Origin: an uncultured Bacilli bacterium
Lineage (GTDB): Bacteria; Bacillota_I; Bacilli_A; RF39; UBA660
Length of the DNA stretch: 35,099 bases
Direction of reading: 5' to 3'
Assembly: GCA_944358675.1 (NCBI GenBank)
Contig: CALVRN010000011.1
Coordinates: 1 to 35,099, forward strand
Part shown: positions 1-35,099 of the stretch, piece by piece
Position numbering within the stretch: the first letter of the stretch is position 1
How the letters are laid out: each line of letters opens with the position of its first letter
Position numbers and translations under genes: made by a program
Notes under the pieces: model-generated
What the model was told of the DNA's origin: nothing
The model's database searches: none
The model's input: only the letters and a program-made list of their open reading frames with translations

Positions 1-1
1 T

Positions 2-715
2 GGAGCAAATCATAAAGAACAAACAATTACAGAAATAGAATCTTTAAAAAGACAAAGAAATAGATTAAAAGATGCTTGTAAAACAAGCATAATTACTCTA
101 GAAGAATTTACAGAAGAAATAAAAAGTATTGATGATAGACTACAAGAGTTAGAAAATAATTTAAAAAATAACGTTCTAACAATAGATGATATTAATCTAG
201 ATAGTCCATCTATTTATAAAGATATTGATAAAATAAAACAAATAAAACTATATGATAAATTATTAGATAAATCATCTATATGGAATAACTTATCTAAACA
301 AAAACGGCAAGAACTATGTATGAAATACATTGAAACCATAGATTTAGGTTATGATGAAAATAGAAAAGTAACAATTGAAAAAGTAAATTTTAGAAAGTCA
401 TTTCTAGAAGAATATAGTACTCTATTTACAGAAGGTATCGTGGATAAAGAAGTAACAGTATCTTACAAAGATACTACCAAAGTAATAAGTTTATCTTCTC
501 CAAAAAATGAAAAAGAAATAGAAGACTACATTCACAAATTACAAAGCTATTATAAAGTAGAATACTTTAAAATAGATGTAATCAGAGAAGAAGAAGGAAC
601 GTTTTATCTAGAATATAGTCCGAATAAAAAGCAAGAAATTATAAAATTAATTCCCATCAAAGATGAAAAAGTTTTTAAACCTAATCTAGGATATGGCGTA
701 ATAGCAGTATCATAA
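2..715 (+). CDS. Large serine recombinase, C-terminal part (5' end outside window)
   Basis: The frame is open from base 2 without a stop, so this is the last 237 residues of a longer protein; the ATG at 320 is only an internal methionine. The first part is a charged helical stretch (RLKDACKTSIITLEEFTEEI and a following leucine-rich segment ending in LQELENN) typical of the coiled-coil region in large serine recombinases. A mixed alpha/beta tail ending in GYGVIAVS follows. Such enzymes integrate and excise phages, islands and Tn4451-type elements; the catalytic serine domain would lie upstream and is not visible. A hairpin terminator follows directly at 719. Its position beside a defence island suggests that it mobilised all or part of the island (inference). 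Assignment to the family is fairly sure; the element type is unknown. Confidence 0.8.
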   Translation, partial: GANHKEQTITEIESLKRQRNRLKDACKTSIITLEEFTEEIKSIDDRLQELENNLKNNVLTIDDINLDSPSIYKDIDKIKQIKLYDKLLDKSSIWNNLSKQKRQELCMKYIETIDLGYDENRKVTIEKVNFRKSFLEEYSTLFTEGIVDKEVTVSYKDTTKVISLSSPKNEKEIEDYIHKLQSYYKVEYFKIDVIREEEGTFYLEYSPNKKQEIIKLIPIKDEKVFKPNLGYGVIAVS

Positions 716-718
716 ATC

Positions 719-776
719 AAAAAGAGTGTACATGAATTTCAAAATAATAATGAAATAAATGTACACTTTTTCTTTA
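719..776 (+). terminator. Intrinsic terminator of the recombinase gene
   Basis: AAAAAGAGTGTACAT (719-733) pairs with ATGTACACTTTTT (759-771), followed by CTTT. It starts three bases after the recombinase stop codon. Both arms contain the palindrome TGTACA, which recurs further downstream. Confidence 0.7.
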
Positions 777-777
777 A

Positions 778-1095
778 AAATGTTTTTAAAATTTCCAAAA
801 AAATGTACAAATCGCCTCAAAAATCTTTAAAAAATAGGTAATTTTGTCAGACTTCTGACTGACAAATAAGTAATTTTAGGCATTTTTGATAGAAATCCTG
901 TTAGACAAAAGTCAGACAAAATAAACACTGTCGGACAATTACAATCTTCTAAAATCCTTATAATACGGTCAAACTCGCCACTGGCGATGTTGTTTGTCAG
1001 ACACAGTTATCCTGTTTAAAATGACTTCTCGAAAATGTACATAAAATTCTTAAAAATTCAAAAATTTAGAGACATAGAAATGTACTAACACATGC
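778..1095. other. Non-coding region with repeated GTCAGAC/TTGTCAG motifs and hairpins
   Basis: No convincing gene lies here. TTTGTCAG (843-850) and CTGACAAA (859-866) form an inverted repeat, with GTCAGA-CT-TCTGAC nested at 846-859. Related copies are GTCAGACAAA (911-920), GTCGGACAA (930-938) and TTGTCAGACA (994-1003). A perfect hairpin TCGCCA-C-TGGCGA lies at 975-987. TGTACA occurs at 804 and 1036, and TGTACT at 1081. Because it lies next to a serine recombinase gene, the region could hold recombinase binding sites or an attachment site, but this is inference. Confidence 0.5.
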
Positions 1096-1124
1096 TTTGT
1101 AAAATGCTGAAAATATGCTATAAT
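1096..1124 (+). promoter_or_regulatory. Promoter for the MBL/membrane protein pair
   Basis: TTTGTA (1096-1101), a 17-base spacer, then TATAAT (1119-1124). The TGC just before the -10 makes it an extended -10 promoter. It drives a short leader with a terminator hairpin before the gene at 1207. Confidence 0.6.
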
Positions 1125-1137
1125 CATTGTAGAAGAT

Positions 1138-1176
1138 AAGCAGTATTTAATCTTTTTAAGATGGATACTGCTTTTT
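1138..1176 (+). terminator. Leader terminator/attenuator upstream of the MBL-fold gene
   Basis: AGCAGTAT (1139-1146) pairs with ATACTGCT (1165-1172), followed by a T run. The loop contains a second small hairpin, ATCTT-TTT-AAGAT. It lies between the promoter at 1096-1124 and the GGAGGTG ribosome site at 1191-1197, so most transcripts should end after about 45 bases unless read-through is allowed. It could be an attenuator or a stand-alone small RNA; no alternative antiterminator pairing is obvious. Confidence 0.6.
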
Positions 1177-1206
1177 ACTTGTGATAATATGGAGGTGTTA
1201 GTAATA

Positions 1207-2103
1207 ATGGTAAAAATAAAATCATTTTCTACTAATAATGGTGATATGTTTTATATTAGACATGGGAGTGACAATTTTACAATTATTGATTGCTGCATTG
1301 ATGATGAGAATAAAAAATCTATAATTAAAGAACTTAAAATTGAAAGTAAAGATAAGGGGATAACAAGATTAATATCCACGCATCCTGATGATGATCATAT
1401 AAGAGGGTTAAAGTATTTGACAGAAAATTATTCAATACCGAATTTTTATTGTGTTGAGAACAAAGCAACAAAAAATAATCCTACAGATGATTTTAAGAAA
1501 TATTGTGAATTAAGAGATTCAACTAAAGCTTTTTATATTGATAAGGATTGTAATAGAAAATGGATGAATCAATCAAGTAACGAGCGTGGATCTTCAGGCA
1601 TAAATATAAAATGGCCAGATACAACAAATAAATATTTTAAAAGAGCACTACAAGAAGTAAACAATGGATCTTCGCCAAATAACATTTCTCCAATAATAAA
1701 ATATTCATTAGAAAATAATATTAGTATATATTGGTTTGGGGATTTAGAAAGTGAATTTATGAACAACATTAAGAATAATATCGAGTGGACTAGAGCAGAT
1801 ATTATTTTTGCACCACATCACGGTAGAAGTAGTGGAAGAATTCCAAATGAAATTTTGGAAAAAATTAAGCCTAAAATTATAATAATAGGCGAAGCTCCAA
1901 GTAAAGATTTAGATTATTATATTGGATATGAAACAATAACTCAGAATATGGCAAAAGATATTGTTATTATATGTGAGGGTAATACTGCTGATTTTTTTGT
2001 AGAAAATTTCAATTACACCACTATTCCGTCTAATTTAAAAACAATTTATGGCAAAGCATTAATGGGATATAATTATATAGGGAGTTTAGAGTATGATGAG
2101 TAA
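1207..2103 (+). CDS. Metallo-beta-lactamase-fold hydrolase
   Basis: A 298-residue protein of the metallo-beta-lactamase fold, resembling the ComEC C-terminal/RNase-type branch. Visible metal motifs are THPDDDH (58-64), a variant of HxHxDH with Asp in place of the second His, the aspartate of FGDLE (D179) and APHHGRSSG (H204-H205). No signal peptide is seen, so it is probably cytoplasmic. The start at 1207 is preferred because GGAGGTG at 1191-1197 sits nine bases upstream; the ATG at 1189 lies inside that ribosome site. It overlaps the following membrane protein gene by 11 bases, so the two are probably translated together. Such MBL/membrane pairs occur in defence islands, but the substrate (nucleic acid, nucleotide signal or other) cannot be told from sequence. 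Confidence 0.75.
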   Translation: MVKIKSFSTNNGDMFYIRHGSDNFTIIDCCIDDENKKSIIKELKIESKDKGITRLISTHPDDDHIRGLKYLTENYSIPNFYCVENKATKNNPTDDFKKYCELRDSTKAFYIDKDCNRKWMNQSSNERGSSGINIKWPDTTNKYFKRALQEVNNGSSPNNISPIIKYSLENNISIYWFGDLESEFMNNIKNNIEWTRADIIFAPHHGRSSGRIPNEILEKIKPKIIIIGEAPSKDLDYYIGYETITQNMAKDIVIICEGNTADFFVENFNYTTIPSNLKTIYGKALMGYNYIGSLEYDE

Positions 2104-2692
2104 TTATAGTTTTAGAATTAATAAATATTTAAAAGTTTCATTAGCTATTGGCATAATCGATTTATTAGTTTTTTATATAATTAATAAACTTTTCAATTGT
2201 TCCACTCCATTTTCTTTGATTATGGATAATTGGAAATACATTATATTATTTATTAGTAGTATGTTATTAATAATATATTTTTGTGATGTTTTATTTTTTA
2301 GTAACAGAAATACAAAATTTAAAATTTTGTTAATACGACACGAACCTTTTAAAAATTGGCCACAGTACATTGATAAAGGAATTACAATTAGAAGTAAAGA
2401 TAAAAAACTTGACTTTTATTCCAATATATATTGTAAGGTTAGAAATAAGGAAAAAATTCAAGGTATTAGAGATGATGACATTCTTATTAGAGATATTATA
2501 ATTCATATGAGTTTTACAAATTTAATAATAATTTTTTTCTTATTTATATTAGAAAAAATAAACTTACAAATATATATTATATGTTTTGTTTTTTTAGTAA
2601 TAATAGATGTGTTCTTAAATCTAGCATATAGACAATATTTAAAATATTATATTAGTGAAATTTATAGAGAATACCTAAACAATGATAAATAA
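2093..2692 (+). CDS. Four-helix membrane protein paired with the MBL hydrolase
   Basis: A 199-residue protein with about four hydrophobic segments, near residues 13-33, 46-70, 139-156 and 158-180. Between helices 2 and 3 is a polar domain of about 70 residues, likely cytoplasmic, containing the basic/acidic stretch IRSKDKKLDFYSN. I recognise no family. The start ATG (2093, or 2096 in frame) lies inside the end of the MBL gene and follows GGGAG at about 2081. The overlap and lack of a separate promoter argue for a two-gene unit. A membrane effector controlled by the hydrolase is one possibility (inference). No terminator is seen after it. Confidence 0.6.
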   Translation: MMSNYSFRINKYLKVSLAIGIIDLLVFYIINKLFNCSTPFSLIMDNWKYIILFISSMLLIIYFCDVLFFSNRNTKFKILLIRHEPFKNWPQYIDKGITIRSKDKKLDFYSNIYCKVRNKEKIQGIRDDDILIRDIIIHMSFTNLIIIFFLFILEKINLQIYIICFVFLVIIDVFLNLAYRQYLKYYISEIYREYLNNDK

Positions 2693-2737
2693 ATTAATTA
2701 ATTATAATAATATATTTTGTTAGATTATAATAATAAA
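2693..2737. other. AT-rich spacer without features
   Basis: Start of a roughly 450-base stretch without an intact gene, running to the next CDS at 3148. It is almost pure A/T, with no terminator or promoter that I can defend. The rest of the stretch holds the gene remnant at 2738-2937, a doubtful 35-codon frame and the promoter at 3100. Confidence 0.4.
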
Positions 2738-2937
2738 AAATAAATTATCTAGATTTAAAAATAAAATATGTGATATGTAGAAATAGTATTGAAGAATTAA
2801 AAGAGATAGGTTTTAAATTTGATTACCAAGAATATGATGATATATTTAGCAATTTAGAGATTAGAAACTTTATGTATCATTATGCATTTCCTAAAAATGC
2901 TGATATAAATTATAACAAAGTATTGTTTGGTGTGTGA
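2738..2937 (+). pseudogene. Remnant of an unknown gene (C-terminal fragment)
   Basis: A frame without a start codon is open from about 2738 to a TGA at 2935-2937. Its product is not low-complexity and reads like a real protein end: SIEELKEIGFKFDYQEYDDI, then NLEIRNFMYHYAFPKNADIN. It is cut off upstream by stop codons in AT-rich DNA. I do not recognise the family. It suggests an earlier cargo gene lost by deletion at this junction of two defence modules. Confidence 0.45.
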
Positions 2938-2950
2938 ATCGACACTTAAT

Positions 2951-3058
2951 ATGACAGAAAAGGAACTGAACGATTTGCTTAACAAATGTCTTAAAGAATT
3001 AATAAAAAGGCTAACTAAAGAAATAAATAAAACAAAATATAAATTTTTAATTAATTAA
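2951..3058 (+). CDS. Doubtful 35-residue peptide or gene fragment
   Basis: ATG at 2951 opens a 35-codon frame, MTEKELNDLLNKCLKELIKR and on, helical and charged. No good ribosome site precedes it; the ATG is 13 bases after the stop of the remnant upstream. It may be a real small protein, another piece of a decayed gene, or chance. Listed because the helical heptad-like pattern is not typical of random AT-rich frames. Confidence 0.2.
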   Translation: MTEKELNDLLNKCLKELIKRLTKEINKTKYKFLIN

Positions 3059-3099
3059 AAAATAGAAAATGAATACTCATAACGTTAAATGAATATGTG

Positions 3100-3128
3100 T
3101 TGATAAAGTAGACTGTTATCTGTATAAT
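3100..3128 (+). promoter_or_regulatory. Promoter of the GmrSD-like operon
   Basis: TTGATA (3100-3105), 17 bases, then TATAAT (3123-3128), with the start codon 20 bases further on, preceded by GAGGTG. Confidence 0.7.
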
Positions 3129-3147
3129 TTTATATAGAGGTGATACG

Positions 3148-4977
3148 ATGATAAAACATACAGATCCATACAAAATTTCTCAAATATTTTCCAATGAAAG
3201 AAGTATTTTATATAATATTCCAAAATATCAAAGAGAATATACATGGGGACAAAAAGAATGGGGATTATTGTTTAATGATGTTATAGAAAATGATTATGGT
3301 TATTTTTTAGGATCTATTATTTGTGTTGATAATAGTACAAGTGCGATGAGTGACGCAATATTAGAAGTAATTGATGGCCAACAAAGGATAACTTCTATTT
3401 CTATATTGTTAATTACATTATATGAAAAGTTATGTGAATACAAAGAACAATTGGATGAAGATCAAATAACAGATTTAAACAATGTCAAACGAGAATTAGT
3501 AGTAAGAAGAGATGGAAAAAATATTCCAAGATTGACACCACAAGTGCAAAATCATAATAGAGATGATTATTTTAGTCTACTATGTGAAAAAAGATTGTTA
3601 TTTGATTATGAAAAGAAAAACAATGCAGGCAATAGAAGAATATATAAAGCATATAATTATTTTTCAAATTTAATAGATAAATATATTGAAGAAATAAAAA
3701 GTGAATATTCAGATAAAAATAACATTGAAATTTTATTTGAACTAGTTAATAGATTTAATTCAGCAGTATTGGTATCAATTGAAGTGGAAACACATAAAGA
3801 TGCTTATATGTTATTTGAATCATTAAATAATAGAGGAGTTCCTTTGTCAGCAATCGATTTAATAAAGAATTTATTAATTAGTGTTTCAGATGCGGATGGA
3901 AATTCAGAAGAATGTTATTCAAAATGGAAGAAAATATTAGCATATTTAAGCGATGATTATAGTGTACAGGAAAGATTTTTTAGACAGTTTTATAATGCCT
4001 ATAGAGATGAATTAAATGTGCCTTATAAAACAGAAGGAAAAGTAAAATATGCTTTAGGACCTCTAGCAACTAAAACAACGTTATTAGACATCTATGAAAA
4101 ACTAATTAAGACTGATTACAGAAAATTTTTAAATAGAATTGAAAAAGAAGCTAAAAATTATTCCATTTTAATCAATAATGCTAATGAAGATGATAGTATT
4201 GAAAAACTAGAAAAGCCATTATTTAATTTAGATAAAATTCAAGGTGCCCCATCATATATTTTACTTTTATATTTATTATCAAATAAAGATAGATTGAATT
4301 TAGATAATGATATTATTGCGAATATTATCAATTATTTAACAAAGTTTTTTGTTAGAAGAAATATTACAGATTATCCAAACACAAGAAACTTAACAAAAAT
4401 ATTTATGGATTTAGTATCCTTGATTGCAAACAAACAAGGGACAGATATATATAATTTAATTGTTAATAATCTAAAAAACAACTCATCATCTGATGAAATA
4501 TTTGAAGAGAAACTAAGAGGACCAATATATTCAGATAATCCAGATGCTACAAGGTTCTTATTATGTTATTATGAAGATAAATTTAAAACAAATGAAATAT
4601 ATACAAATCTATGGAGTAGAGATAAAAGTAATAAATACATTTGGACAATAGAACATATTTTTCCTGAAGGAGAAAATATCCCAACTGACTGGATTGATAT
4701 GATAGCAAATGGCGATAGAGATTTAGCAATTGAATATTTAAATAGATATACTCATACTTTAGGAAATTTAACTGTAACAGGGTATAATCAAAACTTAAGT
4801 AATTTGTCTTTTGAAAAGAAAAAAAATAGAGTTAATAAGGATGGAAATTATATTGGCTATAGAAATGGATTGAAGCTAAATGAAGATGTAGTTAACAAAG
4901 ATGCTTGGCATATTGATGATATAAAAATGAGAACAAATAAGTTAGTAGATTTTTTTATGAAAGAGTTTGAATTATAA
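3148..4977 (+). CDS. GmrSD-like DUF262/DUF1524 nuclease
   Basis: A 609-residue protein with the two-domain layout of type IV, modification-dependent restriction enzymes (GmrSD, BrxU relatives). The N-terminal DUF262 domain (ParB/Srx-like, NTP-binding) shows IPKYQREYTW (24-33) and DGQQRIT (76-82). The C-terminal DUF1524 HNH-type nuclease domain shows IEHIFPEG (E502-H503) and HTLGNLTVTGYNQNLSN near 538. Length is that of fused single-chain GmrSD proteins. In the family, nucleotide binding controls cleavage of modified (for example glucosylated) phage DNA in the cytoplasm. The start has GAGGTG seven bases upstream and its own promoter. It leads an operon with a membrane protein and a helical protein, which is not the usual solitary setting of GmrSD. 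Both key motifs look intact. Confidence 0.85.
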   Translation: MIKHTDPYKISQIFSNERSILYNIPKYQREYTWGQKEWGLLFNDVIENDYGYFLGSIICVDNSTSAMSDAILEVIDGQQRITSISILLITLYEKLCEYKEQLDEDQITDLNNVKRELVVRRDGKNIPRLTPQVQNHNRDDYFSLLCEKRLLFDYEKKNNAGNRRIYKAYNYFSNLIDKYIEEIKSEYSDKNNIEILFELVNRFNSAVLVSIEVETHKDAYMLFESLNNRGVPLSAIDLIKNLLISVSDADGNSEECYSKWKKILAYLSDDYSVQERFFRQFYNAYRDELNVPYKTEGKVKYALGPLATKTTLLDIYEKLIKTDYRKFLNRIEKEAKNYSILINNANEDDSIEKLEKPLFNLDKIQGAPSYILLLYLLSNKDRLNLDNDIIANIINYLTKFFVRRNITDYPNTRNLTKIFMDLVSLIANKQGTDIYNLIVNNLKNNSSSDEIFEEKLRGPIYSDNPDATRFLLCYYEDKFKTNEIYTNLWSRDKSNKYIWTIEHIFPEGENIPTDWIDMIANGDRDLAIEYLNRYTHTLGNLTVTGYNQNLSNLSFEKKKNRVNKDGNYIGYRNGLKLNEDVVNKDAWHIDDIKMRTNKLVDFFMKEFEL

Positions 4978-4978
4978 A

Positions 4979-5560
4979 ATGAAGGAGGCAAAAGTTGTTA
5001 TAATCGTATCAACTATATTATTAATTATTCTAATGCCCCTAGGAGCTTATTACTACTTTGCTTCCGAATTTATTTATAATATTTTAATTAGTATTATAAC
5101 TGGAATTGTTGTTACGATTATAACATCACTTTGTCAGTATTTTGTTATGAAAGAAAAGATAAAAAATAATATTTTCAACTGTTATTTTGATATGTATAAG
5201 GCGATATATGTTTCAAAGCATAAAAAGGCGTTATTTCATTATCCGGTGTTAAATATTTATAAAAGATTATTAGTATTTTCTGATGAATTATCAAAAAATC
5301 TTTCTGAGTATTCTAGTTTCTATCCAACCACAAGGAATAAATTATACAAAAAATTGAATCCGACTTTAAATCCTAATTTTGATAAATTTAATATTAAAAA
5401 TCTTTCAAAATTAATTTTACCATTAAATTCAAAAAGATTTAAAGAGCTAATTATGCCAATGCAAGAAACATTAGAAAAGATTTTAAGAGAAATAAATGTT
5501 AAAAAATTTGAAAAAGAACTGATGGAATATAAAAAAATATATAAGGTTTTAAATAAATAA
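4979..5560 (+). CDS. Two-helix membrane protein, function unknown
   Basis: A protein of about 193 residues with two N-terminal membrane helices (VVIIVSTILLIILMPLGAYY and ILISIITGIVVTIITSLCQYF) and a soluble, basic, mostly helical C-terminal part of about 130 residues ending in a probable coiled coil. The ATG at 4979 lies one base after the stop of the nuclease gene; a TTG at 4967 would add four residues and overlap it. The ribosome site is weak (GAAAGAG), which suggests translational coupling to the upstream gene. No family is recognised. The layout of membrane hairpin plus cytosolic helical domain is common among membrane-damaging effectors of defence systems, but that role is a guess. Confidence 0.6.
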   Translation: MKEAKVVIIVSTILLIILMPLGAYYYFASEFIYNILISIITGIVVTIITSLCQYFVMKEKIKNNIFNCYFDMYKAIYVSKHKKALFHYPVLNIYKRLLVFSDELSKNLSEYSSFYPTTRNKLYKKLNPTLNPNFDKFNIKNLSKLILPLNSKRFKELIMPMQETLEKILREINVKKFEKELMEYKKIYKVLNK

Positions 5561-5618
5561 AAAGAGGTGTTGCCATATAGCTTACGATTTTTCATTAACA
5601 GGAGAGAAATTCAAAAAA

Positions 5619-6185
5619 TTGTATTGGAATTATTATAACTTACTTGAACAAGATTTTATAAATACACTGCGATATGTTGCATTAGATTATGATAATTTTG
5701 ATTGTTTTTCAAATGAGTATATAAAATTACTAGAATTAATTTGCTCAGAAGTGGAAAACATTTTGAAATGTTTATGTGGAACAAAGAACCAAAATATAAA
5801 AGATTATAGAGAAAAAATAATAAAAATTTATCCCGAAATAGTCAATGAACAAGTGTATATAGCAGAAATAAAGAAGTACAAGTGTATTCCCTTTAAAAAA
5901 TTTGAAAATAAAAATGCTCCAGATTGGTGGAAAGACTACAATTTTGTAAAACATAATAGATTAGTTAATTATAAAAAGGCAACGCAAAAAAATGTATTAG
6001 ATTCGTTAGCAGCTTTGTTTTTACTTGAGCAAATATTATCTAGTAAAATAAAAAGTAAAAACTGCATCATTTTAAATTCAAATTTTTTCTATACTGAAAG
6101 GAAAAATAACATTTTTGATAGTGAGGTATATATGAGTACATGTACAGATGAAGAGTTAGAAAGAGCTATAGAAGAAAGTAATTGA
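5619..6185 (+). CDS. Helical KHNR-motif protein, possibly HEPN-like
   Basis: A largely helical cytoplasmic protein. A conserved-looking block, WWKDYNFVKHNRLVNYKKA (residues about 106-124 from the TTG start), resembles a recurrent family of hypothetical proteins with a YN-x-VKH-x-R signature; a HEPN-type RNase fold is possible, but the classic Rx4-6H motif is not clear. The listed start is TTG at 5619, with AGGAGA about 12 bases upstream. The frame stays open further upstream, and an ATA codon at 5577 sits exactly seven bases after GAGGTG (5564-5569); starting there adds 14 residues (IAYDFSLTGEKFKK). It closes the operon that begins with the GmrSD-like nuclease, 58 bases after the membrane protein gene. 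Confidence 0.6.
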   Translation: MYWNYYNLLEQDFINTLRYVALDYDNFDCFSNEYIKLLELICSEVENILKCLCGTKNQNIKDYREKIIKIYPEIVNEQVYIAEIKKYKCIPFKKFENKNAPDWWKDYNFVKHNRLVNYKKATQKNVLDSLAALFLLEQILSSKIKSKNCIILNSNFFYTERKNNIFDSEVYMSTCTDEELERAIEESN

Positions 6186-6241
6186 CATAGCTAATAAATA
6201 AATTCCTTTATTAATCATAAAATGATGTGTAAGAAATAAAA

Positions 6242-6367
6242 TATACTTCACTTTCTCTTAATCAGAGCTAACATACACTACAAGGAATCGATTTTTATCT
6301 AATTATTTTAAAAGATGGTACCCATCGCCCAATTGAAAAAATAACTAGGAGTTAATTCTAGTTTTTT
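6242..6367 (+). repeat. RNA-like repeat element, copy A, ending in a terminator
   Basis: About 126 bases that match 14747-14878 imperfectly, with an uninterrupted 24-base identical core (6280-6303) beginning ACAAGGAATCGATTTTTATC. Both copies can fold the same way: TTATCT pairs with AGATGG here (two G-U pairs) and with AGATAA in copy B. The 3' hairpin AACTAGGA-GTTAA-TTCTAGTT (G-U at one step) matches AACTAGGA-TAATATT-TCCTAGTT in copy B. It ends in six Ts and so also terminates the 3148-6185 operon. No clear own promoter is seen. It may be a small RNA gene copy or duplicated island-end DNA. Confidence 0.7.
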
Positions 6368-6418
6368 GTATATTATAAAGTTGATATAGTATTATAATGC
6401 AATCGATTATAGTAACGT

Positions 6419-6447
6419 TTTACTATTGTTTTCACACATGATATAAT
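6419..6447 (+). promoter_or_regulatory. Promoter of the Fic gene
   Basis: TTTACT (6419-6424), 17 bases, TATAAT (6442-6447); the gene starts 26 bases later with an AGGTG ribosome site. Confidence 0.6.
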
Positions 6448-6473
6448 GATATAGAAATGTTAGGTGAAGTTAT

Positions 6474-7307
6474 ATGAGTGAAAAAGATTTAGATTGTAGT
6501 ATGAATCCTTATCAAGAAGAACAAAAACCTAAAGGTTATATAAAACAGTTACAATGGGATATGGCAATAGGGTTACAACAAGTAGATAATTTAAAACCAT
6601 CTAAATACTTAGAACAAATAAAAGAAAAAAACATCTTAGGTGAATTAACACTAAAAGAGGTAGAACAAAGGTTAAGAGAATATTACACCACAAAAGAAAA
6701 GAATATTAATCATAATGAATTAGAATGTGATTTTGTATCAATGAGAATTGTTGAGTTACTAGATCAAGGTAATTTTGAATTATCAGTAGATTATCTAAAA
6801 TATATTCATAAATATTTATTCCAAGATGTATATGAATTTGCAGGAGAGTTTAGAAAAACTGATTTTTCTAAACATGAAAAAATATTAAATAATGATTCAG
6901 TTGCTTATGGAGACTCTAAAACCCTAACTGAATCCTTAGAATACGATATTAGTCTAGAAAAAGAGAAAGACTACAAAAATATGAATATTGTAGAAGTGAT
7001 TAAAAATATTACTGATTTTACATCTAGTATATGGCAAGTACACCCCTTTAGAGAAGGCAACACTAGAACAACAGCAGTATTCATAGAGAAATATTTAATC
7101 AGTTTAGGATACGATGTAGATAATTCATTATTTAAAGATAAATCAGTATATTTTAGAAATGCATTAGCTAGAAGTAATTATTTTAATAATTATTTAAATA
7201 TAAAAGAAGACAATACTTATCTAATTAAATTTTATGAAAACTTATTATTAGGTAAAAATAATAATTTGCACTCTGAAGATTTAATTGTAAAAGAATTATT
7301 TACTTAA
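6474..7307 (+). CDS. Fic family protein (probable AMPylase)
   Basis: A 277-residue protein with the complete Fic core motif HPFREGNTRT (190-199); the His is the catalytic base, the acidic residue and GN bind metal and phosphates, and the Arg binds ATP. In the Fic family this motif transfers AMP or another phosphate-containing group to a target protein hydroxyl. The upstream Fic-type helix block (DVYEFAGEFRKTDF) is also present. The N-terminal 90 residues are helical and resemble the extension found in stand-alone bacterial Fic proteins. I cannot find a clear inhibitory [S/T]xxxE[G/N] helix within it, and no antitoxin gene adjoins it. It has its own promoter and lies between repeat copy A and the adenine methylase. 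The target is unknown; toxin, defence or housekeeping roles are all possible. Confidence 0.85.
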   Translation: MSEKDLDCSMNPYQEEQKPKGYIKQLQWDMAIGLQQVDNLKPSKYLEQIKEKNILGELTLKEVEQRLREYYTTKEKNINHNELECDFVSMRIVELLDQGNFELSVDYLKYIHKYLFQDVYEFAGEFRKTDFSKHEKILNNDSVAYGDSKTLTESLEYDISLEKEKDYKNMNIVEVIKNITDFTSSIWQVHPFREGNTRTTAVFIEKYLISLGYDVDNSLFKDKSVYFRNALARSNYFNNYLNIKEDNTYLIKFYENLLLGKNNNLHSEDLIVKELFT

Positions 7308-7370
7308 CATAAAAATATTTTAAAAATAAGAAAATAATGGTATAATTTAATAAAATAATAGGAGGTCAAA

Positions 7371-8261
7371 ATGATAGTTGGTAAGGTCTTAAATTCTCCT
7401 ATTAGGTGGGCTGGTTCAAAGAAAAAAGTATTAGTTGAAATGTTAAATGCTTTTAAACCTAATAGAGAAAACTATATAGAATGCTTTCTTGGCTCTGGCG
7501 TTGTGCTTATAAATGTACTAAAAAAAAATAATACATTAAATTATAAAAACTTTTATGTTAATGATATTAATCCACATATAATAAATTTTTATAAGCTTCT
7601 TCAAAATAATCCACATCATATTATAAAACAAATAGGAGAGTTAGTAGAAGTATATAATAATTATGATACGCCTAAAAAAGAAGAGTACTATTATGAGTTA
7701 AGAATGCAATTTAATGAAGAAAAAGATTTAGATAATAAGTCAATATTGTTCTATTTCTTAATGAAAACGGGATTTAATGGTGTCTATAGAGAAAATAAAG
7801 CGGGTAAGTTTAATGTTCCTTTTGGGCGAAAGGAAAAAATAGTATTAAATGCTGATTATTTGATGGAACTATCAAAATTAATTCAACCTGTAAATTTTTA
7901 TAATTTAGATTATAAAACCTTTTTAAATAAAATGAAAGAAGATGGAAAAATAGACAATAGTTTCATGTATTTTGATCCACCTTATTTACCAGATGATTCA
8001 TTAGTAAGTCAAAAACAAGAACTATATACAAAAGATATATTTGATCACAAATTATTTGTGAGAACAATTACTGAATTAAAAGGGAAATACATAATGATAT
8101 CGATGTCAGATTCAAAACAAGCAGATGAAATATATGGCAAATTTATAAAAAATAACATGAAGGAAATCTTGCGTACAATCAATCCTATAAAACTATTTTC
8201 ATCGACTGAGATAGCTTTTACAAATTATAAAATTGAGTTAAACTCAAACAATGAAGAGTAG
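7371..8261 (+). CDS. DNA adenine methyltransferase, Dam/D12 class
   Basis: A 296-residue N6-adenine methylase of the D12 class (Dam, DpnM, EcoRV-type). Motifs run in the alpha order: PIRWAGSKKKV near 10-20, the SAM-binding ECFLGSG near 39-45, FNGVYRENKAGKFNVPFG (typical of D12 enzymes) near 138-155, and the catalytic DPPY at 202-205. It transfers a methyl group from SAM to adenine in a short DNA site; GATC is the commonest site in the class, but the site here is not determined. A strong ribosome site (AGGAGGTC) precedes the ATG, with TATAAT at 7341-7346 above it. No adenine-type endonuclease adjoins, so it is an orphan methylase, or it protects against or serves one of the island systems. Confidence 0.9.
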   Translation: MIVGKVLNSPIRWAGSKKKVLVEMLNAFKPNRENYIECFLGSGVVLINVLKKNNTLNYKNFYVNDINPHIINFYKLLQNNPHHIIKQIGELVEVYNNYDTPKKEEYYYELRMQFNEEKDLDNKSILFYFLMKTGFNGVYRENKAGKFNVPFGRKEKIVLNADYLMELSKLIQPVNFYNLDYKTFLNKMKEDGKIDNSFMYFDPPYLPDDSLVSQKQELYTKDIFDHKLFVRTITELKGKYIMISMSDSKQADEIYGKFIKNNMKEILRTINPIKLFSSTEIAFTNYKIELNSNNEE

Positions 8262-8276
8262 AAACACTCTTTTTTT
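8254..8276 (+). terminator. Terminator after the adenine methylase gene
   Basis: AAGAGT (8254-8259) pairs with ACTCTT (8266-8271), followed by Ts. The stem overlaps the methylase stop codon. Confidence 0.7.
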
Positions 8277-8308
8277 GTATAATATTTTGATAATATTTGA
8301 AAAATATT

Positions 8309-8337
8309 TTGACAATATTATATTTTTGTGATATTCT
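8309..8337 (+). promoter_or_regulatory. Promoter of the five-gene operon
   Basis: A consensus-like sigma-A promoter: TTGACA (8309-8314), 17 bases, TATTCT (8332-8337). The first gene starts 22 bases later. No other good promoter is seen until the operon's end at 14625. Confidence 0.8.
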
Positions 8338-8359
8338 AAGATTGATTTGGAGGTATTAT

Positions 8360-8584
8360 ATGAATAATATCAAGCAAGAAAATTTTAAAAGAATTGCTAA
8401 CAATAGAGTAAACAAAATAGTAGATTTAATTTCAAAACTACATAATTTATCTAATACTTCATTTTATGAATATACTGATGATCAAATAAACGAAATATTT
8501 AATCTGATTCAAAATGAATTAGATAAACAAAAACAATTATTTGATAAGGATAAGAAAAAAGGACAAAAGAGGGTGGAATTATGA
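8360..8584 (+). CDS. Small helical protein, first gene of the five-gene operon
   Basis: A 74-residue, highly charged, all-helical protein. The core RIANNRVNKIVDLISKLHNL, followed by SFYEYTDDQINEIF, resembles small proteins often seen at the head of accessory operons in Firmicutes; I know no function. The ATG at 8360 follows GGAGGT at 8348-8353. The upstream ATG at 8297 lies before the promoter and can be excluded. The stop overlaps the next start (ATGA), so translation is coupled. Likely a structural or DNA-binding partner of the next protein, but this is inference from position only. Confidence 0.7.
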   Translation: MNNIKQENFKRIANNRVNKIVDLISKLHNLSNTSFYEYTDDQINEIFNLIQNELDKQKQLFDKDKKKGQKRVEL

Positions 8585-11088
8585 TAAACGAATTTAATCA
8601 AATATTCTATCAAAACAGATTAATTGTAAATGGATGTGAATTATATAAATATACAAAACAATACTTTGATTTTATAATATCCAAATTTTTATATGACAAT
8701 GGTGCCATGTCTTATCAAAGAATTTTTAATTATATAGTTAATGTATATGGGTCAGATACAATTAAGTTCTCCCAGTTTAAAAAATATATAGATAATTATT
8801 TAGGTGAAAAATATAAAAGTAAATTCAGTTTATCAAAAAATAAGAAAGAAAATATAATAATTTCCCTATCATTAATTGAAATAGCAGAATCAGAGAATGT
8901 AAGCTCTGTTAATAAAGAAGAATGTATCTCATATATTTTATTTATAAATAAACTGAAAGACTATTTAAATTTAAATATAAAAGAAAAAAATATTAAAATT
9001 GATTTTGCACAATCTGTTTTATACAATCTATTATGTGAATTTGATAATTATTATAATTTTTTAAAAAATAATATACCGAGAATCAATAATGTCTATAACA
9101 AGATGGCATTAAATGATATTTTTAAATTCAATGATACAACAGTTAATATTCTTTTTCAAAACCAAATAATTACTTTAGATGATTTAACGAATTGCTCGGA
9201 ATATTTTATATTACTAATTTTTTCTTTACAAATTCCAAATTTAATAAACATTATAAATGAATGTACAAAACCAACTAAAGAGGTTATCAATAATGCATTT
9301 ATAAAAATAAATTCAAAATCACTTGATATTCTTGTAAAGAGAAATGGATATATTTCTAATAAAAAACTTGCTTTAGAGGAAATTGGAACAGAATATGGTT
9401 TAACAAGAGAAAGAATAAGACAAATTGAAGCAAAAACATTACAAAAAATAAGAAAAAATGCAATTAAAATTGAGCATATTTTAAAAGCAATATTCCATAA
9501 TGAGACTAATAACCAAACCAAATATATTACAAAGTCACAAATAATTAAAAAATATGATTCTGATATAGCTAACAAGATTCTTTTATTATACGAATATGGC
9601 AATTTACCAATAATGTATTGTTCAAAATATAATGTTATTTATGACAGTACAATTAACAATATAGATGAAATGATTAATGATATTATAAAAGATATCGGTA
9701 TTGTTGCTGATTATTATGAAACAGCAGATGCTGATGACTTTTTGCTAAAAATTTTAGAAAATCACTATAAAAAAATCAGTAATAATTTATATATAAAGAA
9801 AGGTTATAACACTAGAGATTTATATTTAGATATTGTTGAAAAGTATTTTCAAAATGGTTATAGAGTTGGTGAAGATGAAGATTACAATAAATTAGTCGAA
9901 ATAGCAAAAGATAAATATAAAATTGATGAGGAAATACCATCAAGACATTCGATAGAAGCGATGATTGGTAGGAGTAACTTTATTCAAATAAATAGAGGTA
10001 CATATTTGTCAGAAAAATATTGCGTTGAATTACCAGAAGAATTAGTGGATAAGATTTTAAACTATATATCTGAAAATAATTTTGTGTATTATAGAAGTAT
10101 ATACGAAAAGTTTAATAGAGAATTATTAAAACTTGGTGTTGACAATCACTATTATTTAAAAGGGTGTATTGATAAAAGATTAACAGATGATATGATTTCT
10201 AAAAGAGATTATATTGTTAATGGAAGTAAAGATATTTCACCTGTTAATGAACTAGTAAATTTAATGAAATCATTTGATTATGAATTCACATTAAATGACT
10301 TAAAATTAAAATTTCCAGGAGTAAAGGATTATACGCTTTATAGTATTTTATATAATGAAATAGATAATGGCTTAGTTTTTATTTCTTCATATGAATTTGT
10401 GTATTTATCTAAATTAAATATAGATGATAAAAGAAAAACAGAGTTAAAAGAATTTGTAGATAACCAATTTCGGTTATTAAATTCTCATTTGCTATCATCA
10501 AAAAAAATATATGCTAGATTATTATTAACAAATAAGGAATTATATAAAAAATTGAATCTTAAAAATGGACATTTCCAATTGTTTTCTATGATGAAAGTAA
10601 TGTATCCAGAATATTATTATCATAGACCTCTTATAAGTACTGAGGATACATCTGTTAATACTAATTATACTGTTATTAGAAGTTATATTGAAAAATATGA
10701 AACGTTTAATATAAAAACAATTCAAGATTATCAAAGAAAAATGAATATAACTGGTATATATAATTATTTGCAATTTATGGAAGATATGAGTGATGATTAT
10801 GTTCAAATTGATATTAGTACAATGTTAAAAAAAGATAAGCTTGATATTTGTTCGGTTGAATTAGAAAATATTAAAAAATCTGTTGATTTAATTTTAAATA
10901 ATTTTGGAGCTATAAATACAGAAAATTTTAAAGGATATTCTCTACTACCTAAAATTAAATATGGCTGGAACAAATATTTATTAATAGGAATATTGAGAAC
11001 ATTTTATTCTGATGATTATGAAATAATTAATACAGGAAATAAATATTCAAATACTGATTTTGAAGTAAGGAGGTTAAATCATGTTTGA
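8581..11088 (+). CDS. Large protein with sigma-70 region 4-like HTH and winged-helix-like repeats
   Basis: An 835-residue protein. Residues about 263-293 (LALEEIGTEYGLTRERIRQI and on) form a near-perfect sigma-70 region 4 helix-turn-helix. Residues about 175-215 (MALNDIFKFNDTTVNILFQN, then ITLDDLTNCSEYF) resemble the helix-hairpin-helix of the RNA polymerase alpha C-terminal domain. The remaining 500 residues look like a series of winged-helix modules, each ending in a strand pattern such as INRGTYLSEKY or ISSYEFVYLSKL. No sigma region 2 is present, so it is not a true sigma factor. It is probably a DNA-binding or nucleic-acid-sensing component. It overlaps the small gene before it by 4 bases and the GHKL ATPase gene by 8. 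Its function is unknown; the domain reading comes from motif recognition only. Confidence 0.75.
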   Translation: MINEFNQIFYQNRLIVNGCELYKYTKQYFDFIISKFLYDNGAMSYQRIFNYIVNVYGSDTIKFSQFKKYIDNYLGEKYKSKFSLSKNKKENIIISLSLIEIAESENVSSVNKEECISYILFINKLKDYLNLNIKEKNIKIDFAQSVLYNLLCEFDNYYNFLKNNIPRINNVYNKMALNDIFKFNDTTVNILFQNQIITLDDLTNCSEYFILLIFSLQIPNLINIINECTKPTKEVINNAFIKINSKSLDILVKRNGYISNKKLALEEIGTEYGLTRERIRQIEAKTLQKIRKNAIKIEHILKAIFHNETNNQTKYITKSQIIKKYDSDIANKILLLYEYGNLPIMYCSKYNVIYDSTINNIDEMINDIIKDIGIVADYYETADADDFLLKILENHYKKISNNLYIKKGYNTRDLYLDIVEKYFQNGYRVGEDEDYNKLVEIAKDKYKIDEEIPSRHSIEAMIGRSNFIQINRGTYLSEKYCVELPEELVDKILNYISENNFVYYRSIYEKFNRELLKLGVDNHYYLKGCIDKRLTDDMISKRDYIVNGSKDISPVNELVNLMKSFDYEFTLNDLKLKFPGVKDYTLYSILYNEIDNGLVFISSYEFVYLSKLNIDDKRKTELKEFVDNQFRLLNSHLLSSKKIYARLLLTNKELYKKLNLKNGHFQLFSMMKVMYPEYYYHRPLISTEDTSVNTNYTVIRSYIEKYETFNIKTIQDYQRKMNITGIYNYLQFMEDMSDDYVQIDISTMLKKDKLDICSVELENIKKSVDLILNNFGAINTENFKGYSLLPKIKYGWNKYLLIGILRTFYSDDYEIINTGNKYSNTDFEVRRLNHV

Positions 11089-12982
11089 TAAAGAAAAAAT
11101 GTGGAGATTTCCAGGAAATAATTATCTTCAAGAGCAAGGAATAGATACACCGGATATGGAAACGTTTGCTCAAGATCCAATAGCATCACTTGCTAGAGAG
11201 TCATGTCAAAATTCAATTGATGCGAGAATAGAAGGAGAAACTGCAAGAATTGAATTTAAAACTTTTGATATAATGAGAAATGAAATTCCAGGGATAGACA
11301 GGATAGAAAAGGAAATTAATTCATGTCTTGATTATAGAAAAAACAATTTAAAGTTATATCAAACACTTTCTAATATGAAGAACAATTTAAATAATAGTAT
11401 TATACATTGTATTAGAGTAAGTGACTTTAATACTGTTGGATTGAAAGGCATAAATGATTTAAATGATAGTCCATTCTATCTTCTAACACGAGGTACTGGA
11501 ATAAGTGATAAAAATGGTTCGAAAGGTGGCTCAAAAGGTATAGGTAAATTTGCTTCTTTTGTTGCTAGTTCATTTAATACAGTTTTTTATTCAACATTAA
11601 ATATGGACGGTGAAAAAGGATATATAGGTATATGTAAATTGTGTTCGACAACAATGGAAGGTACTGATGAAAAAACACAGGGAACTGGTTATTTTGGACT
11701 TGATAATAAACATATGCCGATACTTGAAGATTTTAATTTAGATAAGTCTTATAAAAGAGAAACAACAGGTACGGACATTTATATATTGGGGTTTAGGAAA
11801 AATAATAATTGGAAAAAAGAACTCATAACAAAAATATTAGATAGTTTTATGTGTGCCATATATTATGAAGATCTTGAGATTGTAGTTGATGATTTAACAG
11901 TTAATAAGAATAATTTAGGCGAATTAATTGAAAATGATGATTATATTTTAAAAAGAAGTTACAATAATATTAAATCACAATATATATTATTAACTGATCC
12001 AAATGTATTTAAAAATACTTTAGAGATAGAAGATTATGGTAAAGTGGATATTTTGCTAAAGGGCTTTAGTAAAGATGAATCTGATTTGGCAACTAATGAA
12101 TGTGTAATGATAAGATATCCATATATGAAAATAAAAACTTTACCAAGAATATCAAACGTTCCATGTTCAGCAATGTGTATTATAGGTGATAACACTTTAA
12201 ATTCATTATTAAGAGATATTGAAAATCCACAACATACAAATTGGGAAATTAATAGAATTGATGATGATGATTTGAAAAGTGAGTTGCGTCATATATTAAA
12301 GACTTTAAATGATTCAATTATTAATTATGTATATGATAAACTATCAACAAGTAGAATAAAAGAAACTGATGTAGAAGGTGCTAGTGAGTACTTACCAGGT
12401 ATAGATGATAGTAATATTGGAACTGGAGAAGCAGATGTCATAATAGAAAAACCCAAAATTGTTAAAAAAGTAAAAAATAAGGTTAAAGATAAAATTGGAA
12501 TTAAACCAGATGATGAAGGCAATTCTCTTTTACCGGGATTAGGTGATCATAAAGAAGATGGTGAAGGCTCACCAATTCCAAGTGGTAGTAATAATTCATC
12601 AGGTGGTGATACACATGATTCTAATAATGAAACTGGGTATACAAATGAAGATTCTGATAAAGAAATAATGACACTTGCACAATTGAGTGGTATGCAATAC
12701 AGATTGTTTGTTTCTGATAAAAAATCTGGAAAATTGATAATTTCTTTTGAATCTTTATATACTGAAAATAATTGTGAATTAGAGTTAAAATATTTGGATG
12801 ATTCTAATACTAGATATAACATTAATATAAGTGGTTGTAGAGTAAATGGTATACCGTTAGATATTGTGGATGGCAAATTAAAAAATATAAAAATAGAGGA
12901 AGGTAAGAAGTATAGAATAGAACTTGATACTGATTTAAGAGAATTGTATACTTTTGAGGTGAAGATGTATGCGAATAGGTAA
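11081..12982 (+). CDS. GHKL (HSP90-like) ATPase
   Basis: A 633-residue protein with an N-terminal GHKL ATP-binding domain. The N box is ARESCQNSIDA (E40, N44, D47), and a glycine lid GGSKGIGKFA lies near 149-158. The usual DxGxG metal/adenine box is not obvious and may be RGTGIS. The start WRFPGNNY with DTPDMETFAQDPIASLARE is typical of a widespread class of ATP-binding proteins of phage-defence and R-M clusters. A low-complexity Gly/Ser/Asp linker (about residues 470-530) precedes a C-terminal beta-rich domain. ATP-driven clamp closing, as in MutL, MORC or HSP90, is the family's mode of action. AAGGAGG precedes the start; it overlaps the gene before by 8 bases and the next by 14. The partner is probably the sigma4-like protein or the two downstream proteins. 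Confidence 0.8.
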   Translation: MFDKEKMWRFPGNNYLQEQGIDTPDMETFAQDPIASLARESCQNSIDARIEGETARIEFKTFDIMRNEIPGIDRIEKEINSCLDYRKNNLKLYQTLSNMKNNLNNSIIHCIRVSDFNTVGLKGINDLNDSPFYLLTRGTGISDKNGSKGGSKGIGKFASFVASSFNTVFYSTLNMDGEKGYIGICKLCSTTMEGTDEKTQGTGYFGLDNKHMPILEDFNLDKSYKRETTGTDIYILGFRKNNNWKKELITKILDSFMCAIYYEDLEIVVDDLTVNKNNLGELIENDDYILKRSYNNIKSQYILLTDPNVFKNTLEIEDYGKVDILLKGFSKDESDLATNECVMIRYPYMKIKTLPRISNVPCSAMCIIGDNTLNSLLRDIENPQHTNWEINRIDDDDLKSELRHILKTLNDSIINYVYDKLSTSRIKETDVEGASEYLPGIDDSNIGTGEADVIIEKPKIVKKVKNKVKDKIGIKPDDEGNSLLPGLGDHKEDGEGSPIPSGSNNSSGGDTHDSNNETGYTNEDSDKEIMTLAQLSGMQYRLFVSDKKSGKLIISFESLYTENNCELELKYLDDSNTRYNINISGCRVNGIPLDIVDGKLKNIKIEEGKKYRIELDTDLRELYTFEVKMYANR

Positions 12983-13883
12983 AAAATTATTTCCATATCC
13001 TACAATTAATAATTCAAAAAATGCTAGTTGCTTTCAAAATTCAAATTTCGCATTAATATATGATGATGTAGAAGATGATAATAACTTAATATTAAAAAAT
13101 GCTCATATAGAATTAGATAATCAAACACTTATTGAATTATTTGAACAAGGAAAAATTGATGCTACTGTAATAGTTGAATGTTCTTCAACAATTTTCAGGA
13201 AAAGTTTTAAAATTTCAAGAATTCCAAAAGACATAATTGTACCAGTAATGAATTTAAGAGATCAGGTAGTTATTTCATGTTTTGTTTATGCTACAGAAGA
13301 TTTTTCTTATATAAGTGATGATTTTTTAGAAGATTATCAAGGCTATACTTTTAATATTGAAAAATATGATATTCTAGCAATAGATGATGGTTTTACAACA
13401 AAAATTGAATATGATGAAAGTAAAGATAAAAAGGTTTCATCAATATTTTCGATAATAAAGGATGAATTTATTAGTAATAATGTGATGAAAATTGAACCTA
13501 CTAGCAAAAAAATAGTCATTCATTTACCGGAGGAACAATTTGGATGTTATGAAAATATGAAAAACAATGATAATTATCAAGAAATATTTTTTTCAATTTT
13601 AACAATACCAGCATTAATAGCTTGTTTACAAAGCATTCAAGATCAAATGTTATATGGCGAAGTTACTTTGGATAATATACATATCGATTATAGTTGGTTT
13701 TGCTCAATTGAATATGCTTATAAAAATCAATTTAACGAAGATTTAGATGAAAATAAATTTAAAAAGTTAAATGTAGTAGAATTATCTCAGCAATTAATGA
13801 ATTATGCTAGTGTAACAGCTATAAGTGATTTGTTTAAACAGGAATTTAGTAAATTGGTAAGAGGAGATAATGATGATGAATAA
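12969..13883 (+). CDS. Conserved hypothetical protein of the GHKL operon
   Basis: A 304-residue soluble protein without signal peptide or membrane helices. The N-terminal half is beta-rich (GKKLFPYPTINNSKNASCF, IVECSSTIFRKSFKISRIP), the middle has EKYDILAIDDGFTTKIEYD, and the C-terminal half is helical (FFSILTIPALIACLQSIQDQ). No catalytic motif is visible. I believe such proteins recur beside GHKL ATPases of this kind, but I cannot name the family. GAGGTGAAG lies about eight bases before the ATG; the gene overlaps its neighbours by 14 bases on each side, so it is an obligate member of the operon. Possibly a structural or adaptor subunit. Confidence 0.7.
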   Translation: MRIGKKLFPYPTINNSKNASCFQNSNFALIYDDVEDDNNLILKNAHIELDNQTLIELFEQGKIDATVIVECSSTIFRKSFKISRIPKDIIVPVMNLRDQVVISCFVYATEDFSYISDDFLEDYQGYTFNIEKYDILAIDDGFTTKIEYDESKDKKVSSIFSIIKDEFISNNVMKIEPTSKKIVIHLPEEQFGCYENMKNNDNYQEIFFSILTIPALIACLQSIQDQMLYGEVTLDNIHIDYSWFCSIEYAYKNQFNEDLDENKFKKLNVVELSQQLMNYASVTAISDLFKQEFSKLVRGDNDDE

Positions 13884-14625
13884 TAAAATTAATATTGAAT
13901 TTATGACAGATGAAGCGCTAGCAACATTGAAATCTAATAGCCTAACTGCTAATAATTATCTAAAAACAGAAAAAAACAATTCTGAATGGATAAAGAAGAT
14001 ATATAATGGAAAACTATATGAACCAATGAAACAAAAAATAAATGATTTTGAATTAAAAGTTAGTTTAAATGGTAATTATGATGAAGTTGACTTTGATAAT
14101 TCTATAATTTTATATGAATCATTAAAAGAACTACCTTTATATATACTTACTGATGAGAGATTCTGGGCTTGGGTTAATTTTGAGAAAGGATACAAAGCAG
14201 CAATTCAAGCTATGCCTGTAAAGTCAGATTCTACATTTTTAAACCACTGGGTATTTGGTCAAAGCAATAGAAGAAGTATATTTTTTGGAGTATTATCAAG
14301 ATGTTATTTTAGAGTTGCACTTACAGTAGATGAAAGATTAGATGACAAATATGAATTGACAAGATTTGTTATTGAAAATCCAGAAAGATTTAGAAATCTT
14401 ACTTGGCGTTCAAGTTCTAGTGAAAAGCATATTGTATTAGGTATAATAAAAGCGGAAAAAGATATATACGACAAGTATGGAAATAAGGTGAAAAATAGTA
14501 TTTACAAAGAAATAGCTAAAGATATATCTTTATACGCAAGCGTAAGATTAATTGATGTAGTATCTGAGGAAGATATTTATAAATTTGTATATGATAAAAT
14601 GGAAAAATATATTCAAAAGTTATAA
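13870..14625 (+). CDS. DUF6339-like protein
   Basis: A protein of about 250 residues. The central block (LPLYILTDERFWAWVNFEKG, then HWVFG, RRSIFFGVLSRCYFRVALTV, DDKYELTRFVI) matches my memory of the DUF6339 family, hypothetical proteins found in defence loci with GHKL ATPases and cytosine methylases. The sequence is rich in Trp, Arg and Tyr, as in nucleic-acid binding proteins, but no nuclease motif is plain. Three ATGs stand in a row (13870, 13873, 13876) after GAGGAGA, so the exact start is uncertain. Last gene of the operon; a hairpin terminator follows at 14659. The DUF assignment is moderately sure and the function unknown. Confidence 0.65.
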   Translation: MMMNNKINIEFMTDEALATLKSNSLTANNYLKTEKNNSEWIKKIYNGKLYEPMKQKINDFELKVSLNGNYDEVDFDNSIILYESLKELPLYILTDERFWAWVNFEKGYKAAIQAMPVKSDSTFLNHWVFGQSNRRSIFFGVLSRCYFRVALTVDERLDDKYELTRFVIENPERFRNLTWRSSSSEKHIVLGIIKAEKDIYDKYGNKVKNSIYKEIAKDISLYASVRLIDVVSEEDIYKFVYDKMEKYIQKL

Positions 14626-14658
14626 TATTTGTAAAAACAAAATATATTTTTAATAAGG

Positions 14659-14697
14659 GCGTATACCGTGTCTTAACTACGGAGTGTATTCTTTTTT
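14659..14697 (+). terminator. Terminator of the five-gene operon
   Basis: CCGT (14665-14668) pairs with ACGG (14679-14682), extended by TATA/TGTAT pairing around a bulge, then a run of six Ts at 14692-14697. The stem is imperfect, but the position 34 bases after the last stop fits. Confidence 0.5.
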
Positions 14698-14722
14698 GTT
14701 AATATAAATATGATGATATAAT
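14696..14722 (+). promoter_or_regulatory. Possible promoter of repeat copy B
   Basis: TTGTTA (14696-14701), 15 bases, TATAAT (14717-14722) preceded by TGA (extended -10). It would start a transcript near 14729 that ends at the terminator at about 14878, giving an RNA of about 150 bases with no reading frame of note. Confidence 0.45.
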
Positions 14723-14746
14723 TTAATGGCTACATGAAAATGAATT

Positions 14747-14878
14747 TATACTTGCAATCTCCCTCAACTAGAGCTAACATACAACACAAGGAATCGATTT
14801 TTATCTAATATTTTTAAAAGATAATGCTCATCGCCCCAGATTGGAGAATAACTAGGATAATATTTCCTAGTTTTTTTT
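14747..14878 (+). repeat. RNA-like repeat element, copy B, ending in a terminator
   Basis: The second copy of the element at 6242-6367. Conserved points are GAGCTAACATACA, the 24-base identical core (14787-14810) with GAATCGATTTTTATC, AAAAGAT, CATCGCCC and the terminal AACTAGGA hairpin followed by eight Ts. The terminator stem is perfect (AACTAGGA with TCCTAGTT), and the inner stem is TTATCT with AGATAA. Together with an upstream promoter-like sequence this copy looks like a complete small RNA gene. No known RNA family is recognised. Confidence 0.65.
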
Positions 14879-14894
14879 GCTATTTTCTTTACGT

Positions 14895-14924
14895 AAAAAG
14901 ACTTTAATTCTTAGAACTAAAGTC
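14895..14924 (-). terminator. Terminator of the minus-strand small gene
   Basis: On the minus strand GACTTTA (14924-14918) pairs with TAAAGTC (14906-14900), with an inner TTCT/AGAA pairing, followed by five Ts (14899-14895). The second arm overlaps the gene's stop codon. Confidence 0.75.
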
Positions 14925-15116
14925 CTCCCGTTTTCCATTATTTTCTTTATCTTCATCTTTATTTTCTTTAACATTAGAAACATTTTCTTCTTGTAAATCA
15001 ATTATTTTAGTTTCAGAATCACCCTTCTTCCCCTTATCTTTACTATTTTTACCAAAAAAATTATCCAACTGGTCGGTAGCAACTAAAAAATCAAAAAGCT
15101 TATCATTAAAATTCAT
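14904..15116 (-). CDS. Small charged protein, unknown
   Basis: A 70-residue protein. The first 20 residues (NFNDKLFDFLVATDQLDNFF) form an amphipathic helical segment, followed by a disordered tail of alternating Lys and Asp/Glu. Reality is supported by a minus-strand extended -10 promoter (TGATATAAT, 15152-15144), an AGAGAGG sequence 13 bases before the ATG, and a strong terminator overlapping the stop. It is the only minus-strand gene of the island and lies between the five-gene operon and the R-M operon, divergent from the latter. I recognise the DFLVATDQLD-type start from small hypothetical proteins of Firmicutes, without known function. Confidence 0.6.
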   Translation of the reverse strand: MNFNDKLFDFLVATDQLDNFFGKNSKDKGKKGDSETKIIDLQEENVSNVKENKDEDKENNGKREDFSSKN

Positions 15117-15143
15117 TGATTATCTAAATCCTCTCTACTTATA

Positions 15144-15152
15144 ATTATATCA
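15144..15152 (-). promoter_or_regulatory. Extended -10 promoter of the minus-strand small gene
   Basis: Minus-strand TGATATAAT at 15152-15144 (TGnTATAAT form). No good -35 stands at the usual distance, which fits an extended -10 promoter. Confidence 0.5.
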
Positions 15153-15272
15153 CGAATGTCAATATCAACATATATAAAAAATTTAGGACTTTGTAAAAAA
15201 AATGCAGGACATAAAAACTTTTACTATGATTTTTTAGAGTTTAATGTTATACTTATTATTGTAGGTGATAAT

Positions 15273-15479
15273 ATGATACAAATTAATTATGATGGTTTAT
15301 GGAAAATACTAATTGATCATAATATGAAAAAAAAAGACTTGCACAATGAATTAAATATTGGTACTGGTACGATTGCCAAAATGAGTAAAGGCGAGCCAGT
15401 ATCAATGGAAGTTTTGGCTAAAATATGTTATGCATTTAAATGTAATATTGAAGATATAGTGAGGTTTGTATATGAGTAA
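15273..15479 (+). CDS. Xre-type HTH regulator, probable R-M controller
   Basis: A 68-residue Cro/C1-type helix-turn-helix protein: LWKILIDHNMKKKDLHNELN, IGTGTIAKMSKGEPVSME, then LAKICYAFKCNIEDIVRF. Its size is that of a single HTH domain, as in C (controller) proteins and YozG-like repressors. The ATG at 15273 follows AGGTGAT. An upstream in-frame ATG at 15156 lies in non-coding DNA under the opposite promoter. Its stop overlaps the first methylase start by 8 bases, so it is translated with the R-M genes and probably sets the timing of methylase and nuclease expression. TATTAT (15254-15259) and ATAATA (15268-15273) form an inverted repeat across its own ribosome site, a candidate operator. 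Confidence 0.8.
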   Translation: MIQINYDGLWKILIDHNMKKKDLHNELNIGTGTIAKMSKGEPVSMEVLAKICYAFKCNIEDIVRFVYE

Positions 15480-16557
15480 AAAGAAGAAAATGAGGGCATT
15501 ATCACTTTTTTCGAGTGCTGGGATTGCCGAATTTGGGTTTAAAAACACAATGGTTGATGTTATTCTTGCAAATGAATTACTACCAGTTAGAATGAATGTT
15601 CATAAATTTTGGCATCCTGAAATAAAAACAATATGTGGAGATATAACAGATGAATCGATAAAAAAAGAAATAATAGTAAAAAGTAAAAAAGAAAAAATTG
15701 ACTTTGTTTTTGCTACTCCACCATGCCAAGGAATTAGTTTAATTGGGAAAAATAAAACAAATGACCAAATGCTTGCCGATAAAAGAAATTTCTTGATTTT
15801 TCATGCATTTGATATAATTGATGAACTAGATCCAAAGTGTGTTTTAATAGAAAATGTGGCTAGATTTTTTAAAATAAAATTTATTATTAACAATAAGCTA
15901 ACATCGATTGAAGAAATTATAAAACAAAAATATGGAAAAAAATATAATTTAAGTTTTAAAATTTTTGATGCGGAAAATTATGGCGTACCTCAACATAGAG
16001 AACGAGCTATAATAAGAATGTGGAAAAAAGACTTCATGTGGAATGATCCACCAATAGAAAAGACAATTACCTTAAAAGAGGCAATTGGGGATTTACCATC
16101 ATTAGAATCTGGAGAAAAATCAAACATTAAAAATCATAATGCTCGTTTACATATAAAGAGGCATATAGAATGCATGAAACACACACCAACAGGACATTCC
16201 GCTTTTGAAAATGAATTTTATTATCCAAAAGATGAAAAGACAGGAAGAAAATTAAAAGGATATGCAGCAACTTATAAAAGAATGAGTTGGGATAAACCGG
16301 CTCCTACAATTACTATGAGAAATGATTGTATATCTTCCCAAAGTAATGTTCATCCAGGTAGGTTGCTAGAAGATGGAACATACTCTGATGCCAGAGTATT
16401 AACAATGAGAGAATTACTTATTTTGAGCAGCCTAGATCCTGATTTAGATTTACCTAATTTTGCATCGGATACACAGATTAGACATATGATTGGCGAGGCA
16501 GTACCTCCAAAATTAATCAATGCAATATTGAAAGGGTTAAAAATAATAAATGATTAA
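15472..16557 (+). CDS. C5-cytosine DNA methyltransferase 1
   Basis: A 361-residue C5-cytosine methylase. Motif I is LSLFSSAGIAE (10-20), motif IV ATPPCQGIS with the catalytic Cys85, motif VI IENV (E127), motif VIII YGVPQHRERAI, motif IX KPAPTIT and motif X IGEAVPPKL. The enzyme adds a methyl group from SAM to C5 of cytosine in a specific site. The target recognition region is short (about 80 residues) and contains GDLPSLESG and HPGRLLEDGT, both shared with the second methylase downstream, so the two are paralogues. ATG at 15472 follows GAGG at 15461-15464. It overlaps both neighbours by exactly 8 bases. Protects host DNA from the endonuclease at 17598. Confidence 0.93.
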   Translation: MSKKKKMRALSLFSSAGIAEFGFKNTMVDVILANELLPVRMNVHKFWHPEIKTICGDITDESIKKEIIVKSKKEKIDFVFATPPCQGISLIGKNKTNDQMLADKRNFLIFHAFDIIDELDPKCVLIENVARFFKIKFIINNKLTSIEEIIKQKYGKKYNLSFKIFDAENYGVPQHRERAIIRMWKKDFMWNDPPIEKTITLKEAIGDLPSLESGEKSNIKNHNARLHIKRHIECMKHTPTGHSAFENEFYYPKDEKTGRKLKGYAATYKRMSWDKPAPTITMRNDCISSQSNVHPGRLLEDGTYSDARVLTMRELLILSSLDPDLDLPNFASDTQIRHMIGEAVPPKLINAILKGLKIIND

Positions 16558-17605
16558 AGGAGTATCTCTATTTTCTGGTGCAGGTATTGGTGAATTTTAC
16601 TTAAAAAAAGCAGGAATTGATATAAAGGTTGCAAATGAATTATTACCAAAAAGAGCTCAATTATATTCATTTTTTTATCCGAAATGTCAAATGATATGTG
16701 GAGATATAACAAATAAAGAAGTATTTGACAGAGTAAATAAGGCAATCAAAAAAAATAATTGCAAATTTTTGATTGCTACTCCACCATGTCAAGGAATGAG
16801 TACACTAGGCAAAAAAAAATATATTTCTGATAAAAGAAATTATTTATTTAATTATGTTATTGACATAATTAAAGATAATGATTTTAATTATGTTTTTTTT
16901 GAAAATGTACCAAAATTCGTTAAAATTAAATTTCCATATAATAATGATAATTTAATAATTCCAGACATTTTAAAACAAGAATTTGGACAGTATTATAATA
17001 TTGAGGTATCTATTTTAAATGCTATGGATTATGGAGTTCCTCAAAGTAGGCCACGTTCATTTATAAAAATGTATAAAAAAGGACTAACGTGGAAAAATCC
17101 ATATCCTCAAAAAAAAATCACATTAAGAGAGTGTATAGGTGATTTACCATCATTAGAATCTGGGCAAGATAGCGGTATTAAATGGCATTATGCCAAACAT
17201 CATAATGATAGAGAAATACTTGCCGCCAAACATACTTTAGAAGGACAATCAGCCATATATAATGATATTTTTTATCCTAAAAAAGCAAATGGAGAAAGAA
17301 TAAAAGGGTTTCATAATACTTATAAAAGAATGAAATGGGATGAACCAGCTCCAGCAAGAGCGATGAATAATGGAAATATGGGAGGAACAAACAATATTCA
17401 TCCAGGTAGGTTGTTAAATGATGGTACTGTTTCTGATGCTAGAGTATTAACCTTAAGAGAATTATTTATTGTATCATCGTTACCGGCGGATCTAGATTTG
17501 CCAGATTGGTGTACTGACAATTTAATAAGAACAGTTATTGGAGAAGCAATACCTCCATTATTCAGTTACAATTTTATAAAGGGTATAGGAGGAAACAATG
17601 ATTAA
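16550..17605 (+). CDS. C5-cytosine DNA methyltransferase 2
   Basis: A 351-residue C5-cytosine methylase similar to the one before it. Motif I is VSLFSGAGIGE, motif IV ATPPCQGMS with Cys80, motif VI FENV, motif VIII YGVPQSRPRSF, and motif X IGEAIPPLF. The motif IX region reads APARAMNNGN where its neighbour has APTITMRND, so the target-reading part has diverged. Two C5 methylases beside one nuclease is the arrangement expected for an asymmetric recognition site, with each enzyme modifying one strand (known for HgaI-like type IIS systems). It overlaps the first methylase and the nuclease by the same eight bases, ATGATTAA. Confidence 0.92.
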   Translation: MIKGVSLFSGAGIGEFYLKKAGIDIKVANELLPKRAQLYSFFYPKCQMICGDITNKEVFDRVNKAIKKNNCKFLIATPPCQGMSTLGKKKYISDKRNYLFNYVIDIIKDNDFNYVFFENVPKFVKIKFPYNNDNLIIPDILKQEFGQYYNIEVSILNAMDYGVPQSRPRSFIKMYKKGLTWKNPYPQKKITLRECIGDLPSLESGQDSGIKWHYAKHHNDREILAAKHTLEGQSAIYNDIFYPKKANGERIKGFHNTYKRMKWDEPAPARAMNNGNMGGTNNIHPGRLLNDGTVSDARVLTLRELFIVSSLPADLDLPDWCTDNLIRTVIGEAIPPLFSYNFIKGIGGNND

Positions 17606-19085
17606 TTTAAAGAGAAGTATGAATGATAAATGGATATTTCAAAAAAATACTAATTCCAAAAATTTAATTGAATCATATTTAAATGTAATAAATGAGACAA
17701 AGGACATAGATGATAAAGAAAAAATAATTGATAAGCTAAAAATGATGTCCGCATATCACGGTAGAAGTAAAAAAGGCTCATTAAGTACAATGGGAGTTAG
17801 ATTTAGTCAGATGTGTTTTTATATGTTTGGATATAAAAATGAAAACAACACATTTATTCCAAGCCAGACAACAATTAATTTATTACAAAAAATCAATTCA
17901 AAACAAAAAAATATGCTAGTAAATCTTTTTGCCATACAATTTCCACATCCATATAGTCAAACACCATCGGACATAGAAATCTATGCAGGACGGTTAATTA
18001 TTAAATTATTATGTGATGAAAAGATTGATTGTAAATTATATATTGATGAAATGATATATTTTTTACCATTTATTAAAACAATAGATCAAGAAAAATATGA
18101 AATGCTAGTAAATAGTATTTTAGAATATAGAAAGCTAACCTATGAAGAAAAGTTGATTCTATTTAAAAAAGAAGACAATTGGGAAACATTATTTGCAAAT
18201 TGTGTTCATGAATTTTCATACTTTTTTGCTAGGATTTTTAAATCATTTGGTGTATTAGATATTGTAGGAGACAAAAATCATAATGGTGGAAAGTTATTTA
18301 AATTTAGGCATGGTAATAAAAACAGACATAATACTTTTAGAAATGATGCATATGGCTCTAGAAAAAAATGTTCTGGATATATAAAAATTAAAGATGAATT
18401 AAAAAATGATGCCATATCTTTACTCAATCATTTTAGTCCTTTCTCTAAACCATTAACAAATAAAGATCCAAATGTTTTTTCAAAAAGTGATTGGATACAT
18501 GATTTATATGAAGTAGAAATACTAGAATATCTTAGTATTGTATTTCCTGAATATTCTAAACAAAGAGAAATTATAAATGCAATATCTGAAATGCAATATA
18601 TGTCAAAATATTCATCAAAAGATGGAAAAGATTTTGAAAGATCTTTAAAACCTGTAATAGAATTGTTTAGAGAAAATTTAAATGTAGAAATTATTAGTGG
18701 ACCAGGCGAACCAGATTTGTTATGTGTTTTTGAAGATACTGTTAGAGATTTACCAGATTATAAAATTAATATAGAAGCGAAATCTAGGAATTCTACTAAT
18801 AATATGAATGTTACAAGAATTGAAAGGCATATCTCAAAATATGCATCGAAATATTGCATAATTGTTGCGCCACGTTTTTCAAGAGGAAATGATTTAGATA
18901 TTTCTAATAAAAATATGGTTTCAATTACTGCAGAAGCTTTAGGAAAATATTGTTCAAAAGAATGTTTATCAGCAAATGATGGCAAAGCAGATTTTACAAC
19001 AATTAATGGAATAATAGAACAAAATATGGGTAAAAATATAACAAGAAATGTCGAGAATATAGTTGAACAACGATATGGTTTCTAA
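17598..19085 (+). CDS. Restriction endonuclease, PD-(D/E)XK type, probably type IIS
   Basis: A 495-residue protein. The C-terminal third carries a PD-(D/E)XK nuclease signature: GPGEPDLL (P372-D373) and NIEAKSR (E393, K395), with the expected strand pattern between them. The N-terminal part starts W-IFQKNT and has AYHGRSKKGSLSTMGVRFSQ, and resembles the layout of AlwI-type type IIS enzymes, with specificity in the N-terminus and cleavage at the C-terminus. AGGAGG precedes the ATG, and the start overlaps the second methylase. It cuts unmethylated foreign DNA; the site is unknown. No terminator is clear behind it. The nuclease assignment is good, the AlwI likeness moderate. Confidence 0.78.
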   Translation: MINLKRSMNDKWIFQKNTNSKNLIESYLNVINETKDIDDKEKIIDKLKMMSAYHGRSKKGSLSTMGVRFSQMCFYMFGYKNENNTFIPSQTTINLLQKINSKQKNMLVNLFAIQFPHPYSQTPSDIEIYAGRLIIKLLCDEKIDCKLYIDEMIYFLPFIKTIDQEKYEMLVNSILEYRKLTYEEKLILFKKEDNWETLFANCVHEFSYFFARIFKSFGVLDIVGDKNHNGGKLFKFRHGNKNRHNTFRNDAYGSRKKCSGYIKIKDELKNDAISLLNHFSPFSKPLTNKDPNVFSKSDWIHDLYEVEILEYLSIVFPEYSKQREIINAISEMQYMSKYSSKDGKDFERSLKPVIELFRENLNVEIISGPGEPDLLCVFEDTVRDLPDYKINIEAKSRNSTNNMNVTRIERHISKYASKYCIIVAPRFSRGNDLDISNKNMVSITAEALGKYCSKECLSANDGKADFTTINGIIEQNMGKNITRNVENIVEQRYGF

Positions 19086-19120
19086 AAAGTATAATTAAAT
19101 TATAAGGAAAGGAGTGGCTT

Positions 19121-19630
19121 ATGGAGTATCGTGATTTATATGACAAAGATAGAAATTTAACAGGAAAAACGGTTGCCAAAGGAGAAGAAATTCCAAAGGG
19201 CTATTATATCAAGGTGGTTGTTTGCTTCATGAAAGATAGCGAAGGAAGATTTCTAATGCAAAAAAGATCAGAACTAAAAGATGGTAAATGGGGAACAACA
19301 GGAGGCCATCCTAAATCAGGAGAAGATTCACTTACCGGAATGCATACCGAAATATTAGAAGAACTAGGTTTAGATATCAATAAAGAAGAATTAACCTTAA
19401 TCACCACTGAACAAGATAATAAAATTATTTGTGACATATATTATCTAAAAAAGGACATCGACCTTAATGACATAGTTATGCAAGAAAGTGAAGTAGCTGA
19501 TGTAAAATACTTAACATTAGAAGAAATAGAGGATTTATACGAAAAAGGTGAATTCAAAAAATCTCATTATTACATGTTTCACGACTTTCAAAAGAATTTA
19601 AATCAAAAACAGTTACAAAAACAAAAGTAA
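19121..19630 (+). CDS. Nudix hydrolase
   Basis: A 169-residue Nudix protein. The Nudix box runs from G62 to L84 (GHPKSGE, then TEILEELGL). The canonical Arg of REUXEE is replaced by Thr76, while the metal-binding glutamates E77, E80 and E81 are kept. YdcJ/IPP-isomerase-like features (EYRDLYDKDRNLTGKTV, FLMQKRSELKDGKWGTTGGH) place it among the Nudix enzymes that hydrolyse a nucleoside diphosphate linked to X; the substrate is not deducible. AAAGGAGTGG precedes the ATG. It lies just beyond the island and upstream of the metK leader, and seems chromosomal. Confidence 0.85.
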   Translation: MEYRDLYDKDRNLTGKTVAKGEEIPKGYYIKVVVCFMKDSEGRFLMQKRSELKDGKWGTTGGHPKSGEDSLTGMHTEILEELGLDINKEELTLITTEQDNKIICDIYYLKKDIDLNDIVMQESEVADVKYLTLEEIEDLYEKGEFKKSHYYMFHDFQKNLNQKQLQKQK

Positions 19631-19640
19631 ATGATATAAT
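19613..19640 (+). promoter_or_regulatory. Promoter of the metK leader
   Basis: TTACAA (19613-19618), 16 bases, TATAAT (19635-19640) with TGA before it (extended -10). It overlaps the last codons of the Nudix gene. Confidence 0.65.
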
Positions 19641-19653
19641 ATATATGTAATGA

Positions 19654-19768
19654 AACCTTATAAAGAGTGATGGAGGGACTGGCCCTATGATATCACAGCA
19701 ACCTATTAAGTTAGGTGCTAAAGCCGGACGATAAGGAACTAGAAAACAAGTTCCTCGCTTGTTTTTTT
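19654..19768 (+). promoter_or_regulatory. S-box (SAM-I) riboswitch controlling metK
   Basis: Core S-box elements in order: GAGGGACTGGCCCTATGA, CAGCAACC, GGTGCTAAAGCC and GACGATAAGG. P1 is CCTTAT (19656-19661) with ATAAGG (19731-19736). The terminator is AAACAAG (19744-19750) with CTTGTTT (19758-19764), followed by Ts. The competing antiterminator is AGGAACT with AGTTCCT. When SAM binds, P1 forms, the antiterminator is lost and transcription of metK stops. Confidence 0.95.
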
Positions 19769-19800
19769 CTTTATTCTGTTTCATTATAGAGGGAGGTTTT

Positions 19801-20823
19801 ATGAAAGTATATTCAAACGAAATTGTATTTCGTGGTCATCCAGATAAAGTCTGTGACCAAATAAGTGATGCATTATTAGATGCATATTTAAAAGAAGATC
19901 CACATTCAAGATGTGGTATTGAGGTTATGGGAGGAAAAGGTAAGATTTTTATTACCGGTGAAGTAACATCAAAAGCAAGTATAAGCATAAAAGATATAGT
20001 TAACAGAGTATTAACCGACATTGGCTATGACACAAATTATGAAATAATAAACAACTTAGGCATTCAAAGCCCTGATATCGCATTAGGTACTAATGATAAA
20101 GTGGGAGGAGCCGGCGACCAAGGCATGATGTTTGGCTATGCCTGCAATGACACAGAAGAAATGTTACCAACAGCCATGGTTATCTTGCAAACCCTTAGTA
20201 AATGGTATGATAATAAAAGAAAAGAATGCCCATATTTAAAACCAGATGGTAAAGCTCAAATCACTGGTTACTATAGCGATGAAATGAAACTTCAAAAAAT
20301 AAAATATTTTACTATCTCATACCAAAACGACGAAAAACATAGAGATTACACCGATAATTTAATAAAAGAAAAATGTATCAATATATGTAAAAAATACAAT
20401 ATAGAAATAGAAAACTTTTTAATCAATCCAACAGGTAGGTTTTACATCGGTGGCTTTGATGGAGATGCTGGACTTACTGGAAGAAAAATAGTTGTTGATA
20501 GCTATCATTCCTTTGCGAAAGTAGGTGGTGGGGCATTTAGTGGAAAAGACCCAAGTAAAGTAGATAGGAGTGCTGCTTATAAAGCAAGAGAAATAGCTAA
20601 AGAATATCTTCAAAAATATAACTTAAAATGGTGTCAAGTTCAAATTAGTTATGCTATTGGCCTAGAAAAACCACTTGCCATATACATTGATAGTAATAAT
20701 GGAAATATAGAAGTTCCAGAAAAACTATATGAAGAATGTACCCCAAAAAACATAATTAAAGATTTAAATCTATATAATATATGTTATGAAGATAAATCAA
20801 AATATGGTCATTTTACAAACTAA
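19801..20823 (+). CDS. metK: S-adenosylmethionine synthetase
   Basis: Makes SAM from methionine and ATP in the cytoplasm. Signature motifs are present: GHPDKVCDQ (ATP-binding N-terminus), GAGDQGMMFGYA (near residue 102) and GGGAFSGKDPSKVDRSAAY (near 241-259). At 340 residues it is shorter than the usual 380-400, with a contracted middle region. The start at 19801 follows GAGGGAGG; the ATG at 19759 lies inside the riboswitch terminator and is excluded. Expression is controlled by the S-box upstream, so the enzyme is made when SAM is low. It supplies the methyl donor for the three DNA methylases of the island. Confidence 0.95.
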   Translation: MKVYSNEIVFRGHPDKVCDQISDALLDAYLKEDPHSRCGIEVMGGKGKIFITGEVTSKASISIKDIVNRVLTDIGYDTNYEIINNLGIQSPDIALGTNDKVGGAGDQGMMFGYACNDTEEMLPTAMVILQTLSKWYDNKRKECPYLKPDGKAQITGYYSDEMKLQKIKYFTISYQNDEKHRDYTDNLIKEKCINICKKYNIEIENFLINPTGRFYIGGFDGDAGLTGRKIVVDSYHSFAKVGGGAFSGKDPSKVDRSAAYKAREIAKEYLQKYNLKWCQVQISYAIGLEKPLAIYIDSNNGNIEVPEKLYEECTPKNIIKDLNLYNICYEDKSKYGHFTN

Positions 20824-20847
20824 AATGAGTTCAAAGCTCGTTTTTTT
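20822..20847 (+). terminator. Terminator of metK
   Basis: AAAATGAG, loop, CTCGTTTT (one G-U pair) followed by Ts, directly at the metK stop codon. Confidence 0.7.
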
Positions 20848-20866
20848 ATAAAAATAACAATTTTTT

Positions 20867-20895
20867 TTGATATTAAATTTAAGTTGTTGTATACT
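20867..20895 (+). promoter_or_regulatory. Promoter of the cadherin-like surface protein gene
   Basis: TTGATA (20867-20872), 17 bases, TATACT (20890-20895). Confidence 0.6.
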
Positions 20896-20946
20896 ATAAT
20901 ATAGTTTAGTTTTTAAAAGCCCAAAAGTGAAGTGGATGGTGGTACA

Positions 20947-21816
20947 ATGAAAAAATTTAGTTATATCTTTTTAATGATATTTTTATCATTCTTATCAATA
21001 AATCTAGTTCAAGCCGATGAAGGAGTAGTATATAGTCCAAGAGAATGTTTTGGTGTAACCTATGGTATACATAATAATCATTGGCACCAAGCCATACAGC
21101 AAAATGGACAGTATATAGCAACCGGTGACCCAATTTATACATACCCATGCACACCATCAAATGATCCAACTCTAAAAACACTAACAATAAATGGAAATAA
21201 CATCACTGTATCAGATAAAATGGAATTTAAAACATATGATGAAACTGCTAATATCGTTGCCACACCAAATTATCAAGGCTCTAACATCCAATATGAAAAT
21301 AACAAACAGCTAGAAATTGGAAATAATATCATAAATATCAAGGTAACTTCAGCCGGCGGATTAACAAAAACCTATGAATTAAATATCATTAGACAAAAAG
21401 TTTTAAGCACAAACAATAACATAAAAAAAATAACTATAGATGGGAAAGAATATAAATTTAAAGATAATCAAATAGATGATTTATTCATAACATCCAATAA
21501 AAAAACATTAAACATAAAAATAACTCCAGAAGATGAAACCACAAAAATAACTATTCAGGGTAACGATAATTTAAAAGCTGGCGATAACACCATTACTATA
21601 ATTTCTAAAGCTGAAAGCGGAAACACTCAAGAATATTATATAAACTATCATAAAAGTTTTGTCTTATCAGACATAATTGGAACAATTATAGGGATTTTAA
21701 TTTTAGCTTCACCAATCATTTTAATCATCATAATTATCTCAATCAAAAATAAAAAGAGATACATTAATAATAGCCATTATTATAAAAGCAAAAAAAGATT
21801 ATTTAAAAAGCATTAA
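20947..21816 (+). CDS. Membrane-anchored surface protein with cadherin-like beta-sandwich domains
   Basis: A 289-residue exported protein. It has a Sec signal peptide (MKKFSYIF to VQA, cleavage near residue 23), then a small domain with HNNHWHQA and two cysteines (ECFGVTYG and YTYPCTPS). Two copies of a cadherin-like beta-sandwich (Pfam PF12733 type: LKTLTINGNNITVS, and IKKITIDGKEYKF with LNIKITPEDETTKI) follow. A C-terminal membrane helix (IIGILILASPIILIIIIISI) and a basic tail anchor it. The ATG at 20947 directly precedes the signal peptide, while one at 20932 would add five residues. The domain's role in other proteins is cell-surface binding or spacing. It has no LPXTG sorting motif, so it is not a standard sortase substrate. 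Confidence 0.75.
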   Translation: MKKFSYIFLMIFLSFLSINLVQADEGVVYSPRECFGVTYGIHNNHWHQAIQQNGQYIATGDPIYTYPCTPSNDPTLKTLTINGNNITVSDKMEFKTYDETANIVATPNYQGSNIQYENNKQLEIGNNIINIKVTSAGGLTKTYELNIIRQKVLSTNNNIKKITIDGKEYKFKDNQIDDLFITSNKKTLNIKITPEDETTKITIQGNDNLKAGDNTITIISKAESGNTQEYYINYHKSFVLSDIIGTIIGILILASPIILIIIIISIKNKKRYINNSHYYKSKKRLFKKH

Positions 21817-21940
21817 AAACAGCAACAATAAAAAAGGTATCAAAAAATTTAAAAATTATTACATATAATAGGTCATTAGTAAAAAAATTACTTTTATTTA
21901 AAAGCAACCTTTAAAATTGTGTTATAATAAAAGCAGTAAA

Positions 21941-21979
21941 GGGCTAGTACAGACTTTATAGTTTTGTGCTAGCCTTTTT
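21941..21979 (+). terminator. Leader terminator/attenuator upstream of the G5 protein gene
   Basis: GGCTAGTAC (21942-21950) pairs with GTGCTAGCC (21966-21974; one G-U pair), then five Ts. It lies between a -10 (TATAAT, 21923-21928) and the ribosome site GGTGGGAG, the same layout as the 1138-1176 leader hairpin. Confidence 0.6.
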
Positions 21980-21997
21980 GTTTGAGGTGGGAGAAGT

Positions 21998-22831
21998 ATG
22001 AAAAAAGTAGTAGGATGTATTTTATTAATAATATTTTTAATGCCATTAAATGTTTATGCTCAAAAAGGATGTTGCTCATGGCATGGTGGTGTTTCAGGTG
22101 TCTGTCGTAACGGCTATCAAGTATGTAATGATGGTACTACTAGTCCAAGTTGTACATGTAGTGGGGGTACAACAAGTTCTAGCTCAAGTTCTTCATCTTC
22201 AAGACAAGTATATACTCCAAGTTATACATATGGATGTACCGACAAAAATGCTATAAATTATAATCCAAATGCAAACAAAGATGATGGTAGTTGTATAGCA
22301 AAAGTCCTAGGATGCACAGATCAGAACGCTAAAAACTATAACGCTTCTGCAAATACCAATGATAATTCATGTAGGTATGAAAAAGAAATTATAGAGACAG
22401 AAGAAATCAAGTATTCAGTAAAATATGTAGATAATGAGAACATGATTAAGGGAGAAGAAAGAACAAAAACTAAAGGAGTTAATGGTGAAAAAGAAGTTAC
22501 TTATTTAGTTATAGTAGACGCAGATGGAAAAGAAATTAGTAGAGAAAAGAAAAACGAAACCATTACAAAAGAAGCCACTACAGAAATAATAGAAAGAGGA
22601 ACAAATGATAGCAGTTCAACAACATTTGGTATATTATGGATTATATGTTTAATAATCGCATTTTATCAAGCATTTAAACATAAAGATGGTAATTTATTAT
22701 TAAACAAAATTCAAAAACAAAAAAACGGAACGAAAGTAGTATTATATATACTTTATGTATTTACTGTTATACCAGCACTTATCGATGTAGTAAAAATAAT
22801 TATTAATAAAATAAAAAATAAGAAAAACTAA
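21998..22831 (+). CDS. Cys-rich secreted/membrane protein with GCTD repeats and G5-like domain
   Basis: A 277-residue protein. It has a signal peptide (MKKVVGCILLIIFLMPLNVYA), a Cys-rich N-terminal module (GCCSWHGGVSGVC, then VCNDGTTSPSCTC), a run of serines (about 58-67), and two repeats of the form GCTDxNAxNYNxxANxxDxSC near 79-99 and 104-124, acidic and probably calcium-binding. A G5-like beta domain (about 130-195, with EKEVTYLVIVDADGKEISRE) and two C-terminal membrane helices (ILWIICLIIAFYQAF and YILYVFTVIPALIDVV) follow. Likely exposed on the cell surface; G5 domains bind glycans or zinc in known proteins. GGTGGGAGAAG precedes the ATG. A transcriptional hairpin in its leader suggests attenuation. 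Confidence 0.75.
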   Translation: MKKVVGCILLIIFLMPLNVYAQKGCCSWHGGVSGVCRNGYQVCNDGTTSPSCTCSGGTTSSSSSSSSSRQVYTPSYTYGCTDKNAINYNPNANKDDGSCIAKVLGCTDQNAKNYNASANTNDNSCRYEKEIIETEEIKYSVKYVDNENMIKGEERTKTKGVNGEKEVTYLVIVDADGKEISREKKNETITKEATTEIIERGTNDSSSTTFGILWIICLIIAFYQAFKHKDGNLLLNKIQKQKNGTKVVLYILYVFTVIPALIDVVKIIINKIKNKKN

Positions 22832-22855
22832 GCGGCAAAAAGTCCGCTTTTTTAA
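22831..22855 (+). terminator. Terminator of the G5 protein gene
   Basis: AGCGG (22831-22835), loop, CCGCT (22844-22848), then Ts; it overlaps the end of the coding region. Confidence 0.75.
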
Positions 22856-22892
22856 ATGCTATGTTATAATGAAAAAGGAAAGTAGTGATTAT

Positions 22893-25202
22893 ATGTTTGA
22901 ACTAAAAGATGGCTTAATTATTGCCCCAAACCACATAAAAAAAGAAATACTAAAAACTATATCTAAACAAAAAAAACTTATTAATATAAAAATAATGACC
23001 AAAGAAGAATTTATCAAAAACTACTATGGTACTTATAAAAAAGAAGCCCTTTATTTTTTTATGAAAAAATTTAAATTAAATTATAAAACAGCCCAAAAAT
23101 ACTTAGATAACCTATTTATAAATAGTAAAGTAATTAAACCATATTTTGATGTTTTAAAAAATGAAAATCTATTAGAAATAAATTCAAATTTTAAAGATAA
23201 TTTAAATCACATCACCATCATCGGCTATGAAGACATAGATCCATATCTACTAAATGAACTAAAAAACTATGATTTAGAAATTATCCACAGTAAAACCGGA
23301 AGTGAAACAAAAATTGTCCATGAATTTAACTCTCAAACAGATGAACTTATTTTTATTGCCGAAGATATTATAAATAAAATTCAAAATGAAAATATCGATA
23401 TAGACGATATCTTTGTATCTGGAATTACTAATGACTATAAAAGCGAACTAATCAGAATATTTAACCTTTTCAAAATCCCATTTAACTTCCAATCATCTGA
23501 TTATCTTTATAGTTCAAAAATCGCTCAAGACTTCTTAAAATCATTAAATGAACCAAAAGACCTTCAAGCCTCTTTAGACCTCTTGCCCGCTTCCAATATC
23601 AAAAACCAAATAATTGATGTACTTAATAATCTATCATTTTCTAATCTTGATGACACCGCCATTCAAATCATAACTGCTAAACTGCAAAATATTACTGTGG
23701 AAAAAGAAGAAGTAAAAAATGCCATTCAAATAATTAATCTAAACCAAATAACAAATCCAAATAAACACTACTATATTGCCGGCCTTAACCAAGGTATAAT
23801 TCCCCATATATATAAAGATGATGACATCATCACCGATAAAGAAAAAGTCTCTCTAGGTCTTCTAACCTCACTTCAAAAAAACGAAATAGCTAAAAATCAT
23901 CTAAAACACCTTATTAAAACATTTCCAAACCTCACACTCTCATATAAATTAAAAGATGCCTTTAATACATACTTCCCATCATTTGTAATTAGTGAGCTAA
24001 ACCTTGAAATTCAAAAAGAACACCAAATCTCATATGAATATTCAAACAACTTCAACAAATTAAAACTAGGCATTCTTTTAGATAATTACTTTAATTATAA
24101 TGAAAAAGACACCTCGCTACCTCTTCTTTCTAGCGCTTACCCATCTCTTCCTTACGGAACATATTCAAACGAATATAATAAGGTTAATCAAACTCTCCTA
24201 AAAAACCATCTAAAAAATAATCTAACCTTATCATACACAAGCCTCAATAACTATGCCTTATGCCCATTCAAATTCTATATAAAACACATATTAAAACTAG
24301 AGCCATATGAAGAAACATTTCCTTTATTAATCGGTAATCTCTTTCACAATACTTTATCTCGCCTATACGATGAAAACTTCGACTTAGAAAAAGAATACTA
24401 TGGATATCTAAAAGACAAATCATTAACTCCAAAAGAAAGCTTCTACATAGATAAACTATATCAAACCCTAAAACAAGATATCGACATCATCAAATGGCAA
24501 GAAACTCATAGCAAGTACAAACACCACCTCACCGAAAAACCAGTTAAAATAGATAAATCAAAAGACATAAACATCACCTTCACAGGTATTATTGATAAAA
24601 TAAATTACTTTGAAGAAAATAACCAAATAAATGCTATCATCATCGACTATAAAACCGGTGAAGTCTCATCAACCTTAGATGACATAAACTATGGATTAAA
24701 TATGCAGCTCCCAACCTATATTTACCTAGTTCAAAAAGGCCTAGGACCAAATTACACCATTAATGGATTTTATCTTCAAAAAGTACTCACCCCTCAAACC
24801 CTTGATAGTAAAGATGCAGATAAAGACACCAAAAACAACCTAAAACTACAAGGTTATACCATCAATAATGAAGATACCATCAGTAAAATTGATGATACAT
24901 ACCAAAATAGTGAAATCATCAGCTCCATGAAAACAACTCAAAAAGGTTTCTATGCCTATGCCAAAGTAATTGATAAAAATGGTATTAATAAATTAGTAAA
25001 TATTGTAGATAACAACATCAGTGCTACTATAGAAAAAATCTTAAATGCCGACTTCAAAATTGAACCCAAAAGAATTGATAATAAAAACATCAGCTGTAAA
25101 TTTTGCCCATTCAAAGATATTTGCTATGTCAAAGAAACCGACATAAAAGACTTAAAAGAAACTAAATTCAAAGACATAATAGGAGGTGAAGAAAGTGCCT
25201 AA
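22893..25202 (+). CDS. addB: AddB/RexB-like nuclease subunit of the AddAB complex
   Basis: A 769-residue second subunit of the AddAB helicase-nuclease that processes DNA double-strand breaks for RecA repair. The C-terminal nuclease domain is clear: SYTSLNNYALCPFKFYIKHI (first cluster cysteine), IIDYKTG and QLPTYIYL (PD-(D/E)XK core), and CKFCPFKDICY, whose cysteines complete the iron-sulfur cluster. The N-terminal part (LIIAPNHIKKEILKTI) has no Walker A motif, as in RexB-type subunits with inactive helicase domains. It is far shorter than the roughly 1100-1200 residues usual for AddB/RexB. ATG at 22893 is chosen because an upstream ATG (22869) overlaps the -10 TATAAT (22865-22870). The stop overlaps addA by 8 bases. 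Confidence 0.85.
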   Translation: MFELKDGLIIAPNHIKKEILKTISKQKKLINIKIMTKEEFIKNYYGTYKKEALYFFMKKFKLNYKTAQKYLDNLFINSKVIKPYFDVLKNENLLEINSNFKDNLNHITIIGYEDIDPYLLNELKNYDLEIIHSKTGSETKIVHEFNSQTDELIFIAEDIINKIQNENIDIDDIFVSGITNDYKSELIRIFNLFKIPFNFQSSDYLYSSKIAQDFLKSLNEPKDLQASLDLLPASNIKNQIIDVLNNLSFSNLDDTAIQIITAKLQNITVEKEEVKNAIQIINLNQITNPNKHYYIAGLNQGIIPHIYKDDDIITDKEKVSLGLLTSLQKNEIAKNHLKHLIKTFPNLTLSYKLKDAFNTYFPSFVISELNLEIQKEHQISYEYSNNFNKLKLGILLDNYFNYNEKDTSLPLLSSAYPSLPYGTYSNEYNKVNQTLLKNHLKNNLTLSYTSLNNYALCPFKFYIKHILKLEPYEETFPLLIGNLFHNTLSRLYDENFDLEKEYYGYLKDKSLTPKESFYIDKLYQTLKQDIDIIKWQETHSKYKHHLTEKPVKIDKSKDINITFTGIIDKINYFEENNQINAIIIDYKTGEVSSTLDDINYGLNMQLPTYIYLVQKGLGPNYTINGFYLQKVLTPQTLDSKDADKDTKNNLKLQGYTINNEDTISKIDDTYQNSEIISSMKTTQKGFYAYAKVIDKNGINKLVNIVDNNISATIEKILNADFKIEPKRIDNKNISCKFCPFKDICYVKETDIKDLKETKFKDIIGGEESA

Positions 25203-28200
25203 ATGGACCAAAGAACAAGAAGAAGCCATCAATCAGTCCGGTCAAAACATTATCGTCTCAGCTGGAGCTGGTTCAGGAAAAACCGCTGTCTTATCCGAAA
25301 GAGTAATCACTAAATTAACAAAAGGAATCAGCTTAGATAACCTTTTAATCCTAACATTTACTAATGCCGCCGCTGCCGAAATGAAAGAACGTATTCGAAA
25401 AAAAATCATCGAAGCAGACCTCAAAGATGAACTTGCTAAAGTCGACACCGCCGACATCACCACCTTTGATGCCTATGCCCTAGGTCTTGTCAAAAAATAT
25501 AGCCATTATCTAAATATCTCTAGCGACTTATCTATTGTCGATAGCTCTATCATGTCCTTAGAAAAGAAGCACATCATAAATAATATCTTTGATGAATACT
25601 ATCAAAATAAAAATCCAAAATTTCTAAAACTAATCAGCGACTTCACCTTAAAAGATGATAACAAAATAATTAAAAATATTCTAAAACTAAATGAAAGTCT
25701 AGACAACCTATATAATAAAGATGAATATTTAAAAACATATATAAAAAATTACTTTAACGAAACTCAAATAAATAATTACATCCAAGACTATCTAAACCTT
25801 TTAAACACCAAACAAAAAAGTATCAAAAACACTATTCATAGCCTAAGCTACTATACCGATGGCACATACATAGAAAAACTAGAAACCACATTAACTAATC
25901 TAATAAATGCCAAAACTTATGAAGAAATAAAATTGTCCATTCCAGATAGACTTCCAAATCTTCCAAGAGGAAGTGAAGAAGAAACAAAATCCATAAAACA
26001 AGAACTATCAGCACTAATCAAAGAAATAAAAGAGCTAACAAAATATAAAGATATAGACTTTATTAAGGAAACTATCAATCAAACTAAAAACTATACCGAA
26101 ATAATCATTGATATCATCCTAAAACTAGATAAAAAACTAACTAAATTCAAACAAGAAAAAAACGTCTATGAATTTATTGATATTGCAAGAATTGCCATAA
26201 ACCTATTAAAAGAAAATAAAGAAATAAGAGAAACCTTAAAAGAAAAATATCATGAAATCCTAATCGATGAATACCAAGACACCAATGACATTCAAGAAAC
26301 ATTTATCTCATACATTGAAAAAAACAATGTTTATATGGTTGGCGACATTAAACAGTCAATTTACCGTTTTAGACACACAAATCCAGAACTATTCAAAACT
26401 AAATATGAAAACTATAGTGCTAATAAAGGTGGACTAAAAATTGACCTAAACAAAAACTTCCGTTCAAGAGATGAAGTCTTAAACAACATCAATGAAATGT
26501 TCAACCAAATAATGGACTCAGACATTGGTGGTGCCGATTACATAACAAGTCATCAAATGATTTTTGGAAACACCGCTTATAATGAAATCCATAAAGAAAA
26601 CTATCACATGGAAATATTAAATTACGAAACACCTGAAGATAAAACATACTCTAAAGATGAAATCGAAATATTCACCATTGCTAAAGACATTCAAACAAAA
26701 ATCCAAAATAAATATCAAATCATGGATAAAGACACCAATAAAGCAAAAGAATTAGAATACAAAGACTGTGCTATCCTAATTGATAGATCATCTAAATTTG
26801 AACTCTATAAAAAAATATTTGAATACCTAAACATTCCGATAACCATATATCGTGATAAAGCTATCAATAACTCTGATGAAATTATAATATTTAAACATAT
26901 ATATAACTTAATTTTATCAAATAAAATAGATACTAACTTCAAATACTCATTCACTTCACTAGCTAGAAGCTACCTATTCCAAATGTCAGATAACGAAATA
27001 TTAACCCACTTAAACAATAATGATTATAAAGAAACAGATATATGGGAAAAGTGTCAAATCCTAAAACAAAACCTAGATGAACAAACCAACGAAACCTTAA
27101 TAAGAAAAATTATTGATACCTTTAACCTATACGAAAAAATGATCACCATCGGCGACATAAACTCAAGAATAACCATTATCGACTCCTTAATAAAAGTAGC
27201 CATAAACTGTGATAAATTGGGTTACGAAATAAAAGACTTTTACGAATACTTAAACGAAGTCTTAGAAGATGGCCTAGATATCAAACTTGCCCTCAACAAA
27301 GAAGACTCTAACTCTGTCAAAATCATGACCATCCATGCCTCTAAAGGCCTAGAATTTCCTATATGTTACTTTAGTTCCCTCAGTAAGAAATTCAACATTG
27401 ATGACCTTAAAAACCTATTTTACTTCTCAGATAAATATGGATTCATCATTCCTTATTTTGATAACTCACCAAAAAGCACCATTTTAAAAACCTTATTAAA
27501 AAATAACTACATGAAAGAAGAAATCTCAGAACGTATAAGATTATTTTATGTCGCTTTAACTAGAGCCAGGGAAAAAATGATTTTAGTAACCAATATGGAA
27601 GAAGGAATAACAGTCAAAGAAAACGGTGTAGTGGATGATAGTATAAGATTAAAATACCTATCATTTCAAAACATCTTAAATTCCATCTATAAATCATTAG
27701 AAAAATATAAAAAAGATATAGACTTATCCACCATAAATCTCACAAAGGATTATAATCTATCTAAAAAAGCCACTAGCAAACAAGACTTTTCCACCGCAAA
27801 ACCATTAAACATAAACGAACTAAATATAAAGAAAGAAGAATTATCTAAAACACATTTTTCAAAAACCACCCATAATCTATACTCCAAAGAAGAAAAAACA
27901 AACATCGAACTTGGTCTTAAAATGCACAGTATACTCGAAAACATCAATTTCCAAAATCCTAACCTAGAAAACCTCACACCTTTTGAACAAAGAAAAATAA
28001 CATCATTCATAAACTCAGGTATTTTAAAGGGCACCAAACAAACATATAAAGAATATGAATTCATTTATGAAGAAAACAAAGAAGAATATCATGGAATTAT
28101 TGACCTTCTTCTAATTAAAGAAAATGAAAACATCATCGTAGATTACAAATTAAAACACACCACAGATGAAGCATATTTAAACCAATTAAATGGTTACAAA

Positions 28201-28302
28201 AAATATATCGAAACAATAACAAACAAACCAACCAAAATATATCTATACTCTATATTGGATGAAAGACTAATAAACTTAAATGAAAAAGCTCTCATAAATT
28301 AA
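25195..28302 (+). CDS. addA: AddA helicase-nuclease
   Basis: A 1035-residue UvrD-like superfamily 1 helicase fused to a nuclease. Motifs in order are Walker A SAGAGSGKT (22-30), LTFTNAAAAEMKERI, Walker B ILIDEYQDTND, GDIKQSIYRFR, NFRSRDEVL, MTIHASKGLEFP, and VALTRAREKM. The C-terminal PD-(D/E)XK domain shows GIIDLLLIKENENIIVDYKL. AddA unwinds DNA ends and cleaves the 3' strand up to Chi, and is the motor of the complex. GTG at 25195 is the start because AGGAGGTG (25181-25188) sits seven bases upstream; the earlier GTG at 25186 lies inside it. Somewhat short for AddA (about 1200). Codon use is richer in C-ending codons than the island genes. Confidence 0.93.
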   Translation: MPKWTKEQEEAINQSGQNIIVSAGAGSGKTAVLSERVITKLTKGISLDNLLILTFTNAAAAEMKERIRKKIIEADLKDELAKVDTADITTFDAYALGLVKKYSHYLNISSDLSIVDSSIMSLEKKHIINNIFDEYYQNKNPKFLKLISDFTLKDDNKIIKNILKLNESLDNLYNKDEYLKTYIKNYFNETQINNYIQDYLNLLNTKQKSIKNTIHSLSYYTDGTYIEKLETTLTNLINAKTYEEIKLSIPDRLPNLPRGSEEETKSIKQELSALIKEIKELTKYKDIDFIKETINQTKNYTEIIIDIILKLDKKLTKFKQEKNVYEFIDIARIAINLLKENKEIRETLKEKYHEILIDEYQDTNDIQETFISYIEKNNVYMVGDIKQSIYRFRHTNPELFKTKYENYSANKGGLKIDLNKNFRSRDEVLNNINEMFNQIMDSDIGGADYITSHQMIFGNTAYNEIHKENYHMEILNYETPEDKTYSKDEIEIFTIAKDIQTKIQNKYQIMDKDTNKAKELEYKDCAILIDRSSKFELYKKIFEYLNIPITIYRDKAINNSDEIIIFKHIYNLILSNKIDTNFKYSFTSLARSYLFQMSDNEILTHLNNNDYKETDIWEKCQILKQNLDEQTNETLIRKIIDTFNLYEKMITIGDINSRITIIDSLIKVAINCDKLGYEIKDFYEYLNEVLEDGLDIKLALNKEDSNSVKIMTIHASKGLEFPICYFSSLSKKFNIDDLKNLFYFSDKYGFIIPYFDNSPKSTILKTLLKNNYMKEEISERIRLFYVALTRAREKMILVTNMEEGITVKENGVVDDSIRLKYLSFQNILNSIYKSLEKYKKDIDLSTINLTKDYNLSKKATSKQDFSTAKPLNINELNIKKEELSKTHFSKTTHNLYSKEEKTNIELGLKMHSILENINFQNPNLENLTPFEQRKITSFINSGILKGTKQTYKEYEFIYEENKEEYHGIIDLLLIKENENIIVDYKLKHTTDEAYLNQLNGYKKYIETITNKPTKIYLYSILDERLINLNEKALIN

Positions 28303-28314
28303 CATGAGAGTTTT
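28289..28314 (+). terminator. Terminator of addBA
   Basis: CTCTCAT (28290-28296), loop, ATGAGAG (28304-28310), then Ts; it overlaps the addA stop codon. Confidence 0.8.
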
Positions 28315-28367
28315 TAATGTATTTTTAACATAAAATTATTCATAATAACTATAAGGAGTGTTAAAAA

Positions 28368-28889
28368 ATGACTAAAAAAGATAAAAGAAAAATCGTTCAA
28401 ATGATCTTGCATCAAAACTTAGAAAAAGATGAAAAAGAAGATATAATAGATTTATTAGCAGATAGTTCAATAGCCATCGATGTAGATAAAGAAGAAGAAA
28501 GAAATTTAACCTTCTCAGAAAAAGCTGCCGATAAAATATCTGAAATTGCCGGTAGCTGGACATTTATATTTATATCCATAGTTTTCTTAATTGGTTGGAT
28601 GATTATCAACACCTTTATTTTAAAAGATAAAGAAGTAGATCCATATCCATACATTTTACTAAACTTAATATTATCATGTATCTCAGCACTGCAAGCCCCA
28701 ATAATTATGATGAGTCAAAATAGAGCCTCAAAAAAAGATAGTTTAAGAAATCAAAATGACTATAAAATAGATTTAAAAAGTGAATTATTACTAGAAGACT
28801 TACACCACAAAGTAGAAGTATTAATAAATAATCAAAATAGATTATTAAACATTTTAGATAAAGCCATAACTGAAGAGGAAAATAATTGA
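28368..28889 (+). CDS. DUF1003 family membrane protein
   Basis: A 173-residue protein with two membrane helices, TFIFISIVFLIGWMIINTF and YPYILLNLILSCISALQAPI, joined by the short loop KDKEVDPYP. The DPYPxILLNL and APIIMMSQNRASKKD blocks are the signature of DUF1003. The N-terminal 65 residues are charged and helical, and the C-terminus is a coiled coil. Function of the family is unknown. AAGGAGTG precedes the ATG. It stands alone between addA and a hypothetical gene. Confidence 0.85.
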   Translation: MTKKDKRKIVQMILHQNLEKDEKEDIIDLLADSSIAIDVDKEEERNLTFSEKAADKISEIAGSWTFIFISIVFLIGWMIINTFILKDKEVDPYPYILLNLILSCISALQAPIIMMSQNRASKKDSLRNQNDYKIDLKSELLLEDLHHKVEVLINNQNRLLNILDKAITEEENN

Positions 28890-28914
28890 AATAAAAATAT
28901 GTATATGATAAACT
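28886..28914 (+). promoter_or_regulatory. Possible promoter for the 28935 gene
   Basis: TTGAAA (28886-28891), 17 bases, TAAACT (28909-28914). It starts inside the stop codon region of the DUF1003 gene. Confidence 0.4.
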
Positions 28915-28934
28915 GATATATAGGTGATGATATT

Positions 28935-29444
28935 ATGTTAAAAGAATGTAGATATCTAGATTCAGAAAAAATTATAAATCTAACATTATTTCTTACAATA
29001 GAAAATGAAAATAGATATATAATTGATTGCTATGATATTGCCAGATTTTTAAAAATAATTACTGAAAATTTAAAAAAGCAAAATTTAGATATCATAGAAG
29101 GCAGGGAACCAATTTGCCAAAATGATAATTTTGAAATATATAATGATGAAGAAAGTGAATCAACATATTATTTATTATATCCTTGGCTTGACATAAAAGC
29201 ATTCGCAACTTCTTTCGCAGGAACTTTATCAAATGAAGTTATAAAAGCTTGCTATCAAGATAATTTATATCAAAACTTACCTCCTAGAAGTGATGAAGAT
29301 TTAGAAAAATTAAACCAAATATATCAAAAATTTATAGATAAAAAAGAAGAAGAAAATACCCAACAATCTGAATTTTATAATTATCGAAAAAAACAAATTA
29401 TAAAGCAAAGACAAAGAATAAATATGAGTAAGCAAAAGCAATAA
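28935..29444 (+). CDS. Hypothetical protein
   Basis: A 169-residue soluble protein. An N-terminal alpha/beta part (LNLTLFLTIENENRY-like, IIDCYDIARFLKIITENLKK) is followed by an acidic middle (IYNDEESES), the block YPWLDIKAFATSFAGTLSNEV, and a long basic, Gln/Lys-rich helical tail. No family or catalytic motif is recognised. A TAGGTGATGAT ribosome site precedes the ATG. It is monocistronic by layout. Confidence 0.6.
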   Translation: MLKECRYLDSEKIINLTLFLTIENENRYIIDCYDIARFLKIITENLKKQNLDIIEGREPICQNDNFEIYNDEESESTYYLLYPWLDIKAFATSFAGTLSNEVIKACYQDNLYQNLPPRSDEDLEKLNQIYQKFIDKKEEENTQQSEFYNYRKKQIIKQRQRINMSKQKQ

Positions 29445-29462
29445 CTAATTTATTCTTTTTTC

Positions 29463-29491
29463 TTGCTATAAAATTTTAAGTAGTATATAAT
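29463..29491 (+). promoter_or_regulatory. Promoter of the SPFH operon
   Basis: TTGCTA (29463-29468), 17 bases, TATAAT (29486-29491), followed by GGAGAGTG and the ATG at 29516. Confidence 0.65.
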
Positions 29492-29515
29492 TATAATAAA
29501 GGAGAGTGAATAATA

Positions 29516-30679
29516 ATGGGTTTAATAAAAGCCGTAACAAGTTCAGTATCATCTGGATTTGGAGATCAATTTAAAGAATTTATTGACTGCCCAGAAGTAG
29601 CGGGCAATGTCTTAATTCAAAGAGGAAGGGTTAACCATGGTGATGGTAACAAAAATCCTAGTGAAGGAATAATTACTAAAGGAAGCCAAATAGTCGTTCC
29701 AGAAGGAATGGCAATGATGATTGTCGATAATGGTGCAATTGCTGACTTTTCAGCTGAACCAGGAATATATACCTACGAACAAAGCAGTGAACCAACAGTT
29801 TTTGATGGTGGTTTCTTCAAAGGTATTAAAGATACAATTAAAACAATAGGAAGACGTATTACTTATGGTGGACAGCCAGCCCACGATCAAAGAGTGTATT
29901 ATGTTAATACTAAAGTAATGATGGGTAATAAATTTGGTAGTCCTCAGCCAAAAAAAATAACCGATGAAAAATATGGAACACTAGAAGTTACATTCTTCGG
30001 TGAGTATGCAGTTAGGGTAATAGATCCAGCTTTATTAGTTGCTGAAGTAATTGGTACTAATCCAAAAGACACAATTACTTATGATGAAGTAGTTGGCAGT
30101 CAACTAAAAGCAAAATTTGTAGAAAAAGTAACTGTAGCCATTTCAAATGTAATGAGAAATAAAAAAGTTTCATTTGGAGATATGGGACTTTATGGTAGCG
30201 ACATTTCAGATGAAATGAATAAATGTTTAGATGATTCATGGAAAAAACAATATGGTTTAGAAATTACCGATGTTGCCATGGGTGATATAAACTTAACTGA
30301 AGAATCTATGAAGAGAGTATCACGTATTGATGATGCAAAAATATTCTCAGATCCAAGCATGCAATCAGGTTTAATGGCAAGTGCCTCTGCACAGGCTATG
30401 GAAAATGCAGCAGCTAATGAAGGCGGATCAATGATGGGCTTCATGGGAATGGGTATGGCTAACCAAGCTGGAGCAACGATGATAAATGCGGTTAATCAAA
30501 ATATGCAAGCTCAAAATGCTCAACCTATGCAACCTGGGGCTCCAGTAGCAGGCGCAGTTGCTGGTGCTGCCGTTCAAACTGATAATGCAAACACCAATCA
30601 AACACCAAAATTCTGTAGTAACTGTGGAGCTAAATTAACTGGAAAATTCTGTAGTAATTGTGGTAAGGAAGCTAAATAA
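29516..30679 (+). CDS. SPFH-domain protein with C-terminal zinc ribbon (YdjI-like)
   Basis: A 387-residue protein. Residues about 1-280 form an SPFH/prohibitin-like domain of the YdjI type (GLIKAVTSSVSSGFGDQFKE start, VLIQRGRV, VVPEGMAMMIVDNGAI, FGEYAVRVIDPALLV). A Met/Ala/Gln-rich low-complexity linker follows, then a double-knuckle zinc ribbon with CSNCG twice. YdjI-type proteins scaffold membrane microdomains and work with phage-shock-like partners. There is no membrane helix. Its stop overlaps the next start by one base. With two downstream zinc-ribbon proteins it probably makes a membrane-associated complex (inference). Confidence 0.85.
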   Translation: MGLIKAVTSSVSSGFGDQFKEFIDCPEVAGNVLIQRGRVNHGDGNKNPSEGIITKGSQIVVPEGMAMMIVDNGAIADFSAEPGIYTYEQSSEPTVFDGGFFKGIKDTIKTIGRRITYGGQPAHDQRVYYVNTKVMMGNKFGSPQPKKITDEKYGTLEVTFFGEYAVRVIDPALLVAEVIGTNPKDTITYDEVVGSQLKAKFVEKVTVAISNVMRNKKVSFGDMGLYGSDISDEMNKCLDDSWKKQYGLEITDVAMGDINLTEESMKRVSRIDDAKIFSDPSMQSGLMASASAQAMENAAANEGGSMMGFMGMGMANQAGATMINAVNQNMQAQNAQPMQPGAPVAGAVAGAAVQTDNANTNQTPKFCSNCGAKLTGKFCSNCGKEAK

Positions 30680-31212
30680 TGAATGAAATATTAAAATATG
30701 ATCCAGAATTTACCGAAAGTAAATTTAAAACATATGTCGATAATGTCTTCATTCAACTTCATATGGCGGTTGTCACTAAAGAGCTAGAAAATGTCAAACA
30801 TTTTGTATCAGATGAAGTATATAATGAATATAAACAAATAGTAGACAATTTAGAAAAAAAACATTTAATTCAGATGTATGATGAAATAAATGTAGCTCAA
30901 ACTGATATTTTAGGTTATAAAGTAACTAATACAAATATGATTATCGAAGTAAATCTTATCTCTAGATACTTAGATTATCTTATGGATGAAGAAGGAAATT
31001 ATGTTAGTGGAAACACTAATGTTAGAAGTGAAAAAAATAATCATTTAACATTTACTAAAAAAATAAATTATAAAGAATCTGAAGCAGTTAGAAAATGTCC
31101 AGGATGCGGAGCTTCTATCGATGTAAATGCTGGTGGTAAATGTGCTTACTGCGGAACCATTTATAATTTAGAAGATAAAGATTGGGTTTTAACTTCTATA
31201 GAAACAAGATAA
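30679..31212 (+). CDS. Tim44-like protein with zinc ribbon
   Basis: A 177-residue protein. Residues about 10-135 resemble the Tim44/MRP-L45-like (NTF2-fold) domain (DPEFTESKFKTYVDNVFIQL, FVSDEVYNEYKQIVDNLEKK, LGYKVTNTNMIIEVNLISRY). A C-terminal zinc ribbon follows, CPGCG with CAYCG. It has no signal peptide or membrane helix, unlike its longer paralogue downstream. Translation is coupled to the SPFH gene by a one-base overlap. Confidence 0.75.
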   Translation: MNEILKYDPEFTESKFKTYVDNVFIQLHMAVVTKELENVKHFVSDEVYNEYKQIVDNLEKKHLIQMYDEINVAQTDILGYKVTNTNMIIEVNLISRYLDYLMDEEGNYVSGNTNVRSEKNNHLTFTKKINYKESEAVRKCPGCGASIDVNAGGKCAYCGTIYNLEDKDWVLTSIETR

Positions 31213-31224
31213 AGGAGTAAACAT

Positions 31225-32091
31225 ATGAATAAAAAGGTTAAAAATATTTTAATAATTGTTATTGCTGCTCTTGTTTTGATGATACCATTTTATCACCCAG
31301 AAGCTGATTCCGGCTTTGATGGAAGTTATTCTGGTGGAAGCTCTTCAGGAGGTTTTTCATCAGGTTCTAGTTGGGGTGGATATAGTGGATCATATTATGG
31401 TGGTTACCATAGTGGAAGTGGAAGTTCTGATCCAGAAGCACTTATAATAGCTTTAGGAATTATGCTAGTGGTAGTTGCAATTATTATTACAAGTTCAAAA
31501 AAATACACAAAATCAATGCCAACAACCGCATTAAAAAACATACCACCATATAATCCAGAAAAGTTAAAAGAGTATCTTCCAGATTTTGATCCATTTGAAT
31601 TTAAAAATCAAACATATGAAATATATAAGAAGATACAAGTTGCTTGGATGAATTTCGACTATGATAGTATGAGACAGTGTGTAACTGATGAAATGTTTAA
31701 CATGTATAAATCACAATTAACAACTCTATCAGTAAAAAAACAAACCAACATTATGAAAGACTTTAATTTACTAAGCTTCAATATAGTTGGTATGGAAGTT
31801 AAGGATAATATTGTTTCATTAACTGTAACCATGGGTATCGAATGTTATGACTATATAACTGATAAAAATAATAAAGTAGTAAGAGGAACAGACAAACGAA
31901 AAGTAATCTATAATTATGCCATGACCTTTAATAAAGGAATAAGTGATAAACCGAATAAATGTCCAAACTGTGGTGCACCTTTAGAAAATGTCAATTCAAG
32001 TGTTTGCCCATATTGTGACTCAACAATCATTGGTGAAAACTACGACTGGATTTTAGCTAAAAAACAAGTATTATCACAAAGATACAAATAA
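31225..32091 (+). CDS. Membrane-anchored Tim44-like protein with zinc ribbon
   Basis: A 288-residue paralogue of the preceding protein. It has an N-terminal membrane or signal segment (ILIIVIAALVLMIPF), a Gly/Ser/Tyr-rich exposed stretch (about 28-66), and a second membrane helix (LIIALGIMLVVVAIIITSS). A Tim44-like domain (YNPEKLKEYLPDFDPFEF, CVTDEMFNMYKSQL, FNIVGMEVKDNIVSLTV) and a zinc ribbon (CPNCG, CPYCD) follow. The Gly/Ser stretch would face outside and the ribbon inside. AAGGAG precedes the ATG. It shares the terminator at 32089 with convergent clpB. Confidence 0.75.
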   Translation: MNKKVKNILIIVIAALVLMIPFYHPEADSGFDGSYSGGSSSGGFSSGSSWGGYSGSYYGGYHSGSGSSDPEALIIALGIMLVVVAIIITSSKKYTKSMPTTALKNIPPYNPEKLKEYLPDFDPFEFKNQTYEIYKKIQVAWMNFDYDSMRQCVTDEMFNMYKSQLTTLSVKKQTNIMKDFNLLSFNIVGMEVKDNIVSLTVTMGIECYDYITDKNNKVVRGTDKRKVIYNYAMTFNKGISDKPNKCPNCGAPLENVNSSVCPYCDSTIIGENYDWILAKKQVLSQRYK

Positions 32092-32120
32092 GGAAGCGAA
32101 TTAATCGTTTCCTTATTTTA
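32089..32120. terminator. Bidirectional terminator between the Tim44-like gene and clpB
   Basis: AATAAGGAAGCGA, loop ATTAA, TCGTTTCCTTATT (one G-U pair per direction), with A runs before and T runs after, so it works both ways. It overlaps the stop codons of both convergent genes. Confidence 0.8.
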
Positions 32121-34224
32121 TTATAAATTTATCATTTTTAACATCAATAGTAATTTCAGAATTAAACTTAACATCTTCATTGATAATAGCTTTCGCAATT
32201 AATGTTTCAATATTCCTACTTACATAACGTTTAATTGGTCTAGCACCATATTTTTCATCGTAAGAATTATTAATAATAAATTCTTTTGCCTTATCAGTTA
32301 CATTAATAGTTAATTTTTTATCACGTAATCTGTATTCGATTTCAGAAATAATTTTATCCAAAATTTGATGTACAACATCTTTAGATAATGAATTAAATAC
32401 AATAATCTCATCAATACGGTTAATAAATTCAGGTTTAAATGTTCTTCTAAGTTCCTCCATAACCATTTTTTCACTATCTTCATGACCTTCTAGTATATAA
32501 TCACTACCTAAATTAGAAGTCATAATGATAATTGTATTTTTAAAGTCAACTGTTCTACCCTGTGAATCGGTAATTCGGCCATCATCTAATATTTGAAGTA
32601 ATATATTAAATACATCTTTATGAGCTTTTTCAATCTCATCAAATAAGATAATACTATATGGATTTCTTCTGACAGCCTCAGTTAATTGTCCGCCATCATC
32701 ATATCCAACATATCCTGGAGGAGAGCCAATTAATCTCGCAACTGAATGTGGCTCCATATATTCACTCATATCAATTCTGACCATGTGTCTTTCATCATCA
32801 AACAATTCATAAGCTAAAGCTTTAGCAACCTCAGTTTTACCAACACCAGTAGGACCTAAAAATATAAATGAACCAATTGGTCTATTTGGATCTTTAATAC
32901 CAGCTCTAGCTCTAATAATAGCTTCACTTACTAAATGTAAAGCATTATCTTGTCCCTTAACTCTCTTTTTCAAATTATCTTCCAAATGAAGTAATTTATC
33001 TCTTTCCGTACCAACTAATTTACTAATTGGAATGTTAGTCCATTTCGCAATAATAGCCGCAATAGATTCATCATCAACCACATCACTTAAAATAGAATTC
33101 TTATTATTTTTCTTTAATTCATCTAATTCTTTTTCTAAAGCCGGAATAACACCATGACGAAGTCTTGCAGCAGTTTCTAAATCATATTTAGATTCTGCAT
33201 ACTCCAAATCTCTATTAGCATTTTCGATTTCTTCTTTTTTATGATTAATAGCTGAATTAATCTCTTTCTCATGTTCCCAAGCTTCTCTTAAATCTTTCTC
33301 CTTAGCTTTTAAATCAATTAATTTATCATCTATTTCCTTAATCCTATTTTTAGAAAATTCATCTTTTTCCTTCTTCAAAGCTTGTTTTTCAACTTCTAAC
33401 TGCATAATTTTTCTAGTTAAAGTATCAAGTGAAGTAGGAACAGATTCTAATTGAACCTTAATAGTCGCACATGCCTCATCGACCAAATCGATAGCTTTAT
33501 CTGGTAAGAATCTATCAGTAATATATCTATCAGATAAATTAGCTGCTGCCACTAGTGCTCTATCTTTAATAGTAACTCCATGGTAAACCTCAAAGCGAGA
33601 TTTCAAACCACGAAGAATAGTGATTGTATCAAGAACTGTAGGTTCAGATACTAATACTTTTTGAAAACGTCTTTCCAAAGCTCCATCTTTTTCGATATAT
33701 TTACGGTATTCATTTAATGTAGTAGCACCAATACAGTGAATCTCGCCACGAGCAAGCATTGGTTTAAGCATATTACCAGCATCCATTGCGCCTTCCAAAG
33801 CGCCCGCCCCAACAATCATATGAATTTCATCTATAAACATAATAATTTCGCCATCAGAATTTTTAACTTCTTTTAATACTGCTTTTAATCTATCTTCAAA
33901 CTCACCACGATATTTAGCACCAGCAATCAAAGAACCCATATCGAGTTCCCAAATACGTTTATCTTTCAAACTATTAGGAACATCGCCTTTAATAATTCTT
34001 TGCGCTAAACCTTCCACAATCGCAGTTTTACCAACACCAGGTTCACCAATTAAAACCGGATTGTTTTTAGTCTTACGAGATAAAATACGAGAAATACTAC
34101 GAATCTCATCATCACGGCCAATAACCGGATCAACTTTACCATCTTTTACCGCAGCTGTAATATCTCTACCATATTTCTCTAAAACATTTTGTAATCCCTC
34201 TTGGTATGCTTGTTGTTCGTTCAT
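32113..34224 (-). CDS. clpB: ClpB disaggregase lacking the N-terminal domain
   Basis: A 703-residue Hsp100 chaperone that rescues aggregated proteins with DnaK. Two AAA+ modules are complete: Walker A1 GEPGVGKT and FIDEIH, then Walker A2 GPTGVGKT and LFDEIEKAH, with the pore loop GAKYRGEFE and [12 protein letters not shown] full-length coiled-coil M domain (about residues 270-390) marks it as ClpB rather than ClpC. The usual N-terminal substrate domain of about 140 residues is absent; the protein starts near residue 150 of typical ClpB, as in mycoplasmas and in the short ClpB isoform. AAAGGAGGTT precedes the ATG. It is repressed by HrcA via CIRCE and so is heat-inducible. Confidence 0.95.
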
Positions 34225-34276
34225 ATTTATAACCTCCTTTACATTAAAATTAATCTTTAAAAAAGATTACAATATA

Positions 34277-34305
34277 ACTATATCACACTCGTTAGCACTT
34301 GTCAA
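34277..34305 (-). promoter_or_regulatory. Heat-shock promoter of clpB
   Basis: On the minus strand TTGACA (34305-34300), 17 bases, TATAGT (34282-34277). The -35 lies inside the CIRCE operator, so HrcA binding blocks polymerase. Confidence 0.8.
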
Positions 34306-34318
34306 TAGAGAGTGCTAA
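34292..34318. promoter_or_regulatory. CIRCE operator (HrcA binding site)
   Basis: TTAGCACTT (34292-34300), nine bases, GAGTGCTAA (34310-34318): the standard CIRCE inverted repeat with one mismatch (consensus TTAGCACTC-N9-GAGTGCTAA). Confidence 0.95.
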
Positions 34319-34323
34319 AAATA

Positions 34324-34352
34324 TAGACACTAAATAATATTTGTGTTATACT
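34324..34352 (+). promoter_or_regulatory. Promoter of the sortase gene
   Basis: TAGACA (34324-34329), 17 bases, TATACT (34347-34352), divergent from the clpB promoter and only six bases from CIRCE, so HrcA may also affect it. Confidence 0.6.
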
Positions 34353-34381
34353 TTAATAGTACAAAAAAGGAGGAGTAAATA

Positions 34382-35050
34382 GTGTCAAAATCTAAAAAAA
34401 TAACAAAAAAAATTGATTCTTTTATTTCAAAATTAGATAATAGAACTATTGTAATTATTGCTTTTATTGCGGTTATAGGTGGATTATTATTAATATCATA
34501 TGATTATTTAAAAGGAAAAAAAGATATGGCATATCAAAAGGTCAGTATATCTTTATATAGTGAAGTTAATAACAAAACCCAAGACAATACTCCTCAAAAT
34601 ATAGAAGCATCAGAAGAAGACCCTTATGTACCAACCCCAAATCCAAATGGATATCTTGGAATATTAACGATAGATAAAATTAACTTACAACAAGGTTTTT
34701 ATGATAAAAACAACGAACACAACAATGTCAGTGAAAATTTAACTTTCCTTTCACCATCTAATTATCCAGATGAAAAAAATGGGAATGTTATTTTAGTTGC
34801 CCATTCTGGTGTTACAAGAATAGCCTATTTTAGAAATTTATATCAATTAAAAGTAGGTGACACGGCAAAAATAGAATATAAAGGACATTTATATACCTAT
34901 AAAATAGATAATATTTATAATGAAACAAAAGATGGTAATGTAACAATATATAGAGATACAACAAAACAAACATTAACAATGATTACATGTACAAAAAACG
35001 ATAACACCAAACAAACAATTTATATTGCATATTTAGAAAGTGTTAAATAA
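34382..35050 (+). CDS. Sortase family transpeptidase
   Basis: A 222-residue membrane-anchored sortase: N-terminal basic tail, a membrane helix (TIVIIAFIAVIGGLLLISYD, about 22-42), a linker, and a sortase beta-barrel. Catalytic His is in LVAHSG (near residue 141) and Cys in MITCTKND (near 203). Sortases cut a sorting motif in surface proteins and link them to the wall or to each other. The catalytic Arg normally eight to twelve residues after the Cys is missing here: the strand reads KQTIYIAYLE. The start is GTG, after AGGAGG at 34369-34374. The two surface proteins in this window have no obvious LPXTG-type signal. Confidence 0.85.
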   Translation: MSKSKKITKKIDSFISKLDNRTIVIIAFIAVIGGLLLISYDYLKGKKDMAYQKVSISLYSEVNNKTQDNTPQNIEASEEDPYVPTPNPNGYLGILTIDKINLQQGFYDKNNEHNNVSENLTFLSPSNYPDEKNGNVILVAHSGVTRIAYFRNLYQLKVGDTAKIEYKGHLYTYKIDNIYNETKDGNVTIYRDTTKQTLTMITCTKNDNTKQTIYIAYLESVK

Positions 35051-35060
35051 TGCTTTCTAT

Positions 35061-35099
35061 CGGGAAATAGCTTAGCTTGGTAAAGCGCTACGTTCGGGA
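35061..35099 (+). tRNA. tRNA-Pro(CGG), 5' part, cut by the window edge
   Basis: The first 39 bases of a tRNA: acceptor strand CGGGAAA, T8 A9, D arm GCTT-loop-AAGC with the invariant GG, G26, then anticodon arm CTACG and loop TTCGGGA, giving anticodon CGG (Pro). C1 and the CGGGA start are typical of bacterial tRNA-Pro. Confidence 0.85.

Follow-up and report, generated by a model that had tools for sequence, protein, structure and literature searches.

MZA is reportedly composed of mzaABCDE and is said to go back to Gao et al in 2020. The product of mzaA is a sigma factor (PMC9523054). ATPases of the paraMORC2 group are, according to the available part of the account by Iyer, Abhiman and Aravind (2008; PMC2292703), encoded in restriction-modification operons and carry an ExxxH motif, and VcSduA, a paraMORC3 (GHKL-Shedu) protein, is protective against phage provided that its ATPase residue is intact (PMC12137116). 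Systems listed as PDC candidates are unpublished predictions (PMC11811056), and two of them, PDC-M63AB and PDC-S04, displayed no activity in one host (PMC12409345).

Here, we analyse an operon within 35,099 nucleotides of an uncultured Bacilli bacterium (the window; contig CALVRN010000011.1). The initial annotation put the operon forward as a candidate undescribed defence system. This does not hold for its genes 3–5, which are adjacent and in the order of the PADLOC-DB 2.0.0 candidate PDC-M33A/B/C, with a GHKL protein that fits paraMORC2.

Architecture and boundaries of the cassette

All five open reading frames were recovered as a single operon with the junction overlaps previously given (4 (ATGA), 8, 14 and 14 bases), and each of the five starts is preceded by a GGAG/GAGG-type ribosome-binding site (Table 1). 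The genes appear to be under purifying selection because dN/dS values against the related locus L190 range from about 0.04 to 0.16 (gene 1 ~0.04, gene 2 ~0.16, gene 3 ~0.09, gene 4 ~0.13, gene 5 ~0.11). For the terminator placed at the end of the operon, the sole good candidate is a hairpin with a T tract, which lies 225 bases past the gene 5 stop and beyond the direct repeat, sitting just outside the right copy.

Table 1. Features of the cassette and its surroundings (positions in the window).
Feature	Position	Strand	Remarks
Left copy, 82-nt direct repeat	6249-6330	+	flanks seven-gene cassette; 83% identity to 14755-14836
Fic protein	6474-7307	+	PDC-S72-like; HPFREGNTR active-site motif; cassette's conserved first gene
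D12-class adenine-N6 DNA methyltransferase (Dam-like)	7371-8261	+	Pfam PF02086, 3.6e-38
Operator-like array	8281-8319	+	AATATT x4, exact 11-bp spacing (8281, 8292, 8303, 8314)
Promoter	8309-8337	+	TTGACA-17-TATTCT, extended −10 (TGn)
Gene 1	8360-8584	+	74 aa, small helical protein
Gene 2	8581-11088	+	835 aa, sigma70 region-4 HTH, then ~8 tandem winged-helix units
Gene 3	11081-12982	+	633 aa, GHKL ATPase, PDC-M33A, paraMORC2-like
Gene 4	12969-13883	+	304 aa, PDC-M33B
Gene 5	13870-14625	+	251 aa, PDC-M33C / DUF6339
Right copy, 82-nt direct repeat	14755-14836	+	
Intrinsic terminator-like hairpin and T tract	14850-14872	+	

No further good copies of the 82-nt repeat occur in the genome. An integron-like hairpin was rejected for it, as shuffled sequence folds equally well as single-stranded DNA. 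The enclosed order, Fic, D12 methylase, gene 1, gene 2 and M33A-B-C, is syntenic in two related genomes (L189 and L190). Homologues of the Fic gene (Pfam Fic, 1.8e-12; PADLOC PDC-S72, 1e-80) occupy the equal place in L189 (81%) and L190 (47%), and the D12 methylase does so in L188, L189 and L190. The C5 methylases and the restriction endonuclease at 15466-19085 were discarded as members, being outside the repeats and absent downstream in L189. The five genes initially delimited are not the natural boundary of the unit: its core consists of gene 1 and genes 3–5, gene 2 is optional, and the closest relatives add the D12 methylase and Fic to it.

The D12 methylase is 80% identical to that of L188, where the ATPase is 56% identical, versus 61% to that of L190, where the ATPase reaches 92%. 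Identity in the methylase and in the core do not go together, so the methylase is exchangeable and not tied to the core as a constant partner in specificity. A matched specificity of gene 2 and the methylase was likewise dropped as a main claim, their identities not co-varying across L188–L190.

A phased control site and a small partner protein

Upstream of gene 1 lies the window's only AATATT cluster of this kind (0 expected), which overlaps the −35 element of the promoter; pairs of AATATT at exact 11-bp spacing also precede 13 of 24 M33 operons. The promoter, initially described as strong, does not stand out by consensus alone (7 found versus 5.1 expected by chance), but conservation in the alignment with L188, L189 and L190 extends to both hexamers, to the TGn ahead of the −10 and to the AATATT repeats upstream. 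The array is unlikely to be the operator of gene 2. Since it is found equally upstream of M33 operons devoid of gene 2 (L041, L042, L043, L191 and L195), it is probably bound by a different product of the core.

The first locus set has 11 further loci in which a member of the gene 1 family precedes M33A, and the same holds for 11 of 12 family-level loci. The family also precedes other GHKL-motif proteins in Alphaproteobacteria, and gene 1 is thus a conserved small partner of GHKL ATPases.

The three-gene core

Although gene 3 has no Pfam or NCBIfam match at E<=1, it aligns nearly over its full length with PDC-M33A (4e-139). With hhalign, only 14 N-box residues could be aligned to MutL, so the assignment to GHKL depends on the motifs. 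Four of these hardly vary among 27 homologues, namely the N-box E40xxQN44xxD47, D115xNTxG120, the glycine box (GGSxGIGK) and GTD, which bears out the intact E/N/D and glycine box reported at the outset, and E381 and H385 of the ExxxH motif (ENPxH, 381-385) are invariant in 25 aligned sequences. Searching viral contigs with the single gene 3 sequence returned no relatives, whereas its alignment returned five.

Genes 4 and 5 match PDC-M33B (1e-56) and PDC-M33C (6e-38), each nearly over the full length. The last gene had been called DUF6339-like, and Pfam agrees (3.4e-34). Its AlphaFold model (pLDDT 88) is mostly helical, and fold searches revealed no convincing relative (best Z 5.9 over 85 residues). 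PDB sequence matches of DUF6339 were dismissed as relatives because they are designed helical repeats; for genes 3 and 4, sequence searches of the PDB found no relatives. An alignment of 25 gene 4 sequences contains no catalytic motif, the invariant residues in the alignments of gene 4 and gene 5 form no catalytic-looking cluster, and neither a nuclease nor another effector was recognised in genes 1–5. The literature searched does not mention DUF6339 or PDC-M33.

Distribution and genomic neighbourhood

M33A, B and C occur together and in this order in Bacilli, on plasmids of Bacillota, Actinomycetota and Deinococcota, and on viral contigs, so that the gene order is indeed conserved in other genomes. 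The distribution is patchy, with M33 in none of the 12 genomes listed for the genus and in 13 of the 385 in the order. Neighbours include CBASS, GmrSD, Thoeris-TIR and R-M genes, in agreement with the defence setting noted for the operon's surroundings. Some M33 loci adjoin Vsr, MutH or HNH genes, Vsr being found at L031 and L192. Most M33 loci have no Fic gene; another one is located near L040.

A DNA methylase (D12, C5 or N6) is encoded at most four genes away at 25 of 34 informative M33 loci. The nine loci without one comprise four of a single genus, L038 and the divergent L048–L051. In 20 M33-bearing genomes, 8 of about 15 D12 genes are located at M33, while ~0.1 would be expected at random; clustering in defence islands alone could explain part of this linkage.

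Gene 2 combines sigma region 4 with predicted tandem winged helices

The sigma-region-4 motif proposed for the 835-aa protein is confirmed by Pfam PF04545 (residues 249-292, 1.5e-9, above the curated cut-off), with the helix-turn-helix spanning residues ~231-298. The AlphaFold model (pLDDT 82) comprises sigma region 4 and about eight winged-helix units; its comparison with sigma region 4 (Foldseek/VIA-align) gave Z 10.3 over 73 residues at 2.3 A, and weak Foldseek matches were to UFL1, SelB and TFIIIC tauB chains. Pfam detects region 4 only, without sigma-70 regions 2 and 3, and the remainder of the model is winged-helix-like. An alpha-CTD-like motif, also claimed initially, is not significant in gene 2 itself but is clear in the homologues at the equal operon position in L193 and L194 (RNA_pol_A_CTD, 2.3e-11 and 2.8e-23).

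In the first alignment of operon-linked homologues, the sigma4 recognition residues TRERxRQ hardly vary, T275, R276, E277, R278, R280 and Q281 being present in four of four. Other relatives stand alone or adjoin phosphorothioate systems and, more generally, modification-based systems (Pbe/Dnd in L167, Ssp/BrxP in L166). A profile search of genome contigs with the gene 2 alignment was swamped by housekeeping sigma factors and yielded L083 as the sole useful locus. Gene 2 is an optional accessory of the M33 unit, because it is present at 10 of 38 M33 loci, has relatives elsewhere and diverges much faster than the core genes.

Discussion

With moderate confidence, we interpret the cassette as a mobile, methylation-paired DNA-surveillance system of the paraMORC/MutL type, its anti-phage function being a prediction. 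In favour of this interpretation are the methylase linkage at 25 of 34 loci, the enrichment of D12 genes at M33, the intact GHKL motifs, the invariant ExxxH, the GHKL-Shedu (paraMORC3) precedent, the widespread A-B-C order, the seven-gene synteny in L189 and L190, the near-invariant TRERxRQ of gene 2 and its relatives next to Pbe/Dnd and Ssp/BrxP. Judging from its family and linkage, the D12 methylase would mark host DNA, while the phased operator overlapping the −35 would restrain the operon, probably through gene 1. On binding ATP, the GHKL ATPase would dimerise and close as a DNA clamp, a mode of action also proposed for MutL, MORC and the GHKL-Shedu protein, and genes 4 and 5, given their co-conservation, may be obligate structural partners or adaptors of this clamp. 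Where gene 2 is present, its −35-reading sigma4 domain and predicted winged helices could provide an extra DNA contact and decide where or when the clamp engages. Unmarked invading DNA would be blocked or passed to a nuclease encoded outside the cassette, and Fic may serve as a back-up toxin. Against this interpretation we count the lack of a recognised effector, the nine methylase-less loci, the exchangeable methylase, the absence of gene 2 from most M33 loci and the fact that PDC candidates can prove inactive.

Rather unlikely, in our assessment, is an abortive unit, in which triggering of the GHKL/sigma4 sensor leads to death or arrest of the infected cell, brought about by Fic or by some unrecognised activity of gene 4 or gene 5, and the methylase is a separate neighbour. 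Fic being kept in front in L189 and L190 and recurring near L040, a methylase exchanged independently of the core and genes 1–5 without a nuclease would all suit such a unit, and DUF6339, having no solved relative, might be an enzyme; yet most M33 loci lack Fic, the alignments of genes 4 and 5 reveal nothing catalytic-looking, and the methylase linkage is strong over three methylase classes. In another alternative, the role of the operon is to maintain a mobile element or to direct repair by methylation, not to defend against phage, and its place in defence islands is hitch-hiking. GHKL proteins include MutL, the available part of the 2008 account suggests a repair-related role for paraMORC variants outside RM contexts (PMC2292703), and Vsr, MutH or HNH genes adjoin some loci; the patchy distribution, the plasmid and viral copies and the CBASS, GmrSD, Thoeris-TIR and R-M neighbours make this highly improbable.

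For gene 2, a role as transcriptional regulator of the cassette, acting on −35-like sites or on the AATATT array without recognising invading DNA, is quite unlikely. Promoters are the usual target of sigma4, the −35-reading residues are conserved and gene 2's own promoter contains a perfect TTGACA, but the array is equally present at the gene-2-less operons named above, an autoregulator would hardly be expected to have 835 aa and about eight winged-helix units, and gene 2 is translationally coupled to the ATPase. Very unlikely, if attractive, is that gene 2 is a promoter-mimic sensor whose sigma region-4 domain and winged-helix array read −35-like elements, engage RNA polymerase or bait phage anti-sigma-region-4 proteins, and license the GHKL clamp on phage DNA undergoing transcription; immunity would then sense the transcription state of invading DNA and not sequence or modification alone. 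Should the ATPase of the proposed surveillance system act with no nuclease of its own, it would offer a direct test of whether paraMORC clamps of prokaryotes serve to silence or compact invading DNA, as the ancestors of eukaryotic MORC proteins presumably did.

In the sources searched, no tested and named system has this gene combination, as the initial annotation surmised, although MZA is a precedent for a defence operon that pairs a sigma-region-4 protein with one of MutL/GHKL type. Gene 2 was rejected as an MzaA, because the match covers the sigma4 domain only (611-658 of 683; NCBIfam, 50 bits versus a cut-off of 800), and genes 1 and 3–5 have no match to the PADLOC models of MzaB–E at E<=1. 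VcSduA shares the GHKL ATPase module but has its own PD-(D/E)xK nuclease (DUF4263), for which gene 3 shows no Pfam match (E<=1). By its motifs and neighbours, gene 3 fits the paraMORC2 description in the part of the 2008 account available: the GHKL motifs are intact, ExxxH follows the GHKL core, and M33 loci share the Gram-positive distribution and the DNA methylase and Vsr neighbours. In contrast to paraMORC2, M33 loci as a rule lack linkage to a superfamily II helicase, and the available part of that account does not feature the partners B and C, the small protein or the sigma4/winged-helix protein. The M33 models of PADLOC do not cover gene 1, gene 2 or the methylase/Fic part. The repeats of gene 2 resemble tandem winged-helix proteins (UFL1, the C-terminal part of SelB) in fold only, and no other protein uniting sigma4 with about eight winged helices was found among the proteins and sources searched. 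While the three-gene core is thus already the candidate PDC-M33, neither the make-up of gene 2 nor a phased AATATT control site is described in the literature and databases searched. The analysis gives this candidate, until now a bare database entry, the shape of a unit that is bounded and has a methylase partner, a phased operator and a sigma4/winged-helix accessory.

Operon structure and gene content

The five open reading frames described in the initial annotation, with overlaps of 4, 8, 14 and 14 bases and their ribosome-binding sites, are present as claimed. The promoter called strong there is inconspicuous by consensus alone in 27% GC DNA, but its TTGACA, extended −10 and upstream sequence are kept in an alignment of three related loci. 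The terminator hairpin also exists, but 225 bases downstream of the operon it was said to end. Because genes 1–5 share 80–93% protein identity with the related locus L190 at a computed dN/dS of about 0.04–0.16, all five are taken to be functional genes.

Features of the window (cassette genes on the + strand)
Feature	Coordinates	Remarks
GmrSD-type restriction protein	3148-4977	DUF262 and HNH-like C-terminal domain; just left of cassette
82-nt direct repeat, left	6249-6330
Fic	6474-7307
D12 adenine methylase	7371-8261
AATATT array	8281-8319	copies at 8281, 8292, 8303, 8314
Promoter	8309-8337
Gene 1	8360-8584	74 aa
Gene 2	8581-11088	835 aa
Gene 3 (A)	11081-12982	633 aa
Gene 4 (B)	12969-13883	304 aa
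Gene 5 (C)	13870-14625	251 aa
82-nt direct repeat, right	14755-14836
Terminator hairpin	14850-14872
Cro-type controller of right-hand R-M	15156-15479
Separate R-M system	15466-19085	right of cassette; two C5 methylases and type II restriction enzyme (PADLOC REase_II, 4.6e-44)
SAM-I riboswitch	19655-19737	upstream of S-adenosylmethionine synthetase

A conserved core within a larger cassette

Genes 3, 4 and 5 match A, B and C of PDC-M33 (M33) in PADLOC. Across 38 M33 loci drawn from Bacilli genomes and plasmids, every complete contig keeps the order A-B-C, usually with gene 1 in front, but gene 2 occurs in only 10 (the window, L038, L044, L046, L047, L188, L189, L190, L193 and L194), so that the supposed five-gene module narrows to its core. 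Nor are the five genes the whole unit: the order Fic–D12 methylase–gene 1–gene 2–A-B-C is identical in the window, L189 and L190, and in L188 from the methylase onward, where that contig begins. By a manual tally, a DNA methylase (D12, C5 or N6) lies at most four genes away in 25 of the 34 M33 loci whose flanks are informative. Twenty M33-bearing genomes contain about 15 D12 ORFs, 8 of them at M33 against a random expectation of about 0.1, a null that is too lenient given defence-island clustering. The identity of the methylase does not follow that of the core, so the methylase is exchangeable.

Gene 3 has no match in Pfam or NCBIfam; its GHKL motifs (ExxQNSxDA, DxNTxGL, GGSxGIGKxA and GTDIYI) are nearly invariant across 27 homologues, bearing out its annotation as an intact GHKL ATPase, and E381-x-x-x-H385 is invariant in 25. 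The family description in Iyer et al (2008; PMC2292703) characterises paraMORC2 by an ExxxH motif that is strongly conserved in its S5 domain, and describes it as occurring mostly in cyanobacteria and Gram-positives and as linked to restriction-modification genes. Since the GHKL motifs and ExxxH fit that published description, we read gene 3 as paraMORC2-like. Within its last 100 codons, gene 3 departs from L190 much more strongly than elsewhere, with about 50% identity at residues 601–633 against about 93% for the remainder, and this C-terminal part resembles a variable recognition domain. Gene 5 is Pfam DUF6339, as suspected; fold searches with its AlphaFold model (pLDDT 88) gave no convincing solved relative, and homologue alignments of genes 4 and 5 contain no catalytic-looking invariant cluster. 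At L045 (4694-8428), in a small genome, M33A is interrupted by one TGA and open under code 4 (TGA=Trp); the gene-2 relative there has no sigma4 domain and precedes gene 1.

Gene 2 is an optional component

The sigma-region-4 motif ascribed to gene 2 is confirmed by Pfam and by the AlphaFold model (pLDDT 82, pTM 0.53), whose helix-turn-helix at about 231–298 aligns with Thermus sigmaA region 4 (VIA-align Z 10.3, 73 residues, 2.3 Å). The alpha-CTD-like motif is supported at the level of the family, the L193/L194 homologue additionally carrying RNA polymerase alpha-CTD domains; in the window's protein, sigma region 4 is the sole Pfam domain found. In the four first-aligned homologues, the TRERxRQ residues that read the −35 do not vary. 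Beyond sigma4, H-H-H-E-E units run to the C-terminus, counted as about eight predicted winged helices in series. Among the weak Foldseek matches are UFL1, SelB and TFIIIC tauB, which are tandem winged-helix proteins. A sigma factor is ruled out, as regions 2–3 are lacking, and so is MzaA, by PADLOC and NCBIfam comparisons.

In its 10 loci, gene 2 keeps one position: it is flanked by gene 1 and A, or immediately precedes A. Its presence requires at least four changes on the ATPase tree and has thus been gained or lost repeatedly. Its divergence is faster as well, with 45% identity to L189 against 81% for the ATPase. Relatives without M33 stand alone (L164, L165, L083) or adjoin a helicase and DEDDh exonuclease (L163), Ssp/BrxP genes (L166) or Pbe/Dnd genes (L167), and the gene-2 tree does not cleanly separate them from M33-linked members. 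The sigma4/winged-helix family is common to several modification-based systems (L163, L166, L167).

A phased operator

Four AATATT copies at exactly 11-bp spacing, the last overlapping the −35, form a cluster with no second instance in the window. Counting pairs within 40 bp over the 150 bp that precede the operon at 24 M33 loci, we found 21 at 11 bp, 8 at 22 bp, 1 at 33 bp and 3 at other spacings; 11-bp pairs occur in 13 of the 24 loci, and 500 simulations gave a mean of 0.07 such pairs and a maximum of 3. The count is inflated by loci that are related and operators that are nearly identical, though clustering at a single spacing persists. Because M33 loci without gene 2 also carry the array, its putative binder is probably a core product, with gene 1 the natural candidate. 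In Alphaproteobacteria, gene-1 relatives precede other plasmid proteins with GHKL motifs (L222:6232-8097, L223:6224-8089, L224:4230-6077 and, less clearly, L221:6223-8625), which show no profile relationship to M33A; gene 1 could be a partner of defence GHKL ATPases in general.

Mobility and neighbourhood

M33 is missing from all 12 listed same-genus genomes; across the order, 13 of 385 genomes carry it. One genome of the same genus matches the right flank at 94% from 19611 onward, near the SAM-I riboswitch, but lacks the cassette. The 82-nt direct repeats bracket exactly Fic to gene 5, with no further good copy in the genome; the GmrSD-type gene lies within the stretch ending at the left repeat. 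Few other genomes of the family carry the repeat, a conserved 82–90 nt element without Rfam match or notable fold; there it mostly lies immediately 3′ of a gene and is oriented like that gene (for example Fic-linked L275, Abi-like L272 and L280); at L279 it adjoins a C5 methylase and another GHKL protein. It is a possible cassette boundary or recombination site. Elsewhere, a Thoeris ThsB-type TIR gene lies upstream of Fic (L190:8481-8978), and a CBASS-type cyclase and membrane protein directly downstream of M33C (L038:10292-12140).

Proposed mechanism and relation to known systems

The gene content, motifs, synteny, methylase linkage, operator and mobility are observed. As mechanism we favour a methylation-paired GHKL clamp with B and C as obligate partners and the sigma4/winged-helix protein as optional DNA reader. 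Such a system would combine self-marking, clamp closure, DNA reading by gene 2 and restriction; its weakness is the lack of a recognised nuclease or other effector in the operon. The proposal of an undescribed operon is not supported: paraMORC-type GHKL systems that stand beside methylases are already known as a kind, and the core is a listed PADLOC candidate. Within the sources searched, whose papers included neither Gao 2020 nor the HARE-HTH paper, three features appear to be new: the architecture of gene 2, the pairing with gene 1 and the phased operator.
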